Part shown: positions 1 through 51,724 of the stretch, one piece after another
Layout: each line of letters starts with the position of its first letter
Position numbering within the stretch: position 1 is the stretch's first letter
Assembly (NCBI GenBank): GCA_027858745.1
Contig: JAQICB010000024.1
Location: forward strand, 1-51,724
DNA from: Bacteroidales bacterium
GTDB lineage: Bacteria > Bacteroidota > Bacteroidia > Bacteroidales > UBA1715
DNA length: 51,724 nt
Reading direction: 5' to 3'
The notes under the pieces: model-generated
What the model was told of the DNA's origin: nothing
Database searches by the model: none
The model's input: the letters and a program-made list of their open reading frames with translations, nothing else
Translations under genes and position numbers: made by a program

Positions 1-288
1 TGAGTTCGACGTAATTTTTCGAGTTCAGATTAGCTCCGCTGAGCTCGTCCTTTGTCCTCGGTTGATATAAAAAGCAGTTTATCAAGGCAAATTATTGAAT
101 AATAGCGAGCTATTGTGAACTAATTTAACGCAGAAAAACTGTTTTTTATGCAAAGCATATTTTTTCCGCTTATAAACAGCCATCTTCAGCTCAAAAATAA
201 TTTAAAATAACCTGTTATTATTTCATTATTTTTGATTGAATCTCACTATTTATAAGTGTTCTGAACCTAAAAAATTATATCGAACTCA
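1..288. mobile_element. Non-coding element with terminal inverted repeats (MITE-like), possibly at a contig edge
   Basis: The first 29 bases and the reverse complement of 260-288 match at 24 of 29 positions. They share TGAGTTCGA at the outer tip, TAATTTTT in the middle and GTTCAGA at the inner end. No credible ORF lies between them. Inside are short hairpins at 32-45 (AGCTC/GAGCT) and 101-114 (AATAGC/GCTATT). A short non-coding block with imperfect terminal inverted repeats fits a MITE or an IS remnant. The window begins exactly at the repeat tip, which would fit an assembly that stopped at a multicopy repeat. No target duplication can be tested because the left flank is absent. The inverted repeat is seen directly; the mobile-element identity is inferred. 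Confidence 0.5.
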
Positions 289-297
289 GGTTAAACA

Positions 298-372
298 TGC
301 GACACCTACGGAGTTGTGAAAATTAACCTTTATGTTGCTGTTTACTACAGATATTCAACCACGCTGTGGTTG
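298..372. repeat. Two REP-like hairpins between the left element and the first gene
   Basis: A perfect 7-bp stem with a 3-base loop lies at 356-372 (CAACCAC/GTGGTTG). An imperfect palindrome centred on CTACGG lies at about 299-317. The pair sits just downstream of the 3' end of the GSCFA gene and just outside the TIR element. Paired short G+C-richer palindromes in intergenic A+T-rich DNA resemble dispersed REP-type repeats. The stem at 356-372 has no T-run in either direction long enough to be a convincing intrinsic terminator. The rest of 289-402 holds nothing else recognisable. Confidence 0.4.
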
Positions 373-402
373 CTGAAATACGACGGTTTCAGAAAAATGA
401 TT

Positions 403-1392
403 TTATTCAAAAGAATCCTTTGTATGCGAAAAAAAAGTAAGTTCTTCAGAAAAATCTAATCCCGGATTTTGTTTTTGTATTTCTTCAATCTTGCGAATAC
501 TTGCTTCAATAAATTTTTTGTATTCCGTACTTTTCGGATGAAAAGGTCTGTGCTTCATTGCACGGTGGATGTCTTTAATTTTTTCCTGAAATATTTGAGT
601 TTCTTCCGAAAGATATGTGTTGCAAAATTTTTCTTGAATATACTGAATCGCGCTAGTATCAGGATGCAACATATCTTCTGCATAAAACCGGTAATCACGG
701 AGTTCGTCCATAAGAATTTCGTATGCCGGAAAATAATGGGTATTTTTTTCGTGTAAAAGTATTGATTCTAATGCGAGAAATAAGGTTGATTTGCTTAGTT
801 GATTTTCGTGAGCACCGTCTTTCCAATGTCGAATTGGACTGATTGTGAATATAATTCTGCAGTCGGGAGCTTGTGTTCGAATAGTTCTGATGATTTCTTT
901 GAGAGATGATTCTGTTTCCGAAACAGATAATCGTTTTCGGATAAAATCTCCCGCGGGAAATTTATGACAATTCGACACGATTTCGCCGCTTTTTTTATAC
1001 ACATATACCCGGGCTGTGCCGAGAGTTATAAGTGCATAATCTACCGGTTGCAGTTTTTGAGTTTCGGATATGTGGGATGTACTATTTGAGAGTACCGTTT
1101 CTTGTGATTCCGCAGAAAAAGAACTGTGTAAAAAAAAAGATGTCCATAAGTCATTATTCAATAATAAATCCGATTTGCTGAGTTGTATCTTATTGCAAAG
1201 CAGATTGCATGAATTGGCTATGGAAACGGGATTATATACGGTTCCAAAAGGATTAACCGAAATCGGAAATTTTGCATTGTAAAGCATATTTCCAATATAA
1301 TCGGTAAAGCATGAACCAATGGCAATTCCTTTTGAGGAATGGTCAATTTTCCACGAACTCTCCGGAATTGCTATTTCTGTACGAAATTTCAT
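403..1392 (-). CDS. GSCFA-domain protein (SGNH-like hydrolase family)
   Basis: This 329-residue protein carries the family-naming motif near its N-terminus as GSCFT (residues 26-30). The later conserved blocks LITLGTARVYVY and NCHKFPAGDFIRKRL fit the GSCFA family, which is common in Bacteroidota and related to SGNH/GDSL hydrolases. No signal peptide is visible, so it is probably cytoplasmic. The substrate is unknown. It is the last gene of a minus-strand run lepA-gltX-GSCFA, 6 bp after gltX. The motif has Thr instead of the usual Ala at its end, which is a mild variant. Confidence 0.8.
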   Translation of the reverse strand: MKFRTEIAIPESSWKIDHSSKGIAIGSCFTDYIGNMLYNAKFPISVNPFGTVYNPVSIANSCNLLCNKIQLSKSDLLLNNDLWTSFFLHSSFSAESQETVLSNSTSHISETQKLQPVDYALITLGTARVYVYKKSGEIVSNCHKFPAGDFIRKRLSVSETESSLKEIIRTIRTQAPDCRIIFTISPIRHWKDGAHENQLSKSTLFLALESILLHEKNTHYFPAYEILMDELRDYRFYAEDMLHPDTSAIQYIQEKFCNTYLSEETQIFQEKIKDIHRAMKHRPFHPKSTEYKKFIEASIRKIEEIQKQNPGLDFSEELTFFSHTKDSFE

Positions 1393-1398
1393 ACTGTT

Positions 1399-2934
1399 TT
1401 ATGCAGAAGGTAATACTTCTAAAGCTTTTGTAATTCGTTGTACACTTTCTTCTTTCCCGATGAATGCCATAATTTCAAATAAATCAACGCCAACACTGTT
1501 TCCGACAATACTAAGACGTAAACAGTTCATGATTTGTCCCATGTTTAATTCCTCCGATGAAATATATTCTTTTACTGCTTTTTCTGTTTGTTCAGCAGAA
1601 AAATCGGCTATTTCGGAGAGAATATTTTTAATTGCTTCAATAGCTTGCGGTGCATCATTTTTCCAGCGTTTTTTCACCACTTTTGTATTATACTCTTGTG
1701 GTGCTTGGAAAAAATAAAAGGCATGATCCCAAAAATCTTGCACAAAATTCATGCGTTCGCGAACTAGAGCACATATTTTTTCAATGTCGTTTGCTTCGGC
1801 TGCATATCCTTTTTTTGTAACAATTTCTTCACACAGAGTACTAATTTCTGATAGAGGTTTTTTCTGAAGCCAAATGTGGTTGAACCATTTTGTTTTTTCA
1901 GGGTCAAATTTCGAACCCGATTTACCAACTCGTTCCAAACTAAATGCTTCAATAAGTTCTTCCATGGTAAATAGTTCCTGTTCTGTTCCCGGATTCCATC
2001 CCAAAAGCGAAAGCATATTTATAAATGCTTCCGGTAAGTAGCCGTTTTCGCGGTAGCCCGTAGATGTTTGCCCCGAATCGTCTGTCCATTCTAATGGAAA
2101 AACAGGAAAGCCCATTTTGTCGCCATCGCGTTTGCTCAATTTTCCTTGCCCCTGTGGTTTCAAGATTAAAGGCAAATGAGCAAAATCAGGAATGTTGTTT
2201 TCCCAACCAAATGCACGGTACAATAAAACATGCAACGGTAAGCTTGAAAGCCATTCTTCGCCGCGAATAACATGGCTAATGCCCATCGTATAATCATCAA
2301 CTACATTTGCAAGATGGTACGTTGGGAGTCCGTCTGATTTATAGAGAATTTTATCATCTAATTCTTTCGAGTCAAATGTAACAGTGCCTCGAACGATATC
2401 GGGAATGGTAATTTTTTTGTTTTCCGGTATTTTAAATCGGATAACATAGGGCACATTTTCTGCAATTTTTTGTGCGGTTTCTTCTTTCGAAAGAGTGAGT
2501 GAATTGTACAAAGATGAGCGAGTTTCATAATTATACACAAAGGGTGTTTTTTGTGCGTCACCATCTGCTCGTAATGTCTGTAATTCTTCGGGCGTATCAA
2601 AAGCATAATATGCGTCTCCCGAGGCAATCAAATCAAATGCAAAATTGCGATACAGATTTTTTCGTTCGCTCTGACGGTACGGTCCTAAATCTCCTTCGGG
2701 TGATGCACCTATTCCCTCATCGATTGTAATGCCTGCCCACTTAAGACTTTCAATAATGTATGATTCTGCCTGCGGTACAAACCTCGTTTGGTCGGTGTCT
2801 TCAATACGAAGAATAAACGTTCCCTTGTGTTTGCGTGCAAATAAATAATTGAATAAGGCTGTTCGCACCCCGCCTATATGAAGTGGTCCGGTTGGACTTG
2901 GGGCAAATCGAACCCGTACATCTGATTGTGTCAT
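1399..2934 (-). CDS. gltX: Glutamate--tRNA ligase
   Basis: This 511-residue class I aminoacyl-tRNA synthetase attaches glutamate to tRNA-Glu in the cytoplasm. The N-terminal Rossmann domain starts with FAPSPTGPLHIGG, the HIGH-type motif at residues 19-22 in HIGG form. The KMSKS-equivalent loop is KLSKRDG at about 265-271, as is usual for bacterial GluRS. The C-terminal helical anticodon-binding region completes the normal family length. The ATG at 2934 fits the standard N-terminus. It follows lepA on the same strand with 12 bp between, so both probably share a transcript. Confidence 0.97.
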   Translation of the reverse strand: MTQSDVRVRFAPSPTGPLHIGGVRTALFNYLFARKHKGTFILRIEDTDQTRFVPQAESYIIESLKWAGITIDEGIGASPEGDLGPYRQSERKNLYRNFAFDLIASGDAYYAFDTPEELQTLRADGDAQKTPFVYNYETRSSLYNSLTLSKEETAQKIAENVPYVIRFKIPENKKITIPDIVRGTVTFDSKELDDKILYKSDGLPTYHLANVVDDYTMGISHVIRGEEWLSSLPLHVLLYRAFGWENNIPDFAHLPLILKPQGQGKLSKRDGDKMGFPVFPLEWTDDSGQTSTGYRENGYLPEAFINMLSLLGWNPGTEQELFTMEELIEAFSLERVGKSGSKFDPEKTKWFNHIWLQKKPLSEISTLCEEIVTKKGYAAEANDIEKICALVRERMNFVQDFWDHAFYFFQAPQEYNTKVVKKRWKNDAPQAIEAIKNILSEIADFSAEQTEKAVKEYISSEELNMGQIMNCLRLSIVGNSVGVDLFEIMAFIGKEESVQRITKALEVLPSA

Positions 2935-2946
2935 GAAAGAATATGT

Positions 2947-4740
2947 TTAATTATCATTTAATTTGAGTACAGCTAAAAACGCTTTTTGTGGAACTTCTAC
3001 ATTCCCAACTTGTTTCATACGTTTTTTACCTTTTTTCTGTTTTTCTAATAATTTTCGTTTTCGCGTAATATCACCGCCATAACATTTTGCGGTAACATCT
3101 TTACGTACAGCTTTCACTGTTTCGCGAGCAACAATTTTGGTTCCGATAGCTGCTTGAATTGCAACATCAAATTGCTGACGAGGAATCAATTCCTTTAATT
3201 TTTCACAAATTCGTTTCCCGAAATCATAGGCATTATTGTGATGAATTAATGCAGATAAGGCATCAACCTGTTCGCCATTAAGCAAAATGTCCAGTTTTGC
3301 CAATTTTGATTCTCGCATATCTTTTACGTGATAATCAAACGATGCATATCCTTTTGAAATAGATTTTAATTTATCGTAAAAATCAAATACAATTTCTCCC
3401 AAAGGCATGTCGAATGTTACCTCCACACGATTTCCGGTCATGTAAATCTGATTTTTTAAAATACCTCGTTTTTCAATACACAAAGTCATTATACCACCAA
3501 TATAATCGGCATGCGTAATGATTTGAGCGTGAATATATGGCTCCTCAATATAATCAATTTTGGTAGGGTCGGGTAGGTCGGTCGGGTTGTTGATAATGAT
3601 AGTTTCTCCCTTTTTTGTGTAACAACGGTACGACACGTTCGGCGTGGTTGTTATCACATTCATATCGAACTCTCGGTCGAGACGTTCCTGAATAATTTCC
3701 ATATGCAGCAATCCCAAAAAGCCACATCTGAATCCGAATCCCAAAGCAGCAGACGATTCCGGCTCGTAGGTTAATGAAGCATCGTTAAGTTGTAATTTTT
3801 CCATAGCCGAACGCAAGTCTTCATAATCTTCGGTGTCAATAGGGTAAATACCGGCAAAAACCATAGGTTTCACATCCTCGAAACCCTCAATAACATTTTC
3901 GCAGGGACGCTGTACGTGAGTAATTGTGTCACCAACTTTAACCTCCTTTGAAGTTTTTATACCCGAAATAATATATCCCACATCGCCGGTTTTTACTTCG
4001 TTTTTTGGTTGCATGTTTAAACGAAGCGTGCCTATTTCGTCAGCATTATATTCGTGTTTTGTATTTATAAACTTAACTTTATCACCCTTTTTGATGCTGC
4101 CATTAAGAATTTTGTAATAGGCAATAATTCCCCGAAACGAGTTAAATACCGAGTCGAAAATTAAAGCTTGCAGCGGAGCGTCCGGGTCACCTGTGGGAGA
4201 AGGCACCTTGTTAATTATAGTCGAAAGAATTTTTTCAATACCCAAACCGGTTTTTCCACTTGCTTCAAGAATATCATCTCGGTCGCAGCCGATTAGTTCA
4301 ACAATTTGATCCTTCACCTCCTCCGGCATTGCACTCGGAAGATCCATTTTGTTGAGAATAGGAATAATTTCCAAATCATGCTCAACAGCCAAATACAAAT
4401 TCGAAATAGTTTGAGCTTGAATACCCTGAGTTGCATCAACAATAAGGAGAGCTCCCTCGCATGATGCAATTGAACGCGATACTTCGTACGAAAAGTCGAC
4501 GTGTCCCGGCGTGTCAATTAAGTTAAGCGTATATAAAGTCGAATTATACTCATAATCCATTTGAATTGCGTGGCTTTTAATCGTAATACCCCGTTCCCGT
4601 TCTAAATCCATATTGTCGAGAACCTGTTCTTGAGCTTCCCGTTCAGTCACTGTTTTTGTGATTTCCAACAGCCTGTCAGCCAAGGTGCTTTTACCATGAT
4701 CAATATGAGCTATTATACAAAAATTTCGTATATGTTTCAT
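2947..4740 (-). CDS. lepA: Elongation factor 4 (ribosome back-translocase GTPase)
   Basis: LepA/EF4 is a ribosome-bound translational GTPase. The chosen ATG at 4740 gives 597 residues, the normal family length, beginning [12 protein letters not shown]. The P-loop is AHIDHGKST (11-19), followed by the RGITIK switch I and DTPGHVDF G3 motifs. The C-terminal part carries the basic LepA-specific tail ([12 protein letters not shown], then KAFLAVL). The same frame stays open upstream to an ATG at 4947, which would add 69 residues not expected in LepA; I treat that as leader sequence. Head of the lepA-gltX-GSCFA operon, divergent from the CoA-binding gene. Confidence 0.96.
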
Positions 4741-5016
4741 TCTTAGATATTTGTCGATTGCAGATTGTGAGTGTAGCAGAGCCTGCAATTCGTCGCAAAT
4801 ATAATGAAAGTACGAGTCTTTTTCAAAATCAGAATGTGTTTTTATTATGATTGATATATAATTGTGTAAGAATTCCATTGTTCCTTTGTCAGAAAGGGAT
4901 AAAGGTCTTTTTTGTGTTATTTTCTCTAAAACAGACGCTAGAAACATAGGTATTTCCGGATATTTTGTAATTTTATATTTTAAAAAACGTCAAAATTTGT
5001 AAAAACATTCAGACAG

Positions 5017-5382
5017 ATGGAAAAAAATAAAACACTTATAATTGGTGCAAGTCTTAAGCCCGAACGATATGCGTATAAAGCAGCACAAAAATTAATAGAA
5101 CACGGACATGATATTTATTTAGTTGGAAATCGAACCGGGACATTATTTGGAAAAGAGATACATACTGAATCAGTTTCTTTCCCCGATGTAGATACGGTCA
5201 CATTGTATGTGTCGGCAAAAAATCAAACAGACTATTATGATTATATTATTTCATTACAACCACGACGAGTAATTTTTAATCCCGGTACCGAAAACCCTAA
5301 ATTAGAATCTCTATTACAGTCGCATGATATTGTGTTTGAACGTGCATGTACACTGGTTTTGTTAGGAACAAATGCATATTAA
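5017..5382 (+). CDS. CoA-binding domain protein (YccU family)
   Basis: This 121-residue single-domain protein has a Rossmann-like CoA-binding fold. It opens with TLIIGASLKPERYAYKAA, then GHDIYLVGNRTG, and near the end has FNPGTENP and the ERACTLVLL block typical of the YccU/CoA_binding_2 family. These proteins bind CoA or nucleotides, but their cellular role is poorly known. It is transcribed away from lepA and precedes tRNA-Phe, which has its own promoter. No membrane or export signal is present. Confidence 0.85.
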   Translation: MEKNKTLIIGASLKPERYAYKAAQKLIEHGHDIYLVGNRTGTLFGKEIHTESVSFPDVDTVTLYVSAKNQTDYYDYIISLQPRRVIFNPGTENPKLESLLQSHDIVFERACTLVLLGTNAY

Positions 5383-5438
5383 TCTGATGTGAAATACGAA
5401 CATAATACAATATTTAAAAAAAAATATTTCGTTATTAT

Positions 5439-5468
5439 TTTGTTTGTTTCATAAAAACTCTATTTTTG
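5439..5468 (+). promoter_or_regulatory. Bacteroidota-type promoter of tRNA-Phe
   Basis: A -7 element TATTTTTG at 5461-5468 matches TAnnTTTG exactly. A TTTG at 5439-5442 lies 18 bp upstream and fits the -33 element. The predicted transcription start is a few bases before the mature tRNA 5' end at 5485, so the primary transcript would have a very short leader for RNase P. Confidence 0.7.
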
Positions 5469-5484
5469 CATTGCATTTCAAAAC

Positions 5485-5557
5485 GGTAATGTAGCTCAGT
5501 CGGTAGAGCACAGGACTGAAAATCCTGGTGTCGGCGGTTCGATCCCGCCCGTTACCA
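5485..5557 (+). tRNA. tRNA-Phe (GAA)
   Basis: A full cloverleaf can be folded by hand. The acceptor stem is GGTAATG/CGTTACC with one T-G pair. The D stem is GCTC/GAGC, the anticodon stem CAGGA/TCCTG with loop CTGAAAA, and the T stem GGCGG/CCGCC with loop TTCGATC. The anticodon at 5518-5520 is GAA, reading phenylalanine codons. The discriminator base is A5557. The 3' CCA is not fully encoded (the next bases are CA), so it must be added after transcription. Confidence 0.98.
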
Positions 5558-5558
5558 C

Positions 5559-5590
5559 AAGCCTCTGATTTTTTCAGGGGCTTTTTTTTT
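5559..5590 (+). terminator. Intrinsic terminator after tRNA-Phe
   Basis: A 10-bp stem AAGCCTCTGA (5559-5568) pairs with TCAGGGGCTT (5574-5583) with one T-G pair and a 5-base loop. A run of T continues to 5590. It lies directly after the tRNA and is oriented to end its transcript. Confidence 0.92.
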
Positions 5591-5601
5591 GTTTTTTTAT
5601 T

Positions 5602-5615
5602 ATGCTTATAAGCAT
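5602..5615. promoter_or_regulatory. Perfect 14-bp palindrome in the leader region of the SpoIIE-type gene
   Basis: The sequence ATGCTTATAAGCAT is a perfect palindrome between the tRNA terminator and the response-regulator gene at 5798. Its symmetry fits a dimeric regulator site, but no regulator is known. In the rest of 5616-5797 I see only a weaker AAATGT/ACATTT repeat and a near-miss -7 box (TATCTTG), and no ORF. Confidence 0.25.
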
Positions 5616-5797
5616 TATTTTGAACTTAATGACATTGTGAGTGTGGTAGCAAATGTAACATTATCACATTTCACACAACAGAAGTTGTTCTGCGTTTCCA
5701 AAAAAAAATTATTCTCCCAATATCTTTTTTGTTTTAGTAGAAAAAAGCTATAATTTTTTATTATCTTGCATGGGTGTGAAATAAAAAATAATTTGCT

Positions 5798-7120
5798 ATG
5801 GTTGAAGATGAAGAAGGTTTTGATTCGTTATTTGCTGATGAAGACGAAGAAACCGTTCAACAAGACAACGAGGATTCGTGGAAAGTTTTAATTGTTGATG
5901 ATGAACAGGATATTCATTCTGCTATAAAGTTGGCATTGAATAATTTTGTGTTCGAAAACAAACGAATACAGTTTTTGGATGCCTATTCGGCTGAGCAAGC
6001 AAAGGAGATTTTAATTCATAATGAGGATGTTGCTCTTATTTTGCTTGATGTTGTTATGGAAACAAGTCATGCGGGATTAGATTTTGTCGGCTACATTCGA
6101 AACGAACTCCACAATCATTTTATTCGGGTGGTGCTTTGGACCGGACAGCCGGGTTATGCACCAAAAAAAGATGTTATTCTTCAGTACGAAATAAATGATT
6201 ATAAAACGAAAACTGATTTAACCGATGATACAATTTTCACAACGGTACTTTCTAGTATTCGGTCCTACAATGCTATTATGATTATTGAATCGTTTCGTCA
6301 AGATTTGGAAGAAAAAGTTGTTGAACGTACTGCAATGATTGAGGCTCAAAAGAAAAAAATAACGGACAGTATTTTATATGCAGAAAAAATTCAACGCTCA
6401 ATTTTACCGGCCGATGAAATAATTAAGGATATTTTCCCGGATTCTTTTGTGTTTTTTAAACCAAAAGATGTGGTGAGCGGCGACTTTTATTGGATGTGTT
6501 CGGTGTCGGAGCACGAACATTATATTGTGGCAGCCGATTGTACCGGTCATGGTGTTCCCGGAGCTTTTATGTCTATGATTGGCACAACGATGTTGAATGA
6601 AATAATTTTATCGAAACATATTCTTGAGCCGGAAGATATTCTTACCGAATTGAATAAAGGCATTATTGATGCACTTACAAAACATTCTCGCTCGGAAGAT
6701 GCTCAATCTGACGGTATGGATATTTCTATATGTAAGATTAATACACAAACGCACTCAATTACGCTGTCTTTGGCAAATCATAGTGCATTGCTGGTTCGTG
6801 ATAATTCTTTAGAGATTATTGAAGGTGACATGGCTTCTATCGGAGGCTTTTTTGCTATGCTTAATCCTCCCGAATACTCGCAAAAAACGTTTCAACTGCA
6901 CAAAGGCGATCGCCTTTATATGTTCTCCGATGGTATTCTTGATCAGTTTGGGGGAGAAGATAATAAAAAATTTACCCTGAATAGATTTAAAAATGCTATA
7001 TTTGAAGCACAAAACACTGACATGAAAGAACAAAAGAAATATATAGCACAAGTTTTTAAATCGTGGAAAGCAGACACGTCCCAACTCGATGATATTGTTG
7101 TGATAGGTTTGCAAATGTAA
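5798..7120 (+). CDS. Response regulator with SpoIIE/PP2C-type serine phosphatase output
   Basis: The protein has 440 residues. An acidic N-terminal tail precedes a receiver domain (about 28-155) with acidic pair D34-D35, phospho-acceptor D84 in LILLDVVME and a conserved lysine near 136-138 in NDYKTK. A helical linker (about 165-200) leads to a SpoIIE/RsbU-type PP2C domain (about 200-440). Metal-binding aspartates are visible at D229 (SGDFYW) and D247 (AADCTGHGVPG), and another metal motif, MFSDGILDQ, comes later. Proteins of this design dephosphorylate a serine on an anti-sigma-factor antagonist in response to a histidine kinase. No such partner is in the window. The kinase gene starts 12 bp downstream and is the likely cognate partner. 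Confidence 0.9.
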   Translation: MVEDEEGFDSLFADEDEETVQQDNEDSWKVLIVDDEQDIHSAIKLALNNFVFENKRIQFLDAYSAEQAKEILIHNEDVALILLDVVMETSHAGLDFVGYIRNELHNHFIRVVLWTGQPGYAPKKDVILQYEINDYKTKTDLTDDTIFTTVLSSIRSYNAIMIIESFRQDLEEKVVERTAMIEAQKKKITDSILYAEKIQRSILPADEIIKDIFPDSFVFFKPKDVVSGDFYWMCSVSEHEHYIVAADCTGHGVPGAFMSMIGTTMLNEIILSKHILEPEDILTELNKGIIDALTKHSRSEDAQSDGMDISICKINTQTHSITLSLANHSALLVRDNSLEIIEGDMASIGGFFAMLNPPEYSQKTFQLHKGDRLYMFSDGILDQFGGEDNKKFTLNRFKNAIFEAQNTDMKEQKKYIAQVFKSWKADTSQLDDIVVIGLQM

Positions 7121-7132
7121 TTATATAGATAC

Positions 7133-9886
7133 ATGAGAAAAATAGCTCTTTTTATTTTATGTGCAATGTTGGCGTATGCCTTCCCGGCATATTCATTTCC
7201 GACTTTTTCTATCGACACTCTTGTTATTACCAATAAAAAGGGCGATGTTGTTCACTCGAAAGATGTAGCAAATGTTATGCAATCTGACGATAAGCGGGCA
7301 ATTGCCGATATGTTTTACAATACAGGATATGTCTTGGTTAATTCGTACAATAATAATAATGATTCTCTTCAAAAAGCCTTTGTGTATTTTGATTATGCAA
7401 TTGCATATTATGATTCGGCAGATGCACTTCACGAAAAAGCTTTGTGTATCGAGCATCAGGCAACGCTTTCTTATCTCAGAGGACAGCAACATAAGGCAAT
7501 ACAGTTATTTCAAAAAGCTATTAAAGAGTATGAATCTTTACAGGTACCTGATTACAGCCAAATTGCCGGATTGAATACCAATATTGCATTTATATTTTTT
7601 AACTCATATCGCTACATGCAGGCACGTCACTTTTTTTCTGCCGCTCTGGAAGAGTATAAAAAAATGAAAGATACGGAGAAAAAAGCCGAGTGTTTGTATT
7701 ATATAGGTTTAACTTTTTTTGAAACCGAAGTGTATGATAGTGCCTATGTGTATTATATGAAGGCTTTGGAATACGACAAAATTACTAATAATAAAAATGA
7801 AATAGTTGCTTCGTATAATAATATATGTGTTGTGCTTTTGCATCAAAAACAATTTGATAAGGCATTTGATTTTTTGTCTCAAGTTGATTCTTTAACTGAT
7901 TCGATAAGTGACCGAAAGGTGAAGGCTATACATCTCAATAATAAAGGAAATGCACGATTTTATGCCGGACAATATGATGCTGCTCTGAACTTGTATCATC
8001 AATCATTATCAATTAAACAAGAAATTGAAGACACGACCGGGCAGGCAATTAGTTTTCACAATATTGCACGTATTTATCTTCTGCAAAATGATGTCATTGT
8101 ATCCGAAGAGTATATTAAACAAGCCTTAGATTTGTCTCAGAAATATGCCCAGAAAAATGTGTATGCCGATGTGTGCCGTACAGCTTCCGATATTTATGAT
8201 GCAAAAGGTAATGAGAAGCTTGCCTTGCACTATTTTGAGGAATTTGTTACCTATTCCTTCTCCGTTTTATCTCAAGATGTGAGTCAAATAACGGAATCAC
8301 ACGTAAAATATCAGGAAAATCGTGTGGAAGCTGCAAGTCTTGAACGGGAAATAAAAATGCAGAAATTATTGGCTGATTATGATTTTGCCATCAAACAAAC
8401 GGAAATACAGACTGTTGAGGAACAGAGAAAGGCTCAAAAAATGATGATTTATGCTATTATAGCAGGTATTATTTTTATTGTTGGTGCGGTTCTTTTAATA
8501 TATAATAGGTATCGTATAAAAAAACGGGCAACTTCTCAATTGGAACAGCATAATATCGAAATCGAAAAGCAAAATGCAATTATCGAAGAGCAATCTCAAA
8601 CGCTTATTGCCTCAAATCAGGAATTTGAAAAATTATCGATAGTGGCCAGCAATACAGATAATGCTATCATTATTATGGATAATGCCGGGAATTTGGAGTG
8701 GATTAATGATGCATTTATCAGAATGTTTGGCTATAATTTAGAGGAATTTCGCCAACGGGTAAGTCCTAATATTATTAGTGATTCTACCCCTCAGTATATT
8801 CAAGATGCTTTCGCACAGTGCGTGTCGAGCAAAACGACGGTGAATTATGATTTGCAAACCACGACCAAAGCTGATGATGAGATATGGGTAAATGTTACAC
8901 TTACACCTATTTTTGACGATTTCGGAAATATCAGTCGTCTCGTAATGATAGATGCCGATATTACTGATTTGAAACGTGCGGAATCGGAAATAAAAAAACA
9001 AAAAAATTATATAGAGCAACAGAAGGAGGAGTTTACTCAGCATCGAGATGAGGTTATTGAACAGAGTAAAGAACTTGAAGCAAAAAAGGACGAGCTTTCA
9101 CTCACTCTCGAAAAATTACAGTCTGCACAAAACAAATTAGTTGAGTCTGAGAAAATGGCTGCCTTAGGTAGTTTGGTTGCCGGTATTTCTCATGAAATAA
9201 ATACGCCTGTAGGAATTGGTTCTGCAGCAGCAACAACCTTGCTTACCCGAACTCAGGAAATATTTGATTTGTTTTCGACAAAAAAAATGAAGCTTTCCGA
9301 CTTGAAAGCCTTTATTGAAGCTGCAGAACAGGCTTGTGATTTGATTCGAAAAAATTTAACCCGAACAGCTGATTTAATAAAGAGCTTCAATAAAGTGTCG
9401 GTTGATAATATGTCGGAAGAAAAACGAGAGTTTAATCTGTGTGAATATATAGATGATATTGCACGTAGTTTAAGCCCTAAATTTAAAGGGAGAAAAATTG
9501 CCTTGTTAATTGATTGTCCCGAGTCTATATCAATTGTTTCGTATCCCGGAGCGTTTGCTCAAATATTTACAAATTTTATTATTAATTCTCTTGTACATGC
9601 CTTTGGCGAAGATGAGGAGGGGCAAATTCATATTAGTGTTTCCGAAGAACAAGATGCACTGAAATGTGTGTATTCTGACAATGGATGTGGTATTCCAAAA
9701 GAAAATCAAGAAAAAGTTTTTGAGGCATTCTTTACCACAAATACAGAAGTGGGAACCGGATTGGGTATGAGTATTAGCTATAATTTAATTATTCAAAAAT
9801 TAGGTGGCTCTATTGTTCTCGATAGTGAAGAAGGTAATGGTGTTACTTTTACTATTCTTATTCCACTCGAACAATTAAAAGCGTAA
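7133..9886 (+). CDS. Sensor histidine kinase with periplasmic TPR domain and PAS domain
   Basis: The protein has 917 residues. A signal peptide (about 1-22) is followed by a long TPR array (about 50-380) that should lie in the periplasm. A single membrane helix lies at about 437-459, then a coiled coil and a PAS domain (about 503-620, with VMIDADITDLKRAE at its end). A second coiled coil precedes the dimerisation domain with phospho-acceptor H687 (GISHEINTPVG). The ATPase domain has FTNFIINSLVHAF, D849 in YSDNGCGIP and GTGLGMSI. It has no receiver of its own, so it probably phosphorylates the SpoIIE-type regulator encoded just upstream. TPRs often bind proteins or peptides, so the stimulus may be an envelope protein; that is inference. 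Confidence 0.92.
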   Translation: MRKIALFILCAMLAYAFPAYSFPTFSIDTLVITNKKGDVVHSKDVANVMQSDDKRAIADMFYNTGYVLVNSYNNNNDSLQKAFVYFDYAIAYYDSADALHEKALCIEHQATLSYLRGQQHKAIQLFQKAIKEYESLQVPDYSQIAGLNTNIAFIFFNSYRYMQARHFFSAALEEYKKMKDTEKKAECLYYIGLTFFETEVYDSAYVYYMKALEYDKITNNKNEIVASYNNICVVLLHQKQFDKAFDFLSQVDSLTDSISDRKVKAIHLNNKGNARFYAGQYDAALNLYHQSLSIKQEIEDTTGQAISFHNIARIYLLQNDVIVSEEYIKQALDLSQKYAQKNVYADVCRTASDIYDAKGNEKLALHYFEEFVTYSFSVLSQDVSQITESHVKYQENRVEAASLEREIKMQKLLADYDFAIKQTEIQTVEEQRKAQKMMIYAIIAGIIFIVGAVLLIYNRYRIKKRATSQLEQHNIEIEKQNAIIEEQSQTLIASNQEFEKLSIVASNTDNAIIIMDNAGNLEWINDAFIRMFGYNLEEFRQRVSPNIISDSTPQYIQDAFAQCVSSKTTVNYDLQTTTKADDEIWVNVTLTPIFDDFGNISRLVMIDADITDLKRAESEIKKQKNYIEQQKEEFTQHRDEVIEQSKELEAKKDELSLTLEKLQSAQNKLVESEKMAALGSLVAGISHEINTPVGIGSAAATTLLTRTQEIFDLFSTKKMKLSDLKAFIEAAEQACDLIRKNLTRTADLIKSFNKVSVDNMSEEKREFNLCEYIDDIARSLSPKFKGRKIALLIDCPESISIVSYPGAFAQIFTNFIINSLVHAFGEDEEGQIHISVSEEQDALKCVYSDNGCGIPKENQEKVFEAFFTTNTEVGTGLGMSISYNLIIQKLGGSIVLDSEEGNGVTFTILIPLEQLKA

Positions 9887-9888
9887 GT

Positions 9889-11391
9889 ATGAAGGTGTTT
9901 TCTGCCGAACAAGTTCGATCGATAGATTTGTATACAATTGAACATGAGCCTGTTTCTTCAATAGATTTGATGGAACGAGCTGCTGCTGTTTTTGTGCATG
10001 AATTACTCAAGCTTGAATGTAATTCTTCGCGGTTTTATATCCTCGCTGGAACTGGGAATAATGGGGGAGACGGACTGGCAGTTGCTCGTTTGTTAGATGC
10101 TCTCAATAAACAGGTGCTAGTTTTTACGCCTGCACAATCGTCAAAACAATCTCCCGATTTTCGAGAAAATCTGAAAAGATTATCTGCGTGCCCGAATGTT
10201 GAGATTCATGATTTGCCTCAATTTCTAACATATGAGGTGCATGCAAAAGCTGTTATTATTGATGCATTATTTGGAACCGGATTGTCTCGACCTGTAAAAG
10301 GAATATTTGCAGATTGTATACAAGGTATAAACAATGTGCCTCAGAAAACCTATGCGATAGATATTCCTTCGGGCTTGTTTTGTGATGAACAGAATGCGAA
10401 AGATGATATTATTGTGCATGCCGATGTTACCTATACGTTTCAATTTCCGAAGTATTCTTTCTTTTGTGCTGAAAATGAACAATATGTTGGCAATTGGATT
10501 GTTTGTGATATTTCATTGCATCCGGATATTATTTCGCACACGCAGACAGATACATTCTTTGTTGATTCAACTATGATTCACCTGCACTCAAGAAGTCATT
10601 TTTCTCATAAGGGAACATATGGCCATGCAGCTGTAATTGCAGGTTCCGAAGGGAAAAATGGGGCAGCAATTTTGTCGGCACAAGCCTGTCTTAAAACAGG
10701 CGCCGGACTTGTTACTGCATGTGTGCCGAAACCTGCAATGAACACATTACTCATTACTTGTCCGGAGATTATGAGTTCTTCTTTTTCTGCCGATTTTTTT
10801 GAACACAATAAGATTGCGGCAATTGGTATTGGTCCCGGTATTGGCGTTACGTCCGATTCTGTAGAAAAACTTCATATAGTGTTGCAGCAAAAAAATATTC
10901 CCAAAGTGCTCGATGCTGATGCTTTGAACTGTTTGGGGCAGAATAATGAACTTCGACGCCAACTTGATGTGTCTTGCGTGCTTACACCCCATCCCGGAGA
11001 GTTCGATAGATTAACACAGACACACACAAGTGCGTATGCACGATTGATATCGCAAAAAAAATTAGCACAGCAATTGGGCTGTTATATTATTCTCAAAGGA
11101 GCATATTCATCTCTGTGCACACCCGATGGAACAATTTTTTTTAATAGTACTGGCAACCCAGGTATGGCGAGTGCCGGTATGGGTGATGTGCTTACAGGTA
11201 TTATTACATCTTTATTGGCACAGCAATATACCCCTTTTGAGGCAGCTTTGTATGGAATGTATATTCACGGTTTGGCAGGAGATGTGGCATTGAAAAATGA
11301 AAGTCACGAAACCTTGATTGCAAGCAGTATTATTGATAATTTAGCAGAGGTGTTTAAAAAACTTGATAATATCAAAAATGACTGTGAGTAA
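9889..11391 (+). CDS. nnr: Bifunctional NAD(P)H-hydrate epimerase / ADP-dependent dehydratase
   Basis: This 500-residue fusion repairs damaged NAD(P)H. The N-terminal YjeF_N epimerase (about 1-215) has AGTGNNGGDG (NNGGDG at 57-62) and IDALFGTGLSRPV. It interconverts R- and S-NAD(P)HX. The C-terminal dehydratase (about 225-495) has YGHAAVIAGSEGKNGAA, LDADAL, TPHPGEFDRL and NPGMASAGMGDVLTG (GMGD at 430-433). It converts S-NAD(P)HX back to NAD(P)H using ADP. Both active sites look intact. It starts 2 bp after the kinase stop codon, so it is co-transcribed, though a functional link is not obvious. Confidence 0.96.
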   Translation: MKVFSAEQVRSIDLYTIEHEPVSSIDLMERAAAVFVHELLKLECNSSRFYILAGTGNNGGDGLAVARLLDALNKQVLVFTPAQSSKQSPDFRENLKRLSACPNVEIHDLPQFLTYEVHAKAVIIDALFGTGLSRPVKGIFADCIQGINNVPQKTYAIDIPSGLFCDEQNAKDDIIVHADVTYTFQFPKYSFFCAENEQYVGNWIVCDISLHPDIISHTQTDTFFVDSTMIHLHSRSHFSHKGTYGHAAVIAGSEGKNGAAILSAQACLKTGAGLVTACVPKPAMNTLLITCPEIMSSSFSADFFEHNKIAAIGIGPGIGVTSDSVEKLHIVLQQKNIPKVLDADALNCLGQNNELRRQLDVSCVLTPHPGEFDRLTQTHTSAYARLISQKKLAQQLGCYIILKGAYSSLCTPDGTIFFNSTGNPGMASAGMGDVLTGIITSLLAQQYTPFEAALYGMYIHGLAGDVALKNESHETLIASSIIDNLAEVFKKLDNIKNDCE

Positions 11392-11398
11392 TAATCCT

Positions 11399-11406
11399 TA
11401 TTTTTG
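11399..11406 (+). promoter_or_regulatory. Candidate -7 promoter element before the FtsB-like gene
   Basis: TATTTTTG matches TAnnTTTG and would place a transcription start about 25 bases before the ATG at 11439. No good TTTG lies 19 bp upstream, so this is a partial match. Confidence 0.35.
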
Positions 11407-11438
11407 TGTATATTTAAATTTTTAATTGGAATAAGAAT

Positions 11439-11732
11439 ATGTGTATGAATAAAGGGAAAATTTTGGAAATTATTAGAAATAGATATTTTTATACTCTTTT
11501 TATTTTTTTGATATGGTTAGGGTTTATTGACCACAATAGTTTGACTGAGCGTGTGAAAATGAATCGGGAAAACGGGAAATTGAAGGATTTGAAACAAACG
11601 TATTTAAAAAATATTTCTGAAACAGATGAGCAAATGAAAGCGATGGAAGAGAAGGAGTTTCTTGAAAAACTTGCACGCGAAAAATATATGATGAAAAAAG
11701 ATAATGAAGATATTTATATAGTAACTGAATAA
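11439..11732 (+). CDS. FtsB/DivIC-like septum formation initiator protein
   Basis: The 97-residue protein has a short cytoplasmic N-terminus and one membrane helix (about 13-30, FYTLFIFLIWLGF). A periplasmic coiled coil rich in Lys and Glu follows. The end, EKLAREKYMMKKDNEDIYIV, has the typical pattern of FtsB/DivIC proteins. These bind FtsL and FtsQ in the divisome and help activate septal wall synthesis. A second ATG two codons in (11445) is also possible. The short size, single membrane pass and C-terminal motif make the family call good; the exact orthology (FtsB or DivIC) is not settled. Confidence 0.82.
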   Translation: MCMNKGKILEIIRNRYFYTLFIFLIWLGFIDHNSLTERVKMNRENGKLKDLKQTYLKNISETDEQMKAMEEKEFLEKLAREKYMMKKDNEDIYIVTE

Positions 11733-11742
11733 AGAATTTTTT

Positions 11743-12246
11743 ATGGAATTTAAGTCAATTACACCTACTGAAATTACGGACAATACCTTTTCTTTAATTG
11801 CGAAAGATTGGATGCTTATAGCAGCAGGTACCGAATCGGAACATAATTGCATGACAGCAAGTTGGGGCGGCTTCGGGGTGTTGTGGTTCAAAAATGTTGC
11901 GTTTGTGTTTATTCGGCCGCAACGACACACACTCGAATTCTTGAACACACACGAACATTTTACGCTCAATTTTTTCGATAATTCATATCGTAATGTTTTA
12001 AATTTTTGTGGTTCGAAAAGTGGACGTGACGTAAATAAAACGAAGGAATGTAATTTGCATCCTTTTGCTACTGAAAATAATGCTGTAGCTTTTTCTGAAG
12101 CACGAATGGTGATTGAATGTAAAAAATTATATGCTGATCCGTTTAAAAAAGAGGCTTTTATTGATGAGACTTTGTTGAAGCATTATGCAAAGGATGATTA
12201 TCATATAATGTTTGTTGGAGAAATTACAAATTGTTTCGTAAAATAA
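11743..12246 (+). CDS. Flavin reductase family protein
   Basis: This 167-residue protein matches the flavin reductase/flavoredoxin split-barrel fold. It has NCMTASWGGFGVLW, where FMN phosphate is bound in the family, followed by FVFIRPQRHTLEFL and FTLNFF. It may reduce FMN or act as an electron-transfer flavoprotein; the partner oxygenase or substrate is not shown by context. It starts 10 bp after the FtsB-like gene. The region after it (12247-12327) has an A/T-only hairpin around ACG at about 12270-12291 that may be a weak terminator. Confidence 0.82.
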   Translation: MEFKSITPTEITDNTFSLIAKDWMLIAAGTESEHNCMTASWGGFGVLWFKNVAFVFIRPQRHTLEFLNTHEHFTLNFFDNSYRNVLNFCGSKSGRDVNKTKECNLHPFATENNAVAFSEARMVIECKKLYADPFKKEAFIDETLLKHYAKDDYHIMFVGEITNCFVK

Positions 12247-12327
12247 TAACTTAATGATTTATACTATTACGAAAAAAAAACGTTTTTTTGTAAGTAAGAA
12301 TAATGTAAATATTAATAATAAAAACAT

Positions 12328-13062
12328 ATGAACCCATTACATGTATTATTACAGGTCTCTTCACAAGGTATTGCTATTGGAAAAGATACGGTAAATCAAG
12401 TGGCAGCAAATGCGGCGGAAAACGCGAGTACTCAGGAAGGTATAAATTTTCTGGAACTCTCAATGAAAGGGGGCTGGATTATGATACCGATTCTTATTTT
12501 ATCGGTTATTGCAGTATATATTTTTATTGAACGCTATTTTGCTATTCAAAAAGCCTCTCAAGAAGATGCTTCTTTTATGGAACAAATTAGAAACTACATC
12601 TTGCAAGGGAAAATAGAAGAGGCACGTGCCCGTTGTAAAAACAACACTTCACCGGTTGCTCTCATGATTGATAAAGGAATTTCTCGTATTGGTAAACCAC
12701 TTGGAGATGTTCGCGAAGCTATTGAAAATGTTGGTAAACTTGAGGTCTTTAAATTAGAAAAGGGTTTACCTGCTTTGGCAACTGTTTCCGGTGCTGCTCC
12801 AATGATTGGATTCCTCGGTACGGTATTGGGTATGATTCGTGCTTTTTATGATATGGCTAATGCTGCCGGTGGTAATTTTAGTATTACGATGCTTTCTAAT
12901 GGTATTTATACCGCAATGGTTACGACTGTTGCTGGTTTAATTGTAGGTGTTGTGGCATATTTGTGTTATAATATTCTTGTAGCAAAAGTTGATAAGGTTG
13001 TCAATAAACTTGAATTGCGTGCTACTGAATTTATGGATTTATTAAATGAACCTACTGAATAA
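12328..13062 (+). CDS. exbB: MotA/TolQ/ExbB proton channel protein
   Basis: The 244-residue inner-membrane protein has three membrane helices at about 48-70, 150-172 and 192-220. The signature blocks GAAPMIGFLGTVLGMIRAF and GIYTAMVTTVAGLIVGV are those of ExbB/TolQ. With ExbD it forms the channel that uses the proton gradient to energise TonB or a TolA-like protein. It heads a three-gene set, with exbD 6 bp after its stop codon. The choice between ExbB and TolQ cannot be made from sequence alone; the nearby tonB-like gene favours ExbB-type use. Confidence 0.93.
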   Translation: MNPLHVLLQVSSQGIAIGKDTVNQVAANAAENASTQEGINFLELSMKGGWIMIPILILSVIAVYIFIERYFAIQKASQEDASFMEQIRNYILQGKIEEARARCKNNTSPVALMIDKGISRIGKPLGDVREAIENVGKLEVFKLEKGLPALATVSGAAPMIGFLGTVLGMIRAFYDMANAAGGNFSITMLSNGIYTAMVTTVAGLIVGVVAYLCYNILVAKVDKVVNKLELRATEFMDLLNEPTE

Positions 13063-13068
13063 TTTATT

Positions 13069-13458
13069 ATGGCAATAGGATCTCGAAATAAAGTTAATGC
13101 GCAGTTTAGTATGTCTTCTATGACAGACATTGTGTTTTTATTGTTAATATTTTTTATGGTAACGTCTACGCAAATTGCTCCTAATGGTTTGCAGGTAACA
13201 TTGCCTAAAAGTAGTTCTCAAATGTCTGAACGACCAACGGTTTCTGTTTCAATTAATTCGAGTTTGCAGTTTGCTGTCAATACTGAAATTGTGCCTTTTG
13301 AAGAATTGGAAACCCGTTTGCTTAGTATTTTGAAAAATCAGCCCGAACCAACTATTGTTTTGCGTGTAGATACCGATGTGCCAACCGGTGAAACGGTTAA
13401 AATTATGGATATTGCAAATAGAAATAGATGGAAGTTCGTATTAGCAACTAAGCCTTAA
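13069..13458 (+). CDS. exbD: Biopolymer transport protein ExbD/TolR
   Basis: The 129-residue protein has a short cytoplasmic start, one membrane helix (about 18-38) and a periplasmic domain. The key proton-carrying aspartate of the family is visible as D20 in SSMTDIVFLLLIFFMVTS. The periplasmic part ends with the IMDIANRN block typical of ExbD. It completes the ExbB-ExbD motor and lies between exbB and the tonB-like gene with gaps under 10 bp. Confidence 0.94.
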   Translation: MAIGSRNKVNAQFSMSSMTDIVFLLLIFFMVTSTQIAPNGLQVTLPKSSSQMSERPTVSVSINSSLQFAVNTEIVPFEELETRLLSILKNQPEPTIVLRVDTDVPTGETVKIMDIANRNRWKFVLATKP

Positions 13459-13465
13459 TTTCTCT

Positions 13466-14236
13466 ATGGAAATGAAAAAAAGAAATATAAACGGCTTACT
13501 GGGTACTTTGATTTTTCATGGTGCGTTAGTAATCATTTTACTCATTTTTTCGTTTACGCCTGCTCCGTATGAACATCCCGAGCCGGAAGGTATTGTTATT
13601 GATTTCGGACAAATGGTGCAGGGTGAAGATGTGCAGGTGGAATCTAGTACCGAACAGAGTGAGCAAACACCTACCGAGCAATCGCAAAGTTCTGCCAGTC
13701 CGGAGCCGGAGGTGGTAACGCAAACTAGTGTTGACGCTCCCTCTGTTACTGATACTGAAAATCCCGACTCGAAACCGGAAAATGAAATTACTCCCGAAGA
13801 GCGTGAGCGTATCGAACGAGAACAACGAGAACAGGAAGAACGTGAGCGTATAGATGCAATGTTTCGTGATAGATTGGGAGATAATCCCGGAAATTCAGAT
13901 GTGGGAGCAGAATCGGGCGACCCCGGTGATCCGCGTGCCACTTCTGTTGGCGATAGAAAAGGTTCTCCCGGAAATCCCTATGGTAATAAAGATGTGACGT
14001 CTTGGTCGAAACCTACAAATACACAGAATTGTAATAAATCTATCCAATTGACTGTTCATCTCGATAATTTAGGAAATGTGCTGTCTATTACAAAAATAGA
14101 AACAGCCCTTAGTGAACAAGCTTGTATTGAGGCTGCTAAAAAAGCGGCAATGAAGGTTAAATTCCCTTCTGACAGAGCAAGTACGAATCTGCGATATGCG
14201 GTTGTTACCTACGATTATACCATTTCTTCTAATTAG
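13466..14236 (+). CDS. TonB/TolA-like energy transducer
   Basis: The 256-residue protein has an N-terminal membrane anchor (about 10-30) and a long polar periplasmic linker rich in Glu, Gln, Pro and Ser (about 40-130). A highly charged helix of Glu/Arg repeats (about 110-130) follows, then a Gly-rich stretch and a C-terminal TonB-like domain (about 185-254). Proteins of this plan carry energy from ExbBD across the periplasm to outer-membrane receptors. It is not the short classical TonB; the charged helix also recalls TolA. Its 3' end overlaps the convergent pspC gene by 8 bp. Confidence 0.85.
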   Translation: MEMKKRNINGLLGTLIFHGALVIILLIFSFTPAPYEHPEPEGIVIDFGQMVQGEDVQVESSTEQSEQTPTEQSQSSASPEPEVVTQTSVDAPSVTDTENPDSKPENEITPEERERIEREQREQEERERIDAMFRDRLGDNPGNSDVGAESGDPGDPRATSVGDRKGSPGNPYGNKDVTSWSKPTNTQNCNKSIQLTVHLDNLGNVLSITKIETALSEQACIEAAKKAAMKVKFPSDRASTNLRYAVVTYDYTISSN

Positions 14237-15674
14237 TTTTCTGTATTTTATGATGTGAGTATTCAATATCTTTTGGTATTGAAATAGAAATGTGAATATG
14301 TTGATTCCGCCATTTTTTTGGTTTGCTGAGTTCTATATATTCGGGAAATGTGATAGAATCTTTTGTTATTTGTACTTTTGAAGCTAAATTAAATGCAAGT
14401 TCTTTCGCTATTTTTTCTGTTTCTCCGTGTGATGTCGTCTGTATTTCTATTCCTATATTTTTTTCTTCGGTATATTCAATTTTATAATCTACTTTTTGAT
14501 AAATTTTCCATGTATTATGAGGAGATGCTTGTATTATTGAATTATGCGGCAAATGTATTTTTGGTTTGTTTTGTTTCTGCAAATCCGTAATTACTGATAT
14601 TGTGTATGATTTGCTACTGTCTGCTTCATACGTATAGTTTGTTTCTATTGTTTCTTTTTCGGAAAAATTAGAGACAAGATGCGAAAAACCTATAATTCCA
14701 AGTATTATTGCTACAAGCCAGATCAGGAATAATAGATGTTCTGTAAATTTGATGCTTTGTATTGCTCCAATAAGTAAACCTATTCCCATAATGATTAGAA
14801 ATCCCGGTATAATACTGAGTAATACTAGTGCTGTGAAGCTGTATCTTTTGTAAGAATCAGAGGTGAACAGATAGTCGGAAAATGAATTCAGTGATGAAAC
14901 AAACTGTTCAAAACTATGTGCTTCTCTAAAATCGATGCTAATATTTGTAAGGTAGAGGAATAATACAATAATTCCAGATGCAATTAATACATAAAAGACT
15001 GCTCGTAACATGTATCTCAATCCTGAGAAAAAAGGCGATAATAGTGTGTGGTTATGTTTTTTTACTCTTTTTTTTTTATGCGAAAACTTATTTTTTATTT
15101 CGTGTTCATATTCTGAATAGTGCGAACGGATTTCGTCTATTTCTTGTTTTACTTTTCTTTTTATATTTTCTATGTCGTAATTATCCCAAAGCATTTCCGC
15201 TTTTTCTGTGGTTGTTTGTGCTTTTGGTATGAGTATCCACGCAAGGATATAGATAAGTGGCCCGGCAAAAAAGATTGTGCATAAAAAGAGTATGCGAACA
15301 ATTACAACATCGATATTGAAATAATGAGATATTCCTGAACAAACACCGCCTAAAACGCGGTTGTCAGTATCACGAAATAATCGTTTTTGTTGCTGCTGTG
15401 TCGATTCAGATGCAATGTCAAAATCTTCCGGTTTGCCCATAATGGAAATTACTTCTTGTACATCTTCAATTGTGATTACTTGATTTTCGTGTGTCTTTTT
15501 TATCTGAAATAATTCTGAAATTCGAGCTTCAATATCATGAATTATTTCTGCTGAATTATCCTCTTTTTTAAAGTGTGTACCGAGAGTTGTCAAATACGTT
15601 TGCAATGTTTCATAAGCATCTTCATCTATATGAAACATGAGGCTGTTTAAATTAATTGTAACTGTTTTTTTCAT
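14229..15674 (-). CDS. PspC-domain multi-pass membrane protein
   Basis: The 481-residue protein has a cytoplasmic N-terminal domain (about 1-90) that ends in VQEVISIMGKPEDFD. A PspC domain follows (about 93-152, RLFRDTDNRVLGGVCSGISH, then a membrane helix and AWILIPKAQ). A basic linker and about three more membrane helices (about 220-345) precede a C-terminal extracytoplasmic region. PspC domains are linked to envelope-stress sensing. Its start overlaps the padR stop codon (shared ATGA at 15671-15674), so translation is probably coupled and PadR is the likely regulator. This padR-pspC pairing is common in Bacteroidota. Confidence 0.88.
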   Translation of the reverse strand: MKKTVTINLNSLMFHIDEDAYETLQTYLTTLGTHFKKEDNSAEIIHDIEARISELFQIKKTHENQVITIEDVQEVISIMGKPEDFDIASESTQQQQKRLFRDTDNRVLGGVCSGISHYFNIDVVIVRILFLCTIFFAGPLIYILAWILIPKAQTTTEKAEMLWDNYDIENIKRKVKQEIDEIRSHYSEYEHEIKNKFSHKKKRVKKHNHTLLSPFFSGLRYMLRAVFYVLIASGIIVLFLYLTNISIDFREAHSFEQFVSSLNSFSDYLFTSDSYKRYSFTALVLLSIIPGFLIIMGIGLLIGAIQSIKFTEHLLFLIWLVAIILGIIGFSHLVSNFSEKETIETNYTYEADSSKSYTISVITDLQKQNKPKIHLPHNSIIQASPHNTWKIYQKVDYKIEYTEEKNIGIEIQTTSHGETEKIAKELAFNLASKVQITKDSITFPEYIELSKPKKWRNQHIHISISIPKDIEYSHHKIQKTN

Positions 15675-16009
15675 AATGATTGTGTGTTTTGTGTTATTTC
15701 ATCAACAGATTTTTTCATATTTTTCCATGCAAATAGCATTGATTTTTGATATAATTTTCCGGTTTCTGTTATTACATAATATTTTCTTGGCGGACCGCTT
15801 TGCGACTCTTCCCACCTGTACGATAAAAGCCCTTCGTTTTTCAATCGAGTAAGTAATGGATATAATGTTCCTTCTACAATTATGAGTTTTCGTTCTTTCA
15901 TCTCACGTAAAATGTCTGAAGCATATACATCTTTGTGTGCTGCTATTGCCAGAATACACAGTTCAAGTATACCTTTTTTCATTTGTGCCTGTGAGTTGTC
16001 TATATTCAT
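15671..16009 (-). CDS. PadR-family transcriptional regulator
   Basis: The 112-residue protein is a small winged-helix PadR type. It shows KKGILELCILAIAAHKDVYASDI, then the wing-helix block GTLYPLLTRLKNEGLLSYRW and SGPPRKYYVITETGK. PadR proteins are dimeric repressors that often control their own promoter and a linked membrane protein. The palindrome at 16044-16072 lies just upstream of the start and over its promoter, which supports autoregulation. It is the first gene of the padR-pspC pair and is divergent from tsaE. Confidence 0.93.
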   Translation of the reverse strand: MNIDNSQAQMKKGILELCILAIAAHKDVYASDILREMKERKLIIVEGTLYPLLTRLKNEGLLSYRWEESQSGPPRKYYVITETGKLYQKSMLFAWKNMKKSVDEITQNTQSL

Positions 16010-16028
16010 GTTTTGTTTTTTTATACTA

Positions 16029-16072
16029 CAAATATATATAATATTTAGTACTATGTATAGTATAGTACTAAA
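16029..16072 (-). promoter_or_regulatory. Candidate PadR operator over the padR-pspC promoter
   Basis: A perfect 11-bp inverted repeat, TTTAGTACTAT (16044-16054) and ATAGTACTAAA (16062-16072), has a 7-bp spacer. On the minus strand a -7 element TATATTTG lies at 16036-16029, 20 bases before the padR start. The palindrome therefore occupies the region where the -33 element and upstream spacer should be. A bound dimer there would block RNA polymerase. The repeat is seen directly; binding by PadR is inferred. Confidence 0.6.
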
Positions 16073-16114
16073 AAATGTAAATTTTTTTATGTATTTTGCA
16101 CAAAAATAAATGAG

Positions 16115-16537
16115 ATGGAAATAATTTTAGAATCGGAATTTGATATAGAACGCGGAATGCGAGAGTTTGTCAATAAGATTGGAAATGCTAAAGTATTTGC
16201 TATATATGCTGGTATGGGTGTTGGGAAAACAACTTGTATTAAGGAAATATGTAAACAATTGGGAGTTGTCGATGAGGTTACGAGTCCTACATTCGCTATT
16301 ATAAATGAGTACAAAACGGAGAGAGATGATTTTATATATCATTTTGATTTGTATCGCTTAGAAACAATAGAGGAAGCACACAACATTGGGGTTGAAGAGT
16401 ATTTGTATAGCGGTCGTATATGTTTTATTGAATGGCCTGAGTTGATAGAATCAATTCTTCCCGAATCAACTGTTCGTGTTGATATTCAAGAGTTATCTGA
16501 CGGCAAGCGCAAGATAAGTTTACATGAGCAAAATTAA
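16115..16537 (+). CDS. tsaE: tRNA threonylcarbamoyladenosine biosynthesis ATPase TsaE
   Basis: The 140-residue protein has the TsaE P-loop AGMGVGKTT (32-40). It also has TSPTFAIINEY and HFDLYRLE, followed by the FIEWPE block near the C-terminus, all diagnostic for the family. TsaE works with TsaB and TsaD to make the t6A modification of tRNAs reading ANN codons. Its 3' end overlaps the convergent ZIP transporter gene by 18 bp. It stands alone between oppositely oriented genes. Confidence 0.96.
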   Translation: MEIILESEFDIERGMREFVNKIGNAKVFAIYAGMGVGKTTCIKEICKQLGVVDEVTSPTFAIINEYKTERDDFIYHFDLYRLETIEEAHNIGVEEYLYSGRICFIEWPELIESILPESTVRVDIQELSDGKRKISLHEQN

Positions 16538-17323
16538 ACTTGATGCCATTATTATCATTCCAAGAATCAGTCCCCAAATTGCTCTGTGATGCTCTCCATA
16601 TTCTTCGGCCATAGGAAGAAGTTCGTCTAATGAAATGTATACCATAATGCCGGCAACAGCAGCAAAAACGTAGCCGAATAGTTCGGGACTCAGAAATTTA
16701 AATAAAATAAAATAACCAATGAGTGCTCCAATTGGTTCGGAGAACCCGGATAAAAATGAGAGAGTAAATGCTTTTTTTCTATTTTTCGTGGCGAAATATA
16801 TAGGTGCAGCAATGGCAATACCTTCGGGAATATTGTGAATAGCAATAGCAATTCCTATGCTCAATCCCAGTTGTGGATCTTGAAGGCTCGCAAAAAAGGT
16901 AGCTAATCCTTCCGGAAAATTATGAATGCCTATGGCAAGTGCCGAAAATAAACCCATCCTCATCAGGCGTTTGTTTTTTACATCTTTGTCTTCTGTTAAG
17001 CCCATTTTGTTAAGTTCGTGTGGGTTTTCTGCAGAGGGAATAAGTTTGTCTATAAGTGCAATAATTCCTACCCCACTAAAAAAAGCGATAGTCGTGTATA
17101 AATAGCCCTTTTTTTCACCGTAAACAGATGATAAGGATTCATATGCTTTTGGGAATATTTCAATAAATGAAACATATAACATTACTCCTGCAGAAAAACC
17201 GAGAATAAGTGCTAAAAATTTTATGTTAAATTTTTTAGAGAAAAGGGTCATTATACTCCCAATACCGGTAGCTAAACCGGCAAAGAGGGTTACTCCAAAA
17301 GCAAAAAGCACGTTCGATTCCAT
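16520..17323 (-). CDS. ZIP-family divalent metal transporter (ZupT-like)
   Basis: The 267-residue inner-membrane protein has about eight membrane helices. The two metal-binding motifs HNFPEG (134-139) and HNIPEG (163-168) are intact and characteristic of the ZIP/ZupT group, which imports zinc and related metals. The cytoplasmic loop at about 95-120 is charged but not His-rich. It is the last gene of a minus-strand run starting at asnS. The metal specificity cannot be read from the sequence. Confidence 0.93.
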   Translation of the reverse strand: MESNVLFAFGVTLFAGLATGIGSIMTLFSKKFNIKFLALILGFSAGVMLYVSFIEIFPKAYESLSSVYGEKKGYLYTTIAFFSGVGIIALIDKLIPSAENPHELNKMGLTEDKDVKNKRLMRMGLFSALAIGIHNFPEGLATFFASLQDPQLGLSIGIAIAIHNIPEGIAIAAPIYFATKNRKKAFTLSFLSGFSEPIGALIGYFILFKFLSPELFGYVFAAVAGIMVYISLDELLPMAEEYGEHHRAIWGLILGMIIMASSLILLM

Positions 17324-17331
17324 ATAGTATA

Positions 17332-17934
17332 TTAAAATCCTATTGTAAAACCTATTGCCAGAATTAGACCGCCGGGTATAATAAAAGAAAGTGAATTTTT
17401 GGCGGCATTACTAATTTCCACATCATCAACAACACGATATTTATCTTCTGCCGTACCAAAAAAATAGGAGTATCCGCCTTCAAAATAAAAACGATGTTTG
17501 TTTGCTATTATCCAACTTTTACCAAATGTTATTTGTCCGTTTGCAACAGGATAAAAATTTAATCGTACTTCTTGAGTCGACATGTCGGAGAGTTCAAGAT
17601 CTATAGGTACTTCTCGTCCTCCGCCCGATCGTTTAAATGTTCCGCGAATGTATAAATCTGTTGCACGAGGCAAATAGTACTGTGCTTGAACTGAGCCAAT
17701 AGCCCCCCACGATCCGAATCCGGCACCTAACTCAATGATTGTGTTTTCTGTAAGGGTATGATACAATCCTACTCCAAACATACCGACCGAGTTGTTAATG
17801 CCGGTACTAATGCTTATTCCGGTTTTACTAAAGGACAAATTTTGAGTCGTTTCTTCATTGTTTATTTCTTGTGCATTTATCGTGTGCATGATAAAGAACA
17901 AGAGTGTTGCTAAAATACTAATTCTCTTTTTCAT
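17332..17934 (-). CDS. Predicted outer-membrane or periplasmic beta-rich protein
   Basis: The 200-residue protein has a clear signal peptide (about 1-21, ending TINAQ). Alternating hydrophobic strands rich in Gly, Tyr and Phe follow (for example ELGAGFGSWGAIGSVQAQYY and KHRFYFEGGYSYFFG). The last strand ends in Phe, as in many outer-membrane barrels. I do not recognise a named family. It lies 8 bp upstream of the ZIP gene and could serve the same metal pathway, but this is only context. Confidence 0.6.
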   Translation of the reverse strand: MKKRISILATLLFFIMHTINAQEINNEETTQNLSFSKTGISISTGINNSVGMFGVGLYHTLTENTIIELGAGFGSWGAIGSVQAQYYLPRATDLYIRGTFKRSGGGREVPIDLELSDMSTQEVRLNFYPVANGQITFGKSWIIANKHRFYFEGGYSYFFGTAEDKYRVVDDVEISNAAKNSLSFIIPGGLILAIGFTIGF

Positions 17935-17974
17935 ATTATTGTTTATTTTATGCTAATTGTTTGTTTAATTATAA

Positions 17975-18406
17975 TTAATTAAAATTATATGATTGAAAAG
18001 CTATTGTAGGAATTTGTGCAAGAGCATCGGCAAATCCGTCGGCAAATGTTTGTAATTTCTTTTTTCCAATAAATTTTGCTATTGCCGGAATACGTGCATG
18101 AATAGTAACTCGTATGCGAGTATCGTATGGAGCAACTTGTTTGAGTTGTATCCAAATTGTTAATTCTTCAGAACCTTCAGCACCCAGTTTAACAAGCGAA
18201 TGTGGTTCTTGTTCAAGAATAATTAAGGTTACATTCATTCCTGCCATAGCTTCGATACTTATAGTGGTTTCGGTATATGAAACTTTTTCTTGCATGTCCG
18301 GCGGCAGCATAAGACCAATATTGCGAAAATCGGTGATGAAATTAAAGAGCTGCGAGTCTAAGCAGGCATTCTTGGATATTTTACTAACAATTTTTGTAAG
18401 TGCCAT
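17975..18406 (-). CDS. SRPBCC/START-like superfamily protein
   Basis: The 143-residue protein has the alternating strand-helix pattern and a long C-terminal helix of the SRPBCC (START-like) hydrophobic-pocket fold. It starts with TKIVSKISKNACLDSQLFNFITD, a helix that usually covers the pocket, and ends with FADALAQI. No signal peptide or catalytic motif is seen. It follows asnS by 15 bp and is co-directional, so it is probably co-transcribed. Ligand and role are unknown. Confidence 0.65.
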   Translation of the reverse strand: MALTKIVSKISKNACLDSQLFNFITDFRNIGLMLPPDMQEKVSYTETTISIEAMAGMNVTLIILEQEPHSLVKLGAEGSEELTIWIQLKQVAPYDTRIRVTIHARIPAIAKFIGKKKLQTFADGFADALAQIPTIAFQSYNFN

Positions 18407-18421
18407 CGTAATTTTTTTTAA

Positions 18422-19867
18422 TTAAAATTCAGCATTCTTTGGGTATCGTGGGAATGGAATAACGTCTCTAATGTTTGTCATTCCGGTTACAAACAACATA
18501 AGTCTTTCAAATCCGAGTCCAAAACCGGCATGTGGTACAGAGCCATATTTTCGAGTATCGAGATACCACCACATATCTTTCATTGGAATGCCAGCTTCTT
18601 CTATGCGTTGTTGTAATTTAGCATAATCATATTCGCGTTCGGAACCACCAATGATTTCACCAATTTGTGGAAATAATACATCCATTGCCGCAACTGTTTT
18701 GTTGTCATCATTGAGTTTCATGTAAAACGCTTTTATTTCTTTCGGATAATCGGTTAAAATAACCGGTTTTTTAAAATGTTTTTCAACCAGAAAACGTTCG
18801 TGCTCACTTTGTAAATCGGTGCCAAAACCATTAATAGGATATTTGAATTTTCCTTTTTTGTTTGGTTTCGAATTTTCAAGTATTGTGATAGCTTCGGTAT
18901 AGCTTAGTCGTTCAAATGAATTGTCAAGAATAAAGTTGAGTTTATCTATTAAGGGCATAGTTTGTTGATCTGCCGGTTTTCCTTTTTCTTCTTGTTTTAG
19001 TCGGTCTTGCAAGAAGCTCAAATCTGTCATGCAATGTTCTAAGGCATATGAGATAAGATATTTTAAAAATTCTTCTGCCAAATCCATGTTTTCGATAATA
19101 GTGTTGAACGCAACTTCCGGTTCTATCATCCAAAATTCTGCCAAGTGACGTGTTGTGTTTGAGTTTTCTGCACGAAATGTTGGGCCAAATGTGTAAACTT
19201 TTGACATTGCCATGCACGCTAATTCAACATTTAATTGCCCCGATACTGTTAAGTTTGTTTCTTTCCCGAAAAAGTCTTGAGAGTAATCGATACTCCCGTC
19301 TTCTTTTTTGGGAATATTGGTGGGGTCTAATGTGCTTAAACGGAACATTTCTCCTGCTCCTTCGCAATCGGAACCTGTTATAATAGGGGTGTGGATATTA
19401 TAAAATCCTTTTTCGGTAAAAAATGTGTGAATTGCATAAATCATACTGTGACGAATGCGAGTAATTGCCCCAAAAGTATTGGTGCGGAATCGCAAATGAC
19501 CTATTTCTCGTAAAAATTCCAGTGAGTGTCGTTTTGGTTGTAAGGGATATTCATTAGGATCTGCTGTTCCCAGAATTTCAATATTTTCTGCAATTACTTC
19601 GAAATCCTGTCCTTTCCCTTCAGATTTTTGTAGAATACCTTCTACAGAAATTGCACTTCCAACACTGAGTTTTTTTCGAGTCGAGTCGTCGAATTTTTCA
19701 ACATCAACAACTACTTGTAGATTGTGTAATGACGAGCCGTCGTTCATGGCAACAAACAATACATAGTTGTTTCCTCTGCTATTACGAATCCATCCTTTTA
19801 CAATAATTTTGGAATTGATACCAGTTCCTGTAAGTGCGTTTGCTATTTCTGTACGTTTTGTATTCAT
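18422..19867 (-). CDS. asnS: Asparagine--tRNA ligase
   Basis: The 481-residue class IIb synthetase charges tRNA-Asn. An N-terminal OB-fold anticodon-binding domain ([22 protein letters not shown]) precedes the catalytic core. The core shows [21 protein letters not shown] (motif 2) and [12 protein letters not shown] (motif 3). I set the start at the ATG at 19867. The frame continues to an ATG at 19903, but a perfect -7 promoter box lies at 19893-19900, so the longer form would begin inside the promoter. The C-terminus ends in PKNAEF, as is usual for AsnRS. First gene of a run ending with the ZIP transporter. Confidence 0.96.
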
Positions 19868-19892
19868 TGTTTTTTTTATTTTTTTCGACACA

Positions 19893-19900
19893 CAAAAATA
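19893..19900 (-). promoter_or_regulatory. -7 promoter element of asnS
   Basis: On the minus strand TATTTTTG at 19900-19893 matches TAnnTTTG. It places a transcription start about 20 bases before the ATG at 19867, and so argues against translation from 19903. No clear TTTG is found 19 bp upstream. Confidence 0.5.
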
Positions 19901-19963
19901 CATAATATCATTGATTACGTATGCTCTTGATTTAAAAATAACGAAAAAATTAGTAAAAAAGCC

Positions 19964-22900
19964 TTATTGGTTTTTAAGAATCTCTGCAATAATCTTTGTT
20001 ACGGTGTCTTTTTTTATAGGTTTTACTATATAATCATAACAACCAATTTCGGATGCTAATGTGCGTTCGTTTTCTAAATTTAATGCAGATAAAATAATAA
20101 TTGGTAAGTCTGGTATATGTGATAAAATTTCTTTGCTTGCTTCAAAACCATTTACTTTTGGCATTTTCACATCCATAAATATTAAGCTGATATTTGAATT
20201 GTTAAGAGCTGTTTGAATAGCTTGTTCTCCATTATGAGCACGAACAACTTCGACGCCAGTAAATGAGAGCACAGTTTGTAAGTACAAGAAATTTGTATCA
20301 TCATCTTCTGCTACAAGAACTATGTCTTTAGTATATGGTTTGACCGGTTCAGAAACTATGTGTTTTTTGTGTGGAGGGGTTGTTGGTGAATAGGGAATAG
20401 TACATGTGAATTTACTGCCTTTACCTTGGGTAGATTTTACCGTAAGCGTACCTCCAAGTAAGTGTGCAATTTCGTGCGAAATGGCAAGTCCCAATCCGGT
20501 TCCTCCGTATTGTTTTTTTGACGCATGTTGAACTTGTTGAAAGCTTTTAAATATTATTTCTTGATTTTTGAGGGATATTCCGATGCCCGTATCGTGAACA
20601 AATAGTTCTATTGTATTCTTTTTTATAGTGTAGCCAATTTTGATAGACCCCGATTCGGTAAATTTAATGGCGTTACTTATAAGATTTGTCAGTATTTGTT
20701 TTATTCGTGATTTATCGGAATTTATATACGACTCAGTGTTCGATAAGTCTTTATCTAAGGTAAACTCAATATTCTTTTCACTTATTTGGGGAACGAAAAA
20801 ATCATATGTTTCAGTAAATAGTTCATTCAGAGAGAATGCTTCTTTTGATATATATAAGGTGTTACTTTCAATTCGCGATATGTCGAGAATGTCGTTTACA
20901 ATGGTAAGCAACTGTTTGCTACTTTCTATAATGATATGGGCATATTTTTTTCGTAAGTCAAAACCCAGGTTCGGGTCTTTTAGGAATTCTGAAAAACCAA
21001 CAATACCGTTCATAGGAGTACGGATTTCATGACTCATGTTTGCTAAAAATGCTGATTTTAATGTATCATTTTCTTCAGCTTTTTCTTTTGCAAGAGTGAG
21101 CTTCGCAATAAGATTTTTCTTTTCCGTTATATCTTCTTTTATGGCAATAAAGTGCGTAATGACCCCTTCTTTATTTTTTATTGGGGAAATAATGGCTTTT
21201 TCCCAGTATAATGTGCCGTCTTTCTTTTTGTTTTCAAATTCGCCTTCCCAATCTTTTCCCGAAAGAATTGTATTCCACAAATTCATATAGAATTCTTGTA
21301 GTTGAGCATTCGAGCGTAGAATCGATGGATTTTGGCCAATTACTTCTTCACGTGAGTATTTACTTATTTCACAGAATTTTTTATTAACATACTCTATATT
21401 ACCTGTGTTGTTTGTCACAATAATACTTACCGGGCTTTGTTCTATCGCATGACTTTGTAAAATAATTTGATTTTCCGCCTGTTTTTTCATTGTAACGTCA
21501 TGTACAATAGAATGAATATATGTTTTTTCTTGTATTTCTACCGGACTGCTATATACTTCGACAACACCTATAGAGCCGTCTGAACGGTAGTGCTCAGATT
21601 CAAATACTTTGATGTTGTTTTTTTGGTAATATTCAACTTGTTGAGTGAATTCTTCGTGAGAGAGTACATTAATCTCGTCTATTTTTTTGTGTAATATTTT
21701 CTCTTTACTCCAACCGTAATATTCTTCACCGGCCTTGTTGATATTAACGATTTTACCACTTTCGGGTTCAATTAAAAATTGAATAGCTATATGGTTTTCA
21801 AACTGTTTGCGGTACATTTCTTCACTATTTTTGAGTAAAATTTGAGTATGTTTAAACTCAGTAATATCTTCAATGTATCCTTCTATTGCAAGCACATTCC
21901 CGTTAGAATCATATATACCGGTTCCTTTTTCCCAAATCCATTTTGTATTGTTGTTTTTTGTGAATATTCGGTATTCAAGACGAAAATTGGTTCTTTTTGA
22001 GAGGTTTTCTTGAATGGTGGAGTATACATATTCTCTATCGTCAGGATGAATGAGTGAACCAAATAAAATTGTATTCGAAATAAATTTATCGGGGGAGTAT
22101 CCTGTTAAATTGTATGCTCCGTCACTTACAAATATCATATTCCAATCTCGTACATTTTGGCAACGGTAAAACATGCCGGGAAGATTGGTGAATAATGATT
22201 CAAGTTGGCGGTTTGTTTCTTCTAATTCTTTTTGTATTCTGCGTTGTTCACTTTGATTGTGAAATAGGAAAATTAATCCGCTTATTGTATCGTTTTCATT
22301 GCGGATAGGTGCTATACTTTCATATATTGGGATAATTTCTCCGTCAGATGTATATAAAGATGTTTGAAACATTGTTTGTGTTTTGCCGGTATTAAGCACA
22401 TTGGTAATAATTTCTTGATGGCTTATCTTGTTTTTTTCTTGTACAACTTGTATAATAGAATCAATGTGTTTTTCGAGAATATCCTTTTCTTTTTTGTGTA
22501 TCAGATTCTCAGCTCCTGCATTTATTTTTTGAATTAATCCGTTTGTGTCAGTTACAATAATAGTGTCTCCAATGCTATAAAAGAGGGTTTTAAATTCTTG
22601 TTCGAGTATGTAAAGTTTTTTAAATAAACGGTGTTTTCGTTGTATGCGAACAAATGCGAGAATCGTAATAAACAATAAAAATAAAATAATTATTAATATG
22701 CTTATAAATAACTGTGTTTTGAAGTGTTTTTCATACACAATTTCGATGGGGAGAGATGAATATAAAAACCAATTGGTATGTGGTATTGTGGTAACAGATG
22801 TTAAAAGTGAATCATTAATTATTTGATTAAAACTTTCTGATTGCTGTGTAATATATAAATGATGAATGGTGGAGTCGGATATTGGAAAAGAATGAGTTTT

Positions 22901-23101
22901 GTGTTTTTTAAGGGTATTGTTTTGATAATCATATGATATAATGTCGTTTGATTCTTTGTAAAATAAATGAGATTTTAAAAGGGATTCTTGAAAGCTTTTT
23001 CGAGTAATAATTGGTTTTATAGTTTTTGATATAGAATGTTGAAATATAAGCGTGCCAATTATTTTATTTGAAAAGTCGAATACCGGAATCGAAAAATCCA
23101 T
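19964..23101 (-). CDS. Hybrid sensor histidine kinase, main part (multi-PAS, HisKA, ATPase, receiver)
   Basis: This 1045-residue ORF begins in the second half of a periplasmic sensor domain (1-125). Next come a membrane helix (about 128-150) and four PAS domains (about 165-285, 295-415, 425-540, 545-665). The kinase core has H691 in ANMSHEIRTPMNG and an ATPase domain with HDTGIGI and GTGLGLAIS. A C-terminal receiver has EDDD and phospho-acceptor D977 in FMDVKMP. Sensor sequence continues upstream of the first Met in this frame (KPPKDSILV before MDFS). The natural gene therefore includes the upstream fragment and is split by a one-base frameshift near 23159-23162. The phosphorelay target is not in the window. 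Confidence 0.88.
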   Translation of the reverse strand: MDFSIPVFDFSNKIIGTLIFQHSISKTIKPIITRKSFQESLLKSHLFYKESNDIISYDYQNNTLKKHKTHSFPISDSTIHHLYITQQSESFNQIINDSLLTSVTTIPHTNWFLYSSLPIEIVYEKHFKTQLFISILIIILFLLFITILAFVRIQRKHRLFKKLYILEQEFKTLFYSIGDTIIVTDTNGLIQKINAGAENLIHKKEKDILEKHIDSIIQVVQEKNKISHQEIITNVLNTGKTQTMFQTSLYTSDGEIIPIYESIAPIRNENDTISGLIFLFHNQSEQRRIQKELEETNRQLESLFTNLPGMFYRCQNVRDWNMIFVSDGAYNLTGYSPDKFISNTILFGSLIHPDDREYVYSTIQENLSKRTNFRLEYRIFTKNNNTKWIWEKGTGIYDSNGNVLAIEGYIEDITEFKHTQILLKNSEEMYRKQFENHIAIQFLIEPESGKIVNINKAGEEYYGWSKEKILHKKIDEINVLSHEEFTQQVEYYQKNNIKVFESEHYRSDGSIGVVEVYSSPVEIQEKTYIHSIVHDVTMKKQAENQIILQSHAIEQSPVSIIVTNNTGNIEYVNKKFCEISKYSREEVIGQNPSILRSNAQLQEFYMNLWNTILSGKDWEGEFENKKKDGTLYWEKAIISPIKNKEGVITHFIAIKEDITEKKNLIAKLTLAKEKAEENDTLKSAFLANMSHEIRTPMNGIVGFSEFLKDPNLGFDLRKKYAHIIIESSKQLLTIVNDILDISRIESNTLYISKEAFSLNELFTETYDFFVPQISEKNIEFTLDKDLSNTESYINSDKSRIKQILTNLISNAIKFTESGSIKIGYTIKKNTIELFVHDTGIGISLKNQEIIFKSFQQVQHASKKQYGGTGLGLAISHEIAHLLGGTLTVKSTQGKGSKFTCTIPYSPTTPPHKKHIVSEPVKPYTKDIVLVAEDDDTNFLYLQTVLSFTGVEVVRAHNGEQAIQTALNNSNISLIFMDVKMPKVNGFEASKEILSHIPDLPIIILSALNLENERTLASEIGCYDYIVKPIKKDTVTKIIAEILKNQ

Positions 23102-23510
23102 TACTAATATGGAGTCTTTTGGCGGTTTGTATGTGTTTGGGAGATAGTGATAAATTTGAAAATGTTGTATTAATAAAAATAATAGTGTCTATCGAATGTT
23201 CTTTTGAAATGGCAGAAAGAAAAGAATATATGTTGTTATAATTTTCTTGGGTAGGAGATGTGTTATATGATTGAATTATTTTTTTGAGAAATGTGTTTTT
23301 AGATATTAATTGTGCATCTTGTATTTCGTCTTTGTACCATTCCGAAATATTTTTTGATTGTAAATTGTTTACTGTAGAGAGGTAGGTGAGGATGTTTTCT
23401 TCGTATGCTTTTCGTTGCTCAAGAATATAAAAAAAACTAATAAATATGAGCAGAAGTATTGCAATAACAATATATGGAATATATTTAATATTAGCTTTAT
23501 TTCTAAACAT
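23064..23510 (-). pseudogene. N-terminal fragment of the hybrid sensor kinase (frameshifted)
   Basis: This piece encodes the cytoplasmic start, the first membrane helix (YIPYIVIAILLLIFISFFYI) and the first half of the periplasmic sensor domain, then runs out of frame. The coding sense continues in the main ORF. Dropping one T from the TTTT at 23162-23159 joins INTTF to QIYHYLPNTYKPPKDS and gives one continuous sensor domain. I place the start at the ATG at 23510, because a -7 promoter box at 23532-23539 overlaps the earlier ATG at 23534. The residues after about INTTF are probably not native. It may be a sequencing error or a true inactivating mutation. Confidence 0.7.
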
Positions 23511-23531
23511 ATACAATATTTTTTTTATATA

Positions 23532-23539
23532 CAAAAATA
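23532..23539 (-). promoter_or_regulatory. -7 promoter element of the hybrid kinase gene
   Basis: TATTTTTG on the minus strand (23539-23532) matches TAnnTTTG. It overlaps the ATG at 23534 and predicts a transcription start near 23525, leaving the ATG at 23510 as the likely start. No TTTG is seen at the ideal -33 distance. Confidence 0.45.
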
Positions 23540-23618
23540 CAATATTTTTTATGTATATATATAAGTATAATTACGTGTTTTTGAGTTTAATACCGTATTT
23601 TATGCGATACCTAAGCTT

Positions 23619-24815
23619 TTATGAAATAATATTTTGTAATGTTCGACGTAACGAAATATAATTAAAGCCTATAATACCAATATATAATCCGATACTGATT
23701 ACAATGGGAATATAAATTGGGATGGTATCAATTGGAACAAAATCTTGTAAGAATTTTAGAATGTAACTATTAGTAACATGTGCCATAATTAATGCTCCAG
23801 AAATAATTATTATGAGCGAAATAAATGAAATAATATTGTAGGGGAGTAATATTGCTTGGTGCGTGAATCCTAAATACCATATGTTTTTGAGTGTAGTTTT
23901 GTTTTTTTCTAAAATTAAATAGAAACTGAATAAAAGGAGGAGAATTGCCAAAATTGTAATTATTAAACCTATCGAAGCAACTATGCTAATGGTGAGTTTG
24001 AGGTAAAACGATAACTTACTGTTTACTAAACTGTTGTCATTTATTTGAAAATTGTTTAAGCTAATATATTCAAATATCTGGGAGTCTGCAATGTTTTTGC
24101 TTTCTACAATGAGTCGCGACGGATTGGGGTGTTCGCCGGTTCCAAATTCTCCATTTGCCCATTTCAAAAAATTTTCGGGAACCAAAACAGTATTTATGCG
24201 TTGAGAAAAATCCACAATCTGTGCTCTGTATATTTCTTGTTTTCCTTTACCGGTTATACGTATATTAAATGTGATTTTACGTATAAGATCTTTTGATAAT
24301 TGAGGTAAGCCTTGAGATGGTGCAAAACCAAAATTGTAGAGCGAAATAAAATTTTCGGGAATAATAATGGGAATATGGTTTTGCCCCTTTTCCCAGACCC
24401 ATACTGATGGATCTTGGTTAATATATTTGTCGGGAACTGTCTCAAAAAATAAGTCAGTACGCAAGGGCATTGATTCATTATCGGTATACATATGAATATG
24501 AAAACGTGATGAAGTGAATTGTGCAATGTCAGTAAAAAAGTCTTGTGAGCGAATGTTTTTTATTTCTCTATCATTAAAAGCGGCAGGACGATTCATTACA
24601 GAATTGAGGGTTGATACTTTTTTGCTGATAACCACAAATTCTTCTTTGAAAATGCCCGATTCTTGCGGGCTTATCGATTTGAAATCTATAAAACAATATA
24701 CTGCCAGTAAAATGACAAATACCCCAATAAATGCTGATACAGAAAAAGCTATAATTTGAAGAAAATTAATATTGCTTTGTACTATTTTCCATATTTCTTT
24801 ATAGGTCGAGAACAT
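23619..24815 (-). CDS. FtsX-like ABC transporter permease
   Basis: The 398-residue protein has an N-terminal membrane helix (about 20-42) and a large extracytoplasmic domain of about 220 residues. Three C-terminal helices follow (about 275-300, 320-345, 365-388). This is the four-helix plan of FtsX/LolC/MacB-type permeases, which transmit force to the periplasm rather than import solutes. It overlaps the ATPase gene by 17 bp, so the two are translated together. The lipoprotein gene upstream is the first gene of the same operon. The substrate is unknown; lipoprotein release or envelope remodelling are possible by family analogy. Confidence 0.8.
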   Translation of the reverse strand: MFSTYKEIWKIVQSNINFLQIIAFSVSAFIGVFVILLAVYCFIDFKSISPQESGIFKEEFVVISKKVSTLNSVMNRPAAFNDREIKNIRSQDFFTDIAQFTSSRFHIHMYTDNESMPLRTDLFFETVPDKYINQDPSVWVWEKGQNHIPIIIPENFISLYNFGFAPSQGLPQLSKDLIRKITFNIRITGKGKQEIYRAQIVDFSQRINTVLVPENFLKWANGEFGTGEHPNPSRLIVESKNIADSQIFEYISLNNFQINDNSLVNSKLSFYLKLTISIVASIGLIITILAILLLLFSFYLILEKNKTTLKNIWYLGFTHQAILLPYNIISFISLIIIISGALIMAHVTNSYILKFLQDFVPIDTIPIYIPIVISIGLYIGIIGFNYISLRRTLQNIIS

Positions 24816-25437
24816 GCTGGTTTGTGGTATATAATTGTTTGTTAAGTGATGTTATAATTGCACTTGCATTTCTTTTCTGTAGTTCTTCTTCAAGAATGTG
24901 CATGCATATTTCGGTATTTTTCTCGTCGAGATGACTAAATGGTTCGTCCAATAATATAAAATCAAAAGGTTGGCATAATGCACGTATTATTGCAAGACGT
25001 TGGCGTTGACCAAAAGATAAAATCCCTGCATTTTTGTGAGTATGAGATTCGAGCCCACATGTTTGAATCAAAAACCGAATTTCTTCTTCTGATTTATAGT
25101 GTGTTAATTTGTTTTTAATCGCAATGTTTTCTGAGATGTTTAATTCAGGAAATAGCCCCAGCCCCTGAAATACAATACTTATATGAGATTTTCGAATGCT
25201 ACTCCAATCGTGGTTTCTGAAAGAGGAAATATCTGTGTCGTCGAACAGAATAGTTCCGGTGAAATCGTTTCGAATGCCAAACAAAATGTGAACAAGAGAT
25301 GTTTTTCCCGTTCCACTTGGGGCAACTATTTGATATATTTTATTTTCGGTAAATGTTATGTCACGTAACCAAATGTCGGACTCAAGAATTGAGTCCGACA
25401 TTGGTTTTGGTATAACTTGGTGACAATGAATCTGCAT
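24799..25437 (-). CDS. ABC transporter ATP-binding protein (LolD/FtsE-like) with altered H-loop
   Basis: The 212-residue ATPase has Walker A PSGTGKTS (40-47), Q-loop Q91 (VFQGLGLFPEL), signature LSFGQ (140-144) and Walker B ILLDEP (161-166) with D-loop SHLDEKN. At the H-loop position, where LolD/FtsE proteins have a THD-type sequence, it reads ITSLN (195-199), so Ser197 replaces the usual His. That His normally senses the ATP gamma phosphate, so hydrolysis may be slow or differently controlled. It starts 1 bp after the lipoprotein stop codon and overlaps the permease gene. Confidence 0.88.
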   Translation of the reverse strand: MQIHCHQVIPKPMSDSILESDIWLRDITFTENKIYQIVAPSGTGKTSLVHILFGIRNDFTGTILFDDTDISSFRNHDWSSIRKSHISIVFQGLGLFPELNISENIAIKNKLTHYKSEEEIRFLIQTCGLESHTHKNAGILSFGQRQRLAIIRALCQPFDFILLDEPFSHLDEKNTEICMHILEEELQKRNASAIITSLNKQLYTTNQHVLDL

Positions 25438-25438
25438 G

Positions 25439-27070
25439 TTAAATTCCCGAAAAATTGTCTATGGTTTCTAATACTTGATACAAACTGTTGTTGTCTTTTT
25501 CTTTTAAATGTATAATAATCGAAGAACTCATTTCATCATTTGATCTTACTTCAAGCGATTGTAACAAAGGCGATACATCAGTGATAATTTTTTCAACGCC
25601 CATTTTTTCTGCCATATTTGTCAAACCTTCCGGATAATTGTTGTAGTCTAAATTAACAAACATATATCCTGCTGGTGAAATATTTTTTGCAATTGAGGTA
25701 GAAGAGAAGCTATCATCAAATCCGCCATTTTCCACATTATCAATAGCTTCTTTGTCGGTGCTAATGAGTAATATGTCTTTTGTGAGTGAAACGTATGTCT
25801 TGATACCCATTGTTGGCGATTGTTTTAAAATATAGTATGAATCAACTTTTTGAAGGTAATTTTCACCGAATATATCTATTAGATTTTGAATACTGCTTGA
25901 TTCAGATAGAGAAAAAGCAGCCGAAATTTTTGGCATGGTAACGGTACGCATTCTTACTGTATCAATAAATTGAGGTCTTCCATTATCGTCGAAACCAACA
26001 AATCGTCGATCGGGAACTTCCATTTCTTCTGTTACTATGTCATAAAAACTGAGGGCAAAGTCGCCGTCGAAATTCTTCAAAATAGGCTCTATCGAAATAC
26101 CGTTTTTTTCAATTACAGAAAGAAAGTTTTCTTTTGTATCAATTTTTTGAATGTATGACATCAATTTTTCCGAATCATATGTGCTTGCCATAAAAAAGAG
26201 TGTTTGTTCGGGGAGAAATGATAAAATATCATCCGAAAAATTATTTTTTGCAAATGAATTCTCAGAAACTAAAGCATCAAAATCTTCGTCGCCATACACC
26301 TGAATAGACGTGTTTATATTGTCAGAATTAAATGCAATAGTAAGAGTGATATAGCTGTCGCGAATATCTTCGATGGTATAATCTCCTAATAATGAAATTG
26401 AAGAGGATAGTTCCTTTTCAATGCTTTTGTCAAGTGCGAGGAGATGACTTGTTGGTGCAAACAATGAAATATCTTCGGCGTCATCCATAAAGGCTAAAAA
26501 TTCATCGTTTTCTGTAATGGTGTTTTCCTCCTGAATATTAAATAAGTCAACAACAAATTCGGTTGAATAATTATCTATGCTGATAAACAAAGCAACATCC
26601 TCGTTAAATGCAATACATGATGTTTGTTCATCGGTGTAAATAATAATATTATCTTTTTCTGCTTTTGTGAATGTATCACTCAATAAGCCTTCTAAGTAAT
26701 CAGAAAAAGCAACATTGTCAGACAGTGACACAACGATGCAATTGTATTTTGATTCTTGTTCCATATATGCATATAGTGGCATATATACATTTATCCCCGA
26801 TGTGTTGTTGTCTTTGATGATTCCTCGTAGAAGTGTTGAGTATACTTCTTGTGATTCTTCGGTCATGTCAATCACATTTTCTATAAAAGCAAAGGTCTCA
26901 TTTTTATATAATTTACTTTTAATGCCCATTTGGGGTAAATCAACAACGCCAACAAAAAGCGATTCTGACGGAATATACTTAACAGCATTGTCTCCCGAGG
27001 TACACGAACTGAACGTGATGGAAATGACAATTGCTGTTATAACAATTGATAAAATTGATTTGTTTTTCAT
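25439..27070 (-). CDS. Large lipoprotein, DUF4836-like
   Basis: The 543-residue protein has a lipoprotein signal with the lipid-attachment cysteine at C23 (ITFSSC). The mature part contains repeated beta-alpha units with the opening AVKYIPSESLFVGVVDLPQMG. This resembles Bacteroidota DUF4836 proteins, which also begin with a block about values or states of the cell, but I am not certain. It is the first gene of the operon with the FtsX-type ABC genes and is transcribed from the symmetric promoter at 27131-27161. It could be a periplasmic partner of that transporter. No enzyme motif is seen. Confidence 0.7.
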   Translation of the reverse strand: MKNKSILSIVITAIVISITFSSCTSGDNAVKYIPSESLFVGVVDLPQMGIKSKLYKNETFAFIENVIDMTEESQEVYSTLLRGIIKDNNTSGINVYMPLYAYMEQESKYNCIVVSLSDNVAFSDYLEGLLSDTFTKAEKDNIIIYTDEQTSCIAFNEDVALFISIDNYSTEFVVDLFNIQEENTITENDEFLAFMDDAEDISLFAPTSHLLALDKSIEKELSSSISLLGDYTIEDIRDSYITLTIAFNSDNINTSIQVYGDEDFDALVSENSFAKNNFSDDILSFLPEQTLFFMASTYDSEKLMSYIQKIDTKENFLSVIEKNGISIEPILKNFDGDFALSFYDIVTEEMEVPDRRFVGFDDNGRPQFIDTVRMRTVTMPKISAAFSLSESSSIQNLIDIFGENYLQKVDSYYILKQSPTMGIKTYVSLTKDILLISTDKEAIDNVENGGFDDSFSSTSIAKNISPAGYMFVNLDYNNYPEGLTNMAEKMGVEKIITDVSPLLQSLEVRSNDEMSSSIIIHLKEKDNNSLYQVLETIDNFSGI

Positions 27071-27097
27071 GATTGTAAAAAGAGTTAGATACTTAAG

Positions 27098-27161
27098 TTT
27101 GTATTAATTAGTTATTCGTTTATTTTTGTACAAAAATAGGTTTTTATTTATTTTCTTCAAA
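27098..27161. promoter_or_regulatory. Symmetric bidirectional promoter for the lipoprotein-ABC operon and porW-porX
   Basis: On the plus strand TTTG (27098-27101), 19 bp, TATTTTTG (27121-27128) is a perfect Bacteroidota promoter. On the minus strand TTTG (27161-27158), 19 bp, TATTTTTG (27138-27131) is another. The two -7 boxes form a perfect 18-bp palindrome at 27121-27138 with two bases between the boxes. Polymerase could occupy only one direction at a time, and a dimeric regulator could bind the palindrome. Predicted leaders are about 55 bases for the lipoprotein gene and about 105 for porW. Confidence 0.8.
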
Positions 27162-27241
27162 TTAGTTTCTTAATTAATATGCAGAGATAATAAAATATTT
27201 TTTTTATTTTAAAGTTAATTGATTAGAAAAACAGTAAGTAC

Positions 27242-29938
27242 GTGTATTTAAGAAAAAAGAAGTTTATATTTTTTGTGTTTGTAACGGTGTTAATTGTGTC
27301 GTGTTCGACTAAGAAAAACACGTTTATTACGCGAACATATCATAATCTTGTTTCCCACTATAATATTTATTTTAATGGGAAAGAGGCATATAAGCAAGGT
27401 TTGCAAAAAATTGAAACTTCATTTGAAGAACCTTACAATACAATTTTGCCTCTTTTTTATTATAAAGATAAATCGGTATTGTCATCAGCATCTTCCGATA
27501 TGGATAGGGCAATTCAAAAATGTTCTAAATTAATAAAACAACATTCTCTTACGGCTCGGCCAAATCAAAAAGGAACTCCTACAACACCCAAACAAAAGGC
27601 GTTTTATGCAAAAAAAGAATACAATGAATGGGTTAAGCAAGCCTATTTGCTTATGGGTAATGCGTTTTTTTATAAGGAAGAGTATCGTGAGGCTCAAAAA
27701 AATTACCAATTCTTATTGGTCGAGTATTCGAACAATGAAATTCGTTTTAATGCATATTTGGGAATCGCACGTGTTCGAGTTGAACAAAATCAATATGAGC
27801 AGGCTCGTGATATATTACAAAAAATGAGTGAAGATGCACAATTCCCGGAAGAACTATTTGGAGAATTGTATGCATTGTATACCGATATAAATATTCAACA
27901 GAAAAAGTATGATGAGGCTATTGTTACGCTTGAAAAGACCTTAGAATATAATATAAAGAAAAAAGAAAAAGTGAGATATACATACATTCTTGCTCAATTG
28001 TATCAAGAAATCGGGTATAGTGATAGAGCTATAGCTTTGTATTCTGAGGTGGAGAAAATGAATCCGACCTATGAAATGACCTTTCAAGCACGAATTAATA
28101 AAGCTACAGCGTACGGTGGTGGCGGCGGTAGTTCGCAAATTATAACACAACTTAATAAATTATTGAAGGACGAAAAGAATAAGGAGTATCGCGACCAAAT
28201 TTATTATGCATTAGCAAATATCTATTATCAAGAGAATAAGGAAGATAAAGCTTTTGAGAATTATAAGTTGTCATTGCAATTCAGTCAGTCAGAATCATAC
28301 CAAAAGGCTATGTCTTATCTCGCGATAGGTGATATTTTGCTTTCGAAACGCCAATATATTAAGGCTGCTCCATATTATGATTCGTGTAGCATGATTCTTC
28401 CTCAAGATTATCGAAACTACTCGGAAGTGATGGCAACTAACGAAAATTTGAAAGCTCTGGCAAATGAGCATTCTGTTGTGGTTACGCAAGATAGTTTGTT
28501 GCGAATTGCCAACATGAGTAAGCCGGAACGTAATGCCTTTGTCGATAAGATAATTGCTGATATTAATCAACGTGAGCGGGAAGCTCGTGAACGAGAAGCA
28601 ATTCAGCGAGAACAGTCTCGAATGTATGCTCAGGAGTTTGGTAGTCAGAATCAAAAACTCGGCGGTGCTTGGTATTTTTATAACGATGCAGTTGTGCAAC
28701 TCGGAAAAACAGAGTTCGTTACGAAATGGGGAGACAGAAAATTACGCGATAATTGGCGGTTTTCTCAAATGAATCAGAATGATTGGGATGTGCAAAATGA
28801 TGAAAATCCGCAATCTGATTCTTTGGCAACGGAAACGGAAGGAAATTTTAATATAAAATCACGAGATTTTTATTTGAAAGATCTCCCTCTTACCGATTCT
28901 GCTCAAAAAGCTGCCGTACGCAAAGTAGAAGTCAGCATGTTCCAAAAAGGAATGATTTATTACAATAGTATTCAAGATAATGAAAAGGCTGTTTCTACTC
29001 TCGAATCTTTTGTTTCTCGCTTCCCCAACAGTGAATATGCTCCTATTGCATATTATTATTTGCATATTATTTCTTTGGAACTAAATAATTTTAGTCTCGC
29101 AGAGGAGTATAAACAAAAATTGATATCTGAATTTCCGGAGAGTAACTATTCATCTGCCTTAACTGACCCTGAATATTTAAATAATATTAGAACGCAAATC
29201 AAGCAGGCTCATGCAGATTATTCGAAATTATATAAAGCATTTGTGGTAAATAATACCGATGAGGTTATTCGCATTTCTCAGTCAATTCAATATTCATACC
29301 CACAATCTGACTTATTGCCGAAAGCAGTGTTTCTCGAAAACTTGTCTCGGGGAAAACGCGATGGTGCTGATAAGTTAAAACAGTATATGACTTCTTATGC
29401 AGAAATGTATCCTGATTCTGAATTATATGACATGGCATTGCGTATAGCTCATTATATTGATACGGTAAGGGTGCAAACCGAAACCGGTAATGAGGTGGGG
29501 GCAGAGCAAATTCTCCAATCAGCCGATTCGGAATCGTATGCACAAGAAAAGCAACAAGACGAACGAAAGGAGTTTGTCTACAACGAAGATGCAGAGCATT
29601 TTTTGTGTATTATTGTTCGTTCCGAATTTGTTAATGCTAATCGTATTCGATTTAATTTGTTGAATTATAATTTGGATTATTTTACCAATTTTAATTTTGA
29701 TATCTCTGTTCGGGAACTCTCTCTGCACCATAATATGGTTATTTTGGAACGGTTTGATGAGGTGTCTCAAGCTATAAATTACTACGAATTAATTACCTAT
29801 TCAGATGAAGTTTTTGAGGGTGTTGAGAAAAGTTTTACCTATCAATGTGTTATTAATCAACACAATCTGGATATTTTGATGCAGTATAAAAATCTTGATG
29901 AATATTTATCGTTTTTTCAAGAGAATTACATTCAATAA
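27242..29938 (+). CDS. porW: Type IX secretion / gliding lipoprotein PorW (SprE), TPR-rich
   Basis: The 898-residue protein has a lipoprotein signal with C21 (VLIVSC) and opens with FITRTYHNLVSHYNIYFNGKEAYKQG, the characteristic start of PorW/SprE. Many TPR units follow in two blocks (about 100-390 and 560-700), with a charged helix of Glu/Arg near 440-470. SprE is needed for type IX secretion and gliding in Flavobacterium, and PorW for gingipain secretion in Porphyromonas. The start is GTG at 27242: an in-frame stop lies shortly upstream and the signal peptide needs this position. It is 9 bp upstream of porX and co-transcribed with it. Confidence 0.9.
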   Translation: MYLRKKKFIFFVFVTVLIVSCSTKKNTFITRTYHNLVSHYNIYFNGKEAYKQGLQKIETSFEEPYNTILPLFYYKDKSVLSSASSDMDRAIQKCSKLIKQHSLTARPNQKGTPTTPKQKAFYAKKEYNEWVKQAYLLMGNAFFYKEEYREAQKNYQFLLVEYSNNEIRFNAYLGIARVRVEQNQYEQARDILQKMSEDAQFPEELFGELYALYTDINIQQKKYDEAIVTLEKTLEYNIKKKEKVRYTYILAQLYQEIGYSDRAIALYSEVEKMNPTYEMTFQARINKATAYGGGGGSSQIITQLNKLLKDEKNKEYRDQIYYALANIYYQENKEDKAFENYKLSLQFSQSESYQKAMSYLAIGDILLSKRQYIKAAPYYDSCSMILPQDYRNYSEVMATNENLKALANEHSVVVTQDSLLRIANMSKPERNAFVDKIIADINQREREAREREAIQREQSRMYAQEFGSQNQKLGGAWYFYNDAVVQLGKTEFVTKWGDRKLRDNWRFSQMNQNDWDVQNDENPQSDSLATETEGNFNIKSRDFYLKDLPLTDSAQKAAVRKVEVSMFQKGMIYYNSIQDNEKAVSTLESFVSRFPNSEYAPIAYYYLHIISLELNNFSLAEEYKQKLISEFPESNYSSALTDPEYLNNIRTQIKQAHADYSKLYKAFVVNNTDEVIRISQSIQYSYPQSDLLPKAVFLENLSRGKRDGADKLKQYMTSYAEMYPDSELYDMALRIAHYIDTVRVQTETGNEVGAEQILQSADSESYAQEKQQDERKEFVYNEDAEHFLCIIVRSEFVNANRIRFNLLNYNLDYFTNFNFDISVRELSLHHNMVILERFDEVSQAINYYELITYSDEVFEGVEKSFTYQCVINQHNLDILMQYKNLDEYLSFFQENYIQ

Positions 29939-29947
29939 AATAAATAT

Positions 29948-31507
29948 ATGAAAAACGGAACTATCCTTTGGGCAGATGATGAGATTGAATTGTTAAAACC
30001 GCATGTGCTTTTTTTAGAAGGTAAGGGATATTCGGTTGTAGCTGTTAACGATGGTATGTCGGCAATAGAAAAAATGCGGGAGTCCCGATTTGATATTGTT
30101 TTTTTGGATGAACAAATGCCGGGTATTAGTGGTATTGATGCTCTTATTGAAATTAAGAAAATTGATCCTGTTGTGCCGGTTATTATGATTACTAAAAGTG
30201 AGGCTGAAGATATTATGGAGGCTGCAATAGGTTCTCAAATATCTGACTATCTTATAAAACCGGTAAACCCTAATCAGATATTGTTGACACTCAAGAAAAA
30301 TCTCAATAGTTCTCATATTATTACGCAAGAAACAACAACTAAATATCAGACAGAATTTTCTCAATTGGGAATTGAAATAGGTAATGCTCAATGCTGGGAC
30401 GATTGGGTGGCTGTGTACAAAAAAATTACCTATTGGGATTTGCAACTCGAAATGTCTCAAGACAGAGCAATGGACGAAATTTTGCAGATGCAAAAACAAG
30501 AAGCAAATGCTTCGTATGCAAAATTTATTCAAAAAAATTATGTATCGTGGTTTAGCTCTGATGATGAGGAAAAGCCTATTATGTCTCCAAGTCTTTTAAA
30601 AGAAAAGATTTTTCCTGCGCTTAAAAAAAATGAAACACCAACAGTCTTACTTGTTCTCGATAATTTTCGGTACGACCACTGGCTGACACTACGTTCCTTT
30701 TTTCATGAGTTTTTTACAATTGATGCCGAAGATCTGTATTGCAGTATTTTACCGACAACAACACAATATGCTCGAAACTCTCTATTTGCCGGATTGATGC
30801 CTTTGGAAATTTCGCATAATTATCCGGAAATATGGAAAAATGATGAAGATGATGAGGGTAAGAATATGTTCGAAGAACAGTTGTTGAGTGCCCACTTAAA
30901 GCGAATGGGAATAGATTCGAAATTCTTCTTTAAGAAAATTACGGCGATTAATCCAAGTAAAAATTTAATGGATATCGTGCATCAAATGAAAGAACATCAA
31001 TTTTCGGTTATTGTCTATAATTTTGTAGACACCCTCTCGCACACACGTACCGAAATGGATATGATAAAAGAATTGGCAGGGGATGAGTCAGCATATCGTT
31101 CCTTAATTAAATCATGGTTTCGTCATTCCTTACTATATGACGTGATAAAGGAAATTGCACATAATAAATGTAAATTATTTGTCACGACCGATCATGGTTC
31201 TGTTCGTGTACAACATCCAATTAAGGTGGTGGGCGACAAAACAATTACTACCAATTTGCGATACAAAAATGGCCGTGCATTAAAATATAATCCCAAAGAG
31301 GTCTTTGAAATACGTAAGCCTGAGGACGCACATTTACCCACACCTCATTTAACAAGTTCGTATATTTTTTCTCGACAACAAGACTTTTTTGCGTATCCTA
31401 ATAATTTTAATTATTACGCACGCTATTATAAAAACTCCTTTCAGCACGGTGGTATTTCTTTGGAAGAGATGATAATTCCTTGTGTTGAGTTGACTGCACG
31501 AGAGTGA
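29948..31507 (+). CDS. porX: Type IX secretion response regulator PorX with PglZ/alkaline-phosphatase-like output
   Basis: The 519-residue protein has an N-terminal receiver domain (1-120) with acidic pair D9-D10... (WADDE), phospho-acceptor D54 (FLDEQMPG) and the conserved K in LIKPVNP. A helical linker leads to a PglZ domain of the alkaline phosphatase superfamily (about 205-515). Metal-site motifs include VLDNFRYDHW, TTDHGS and the late QHGGISLEEMIIP. PorX is the known partner of the PorY kinase and of the SigP sigma factor in controlling type IX genes, and the PglZ domain has zinc-dependent phosphodiesterase activity in Porphyromonas. No porY is visible in the window. Confidence 0.93.
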   Translation: MKNGTILWADDEIELLKPHVLFLEGKGYSVVAVNDGMSAIEKMRESRFDIVFLDEQMPGISGIDALIEIKKIDPVVPVIMITKSEAEDIMEAAIGSQISDYLIKPVNPNQILLTLKKNLNSSHIITQETTTKYQTEFSQLGIEIGNAQCWDDWVAVYKKITYWDLQLEMSQDRAMDEILQMQKQEANASYAKFIQKNYVSWFSSDDEEKPIMSPSLLKEKIFPALKKNETPTVLLVLDNFRYDHWLTLRSFFHEFFTIDAEDLYCSILPTTTQYARNSLFAGLMPLEISHNYPEIWKNDEDDEGKNMFEEQLLSAHLKRMGIDSKFFFKKITAINPSKNLMDIVHQMKEHQFSVIVYNFVDTLSHTRTEMDMIKELAGDESAYRSLIKSWFRHSLLYDVIKEIAHNKCKLFVTTDHGSVRVQHPIKVVGDKTITTNLRYKNGRALKYNPKEVFEIRKPEDAHLPTPHLTSSYIFSRQQDFFAYPNNFNYYARYYKNSFQHGGISLEEMIIPCVELTARE

Positions 31508-31544
31508 AATAGAAATTTTTTTGAATAAAAACTAAAAGAATAAT

Positions 31545-31574
31545 TTTGTCAATTAATAAAAAAAACTAATTTTG
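31545..31574 (+). promoter_or_regulatory. Strong promoter of atpD-atpC
   Basis: TTTG at 31545-31548, an 18-bp spacer and TAATTTTG at 31567-31574 form a near-ideal Bacteroidota promoter. The TTTG is itself the end of another TAATTTTG at 31541-31548, so a second overlapping start about 26 bp upstream is possible. The predicted start near 31581 leaves a leader of about 30 bases. Confidence 0.8.
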
Positions 31575-31592
31575 TAGTAACAAGAAAAATAG

Positions 31593-33122
<1,530 letters not shown>

Positions 33123-33133
33123 TAATTGTTATT

Positions 33134-33370
33134 ATGTTTGTAGAAATTATAACACCAACTAAAAGTTTGTTTTCCGGCTCTGTGAAAAGTGTTTTGGTTC
33201 CGGGGACAAAAGGAGCTTTTGAAATGTTGCATAATCATGCTCCAATTATTTCAACTCTCGAAAAAGGAATCGTGAAATTAATTGACGAGTCCGGTTCTGA
33301 ACATATATTCGATATTGCCGGAGGTGTGGTCGAAAATGCAGATGATAAAACAATTATTTTAGTTGATTAA
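33134..33370 (+). CDS. atpC: ATP synthase F1 subunit epsilon (short form)
   Basis: The 78-residue protein covers only the N-terminal beta-sandwich of epsilon: VEIITPTKSLFSGSVKSVLVPGTKGAFEML, then NHAPIISTLEKGIV. The C-terminal helical domain that inhibits ATP hydrolysis in many bacteria is absent. Bacteroidota epsilon subunits of about 80 residues are usual, so this is probably not a truncation. It starts 11 bp after atpD and is followed by a strong terminator. Confidence 0.96.
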   Translation: MFVEIITPTKSLFSGSVKSVLVPGTKGAFEMLHNHAPIISTLEKGIVKLIDESGSEHIFDIAGGVVENADDKTIILVD

Positions 33371-33394
33371 AAAATAGTGAGTGTTTTTATAACT

Positions 33395-33428
33395 AAAAGT
33401 CACTGCGTTTTTCAGTGACTTTTTTTTT
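33395..33428 (+). terminator. Intrinsic terminator after atpC
   Basis: AAAAGTCACTG (33395-33405) pairs perfectly with CAGTGACTTTT (33413-33423) across a 7-base loop, followed by more T. It closes the atpD-atpC transcript only a few bases before the next ATG at 33434. Confidence 0.93.
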
Positions 33429-33433
33429 CTCTC

Positions 33434-34180
33434 ATGATGATGAAAAAAAAAATATATGCATTTCTTTGTATTGTGTTATGTGCAGGTTTTTCTGCTTTTT
33501 CACAACGTTTAGTTACCTTTCAGGCTTCTGATGGTTTAATGGTTTCTGCCGATTTGTATGAAACAGATGTGCAATCACGGAAATATTTGCTTCTTTTTCA
33601 CCAAGCTGAATATAGTAGAGGTGAATTCCGGCAAATTGCAACCCGATTAATCAAACTTGGGTTTAATTGTTTGGCTGTAGATTTACGATATGGTAATGAG
33701 GTTAATTTTATTAATAACGAAACGGCAATGCGAGCTCGTCAGGGTAATTTTGATGTGAGTATGCTGGATGCAAAAAAAGATGTAATTGCTGCTATCAATT
33801 ATGTGCATTCAATTGAAGATAGTGCATCTATTTTTTTACTGGGGAGTTCATATTCTGCTTCTTTGGCTCTCTTGATTGGACATGAAAGGAATGATATAGA
33901 AGCTGTTATTGCATTTAGTCCGGGAGAATTTTTTGGTGCCGAATTGAATGTGGAGCAGCAGTTACGAGGAATGGATGTGCCGATTTTTGTCGGCTGCCCT
34001 CGGAGTGAATATTTTTATGTTATTCAATTACTTTCCGGTGTTGTTTCTCCCAATAAAGTTGTGTTTCGTCCCGAAAGTTCCGACGGATTGCATGGAGCAA
34101 AGACTCTTTGGTGGGAGTCTGCTACCAGAGATGAGTTTTGGCTGAGTTTATTGTTTTTTCTAAAAGATTTTAAAACGTGA
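33434..34180 (+). CDS. Exported alpha/beta hydrolase (dienelactone-hydrolase-like)
   Basis: The 248-residue protein has an N-terminal signal peptide (about 1-23, ending AFSQ). The alpha/beta-hydrolase core shows LLLFHQAEYSRGEF after strand 3 and a nucleophile elbow GSSYSAS with S139. A late His in SSDGLHGAKTLW fits the catalytic triad. The substrate is unknown; peptidase or esterase activity is possible for the family. The start follows the atp terminator so closely that transcription may depend on read-through or a promoter inside atpC. Its stop overlaps the next gene's GTG start by 4 bases. Confidence 0.78.
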   Translation: MMMKKKIYAFLCIVLCAGFSAFSQRLVTFQASDGLMVSADLYETDVQSRKYLLLFHQAEYSRGEFRQIATRLIKLGFNCLAVDLRYGNEVNFINNETAMRARQGNFDVSMLDAKKDVIAAINYVHSIEDSASIFLLGSSYSASLALLIGHERNDIEAVIAFSPGEFFGAELNVEQQLRGMDVPIFVGCPRSEYFYVIQLLSGVVSPNKVVFRPESSDGLHGAKTLWWESATRDEFWLSLLFFLKDFKT

Positions 34181-34626
34181 ATGCAAAAAAACGAATTGTT
34201 TCTAAAGTAGCCCATTCTCACATGTGTGTGTTGGGAATTACGTCTGAATTCGATGAATTTCGTTTTTGCAATCTTTTACATACAGAATTGGGACTCGATT
34301 TTGCCGTAAGCGAGCAGATACCTATTGATATTCACGGCAAGGCTGTTGGCGAGTATCCTATATATACTTGTTACGATAATCGTGAGATGGTTTTGTATGA
34401 ACTGGTATCAAATACGCTTATTAACGAAGTGAAATTGGTTGGTTTTTTAGATTCAATTACATTTTTTCTTCGTTGTTCGTTCGATACATATGCCGAAGAT
34501 ACCAGTGAACAACTTATTGCACGATTAAAAAAACTGCCGGCTGTATTGTTTGTGCAGCGAATAGAACAAGGTAATTATTCGACAAAACAACGTGCGATAT
34601 TACGGAAATTATTTTCAAATGTGTAA
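34177..34626 (+). CDS. IPExxxVDY-like small protein
   Basis: The 149-residue protein has the layout of the Bacteroidota IPExxxVDY family: an acidic FEDFRFCNLLHTELGLD-like block, a middle YDNREMVLYELVSN segment and a C-terminal LRCSFDTYAEDTSEQLIARLKKLPAVL segment. The exact naming motif is weak, so the call is tentative. It starts with GTG at 34177, overlapping the hydrolase stop (GTGA), which implies translational coupling. In many genomes this family sits near pyruvate kinase, but none is present here. Function unknown. Confidence 0.55.
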   Translation: MNAKKRIVSKVAHSHMCVLGITSEFDEFRFCNLLHTELGLDFAVSEQIPIDIHGKAVGEYPIYTCYDNREMVLYELVSNTLINEVKLVGFLDSITFFLRCSFDTYAEDTSEQLIARLKKLPAVLFVQRIEQGNYSTKQRAILRKLFSNV

Positions 34627-34641
34627 AAAAAGCAATGGATT

Positions 34642-35679
34642 ATGAGAGTGTTGTTTCAATATACAAGTTTTTTTGTGCTCATTTTTCTCGGCTTGAATTC
34701 CTGTGATTCTTATTCGTCTCAAGAACAATGTGAGCATTGTGGTGGTAATTTCGTCGTGGAAATACCATATCAGCCGACAACCTTGTTTCCTCCTTCGGTT
34801 GATGATGAGGTGAGTTCTAATGTGGTCAATCAAATACATATGGGTTTGTTGAGGTTTGATCCTGCAAGTTCTACAATACAGTCTGGTCTCGCACGAACAT
34901 GGGATATTGATAATACCGGAACAAAATTCATTTTTTATTTAGATAGCACCGTTTATTTTCATGATGACCCTTGTTTTGCATATGGTAATGGGAGACAAAT
35001 TACGGCACATGATGTTAAATATTCTTTATATTATCTTGCATCGCAACGGAATGAAAATAAAAATTTTGCACTTGTTTCTCGAATTAAAGGAGCTAAAGAT
35101 TATTATTTGCTTTCAGAAACTGATTCTCAAGCACATATTTCAGGCATAAAAGTTATAGATGATTTTATAATCCAAATTGAATTGGAGTCACCTGCTTCAA
35201 TTTTTTTGACTCATCTTGCTCGTCCCGCTGCTGCAATTATTCCTCATGAGGCTGTCGCAAAATATGGGAAAGATATGACCGTTGGGGCCGGACCTTTTGT
35301 TTTTCAGTCTGTTCAAAATGAAAACACCTGGCTTCTTACCAAAAATTATAACTTTTCAAAACAAGATGAATCTCAAACCCCTTTACCTTACCTCGATAGT
35401 GTATCGTTCCAGTATATTGAAAAAGAAAATGAAACCATTTCACTTTTTTTGCAAAATAAACTCGATGCAATGTTGTATGTTGCCAATACACGCATCCCTG
35501 TTATTATCGATTCGCTTGAAGAGGTTGGTGTCGATGATTATGTGTTGTATAATTCAACACCGCAATCATCTAATCTTTCGGAGAATTATTTGTACAACAT
35601 TGTTTCAAAGAATATATATAACCTCTATACCAATAATATGCACTTAATTGATGCTATGATTATATATAAAGAAAAATAA
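34642..35679 (+). CDS. Peptide-type ABC solute-binding lipoprotein (family 5), internally shortened
   Basis: The 345-residue lipoprotein (lipobox LGLNSC, C21) matches the first lobe of family 5 (OppA/DppA-like) binding proteins: YQPTTLFPPSVDDEVSSNVVNQI, then LARTWDIDNTGTKFIFYL and GAGPFVFQS. Family members are usually about 500-550 residues. Here, after about residue 310, it jumps to KNIYNLYTNNMHLIDAMIIYKEK, which looks like the family's extreme C-terminus. Much of the second lobe therefore seems to be missing, with no broken frame. It may have lost ligand binding or may be a distinct short subfamily. No permease or ATPase genes adjoin it. Confidence 0.7.
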   Translation: MRVLFQYTSFFVLIFLGLNSCDSYSSQEQCEHCGGNFVVEIPYQPTTLFPPSVDDEVSSNVVNQIHMGLLRFDPASSTIQSGLARTWDIDNTGTKFIFYLDSTVYFHDDPCFAYGNGRQITAHDVKYSLYYLASQRNENKNFALVSRIKGAKDYYLLSETDSQAHISGIKVIDDFIIQIELESPASIFLTHLARPAAAIIPHEAVAKYGKDMTVGAGPFVFQSVQNENTWLLTKNYNFSKQDESQTPLPYLDSVSFQYIEKENETISLFLQNKLDAMLYVANTRIPVIIDSLEEVGVDDYVLYNSTPQSSNLSENYLYNIVSKNIYNLYTNNMHLIDAMIIYKEK

Positions 35680-35747
35680 TTGTGATGTTTTTTGCGAAAC
35701 AAACAATAAAATCAAAATCTTTTCATTCTTAATTCAATAGAAAATAA

Positions 35748-35755
35748 TATCTTTG
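35748..35755 (+). promoter_or_regulatory. -7 promoter element of bamD
   Basis: TATCTTTG matches TAnnTTTG and predicts a transcription start near 35762. It overlaps a possible TTG start at 35753, which argues for translation from the ATG codons at 35768 or 35774. No TTTG is seen at the ideal -33 position. Confidence 0.5.
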
Positions 35756-35773
35756 CATGCTCAAATAATGTGT

Positions 35774-36559
35774 ATGATTAAAAAAATTCTTTATATAAGT
35801 CTGGTGACTATCTTGATTTCATGTCAGAGTGAATATCAAAAGCTCTTAAAATCAAATGATTATGAGAATATGTATGAGCAGGCTCTTACGTATTACAATA
35901 CCGAAGATTATTACAAAGCCTATTCGCTTTTCGAGAAATTATTACCCATTTATCGTATTACGGAAAAAGGCGAAAAGATTAATTACTATATAGCTCGCTG
36001 TTATTACGAGGAAGGTGATTATTTAATGGCGGCATATTATTTTAATCAATTTATTGTGACTTTTCCCGATAGTGAATATTGCGAAACCGCACAGTATTTC
36101 ATGGCATTGTGTTATCAGTACAATTCGCCGAAACCTTCGCTCGACCAAACCTATACATATAAAGCAATTGACGAGTTTCAACGATATATCAATAAATATC
36201 CTCAAGGTCAATATATAAAGGAGTCAAATAATTATATTGCAGAATTACGCGAAAAACTTGAAATAAAGGCGTATGAAAAAGCAAAATTATACTACTTAAT
36301 AGAAGATTATAAAGCAGCAGTTGTTGTCTTGAAAAATTGTTTGTTAGAGTATCCGGATACTAAATTTCGTGAAGAAATACTGTATATGACATTTCGTGCT
36401 GCATATTTACTTGCAAAAAACAGTGTCGAAGATAAAAAAGAACAACGTATAGAATCTGCAATTGATGAATATGAAGCTTACATTGACGAATATCCGGAGG
36501 GACAATGGATTAAAGATGCAGAAAAAATGTTCGAAAAAATTAATAATAAGACTATTTAG
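35774..36559 (+). CDS. bamD: Outer-membrane assembly lipoprotein BamD
   Basis: The 261-residue protein (from ATG 35774; an ATG at 35768 adds two residues) has a lipoprotein signal ending VTILISC and then QSEYQKLLKSNDYENMYEQAL. Five TPR-like units follow, typical of BamD/YfiO (for example YYNTEDYYKAYSLFEKLLP and YPDTKFREEILYM). BamD docks on BamA and helps fold outer-membrane proteins. Presence of an export-type signal and the TPR spacing support the call over other TPR lipoproteins. It is followed at once by rpoZ. Confidence 0.88.
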   Translation: MIKKILYISLVTILISCQSEYQKLLKSNDYENMYEQALTYYNTEDYYKAYSLFEKLLPIYRITEKGEKINYYIARCYYEEGDYLMAAYYFNQFIVTFPDSEYCETAQYFMALCYQYNSPKPSLDQTYTYKAIDEFQRYINKYPQGQYIKESNNYIAELREKLEIKAYEKAKLYYLIEDYKAAVVVLKNCLLEYPDTKFREEILYMTFRAAYLLAKNSVEDKKEQRIESAIDEYEAYIDEYPEGQWIKDAEKMFEKINNKTI

Positions 36560-36582
36560 TACTAAATAAATATAGATTAATT

Positions 36583-36909
36583 ATGGATTACAAAAAAACA
36601 AAAGCTCCGAATACGACTATTACTCGTGATTTGGTTAATTTAGAAAAAGGTACGGGTAATATCTATGAAACTATTGCAATTGTTGCAAAACGAGCCGATC
36701 AAATATCAGTGGAACTGAAACGTGAGCTCGACGCTAAGTTAGAGGAGTTTGCTTCGTATTCAGATAATTTGGAGGAAATGTTCGAAAACAGAGAACAAAT
36801 AGAAATTTCTAAATTTTACGAGCGTCTTCCTAATCCTGTTTTAATTGCATTAGAGGAGTTTATGGACGAACAGATTTATTACAGAAAACCTTCTGAAGAA
36901 GTTTTATAA
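36583..36909 (+). CDS. rpoZ: DNA-directed RNA polymerase subunit omega (Bacteroidota type)
   Basis: The 108-residue protein resembles the omega/Rpb6 family of Bacteroidota: TRDLVNLEKGTGNIYETIAIVAKRADQI, with the ETI...KRA.QI helix that contacts beta-prime, then an acidic helical tail and NPVLIALEEFMDEQIYYRKP. Omega helps assemble and stabilise RNA polymerase. The gene lies between bamD and coaBC, 3 bp upstream of coaBC, a neighbourhood common in this phylum. Confidence 0.85.
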   Translation: MDYKKTKAPNTTITRDLVNLEKGTGNIYETIAIVAKRADQISVELKRELDAKLEEFASYSDNLEEMFENREQIEISKFYERLPNPVLIALEEFMDEQIYYRKPSEEVL

Positions 36910-36912
36910 TTA

Positions 36913-37494
36913 ATGAAATTACAAGGGAAAAAAATTATATTGGGAATTACAGGTAGCATTGCTGCCTACAAATCCGCTGTTTTAACTCGCCTTTTGATTA
37001 ATGAAGGTGCGGAGGTTAAAATAATAATGACTCCCTTGGCAAAAGAATTTATTACTCCGGTAACTCTCGCTACTCTAAGTAAACATACTGTCTTGTCCGA
37101 ATTTTTTTCGTATGATGATGGTGCATGGAATAGCCATATTGATTTGGGTTTGTGGGCAGATCTTTTTTTAATTGCCCCATGCACTGCAAATACTATGGCT
37201 AAAATGGCTTGTGGTATTGCCGATAATTTATTGTTAACAACTTATTTGTCTGTTCGTTGTCCGGTTGCTATTGCTCCCGCAATGGATGTAGATATGTTTG
37301 AGCATTCAGCTACCCAGCACAATATTCAATTATTATCTTCGCGCGGTGTGCAAATTATTCAGCCCGATTCCGGCGAATTGGCTAGTGGTCTCGAAGGTAA
37401 AGGAAGAATGCGTAACCCGGATAAAATTGTTGATTATGCCGCGTCTTTTTTCCGGAATACGCATGTAGATATAAAAAAAAAAAAATCCTTGTAA
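36913..37494 (+). CDS. coaBC: Phosphopantothenoylcysteine decarboxylase domain (CoaC part of frameshifted coaBC)
   Basis: This 193-residue ORF is the flavin-dependent CoaC half of the bifunctional coenzyme A enzyme. It has GITGSIAAYKSAVLTRLL, APCTANTMAKMACGIADNLL, APAMDVDMFEH and GRMRNPDKIVDY. It makes 4'-phosphopantetheine from phosphopantothenoylcysteine. The reading frame stops just after a run of 13 A at 37473-37485. The CoaB half continues directly in another frame. A complete CoaC domain is present, so this product alone could fold. One added A in DNA or mRNA would join both halves. Confidence 0.92.
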   Translation: MKLQGKKIILGITGSIAAYKSAVLTRLLINEGAEVKIIMTPLAKEFITPVTLATLSKHTVLSEFFSYDDGAWNSHIDLGLWADLFLIAPCTANTMAKMACGIADNLLLTTYLSVRCPVAIAPAMDVDMFEHSATQHNIQLLSSRGVQIIQPDSGELASGLEGKGRMRNPDKIVDYAASFFRNTHVDIKKKKSL

Positions 37495-38117
37495 CTGCCG
37501 GTCCAACATATGAAGATATCGATCCAGTTCGCTTTATAGGGAATCATTCTTCCGGAAAAATGGGTTTTGCCATAGCACAACAATTGGCACAGGCAGGTGC
37601 CGATGTTATTTTAATTGCAGGTCCGGTTTCTTTGTCAATTCATCATCCTGCAATTACACGAATAAATGTTCGCTCGGCACAACAAATGCATGATATTGCA
37701 ATGCAGTATTTTACTGATTGTGATGCAGCGATATTAAGTGCAGCTGTAGCTGATTTTACTCCTGTTACCACGTATTCCGAAAAAATTAAGGAAAAGTCTC
37801 ACGAATTAACACTTACCTTACGTCCAAATCCTGATATTGCCCGTGAATTGGGGAAAATAAAAAAAAATAATCAGGTGATGGTCGGTTTTGCACTTGAAAC
37901 TCACAATGAATTTGAGTTTGCTCGGGAGAAAATGAAGAAGAAAAATTTCGACTTTATTGTCTTGAATTCATTGCAGGATAAAGGTGCCGGATTTGGTTTT
38001 GATACGAATAAAGTGACATTTATTGATTCGCAGGGGCATATTGAAAATTTCGATTTAAAGTCAAAAAATGAGGTTGCTACGGATATTATTAATAAATTAG
38101 CCTTGTGTTTTAAATAA
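37485..38117 (+). CDS. coaBC: Phosphopantothenate--cysteine ligase domain (CoaB part of frameshifted coaBC)
   Basis: The CoaB half begins at ILVTAGPTYEDIDPVRFIGN, which is read from 37485 in the frame one base behind CoaC. The first Met of this frame is only at 37560 (KMGFAIAQQ), after the conserved nucleotide-binding loop, so independent initiation there would give a damaged enzyme. Later motifs AAVADFTP, KIKEKSHELTLTLRPNPDI and FALETHN are intact. It joins phosphopantothenate to cysteine. Expression as a full enzyme needs slippage or frameshifting in the A-run, or the run is misread. The gene is essential, so a true null is unlikely unless a second copy exists. Confidence 0.88.
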   Translation: MLVTAGPTYEDIDPVRFIGNHSSGKMGFAIAQQLAQAGADVILIAGPVSLSIHHPAITRINVRSAQQMHDIAMQYFTDCDAAILSAAVADFTPVTTYSEKIKEKSHELTLTLRPNPDIARELGKIKKNNQVMVGFALETHNEFEFAREKMKKKNFDFIVLNSLQDKGAGFGFDTNKVTFIDSQGHIENFDLKSKNEVATDIINKLALCFK

Positions 38118-38124
38118 ATCAGGT

Positions 38125-39027
38125 ATGAAAAAAATAGCAGTTTTATTCATTGTTTTTTTTAGTATTTTTTCGCAGAATCTGCTTTCTCAAGAGCTACTCT
38201 GTCGTGTAAATGTTCGATATTCTGATATTGGTAACGCCAATAAGGAATTGTTTAACGAAATGCGAAGTAATATTGAGGAGTTTATGAATTCAATGGTGTG
38301 GACTAATAATAATTATGAGGAGGTTGGGAAAATTGATGTTCGTTTTAATATAAGTATAAAGAAACAGTTATCAAATAAAAATTTTGTGGTAGATCTGCAG
38401 ATTCAGTCGAGTCGACCTGTTTATAATTCTACATATACGACCTCAATGTTTAATCATGTAGATGAAGATGTGTCGTTGGAATATGAAGAAAATCAACCAA
38501 TTGAATTTTCTGAAAATGCCTTCGTTTCTAACCTTTCTTCTGTTTTAGGATATTATGCATATATTATTTTAGGAATTGATGCTGATTCTTTTGCTCCGAA
38601 AGGAGGCACGTCTTATTTTCAGAAAGCTCAGCAGATAGCATCTTATTCTGCCTCGTATTCGGATAAAGAATGGGGACCAAGCACAAACAGAAAGAATAAG
38701 TATTGGCTTATAGAGAATATTCTTAATTCTACCTATGAAGGATATCGTAATGCTTTGTATTTATATCACAGACAAGGTTTGGATATTATGGCAGATGATG
38801 CTAAAAAAGGGAGACAAAAAATTACGGAAGCTTTGCAAGAATTAGAAAATGTACACCGAGTACGACCGGGAGCTTTTTTGTTGACAGTGTTTTTTTATGC
38901 AAAAAAATCGGAGTTAATTAATATCTACTCCGAAGCGATGCCGGATGAGAAAAAACTTGCAGTTACCTTACTCAAGCGATTAAATCCTCAGAATGCGAGT
39001 GATTACGATGAAATAATGAATGAATAA
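38125..39027 (+). CDS. porD: DUF4835 / PorD-like type IX secretion protein
   Basis: The 300-residue protein has a signal peptide (about 1-21, ending LSQ), then LLCRVNVRYSDIGNANKELFNEM and the WTNNNYEEVGKIDVRFNI block typical of DUF4835. Further matches are VLGYYAYIILGIDADSFAPKGG and FQKAQQIASYS. This family is annotated as PorD in several Bacteroidota and is linked to type IX secretion. The order coaBC-DUF4835-recN is conserved in the phylum. Its exact role in secretion is not established. Confidence 0.75.
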   Translation: MKKIAVLFIVFFSIFSQNLLSQELLCRVNVRYSDIGNANKELFNEMRSNIEEFMNSMVWTNNNYEEVGKIDVRFNISIKKQLSNKNFVVDLQIQSSRPVYNSTYTTSMFNHVDEDVSLEYEENQPIEFSENAFVSNLSSVLGYYAYIILGIDADSFAPKGGTSYFQKAQQIASYSASYSDKEWGPSTNRKNKYWLIENILNSTYEGYRNALYLYHRQGLDIMADDAKKGRQKITEALQELENVHRVRPGAFLLTVFFYAKKSELINIYSEAMPDEKKLAVTLLKRLNPQNASDYDEIMNE

Positions 39028-39032
39028 AGTTT

Positions 39033-40688
39033 ATGCTGAATATTCTGCGAATATCAAATTATGCGTTAATTGAGCATCTTGAAATTATCTTTAATAAGGG
39101 GTTTTCATCTGTTACCGGAGAAACAGGTGCGGGGAAATCTATTATGTTAGGTGCTTTGTCACTGTTAATGGGTAAACGAGCGGACAGCTCTGTGCTTAAA
39201 GATAAAACCTGTAAAAGTATTATTGAGGCTGAATTTTTTATTACTCCCGATATTTTTCAGCATTATTTTGATGATTTTGATATCGATTTTGATGAGCATA
39301 CAATAATTCGACGAGAAATTCTTCCGTATGGAAAAACACGAGCTTTTATTAATGATACTCCGGTTCAATTGTCTGTACTTAAAACAATCGGAGAACTCTT
39401 GTTAGATATACATTCTCAACATCATAATTTGTTTGTTAAGGAATCGCAATTTCAATTGTCGGTAATTGATGCCTATGCTCAAAATTCTTCACTATTGCAA
39501 GACTATGCGCAGGCATATAAACAGTGCAAAATTGTGGAAAAAAAATATACTGATTTTTTAGAATTTCGTTCGAAGGCTCAACAGGATTTTGATTATTATT
39601 CGTTTCGTTTGCAGGAACTTGAAAAAGCTCAACTAAATCGAGGCGAACAAGAACAGTTAGAACAAGAGTTGCAGTTGTTGGAACATGGAGAGGAGATTAA
39701 AAGAGTATTGGCTGACGCCTTATATATGTTTCAGCATGAAGACGTCGATATGGTAGCACATTTGCAAAGCTTAGAACAAAGTTTCACCAAACATGCCTCT
39801 GTTTCTCCCGAGTTTCAGAATTTTTCTTCGCGTATTTCTCAGGTTTCTATAGAACTTTCCGATATTGTCTATGAAATTGAACGGTATAATACCCATGTTG
39901 ATTTCGACCCTTCTCATCTAGAGTCTATTCAGCAGCGACTAAATGAAATATACACACTTCAACAAAAATTTTCGTGTGCTACGATAGAAGAATTACTGAA
40001 CGAACAAGAAAAATTGGCTCAGTATGTTTCTTCTGTTGAACAGAGCGATATGGATGAGTCTTCTTTGAAAAAAGAACGAGATAAGGTTCACCATGTTGCT
40101 TATGAAAAGGCAAAGGTGTTGACTGAAAGACGACGTAAAGCTATCGCTTTAATAGAACCGTATGTCTGTGATTTTTTACACGGATTAGGTATGCCTTCAG
40201 CATCTTTTTCGGTACACATGGATACCCATGAAGAACTCTTTCCACATGGTGCCGATAAAATTAAAATGTTGTTTTCTGCAAATAAAAATATTACTCCTCA
40301 GTGGTTAGGTGAAGTTGCTTCGGGTGGTGAAATATCACGCATAATGCTTTGTTTGAAAACTATTTTAGCACAACGAGGTCAGGTTCAGACAATTATTTTT
40401 GATGAAATTGATACCGGGGTTTCAGGAGAAATTGCTGATAAAATGGGGGATGTAATGGCAGAATTGGCAAAACATATGCAAGTAATTGTCATAACACATG
40501 TTCCGCAAATTGCTGCAAAATCAACAATGCAATTTAAGGTATTTAAAAATGAAACGTCTGATAGTACAATTACAAATATTATAGTACTTTCGCAAGATGA
40601 ACGTATAAATGAAATTGCAAAAATGATAAGTGGTAAAAATGTCACTCCCGAAGCTATAAAACATGCGAAGGGTTTATTGCAAATATGA
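39033..40688 (+). CDS. recN: DNA repair protein RecN
   Basis: The 551-residue SMC-like ATPase has Walker A TGETGAGKSIM (28-38), the QLLLDIHSQHHN-type block and two coiled-coil arms (about 155-230 and 305-370). At the C-terminus are the signature ASGGEISRIMLCL and Walker B IIFDEIDTGVSG followed by ITHVPQIA. RecN binds DNA ends and supports double-strand break repair with RecA. Length and motif order are normal. The start lies 5 bp after the PorD-like gene. Confidence 0.97.
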   Translation: MLNILRISNYALIEHLEIIFNKGFSSVTGETGAGKSIMLGALSLLMGKRADSSVLKDKTCKSIIEAEFFITPDIFQHYFDDFDIDFDEHTIIRREILPYGKTRAFINDTPVQLSVLKTIGELLLDIHSQHHNLFVKESQFQLSVIDAYAQNSSLLQDYAQAYKQCKIVEKKYTDFLEFRSKAQQDFDYYSFRLQELEKAQLNRGEQEQLEQELQLLEHGEEIKRVLADALYMFQHEDVDMVAHLQSLEQSFTKHASVSPEFQNFSSRISQVSIELSDIVYEIERYNTHVDFDPSHLESIQQRLNEIYTLQQKFSCATIEELLNEQEKLAQYVSSVEQSDMDESSLKKERDKVHHVAYEKAKVLTERRRKAIALIEPYVCDFLHGLGMPSASFSVHMDTHEELFPHGADKIKMLFSANKNITPQWLGEVASGGEISRIMLCLKTILAQRGQVQTIIFDEIDTGVSGEIADKMGDVMAELAKHMQVIVITHVPQIAAKSTMQFKVFKNETSDSTITNIIVLSQDERINEIAKMISGKNVTPEAIKHAKGLLQI

Positions 40689-40710
40689 TTTATTTTAATA
40701 TATATATATT

Positions 40711-41565
40711 ATGGCTTACAATTTACTAAAAGGAAAAAAAGGAATTATTTTCGGTGCTTTAAATGATGCATCAATTGCATGGAAAGTTGCAGAAAAAGCA
40801 CATGAAGAAGGGGCGGAGATTGTATTAACAAACACACCTATGGCTCTTCGAATGGGGGAGTTGGATAAGCTTGCCGAAAAAATTAATGCGAAGATTATTC
40901 CTGCTGATGCAAGTAATGTTGAAGATTTAGAAAATTTATTGAAGGAATCGATGGCTCATTTTGGTGGACAAATCGATTTTATTTTGCACTCTATTGGAAT
41001 GTCTTTGAATGTACGGAAAAAACGACCATATGATGATTTGAATTATGATTATATGATGAAAACACTCGATATTTCCGCGATATCTTTTCATAAATTATTG
41101 CAGTCAGCTCGAAAATTAGATGCTATAGTTGAGTGGGGGTCTGTAGTTGCTCTAACGTATATTGCGGCTCAACGTACATTTTATGGATATAACGAAATGG
41201 CAGAGGCAAAATCTATGTTAGAATCTATTGCTCGTAGTTTTGGATATATTTATGGTCGCGATAAAAAAATTAGGGTCAATACGATTTCACAATCACCAAC
41301 ATTAACTACCGCAGGGCAAGGAATTAAAGGATTAACTGATTTGCTCGATTTTTCTGAACGAATGTCACCTCTCGGAAATGCTTCTGCTGAAGATTGTGCA
41401 GATTATTGTACGGTTATGTTTTCAGATTTGACTCGCAAAGTGACGATGCAAAATTTGTTTAACGATGGTGGTTTTTCTAATGTTGGTATGAGTTGGCGAG
41501 CTATGAACGTGTATTCTACTAGTTTAGACGATTTGAAAAGTAATATTAATAAGATAATTGATTAA
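40711..41565 (+). CDS. fabI: Enoyl-[acyl-carrier-protein] reductase, NADH-dependent
   Basis: The 284-residue short-chain dehydrogenase of type FabI reduces trans-2-enoyl-ACP in the last step of fatty acid elongation. It has the FabI-type cofactor loop GIIFGALNDASIAW and SIGMS. Catalytic Y160 and K167 lie in YNEMAEAKSML (Tyr-x6-Lys), and NTISQSPTLTTAG is the usual substrate-loop region. It is about 20 residues longer than E. coli FabI, mostly in internal loops. It is followed by a 102-bp regulatory gap before grpE. Confidence 0.95.
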   Translation: MAYNLLKGKKGIIFGALNDASIAWKVAEKAHEEGAEIVLTNTPMALRMGELDKLAEKINAKIIPADASNVEDLENLLKESMAHFGGQIDFILHSIGMSLNVRKKRPYDDLNYDYMMKTLDISAISFHKLLQSARKLDAIVEWGSVVALTYIAAQRTFYGYNEMAEAKSMLESIARSFGYIYGRDKKIRVNTISQSPTLTTAGQGIKGLTDLLDFSERMSPLGNASAEDCADYCTVMFSDLTRKVTMQNLFNDGGFSNVGMSWRAMNVYSTSLDDLKSNINKIID

Positions 41566-41605
41566 TAGTACTTGGATTGAATTAATATATGACAATATTA
41601 TGCTG

Positions 41606-41642
41606 ACACTTTGTCAACAAAAGTGTGTTGGCAAGTATTTTG
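41606..41642 (+). promoter_or_regulatory. Inverted repeat and possible promoter upstream of grpE-dnaJ
   Basis: ACACTTT (41606-41612) and AAAGTGT (41620-41626) form a perfect 7-bp inverted repeat with a 7-bp spacer. A TTTG (41610-41613) lies within it and TATTTTG (41636-41642) lies 22 bp downstream, a one-short version of the -7 element. The repeat overlaps the -33 region, so it may be an operator for heat-shock control. A CIRCE element is not present. A Shine-Dalgarno-like TAGGAG lies at 41645-41650. Confidence 0.4.
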
Positions 41643-41667
41643 AATAGGAGAACAAAAAAAATGTAGT

Positions 41668-42279
41668 ATGGCTAGAACAAAAAAGGAAAAAAAATCTTCA
41701 AAAGATAATGAATTAGAAAATGCACATTCTCAACAAGAAAATGTTGTGGAAAATGACGAGCAAGTAGAAGCTGAGAATGAAGAAGAAAATGTGGAGAGTA
41801 TAGAGGTTGAAGATACAAAAACTGCTCTTTCTCCCGAAGAGATTTTTGCACAAGAACGAGACGAATTTAAAGATAAATACATACGACTTGCGGCAGAGTT
41901 TGATAATTACCGCAGACGAACGTTAAAAGAAAAGTCTGATTTAATTAAATCCGGTGGGGAGTTAATTTTTGTAAACATGCTTCCTGTGATTGATGATTTT
42001 GATAGAGCGATGGAAGCGGCTGCTTCAGCCGAAGATGTGAATGCGGTAAAAGAAGGTATTGCCTTGATTTCGAATAAATTTAAAAATTTTTTAAACCAGA
42101 ATGGTGTTCAAGAAATTGATGCGAAGGAACAAGATTTTGATACTGATAAACACGAAGCAATTACTAAAATACCGGCACCATCAGATGACTTGAAAGGAAA
42201 AGTTGTTGATGTGATTGAAAAAGGTTATGAAATGCATGAAAAAGTAATTCGGTTTGCAAAAGTTGTAGTTGGAGAATAA
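41668..42279 (+). CDS. grpE: Nucleotide exchange factor GrpE
   Basis: The 203-residue protein has a disordered acidic N-terminus (about 1-65, Glu-rich). A long dimerising coiled coil follows (DEFKDKYIRLAAEFDNYRRR), then a compact beta domain ending YEMHEKVIRFAKVVVGE. GrpE releases ADP from DnaK. The gene starts 102 bp after fabI and is 9 bp upstream of dnaJ, so it is the first gene of a chaperone pair; dnaK is not in the window. The possible operator at 41606-41626 suggests heat-shock control. Confidence 0.96.
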   Translation: MARTKKEKKSSKDNELENAHSQQENVVENDEQVEAENEEENVESIEVEDTKTALSPEEIFAQERDEFKDKYIRLAAEFDNYRRRTLKEKSDLIKSGGELIFVNMLPVIDDFDRAMEAAASAEDVNAVKEGIALISNKFKNFLNQNGVQEIDAKEQDFDTDKHEAITKIPAPSDDLKGKVVDVIEKGYEMHEKVIRFAKVVVGE

Positions 42280-42288
42280 AAAGATATT

Positions 42289-43437
42289 ATGGCAGAAAAA
42301 AGAGATTATTACGAAGTTTTGGGTGTGTCAAAAAATGCGACAAAAGATGAGCTTAAAAAGGCATATCGAAAACTAGCAATTAAATATCATCCAGATAAGA
42401 ACCCCGGTGACAAAAAAGCAGAAGATACATTTAAAGAGGCTGCCGAGGCATATGAAATGTTGAGTAACGATGAAAAAAGACAGCGGTACGATCAATTTGG
42501 TCATGCCGGTTTCCAAGGTGCCGGAGGCGGTGGTTTCAGCGGGTTCTCAAATATGGAAGATATTTTCTCTCATTTCGGTGATATATTCGAAGGCTTTGGT
42601 GGTTTTGGCGGCTTTGGTGGCGGAGGATCAAGCAGAGGCGGTCGTCGAGCGGTTCGAAAAGGATCAAATATTCGAGTGAAAGTTACCTTAACCTTACAAG
42701 ATGTTGTAAATGGTGTTGAGAAAAAACTCAAAATTACAAAGAAAGTTGCTTGTTCTTCCTGCGATGGAACAGGTGCTGAGTCTTCAAGTGGCGTAGAAAC
42801 ATGTTCGACCTGTCATGGAAGTGGCTATGTGACACGTGTTACAAATACTATTTTGGGACAAATGCAACAACAATCACCCTGTCCTACATGTGGTGGCGAA
42901 GGTACTGTAATAAGCCAAAAATGTACCAGCTGTTATGGAGAAGGTGTTGTTGACGGAGAGGAAACCGTCACAGTTAAAATCCCTGCCGGAGTCGGTGAAG
43001 GAATGCAGTTGAATGTTGCAGGGAAAGGTAATGCTGCTCGTAGAGGTGGCGTTCCAGGAGATTTAATTGTACTTATTACTGAAGAAAGTCATCCGAGTTT
43101 AGAACGTGATGGTAATGATATTCTGTATGAACTACCTATTAGTTTTCCTGATGCGGTTTTAGGTGCTACTGTAGAGGTTCCTACTATTGAAGGAAACGTT
43201 AAAATTAAAATTGATAGTGGCACGCAACCCGGAAAAATTTTAAGATTACGGGGAAAGGGTATTCCTGATATTAATGGATATGGACGAGGCGATTTTTTGG
43301 TTCATGTGCAAGTATTTGTTCCTAAATCTGTTTCGAAAGAGGAAAAATCTATGCTTGAGGAAATTAATAAATCGGAGAATTTTCAGCCAAAGGAGGGAAA
43401 AACAGGATTCTTTGATAGAATGAAAAATTATTTTTAA
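42289..43437 (+). CDS. dnaJ: Chaperone protein DnaJ
   Basis: The 382-residue type I DnaJ has a J domain (about 4-70) with the HPD motif in [10 protein letters not shown], a Gly/Phe-rich linker (about 75-120) and four CxxCxGxG zinc repeats: [24 protein letters not shown] and CTSCYGEG. A two-part substrate-binding beta domain follows. It stimulates DnaK ATPase and passes clients to it. All key residues are intact and the length is normal. Confidence 0.98.
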
Positions 43438-43458
43438 GCAAAGCTTCGGATTTATTTG

Positions 43459-44709
43459 TTATACGGTTAAAGTAAGAATTTTTTCTATAAAATTGGTGTA
43501 GTTTTTTTCTGCATTGAACTTTTCAATAATTCGTTTGTGTGCGGTGTATCGCATTTTTTCTGTCTCATCATTACTTAGTTTCCAAACAGATTGAATTGTG
43601 TCTGCAATTTCTTGAGCAGATGCATCGGAAGAGAGGATAAAGCCATTTTCTTTATCTGTAATTAATTCGCGGCTTCCGCCTACGTCTGTTGCAATACAGG
43701 ATATGCCATAACTTTGTGCTTCCATTATTGAAACCGGAATTCCTTCGGAAGAACTGACATTAATAAAAATATCTATATAGTTTTCTGAATAAAAGGAGAG
43801 AACTTCTTTATTTGTTTTCTGTCCGGCAAATGTGTAGCTAATATGAGTTAATGGTTCAAGATGTTTCTTGCAATATTCTTGAAGTGAGTCTAATTCATTT
43901 CCGGTGCCAAAATGTATCCATTCAATGTTAATTTTAGATGGCATTTTTTCTATAGCCTTTGCAATTAAATGAACTCGTTTTACCGGGATAATGTTTGAGC
44001 ACGATACTATGCGTATATGATTGTGTTTTTTTGCTGTTTGAATATCTGGAATGTTTACGCCTAAATGTGAGAGATACATTTTATCGGCATATTCGGGGAA
44101 TAAATTTTTGTAATAATTAGCTCCTTCTTCTGCAATAAATGAAATGCCGTCGCTTTTTTCTAAAATATATTGTTTAAACGGAAGGTATTGAGCTTCGTTT
44201 GCTTCAAAATATACATCCCAGCCATGTGCTCGCGAAATGCATTTCCGTGTCGAAATGCTCTGTTGTAGGTAACTTAAAGCAAAAGCAGTATCATTGTTCC
44301 AATATGAATATAGATAAATAGAATCACTTATATGAGAATGTGTCGTAATAATTTTACTAATTTGTTTTTTCCACGATAAAGCTTTTTGAAGGCTTTGAAG
44401 TACAGTAAAGAGAATTAAACGTGAAATTTGTTTTTTATATCTTGAGCGAATTATACGTATTTCATGCCAAAAAAGCGGATGAAAAATATGTGTGAGTGCA
44501 TACAATTTTTGAGCGAATGATAATTCATAATTCATTCGCAGACACGTCACATTTGAAGGAACTTTTCGTGTTTGGGTATCTGTAACATTATTCGATACAA
44601 TAATTACAGAATCGAATGATGTGGCAAGATAGTGTATTTCATTTTCAATAAAGGTTTCGCCGGAACCATACGGATATGTTGCAGTGAAAAAAAATAGAAT
44701 GTTTTTCAT
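43459..44709 (-). CDS. Glycosyltransferase family 4 protein
   Basis: The 416-residue protein (from the ATG at 44709) begins KNILFFFTATYPYGSGETFIENE, the donor-independent start of GT-B fold family 4 enzymes. The C-terminal half has IRIVSCSNIIPVKRVHLI, then SSSEGIPVSIMEAQSYGISCIATDVGGSREL with the E-x7-E region that binds the nucleotide-sugar. The longer ORF begins at a TTG at 44730 and is less likely, since it overlaps the upstream gene's end. Substrate and acceptor are unknown. It lies downstream of the alkaline phosphatase gene, 7 bp apart. Confidence 0.88.
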   Translation of the reverse strand: MKNILFFFTATYPYGSGETFIENEIHYLATSFDSVIIVSNNVTDTQTRKVPSNVTCLRMNYELSFAQKLYALTHIFHPLFWHEIRIIRSRYKKQISRLILFTVLQSLQKALSWKKQISKIITTHSHISDSIYLYSYWNNDTAFALSYLQQSISTRKCISRAHGWDVYFEANEAQYLPFKQYILEKSDGISFIAEEGANYYKNLFPEYADKMYLSHLGVNIPDIQTAKKHNHIRIVSCSNIIPVKRVHLIAKAIEKMPSKINIEWIHFGTGNELDSLQEYCKKHLEPLTHISYTFAGQKTNKEVLSFYSENYIDIFINVSSSEGIPVSIMEAQSYGISCIATDVGGSRELITDKENGFILSSDASAQEIADTIQSVWKLSNDETEKMRYTAHKRIIEKFNAEKNYTNFIEKILTLTV

Positions 44710-44716
44710 GTTTGTT

Positions 44717-46135
44717 CTACTCTTGGTCAATATATGATGTGATTATTTTTGAAATATCGGTATTGTCAATTAAACCGCAGAATGGTTCTTTTCCTATACC
44801 AATGGTAAACACCGGTACATGAGCGGATGAATGAGCATATGTTGTCCATCCGATACCTGATTTTTGAGCTACAATTCGGTTTGTTGTTATGGTAATTGCC
44901 GATAATTTATCAAGTGCTAGAGCTGAAATGTTTGTGCAATTATATTTAAGTAATGCTTCTTTCTCACTGATTTTGTAGTTGTTATTTATAAAGTCGTATG
45001 CACGTCGAATACATAATATATCGTCTTTGGAAAAATTAATGTAATTGTCTCCTATTGAATAAAATTGTGTGATATGTGCATATACTTCTTCAAAGCTAAT
45101 CTTAGGATTGTCTTGCCAAATTTTTCGTAAAGTGTCTTCAAATTTTTCGTATGAAATGAGTTGATGAACTAACATGTCATAATGTGTTTCGTAAGGCACA
45201 ACTGCTTCGCCAAGAGCCATTCCTCCGGTTTCGTGGTCGGCTGTTACAATAATTAATGTTTCTTCGGGGTGTTTGTTGTAAAATTTGAGGGCTTTTGTAA
45301 TCGCTTTGTTGAATTCTATTACTTCGTGTATTGTGGTAGCCGCATCGTTTGCATGGCTCGCCCAGTCGATTTTTCCGCCTTCTATCATAATCACAAATCC
45401 CTGCTCATTTTTAAGGTTTTCAATAGCAGCTTGGGTAATCATTTCTAATGAGAAACGATTTTTTTGTGAATCAATAGCGTAGGGGAGGGCTGTGAGACTA
45501 TCATATATAATATATCGAGAGTCTGGTTGTAGAGAAGAAAGATTTTCGGGAGATTTTATAAGCGTATATCCGTTTTTTTCGGCTAATGTGTACGCATTTT
45601 GAAATTTATTTACAGGATTTAAAAAACCACCACCTGCAAAAAAGTCTATGTCAGAATGTGCTAATTGTACTGATATTTCATGATAATTGTTTCGACTGTT
45701 GCGGTGAGCATAAAATGCTGCTGGTGTTGCATGGTCAAGTGAAACAGATGATATTATACCGGTTTTCATACCTTTTTTGTGAGCAGTATTCATAAAACTA
45801 AAAAGGGTGTCTCCGGTCGGACTGATACCCAACATGCCGTTATTTGTTTTTGTGCCGGTAGATATTGCGGTTCCTGATGCTGCTGAACCTGTTATCTGTG
45901 AATTTGCAGAATGGGTAGACATATATCCTGTGCCCGGCAAATAGAGTAAATCTAAACTGTCTTGTTCGTTTGTTCTCAGATACAAATCTGCTGCCTGACT
46001 TTGTACCATTCCCATGCCATCACCAATGAATAAAAATATGTATTTGGGAGCTTTATTCTGAGTGTTTTGAGATGTTGTGGTGTTGCACGATACTGTTAAT
46101 AATAAAACGAGTGTATATAAATAAATTGATTTCAT
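44717..46135 (-). CDS. Alkaline phosphatase, lipoprotein
   Basis: The 472-residue protein has a lipoprotein signal with C17 (LLTVSC), followed by IFLFIGDGMG (metal-binding D39) and the nucleophile region SQITGSAASGTAISTGTKTNNG with Ser84. In many alkaline phosphatases the residue before the nucleophile is Asp; here it is Gly83. Later metal-binding motifs IEGGKIDWASH, VTADHETGG and YAHSSAHVP are intact. It releases phosphate from monoesters in the periplasm or at the outer membrane. A candidate -7 element at 46181-46188 may drive it. Confidence 0.9.
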   Translation of the reverse strand: MKSIYLYTLVLLLTVSCNTTTSQNTQNKAPKYIFLFIGDGMGMVQSQAADLYLRTNEQDSLDLLYLPGTGYMSTHSANSQITGSAASGTAISTGTKTNNGMLGISPTGDTLFSFMNTAHKKGMKTGIISSVSLDHATPAAFYAHRNSRNNYHEISVQLAHSDIDFFAGGGFLNPVNKFQNAYTLAEKNGYTLIKSPENLSSLQPDSRYIIYDSLTALPYAIDSQKNRFSLEMITQAAIENLKNEQGFVIMIEGGKIDWASHANDAATTIHEVIEFNKAITKALKFYNKHPEETLIIVTADHETGGMALGEAVVPYETHYDMLVHQLISYEKFEDTLRKIWQDNPKISFEEVYAHITQFYSIGDNYINFSKDDILCIRRAYDFINNNYKISEKEALLKYNCTNISALALDKLSAITITTNRIVAQKSGIGWTTYAHSSAHVPVFTIGIGKEPFCGLIDNTDISKIITSYIDQE

Positions 46136-46180
46136 GATTGAAAATAGATTTTAAATAGTGAAATTTGTATTATTAATATT

Positions 46181-46274
46181 CAAATGTATGTAAATACTTT
46201 TGTTTGTCGTAAGGATTTGGATAAATTAATCGTTAAAAATAAGTAAAAGGATATGTTAAATAAGTTCCTTTTAC
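46181..46274. promoter_or_regulatory. Divergent promoter boxes and a leader hairpin before queD
   Basis: On the minus strand TACATTTG (46188-46181) is a -7 match for the phosphatase gene; on the plus strand TACTTTTG (46195-46202) is one for queD. The queD leader would be about 90 bases. It contains a perfect 9-bp inverted repeat GTAAAAGGA (46243-46251) and TCCTTTTAC (46266-46274) with a 14-base loop, ending 24 bases before the ATG. I see no preQ1 riboswitch consensus. The hairpin may control translation or end transcription. Confidence 0.45.
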
Positions 46275-46298
46275 ATAACAATAATTTAAATTAATAAA

Positions 46299-46745
46299 AT
46301 GAAAACAATACGCATTACCAAAGAGTTTGTCTTCGATATGGCTCATGCATTACACGAATATAATGGTTTATGTCGAAATATTCACGGTCATACTTATAAA
46401 TTACAAGTTTGTTTAAAAGGTGCCATTAATGAAGATTCAAGTTCGCCAACAAAAGGAATGGTGATGGATTTTGGCGATTTGAAAAAAATTGTAAAAACGG
46501 ATATTGTAGACCGGTTCGACCATGCATTGGTGTTAAATAAGGAACATGATCCGCATGAGGACATTAAAAAGTTTCAACAAGAAGATAAGTATATAATTGT
46601 GCCTTTTCAACCTACCTGTGAAAATCTTGTTGCATATTTTGCGGAATATATTTTCAATAAATTACCGGAAGGGATTGATTTACACAGTATTCGTTTATAT
46701 GAAACACCAACTTCGTGGGGAGAATGGTTTGCTGAAGACAACTAA
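46299..46745 (+). CDS. queD: 6-carboxy-tetrahydropterin synthase (6-pyruvoyl-tetrahydropterin synthase family)
   Basis: The 148-residue protein has the zinc ligands H16 (FDMAHAL) and H29/H31 (RNIHGHTY), with catalytic C25 in the YNGLCRNIHGH block. Also present are MDFGDLK, FDHALVLN and the late RLYETPTSWGEW. QueD converts dihydroneopterin triphosphate to 6-carboxytetrahydropterin, the second step of queuosine and 7-deazaguanine synthesis. The other pathway genes are not adjacent. Its stop is 2 bp from the convergent wzm-like gene. Confidence 0.93.
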   Translation: MKTIRITKEFVFDMAHALHEYNGLCRNIHGHTYKLQVCLKGAINEDSSSPTKGMVMDFGDLKKIVKTDIVDRFDHALVLNKEHDPHEDIKKFQQEDKYIIVPFQPTCENLVAYFAEYIFNKLPEGIDLHSIRLYETPTSWGEWFAEDN

Positions 46746-46747
46746 TC

Positions 46748-47593
46748 TTAAACTGTATCCATAAAATTTTTCTCCGTACGATTGAAAATTATTATGCCAA
46801 AAAACAGTAATACACACATTACTGTTATACTATACCATAGTGCCGTCCAATTCATGTTTCCAGCACCTAAAAATGCTAAACGAAATGTTTCAACAACACC
46901 TGTCATCGGGTTGAGCATTACATATTTTTGATATTGTTCGGGTATTTCAGAAAGTGGATAAATCACCGGAGTTGCATACATAAACAACTGAACCCCAAAT
47001 CCTACCAAAAATGTTAAATCTCGATATTTGGTTGTTAATGCCGATATTATGAGCCCAAGTCCGAGTCCCAATCCGGCAAGTAAAATGAGTAATACAGGAA
47101 ATAGAAATGCGTAAATTGTAACTGAGATATCGGCACCTTGGTATAAAAAGTACAGGTAAAACAACATAAATACAAAGAACTGCATTGTAAATTTTATAAG
47201 ATTTGAAATAACCACTGCCAAAGGGGTTATGAGCCTTGGAAAATATACTTTTCCAAACATACTGGCATTCGTTACGAAAATATTCGATGTACTGTTTAGG
47301 CAGGTGGAAAAATAATTCCACGCTGTTAATCCAGCTAAATAGAATAGATAGGGAGGCATTCCATCGGTTGGGATATTTGCAACCCGGTTGAATATTATGT
47401 AAAAAACAAACGAAGAAATTATTGGTTGAATAAAAAACCACAGTGGTCCGAGGATTGTTTGTTTGTACATTGCAATAAAATCTCTTCGCACAAAAAGTAA
47501 CAACAAATCACGATATTGCCATATTTCTTTGAAATTAAAGGCTAAGAGTGATTTTTTTGGGGTGATTTCAAATGTATATTCTTCAGTTGTCAT
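46748..47593 (-). CDS. ABC-2 type polysaccharide export permease (Wzm-like)
   Basis: The 281-residue inner-membrane protein has six membrane helices and a cytoplasmic N-terminus with YRDLLLLFVRRDFIAMYKQTILGPLWF, a family hallmark. Further blocks are GLTAWNYFSTCLNSTSNIFVTNASMFGKVYFPRLITPLA and YKYRDLTFLVGFGVQ-like sequence. It belongs to the Wzm/TagG permeases that export O-antigen or teichoic-acid-like polymers. The matching ATPase (Wzt) is not in the window, so it must be elsewhere or just outside. Last gene of the prfB-led run. Confidence 0.88.
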   Translation of the reverse strand: MTTEEYTFEITPKKSLLAFNFKEIWQYRDLLLLFVRRDFIAMYKQTILGPLWFFIQPIISSFVFYIIFNRVANIPTDGMPPYLFYLAGLTAWNYFSTCLNSTSNIFVTNASMFGKVYFPRLITPLAVVISNLIKFTMQFFVFMLFYLYFLYQGADISVTIYAFLFPVLLILLAGLGLGLGLIISALTTKYRDLTFLVGFGVQLFMYATPVIYPLSEIPEQYQKYVMLNPMTGVVETFRLAFLGAGNMNWTALWYSITVMCVLLFFGIIIFNRTEKNFMDTV

Positions 47594-47604
47594 TATGCTT
47601 GATT

Positions 47605-47979
47605 TTATTTCTTTACGAAAAATAGTTTATTAAATAAATTTTTGGAAATAGGCGAGTTGCGTCGTATTACAACTAACATTCGCCCCCAACGGAGTATTGT
47701 CCAAGCACGTTCGTGCAAAAAGTAAAGAAATATTTTAATAATTGATTCAAAAAGAGCGACGTATGTTGCTTTCTCAACAGCATCAGGGTCTTGGTCAAAA
47801 AAGAATAAAGCGAGAGCAAAAGTGGTTGCAGAAGCTATTATTCGCCATGTTATTGCCTTAACAATACTTTTTATGGGTCTATCTCGAATAACTTTTTTCT
47901 CGGTTTCAACAAAATATATTTGTTCGTCTTTCTCAAGTTCCGATATTATTTGCTGATTATTTGTATTGTGATTTTTCAT
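47605..47979 (-). CDS. DUF2061 membrane protein
   Basis: The 124-residue protein (ATG at 47979; a TTG at 47997 would add six residues) has a charged N-terminus and then RPIKSIVKAITWRIIASATTFALALFFF, followed by a second membrane segment ending FLYFLHERAWTILRWGR. This is the DUF2061 pattern of two helices with a conserved R-a-w-t-x-x-x-W end. Function is unknown; in some genomes it is next to sulfate assimilation genes, which are not seen here. It lies between prfC and the permease. Confidence 0.85.
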   Translation of the reverse strand: MKNHNTNNQQIISELEKDEQIYFVETEKKVIRDRPIKSIVKAITWRIIASATTFALALFFFDQDPDAVEKATYVALFESIIKIFLYFLHERAWTILRWGRMLVVIRRNSPISKNLFNKLFFVKK

Positions 47980-48009
47980 ATTAATTTTTTTTTTCAAAGA
48001 TAAGTCTTT

Positions 48010-49587
48010 TTAAAATTCTGACGTAAAATGAAAACTAATATCAGGGAAATTTTGTTGAGCCATTTGCAATGCAAACGAACTTTCTGCTAAAAATACATCT
48101 CTATTAAATTTATCTTTAGCTAAATTCTGATATTTTCTCTTTTTAAAATCTTCTAATTGTTCACTGTTTGAAGAAGTAAACCAACATGCTTTGTATAATT
48201 GTATCGGCTCATATTTACAGGTTGCACCATATTCATGTTTTAGGCGATACTCTATTACTTCAAATTGGAGAGCTCCAACGGTTCCAATAATTCTCCGGCC
48301 ATTAAATTTATTGATAAATAACTGAGCAACACCTTCGTCCATTAATTGATCAACACCTTTTTGTAATTGTTTAAATTTCATGGGATCGCCATTTTCTATA
48401 TATCGGAACATTTCGGGTGAAAAACTCGGAATTCCCGAAAAATGGAGAATTTCTCCTTCGGTAAGGCTGTCTCCAATTTTAAAGTTTCCGGAATCATACA
48501 AACCAATAATATCTCCGGGGAATGCTTCATCAACTATTTCTTTTTTTTCTGCCATGAATGATGTAGGATTTGGGAATTTCATTTGTTTATTATTCCGTAT
48601 GTGTAGATAATTAGTGTTGCGTTTAAATTTACCGGAACATATTTTCACAAATGCAATTCTGTCCCGATGATTTGGATCCATGTTGGCATGTATTTTAAAA
48701 ACAAAACCGGAAAATTTATCTTCGTATGGAATAATTTCTCGTTCTGCAGTTTCTGAATTTCGTGGCGATGGTGCAATTTCTACAAATGTGTCAATTGTTT
48801 CTTGTACACCGAAATTGTATAATGCACTCCCAAAAAATACTGGTGCAACTTCAGCTTTTTTATATAATTCTAAATTAAATTTTGGATATACGGCTTCTAC
48901 TAATTCAATTTCTTCTCGTAATATTTCTGCTTCTTCATCACCAATATAGGTTTCTATTTCAGGATCAGAAATATTGTCAAAAGATATAGCTTCTTTTACT
49001 TTTTCTTGGTCGGGTTCAAATAATCTCATGTTTTGATTATAGATATTATATACCCCCTTAAATTTTTTCCCCATACCAATTGGCCAGGTAAGTGGTCTTA
49101 CAGAAATTGATAGTAATGATTCAATTTCATCGAGAAGTTCAAATGCGTCTTTACCATCTCTGTCCATTTTATTTACAAAAACCATAACCGGAGTGTTACG
49201 CATTCGACAAACTTTGGCTAGTTTTTTTGTTTGTTCCTCAACACCCTTTGCAACGTCAATAACAATAATTACACTGTCTACTGCTGTTAATGTTCTATAG
49301 GTGTCTTCTGCAAAGTCTTTGTGCCCGGGAGTGTCGAGAATATTTATTTTTTTATCGTTGTATTCGAATCCCATTACGGATGTTGCAACCGAAATACCCC
49401 GTTGTTTTTCAATTTCCATAAAATCGGATGTTGCTGTTTTTTTTATTTTATTCGATTTCACGGCACCCGCAACGTGTATTGCTCCACCAAACAACAATAG
49501 TTTTTCGGTTAAAGTTGTTTTTCCCGCATCCGGGTGACTGATAATTGCAAAGGTTCGTCGTTTGTTGATTTCTTTTTCGAAAGCCAT
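48010..49587 (-). CDS. prfC: Peptide chain release factor 3
   Basis: The 525-residue translational GTPase has P-loop SHPDAGKTT (17-25), switch [13 protein letters not shown]3 [12 protein letters not shown] and G4 [10 protein letters not shown]. The C-terminal part includes [13 protein letters not shown] and [15 protein letters not shown]3 recycles RF1 and RF2 from the ribosome after peptide release and adds quality control. It is in the same run as prfB, separated by an EamA transporter gene, with gaps of 1 and 10 bp. Confidence 0.97.
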
Positions 49588-49597
49588 AAAAATAAAA

Positions 49598-50470
49598 TTA
49601 TACTGTAAAGTTAATAATTAAAATGCCACTTATAATTGTGATAATACCTATTATTTTATTGCGTGATATCAGTTCTTTTCCAAACGTAAGGCCTAATATT
49701 ACGGCAAAAAGAACAGAGGATACTCGTATTGGAACCGCAATACTCACATCTACATGTTGGAGAGCTACGCGAAAGGTATAAAATGAAATATATGCAATAA
49801 GCCCTGCCGCTAAAACGGGAATTGCTCGTATTGTTCGTACGTGAGAAAAAATATTTTTATTGAGTATTATGTTTATTATAAGCATGTTGACTGCCATGCA
49901 TGTTAATAGTACTGCTAAATATGGTAATAGTTCAAAGTGCTCAATGCTAGCTTTGTCAAATACGGCTCCGAAAGAGTAAAAAATTGAAGCAAGTATTGCT
50001 ATTCCGGCTCCTTTATATGAGTTTTGTTTTGAAAAAAAGTAGCGAATATTTGTATATGATTTTTGTTTTTGTTTTACGGAGATGGCTCCGAGAATGGTAA
50101 TAATGATACCTATTAGTACTCCTCCTGAAATTGTTTCTTGTAGGAATAAAAATGCCCAAATTGGCACAAAAATAGGACTTAGCACGGTTAAAGGATATAA
50201 TCGTGATATTTCGCCTTTTTCATATGCTTTCGAAACCGAGATTTGATATAAGACATAAAAAAGTGATGCTGCGTATATAGTAATGCAATGTGTAAAAGGG
50301 ATGTGAATTGTTTGTTGAGAAAAAAGCAGAGCAATACCTGAAGTACATGCAGCAATTAGAAACATGAACAGTAAAAATAATCTACTGCCACCTGATGAGT
50401 GCATCAAATAATTATAGAGAGCATGTGCACAGGCAGATATTAGAATACAAAGAATATATATACCTTCCAT
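49598..50470 (-). CDS. EamA/DMT-family transporter
   Basis: The 290-residue inner-membrane protein has ten membrane helices in two repeated halves (about 1-140 and 150-290), the drug/metabolite transporter plan. The EamA patterns [41 protein letters not shown] and a matching second half ending [24 protein letters not shown] are clear. The substrate is unknown. It starts 1 bp after the prfB stop codon, so expression is probably coupled to the release factor. Confidence 0.88.
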
Positions 50471-50471
50471 G

Positions 50472-51567
50472 TTATTTCTCGTGTTTTATAAATAGCATAA
50501 GATATTCTTTTATAAAATCTTGAATATCGCCATCGAGAACAGCTTGCGCATTACCTGTTTCGTGTTGTGTTCGTACATCTTTTACCAGTTTATAGGGGTG
50601 CAGCACATAATTTCGAATTTGTGATCCCCATTCAATTTTCAGTTTTTCTCCAGTTTTTGCAGCTCGTTCTTCAGCTTGTTTTCGTAATTCTCGTTCGTAT
50701 AGTTGAGATTTAAGCAATCTAATTGCTTTTTCTCTGTTTTGTAATTGAGAACGAGTTTCGGAATTTTCTATAACAATACCGGTAGGTTTATGTTTCAGGC
50801 GCACAGCCGTTTCCACTTTGTTTACATTTTGTCCGCCGGCTCCTCCCGAGCGGTATGTGTCCCATTCTAAATCTGCAGGATTCAAAACAATTTCGATAGT
50901 GTTATCTATAATAGGAGCAACTTCTACCGATGCAAATGACGTATGTCGTCGTGCACCGGAGTCAAAAGGTGAAATGCGTACTAAACGATGAACACCTGTT
51001 TCGCCTTTAAGGTAGCCATATGCATATTCTCCTTCAAATTCAATTGTTGCTGCACTAATGCCCGCTATATCCCCTTCTTGAATGTCTATTTCGCGCACTT
51101 TATATCCCTGCACTTCTCCCCAGCGAGTATACATTCGCAAGAGCATAGCTGCCCAATCATGACTTTCGGTACCACCTGCACCCGGATTTATTTTAAGAAT
51201 TGCACCGAACGCATCTTCTTTGTTTTGCAGTAAATTATATAATTCAAGTGTCTCAATTTTTTTCTCAGCAGAATTATACTGTTCCATAACTTCTTGTTCA
51301 GAGGCTTCACCTTCTTTATGAAATTCAAACAGTACCGTTATATCTTCAGTTAATTCATGAATTTCTTCGTACGAATCAATCCATTTTTTTATTGAATTAA
51401 CCTTTTTAAGTTGTATTTCTGCTTCTTGTGGATTGTCCCAAAAATGAGGGTCTTGAGTTTTGAGTTGCTCTTCTTCTAAAAGAACTTTTTTGGCATCAAC
51501 GTCAAAGATACCTCCTTAACGCAAGTTTGCGTTTTTCTAAATCTTTAATATTATCGCTTGTAATCAT
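50472..51567 (-). CDS. prfB: Peptide chain release factor 2, with programmed +1 frameshift
   Basis: The real start is ATG at 51567. Twenty-one residues (ending LRRYL) are read to an in-frame TGA at 51504-51502, then the ribosome shifts +1 and continues with [12 protein letters not shown] to the stop at 50472, giving 364 residues. RF2 reads UAA and UGA. The SPF tripeptide (199-201, RISPFDSG) for stop-codon recognition and GGQ (244-246, [11 protein letters not shown]) for peptide hydrolysis are both intact. Reading only from the internal ATG at 51287 would miss the N-terminal domain. It is the first gene of the run prfB-EamA-prfC-DUF2061-wzm. Confidence 0.96.
51501..51516 (-). promoter_or_regulatory. 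RF2 programmed +1 frameshift site
   Basis: On the minus strand AGGAGG (51516-51511) is followed three bases later by CTT TGA C (51507-51501). This is the classic layout in which an internal Shine-Dalgarno pairs with 16S rRNA and promotes slippage from CUU to UUU when RF2 is scarce. The known E. coli site is AGGGGGTATCTTTGAC; here only one base of the SD differs. Confidence 0.96.
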
Positions 51568-51665
51568 AGGGGAAAATGATTAATAGTAAAAAATGTCTGT
51601 AAAATTTAATATGATTATCCGTGTTTGTACCTAAATTCATTTTTATTACTAACAGCAGCCACTAA

Positions 51666-51685
51666 AAGCCTACCAAATAAGGCTT
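51666..51685. terminator. Weak hairpin near the right end, possible terminator remnant
   Basis: AAGCCT (51666-51671) and AGGCTT (51680-51685) form a 6-bp stem with an 8-base loop, followed by CTTTAAAG on the plus strand. The stem is short and the T-run poor. In the rest of 51568-51724, which is upstream of prfB, I see no gene and no exact -7 box. Confidence 0.3.
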
Positions 51686-51724
51686 CTTTAAAGTATCTGC
51701 GATTGAACTTATAACAGAATTCAT

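Follow-up and report, generated by a model that had tools for sequence, protein, structure and literature searches.

Genes and features of the porW intergenic region

The window, by which we mean the whole 51,724-nucleotide stretch of Bacteroidales DNA that was analysed, contains two divergent gene groups that face away from a 171-bp intergenic region (Table 1). The rightward group consists of porW (also called sprE), which encodes a type IX secretion lipoprotein, and porX, which encodes a response regulator of the same system and starts 9 bp after the end of porW. The leftward group begins with a gene for a DUF4836 protein with a lipoprotein-like N-terminus and continues with an ABC transporter ATPase gene and an overlapping gene for a putative permease. 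The profile matches, PorW and PorX to the right and DUF4836 and the ABC ATPase to the left, agree with the first-pass annotation, which had named the neighbours as porW-porX and a lipoprotein-ABC operon.

The DUF4836-ATPase-permease group is retained in four of the 12 family loci searched (L152-L155), which come from two genera, and it looks like an uncharacterised envelope transporter. Both in the window (23619-25437) and at L153-L155, DUF4836 is followed by the ABC ATPase and then by a membrane protein that has no Pfam or NCBIfam match. DUF4836 directly adjoins porW in the window and at L006, the corresponding locus of a sister species, and at no other of the 110 loci searched (L005-L034 and L037-L116), a set in which many loci show no porW and the flanks of L005-L034 were 1.5 kb. 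At G008:C26 and G006:C26 (L008, L158, L011 and L159) DUF4836 is divergent to porW at a distance of about 1.35 kb with one gene between them. Since both genes are present and divergent in these two genomes, the data suggest that the DUF4836-porW neighbourhood predates the genus.

Table 1 Features of the porW intergenic region and its flanking genes (window coordinates)
Feature	Position	Strand	Basis or remark
Putative ABC permease, overlapping the ATPase gene	23619-24815	-	Without Pfam or NCBIfam match
ABC transporter ATPase, second gene of leftward group	24799-25437	-	PF00005
DUF4836 protein, lipoprotein-like N-terminus	25439-27070	-	PF16120, E 6.4e-41
-33 box TTTG, rightward promoter	27098-27101	+	Direct reading; N19 to -7 box
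-7 box TATTTTTG, rightward promoter, facing porW	27121-27128	+	Direct reading; retained at L006 1379-1386
Perfect 18-bp palindrome (both -7 boxes and TA gap)	27121-27138		Direct reading
Predicted leftward transcription start	27126	-	From box at -12 to -5 (PMC9723704, available text)
TA gap joining the two -7 boxes	27129-27130		
-7 box, leftward promoter, facing DUF4836 gene	27131-27138	- (TATTTTTG; + strand CAAAAATA)	Direct reading; retained at L006 1389-1396
Predicted rightward transcription start	27133	+	5 nt past the last G of the box; from box at -12 to -5 (PMC9723704, available text)
-33 box, leftward promoter	27158-27161	- (TTTG; + strand CAAA)	Direct reading; N19 to -7 box
Degraded copy of family porW leader element	27193-27221	+	Alignments; rival porW start signal
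porW/sprE, type IX secretion lipoprotein, GTG start	27242-29938	+	NF052312, E 4.1e-188
porX, type IX secretion response regulator	29948-31507	+	NF052313, E 9.1e-233

Two exact promoter consensus sequences share a palindromic core

Each strand of the intergenic site reads TTTG-N19-TATTTTTG, and the two -7 boxes stand back to back. As the first-pass annotation had claimed, the core between the two promoter sequences is a perfect 18-bp palindrome: direct reading shows that 27121-27138 is identical to its own reverse complement, and among the matches listed the genome holds one exact copy. The N19 spacers are asymmetric and are not mirror images of each other, so the exact symmetry is limited to the boxes and their spacing.

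The available text of PMC7366714 and PMC9723704 gives the sigma-ABfr consensus as a -7 box TAnnTTTG and a -33 box TTTG separated by an A+T-rich spacer. On both strands of the site the -7 box agrees with TAnnTTTG and a TTTG stands at the usual spacing (TTTG-N19). The core elements on opposite strands, 27121-27128 (+) and 27131-27138 (-), would have overlapping footprints, as is the case for bidirectional promoters, in which opposite-strand core elements share or overlap DNA. A search of the site for a sigma-70 type promoter or a terminator found neither, and the single Rfam match, a sub-threshold snoRNA, is read as chance.

These are the only two matches to TTTG-N19-TANNTTTG on either strand of the window. 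Whole-window shuffles gave 0.71 expected matches, and two or more were found in 18 of 100 shuffles; thus the matches alone mean little. The unlikely part is the abutting arrangement of the boxes. In 40,000 rounds of dinucleotide shuffling applied to the 171-bp intergenic DNA, the double -7 motif with a 2-bp gap, TANNTTTG-NN-CAAANNTA, appeared eight times, whereas the full design, in which a -33 box also stands 18-20 bp from each -7 box, did not appear (0/40,000). On balance we think it probable, by a modest degree, that the site serves the housekeeping sigma factor, of the sigma-ABfr type, as a bidirectional promoter. Its best reading is that of a known kind, the bidirectional promoter, in an unusually tidy sigma-ABfr form.

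Placement of -7 boxes in the genome

We counted boxes in a 452-kb sample of this genome (20 stretches and the window) with the reversed motif as a control. Over the entire sample TANNTTTG was about as common as the control (359+318 versus 366+278), so that the signal lies in where the boxes are placed: there were 58 matches versus 16 for the control in divergent intergenic DNA, and 69 in the sense versus 28 in the antisense direction in co-directional gaps. In a sample of 118 boxes, TTG was weakly favoured 19 bp upstream of the TA, which corresponds to the N19 spacing. The claim that a promoter consensus is present in both directions is upheld by the exact boxes at the site and by the fit of box and spacing to this genome. 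The double motif TANNTTTG-NN-CAAANNTA is not enriched in this genome (three matches versus seven for the reversed control), which rules out a genome-wide class of double -7 sites.

Near matches to the 18-mer TATTTTTGTACAAAAATA were found at 20 genome sites versus one for the reversed control. At least seven of the 20 (L117, L118, L119, L124, L126, L128 and L131) lie directly before a single gene start, and the excess is therefore attributed mostly to one-way promoters with runs of T and A; as a class of sites the near matches were set aside.

The symmetric site in the sister species

The genus is represented by two genomes, and in the second (G001, locus L006) the same divergent pair is present, with identities of 54% for PorW and 38% for DUF4836. 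The L006 core (1379-1396) reads TAAATTTG-TG-CAAATTTA and is accompanied by the -33 boxes ATTG (TTG-N19) and TTTG (N18). Its -7 boxes lie 116 and 106 nt from the porW GTG start, versus 121 and 111 nt in the window. The cores are in register in both alignments made of the two intergenic regions, which are 57-59% identical (alignment score 112 versus a shuffle mean of 89.9, sd 7.9). Loss of the symmetry in relatives that keep both genes had been named beforehand as evidence against the proposal; in the one relative compared, L006, the symmetry is retained. Of the 18 letters of the palindrome five have changed and palindromy persists at 16/18, the NN pairs having changed alike in both arms from TT to AA.

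All 12 sigma-consensus positions match between the window and the L006 core, and five of the six free positions differ. For five differences scattered randomly across 18 columns, the probability that the six free columns receive them all is P 0.0007; this value and the 12/12 match are descriptive and no independent test, because the L006 boxes were located via the consensus, and for that reason the match count and the shuffle figure are not independent of each other. Shuffles of L006's own intergenic DNA gave the gap-2 pair in 13 of 40,000 cases and the pair with TTG boxes in one of 40,000. With one relative carrying the pair and an intergenic identity of 57-59%, descent without selection could also account for the likeness.

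The pattern of changes bears on a second explanation, in which the palindrome is the operator of a dimeric regulator and resembles -7 boxes only secondarily. The palindrome, perfect in the window and near-perfect in L006, the matched TT to AA change and the 20 near matches in the genome would all fit an operator, and because the NN pairs changed alike while 16/18 of the palindrome was retained, we keep a regulator site as a minor rival. Yet the letters that an operator would need are those that changed, at five of six free positions, whereas the sigma consensus stayed constant; at least seven of the 20 near matches lie before one gene's start, like single promoters; and two correctly spaced -33 boxes would not be expected of an operator. 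We consider this explanation quite improbable.

Opposed -7 boxes across Bacteroidales

Over 119 Bacteroidales genomes the gap-2 motif TANNTTTG-NN-CAAANNTA occurred 319 times versus 137 for the control, with 76 genomes above, 25 below and 18 equal to their control. In the same genomes, double -7 boxes with a gap of 3 numbered 421 versus 124 and those with a gap of 15 numbered 272 versus 175. Opposed -7 boxes thus exceed the control at every gap tried, and more so when they are close. A special role of the 2-bp gap was rejected, because gap 3 is more strongly enriched and because gap-15 sites fall between divergent genes no less often. Among loci taken as the first listed per genome rather than as a random draw, with genes called by a plain open reading frame rule, the sites between divergent genes were 7/23 for gap 2, 6/21 for gap 3 and 8/20 for gap 15, and those inside open reading frames 9/23, 8/21 and 6/20, respectively. 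Coding sequence may therefore contribute part of the excess of opposed boxes.

The exact full design (N18-20) is far rarer. It was found in four of 393 Bacteroidales genomes, once in each, versus none for the control, and each of these sites is flanked by a divergent gene pair: the DUF4836-ABC group and porW-porX in the window, a radical-SAM methylthiotransferase-like gene and a short ORF (L242), DUF4290 and a sigma-54-dependent regulator (L243, G226:C8), and a beta-lactamase-family gene and lpxD (L245). The statement that such an exact double consensus is unusual thus holds for the full design and fails for loose double -7 boxes, at least one of which is present in 97 of the 119 genomes. The four gene pairs have nothing obvious in common, which points to a recurring accident or a choice of geometry rather than to a type IX secretion circuit. 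The site at L243 is a perfect palindrome, TAACTTTGTACAAAGTTA, with both -33 boxes, and represents an independent case of the same design.

The survey also bears on chance, that is, on A+T-rich intergenic DNA that fits the motif by accident and was inherited under little constraint by the sister species. In the window, single TTTG-N19-TANNTTTG matches are about as frequent as chance would give; this genome has no excess of loose double -7 boxes over the control; and the share of gap-15 pairs located between divergent genes is no lower than that of gap-2 pairs. Set against this are the absence of the full design from 40,000 shuffles in the window, the single occurrence of its TTG version in as many shuffles of L006, and the count of four exact designs versus zero over 393 genomes, all between divergent genes. 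Chance is, in our judgement, a very improbable account of the site.

Proposed function as a bidirectional promoter

Read as a bidirectional promoter, the site would comprise two complete promoters, one per strand, placed back to back. The available text of PMC9723704 places the -7 box at -12 to -5 relative to the start, so that the predicted start of each promoter would fall inside the -7 box of the other, about 7 bp apart. The predicted leaders, of 109 nt to the porW GTG and 56 nt to the DUF4836 ATG, compare with medians of 24 and 32 nt given in the same text for two Bacteroidota, a comparison that depends on the predicted starts and that, for the long rightward leader, would count against this reading. 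RNA polymerase could bind in either orientation, but, since the footprints overlap, only one polymerase at a time; the rightward complex would give porW-porX RNA and the leftward complex DUF4836-ABC RNA. We infer the firing in both directions, the start sites, the co-transcription of porX and of the ABC genes, and the mutual exclusion.

Warman, Grainger and colleagues described bidirectional promoters in E. coli and in other prokaryotes (available text of PMC12825309 and PMC10268837). As proposed for the site described here, these have a near-symmetrical core to which polymerase binds in two orientations, with opposite-strand starts a few to about 20 bp apart and binding of one polymerase excluding the other. 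In E. coli the symmetry is that of TATAAT and the starts are mostly 18 bp apart (also 10 and 23), whereas at the present site a gap of 2 bp parts two distinct, back-to-back sigma-ABfr -7 boxes, both -33 boxes are exact and the starts are predicted to be 7 bp from each other. According to the available text of PMC12825309, five of five tested E. coli bidirectional promoters were too weak at the basal level to compete, and competition was seen once one side was strengthened. Interference would accordingly be expected only with one side strongly used, and the exact boxes on both sides would make competition likelier here.

The sigma-ABfr promoters of Bacteroidota in PMC7366714 and PMC9723704 have the same boxes but are described as one-directional; the available text of the two articles mentions no shared two-way cores and contains the word "bidirectional" 0 times. 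A title and abstract search, with subscription papers mostly outside its reach, found no paper on two-way promoters in Bacteroides. The PorXY-SigP system of Porphyromonas gingivalis also concerns promoters of type IX secretion genes. As presented in the available text of PMC4800418, SigP belongs to the ECF sigma factors and has a different motif, unlike the sigma-ABfr boxes here, and its binding is reported at porT, ruvA, porV and porP, with no mention of a test at porW.

If both halves fire, the site would be a clean natural case in which to ask whether full-strength promoters with a common core shut each other out, in a phylum that differs from E. coli in its promoters, and geometry alone would tie the level of one type IX secretion component to that of an envelope operon. 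At present the palindrome represents a known kind in tidy form and is useful mainly as a ready reporter test. A role as a regulatory choice point between porW-porX and the lipoprotein-ABC operon is not supported by the analysis, and we claim no switch. It is unlikely, in our view, that a class of back-to-back sigma-ABfr promoters with near-perfect halves strong enough to compete is maintained in Bacteroidales, by which porW-porX and the envelope lipoprotein-ABC operon would be opposed at polymerase binding without a regulator; the greater excess of close than of distant opposed -7 boxes over 119 genomes would fit such a class.

A conserved leader element upstream of porW

Upstream of porW a leader element could be aligned in 13 family loci (the window and L006-L017), with G013 left out as its porW is split over contigs; a second alignment had 10 rows. 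In one genus the element has the form TTTGCTCC-TGTAAAATACTTTCGTTATTTTGCAGTT, with variants in other genera. It may be an older porW start signal, in which case the genus would have gained the rightward arm of the palindromic site as an additional promoter.

The element gives rise to a one-sided explanation: in practice the site would drive the DUF4836 operon, porW would be transcribed mainly from the family-conserved element close ahead of its start codon, and the rightward arm would be weak or incidental. In addition to the alignment, the exact 20-mer ATACTTTCGTTATTTTGCAG occurs in one place, before porW, in five of the 11 genomes searched; there is no TANNTTTG upstream of porW at L007, L008, L010, L011, L012 and L014-L017; and the element lies nearer to porW than the symmetric site with its long predicted (109-nt) rightward leader. 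However, the window copy is degraded, with TATTTTTT where L006 carries TATTTTTG, and the rightward promoter has an exact -33 box and an exact -7 box in the window, both retained in L006. The element itself is a putative promoter that matches TANNTTTG poorly except at L006, and the stability of its RNA folds is unremarkable (z -1.71 to 0.35). We regard one-sided use as rather unlikely and continue to favour the bidirectional promoter. The same fold values, near shuffle level, led us to reject a structured leader before porW.

The element is perhaps a promoter of another sigma type. Its -7-like sequence TATTTTGC resembles the TAnnTTGY box (SM5) described for F. psychrophilum in the available text of PMC9723704, a likeness of sequence only. 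The element (AAAATACTTTCGTTATTTTGCAGTT in one genus) is in part an inverted repeat and is conserved before porW across the family.
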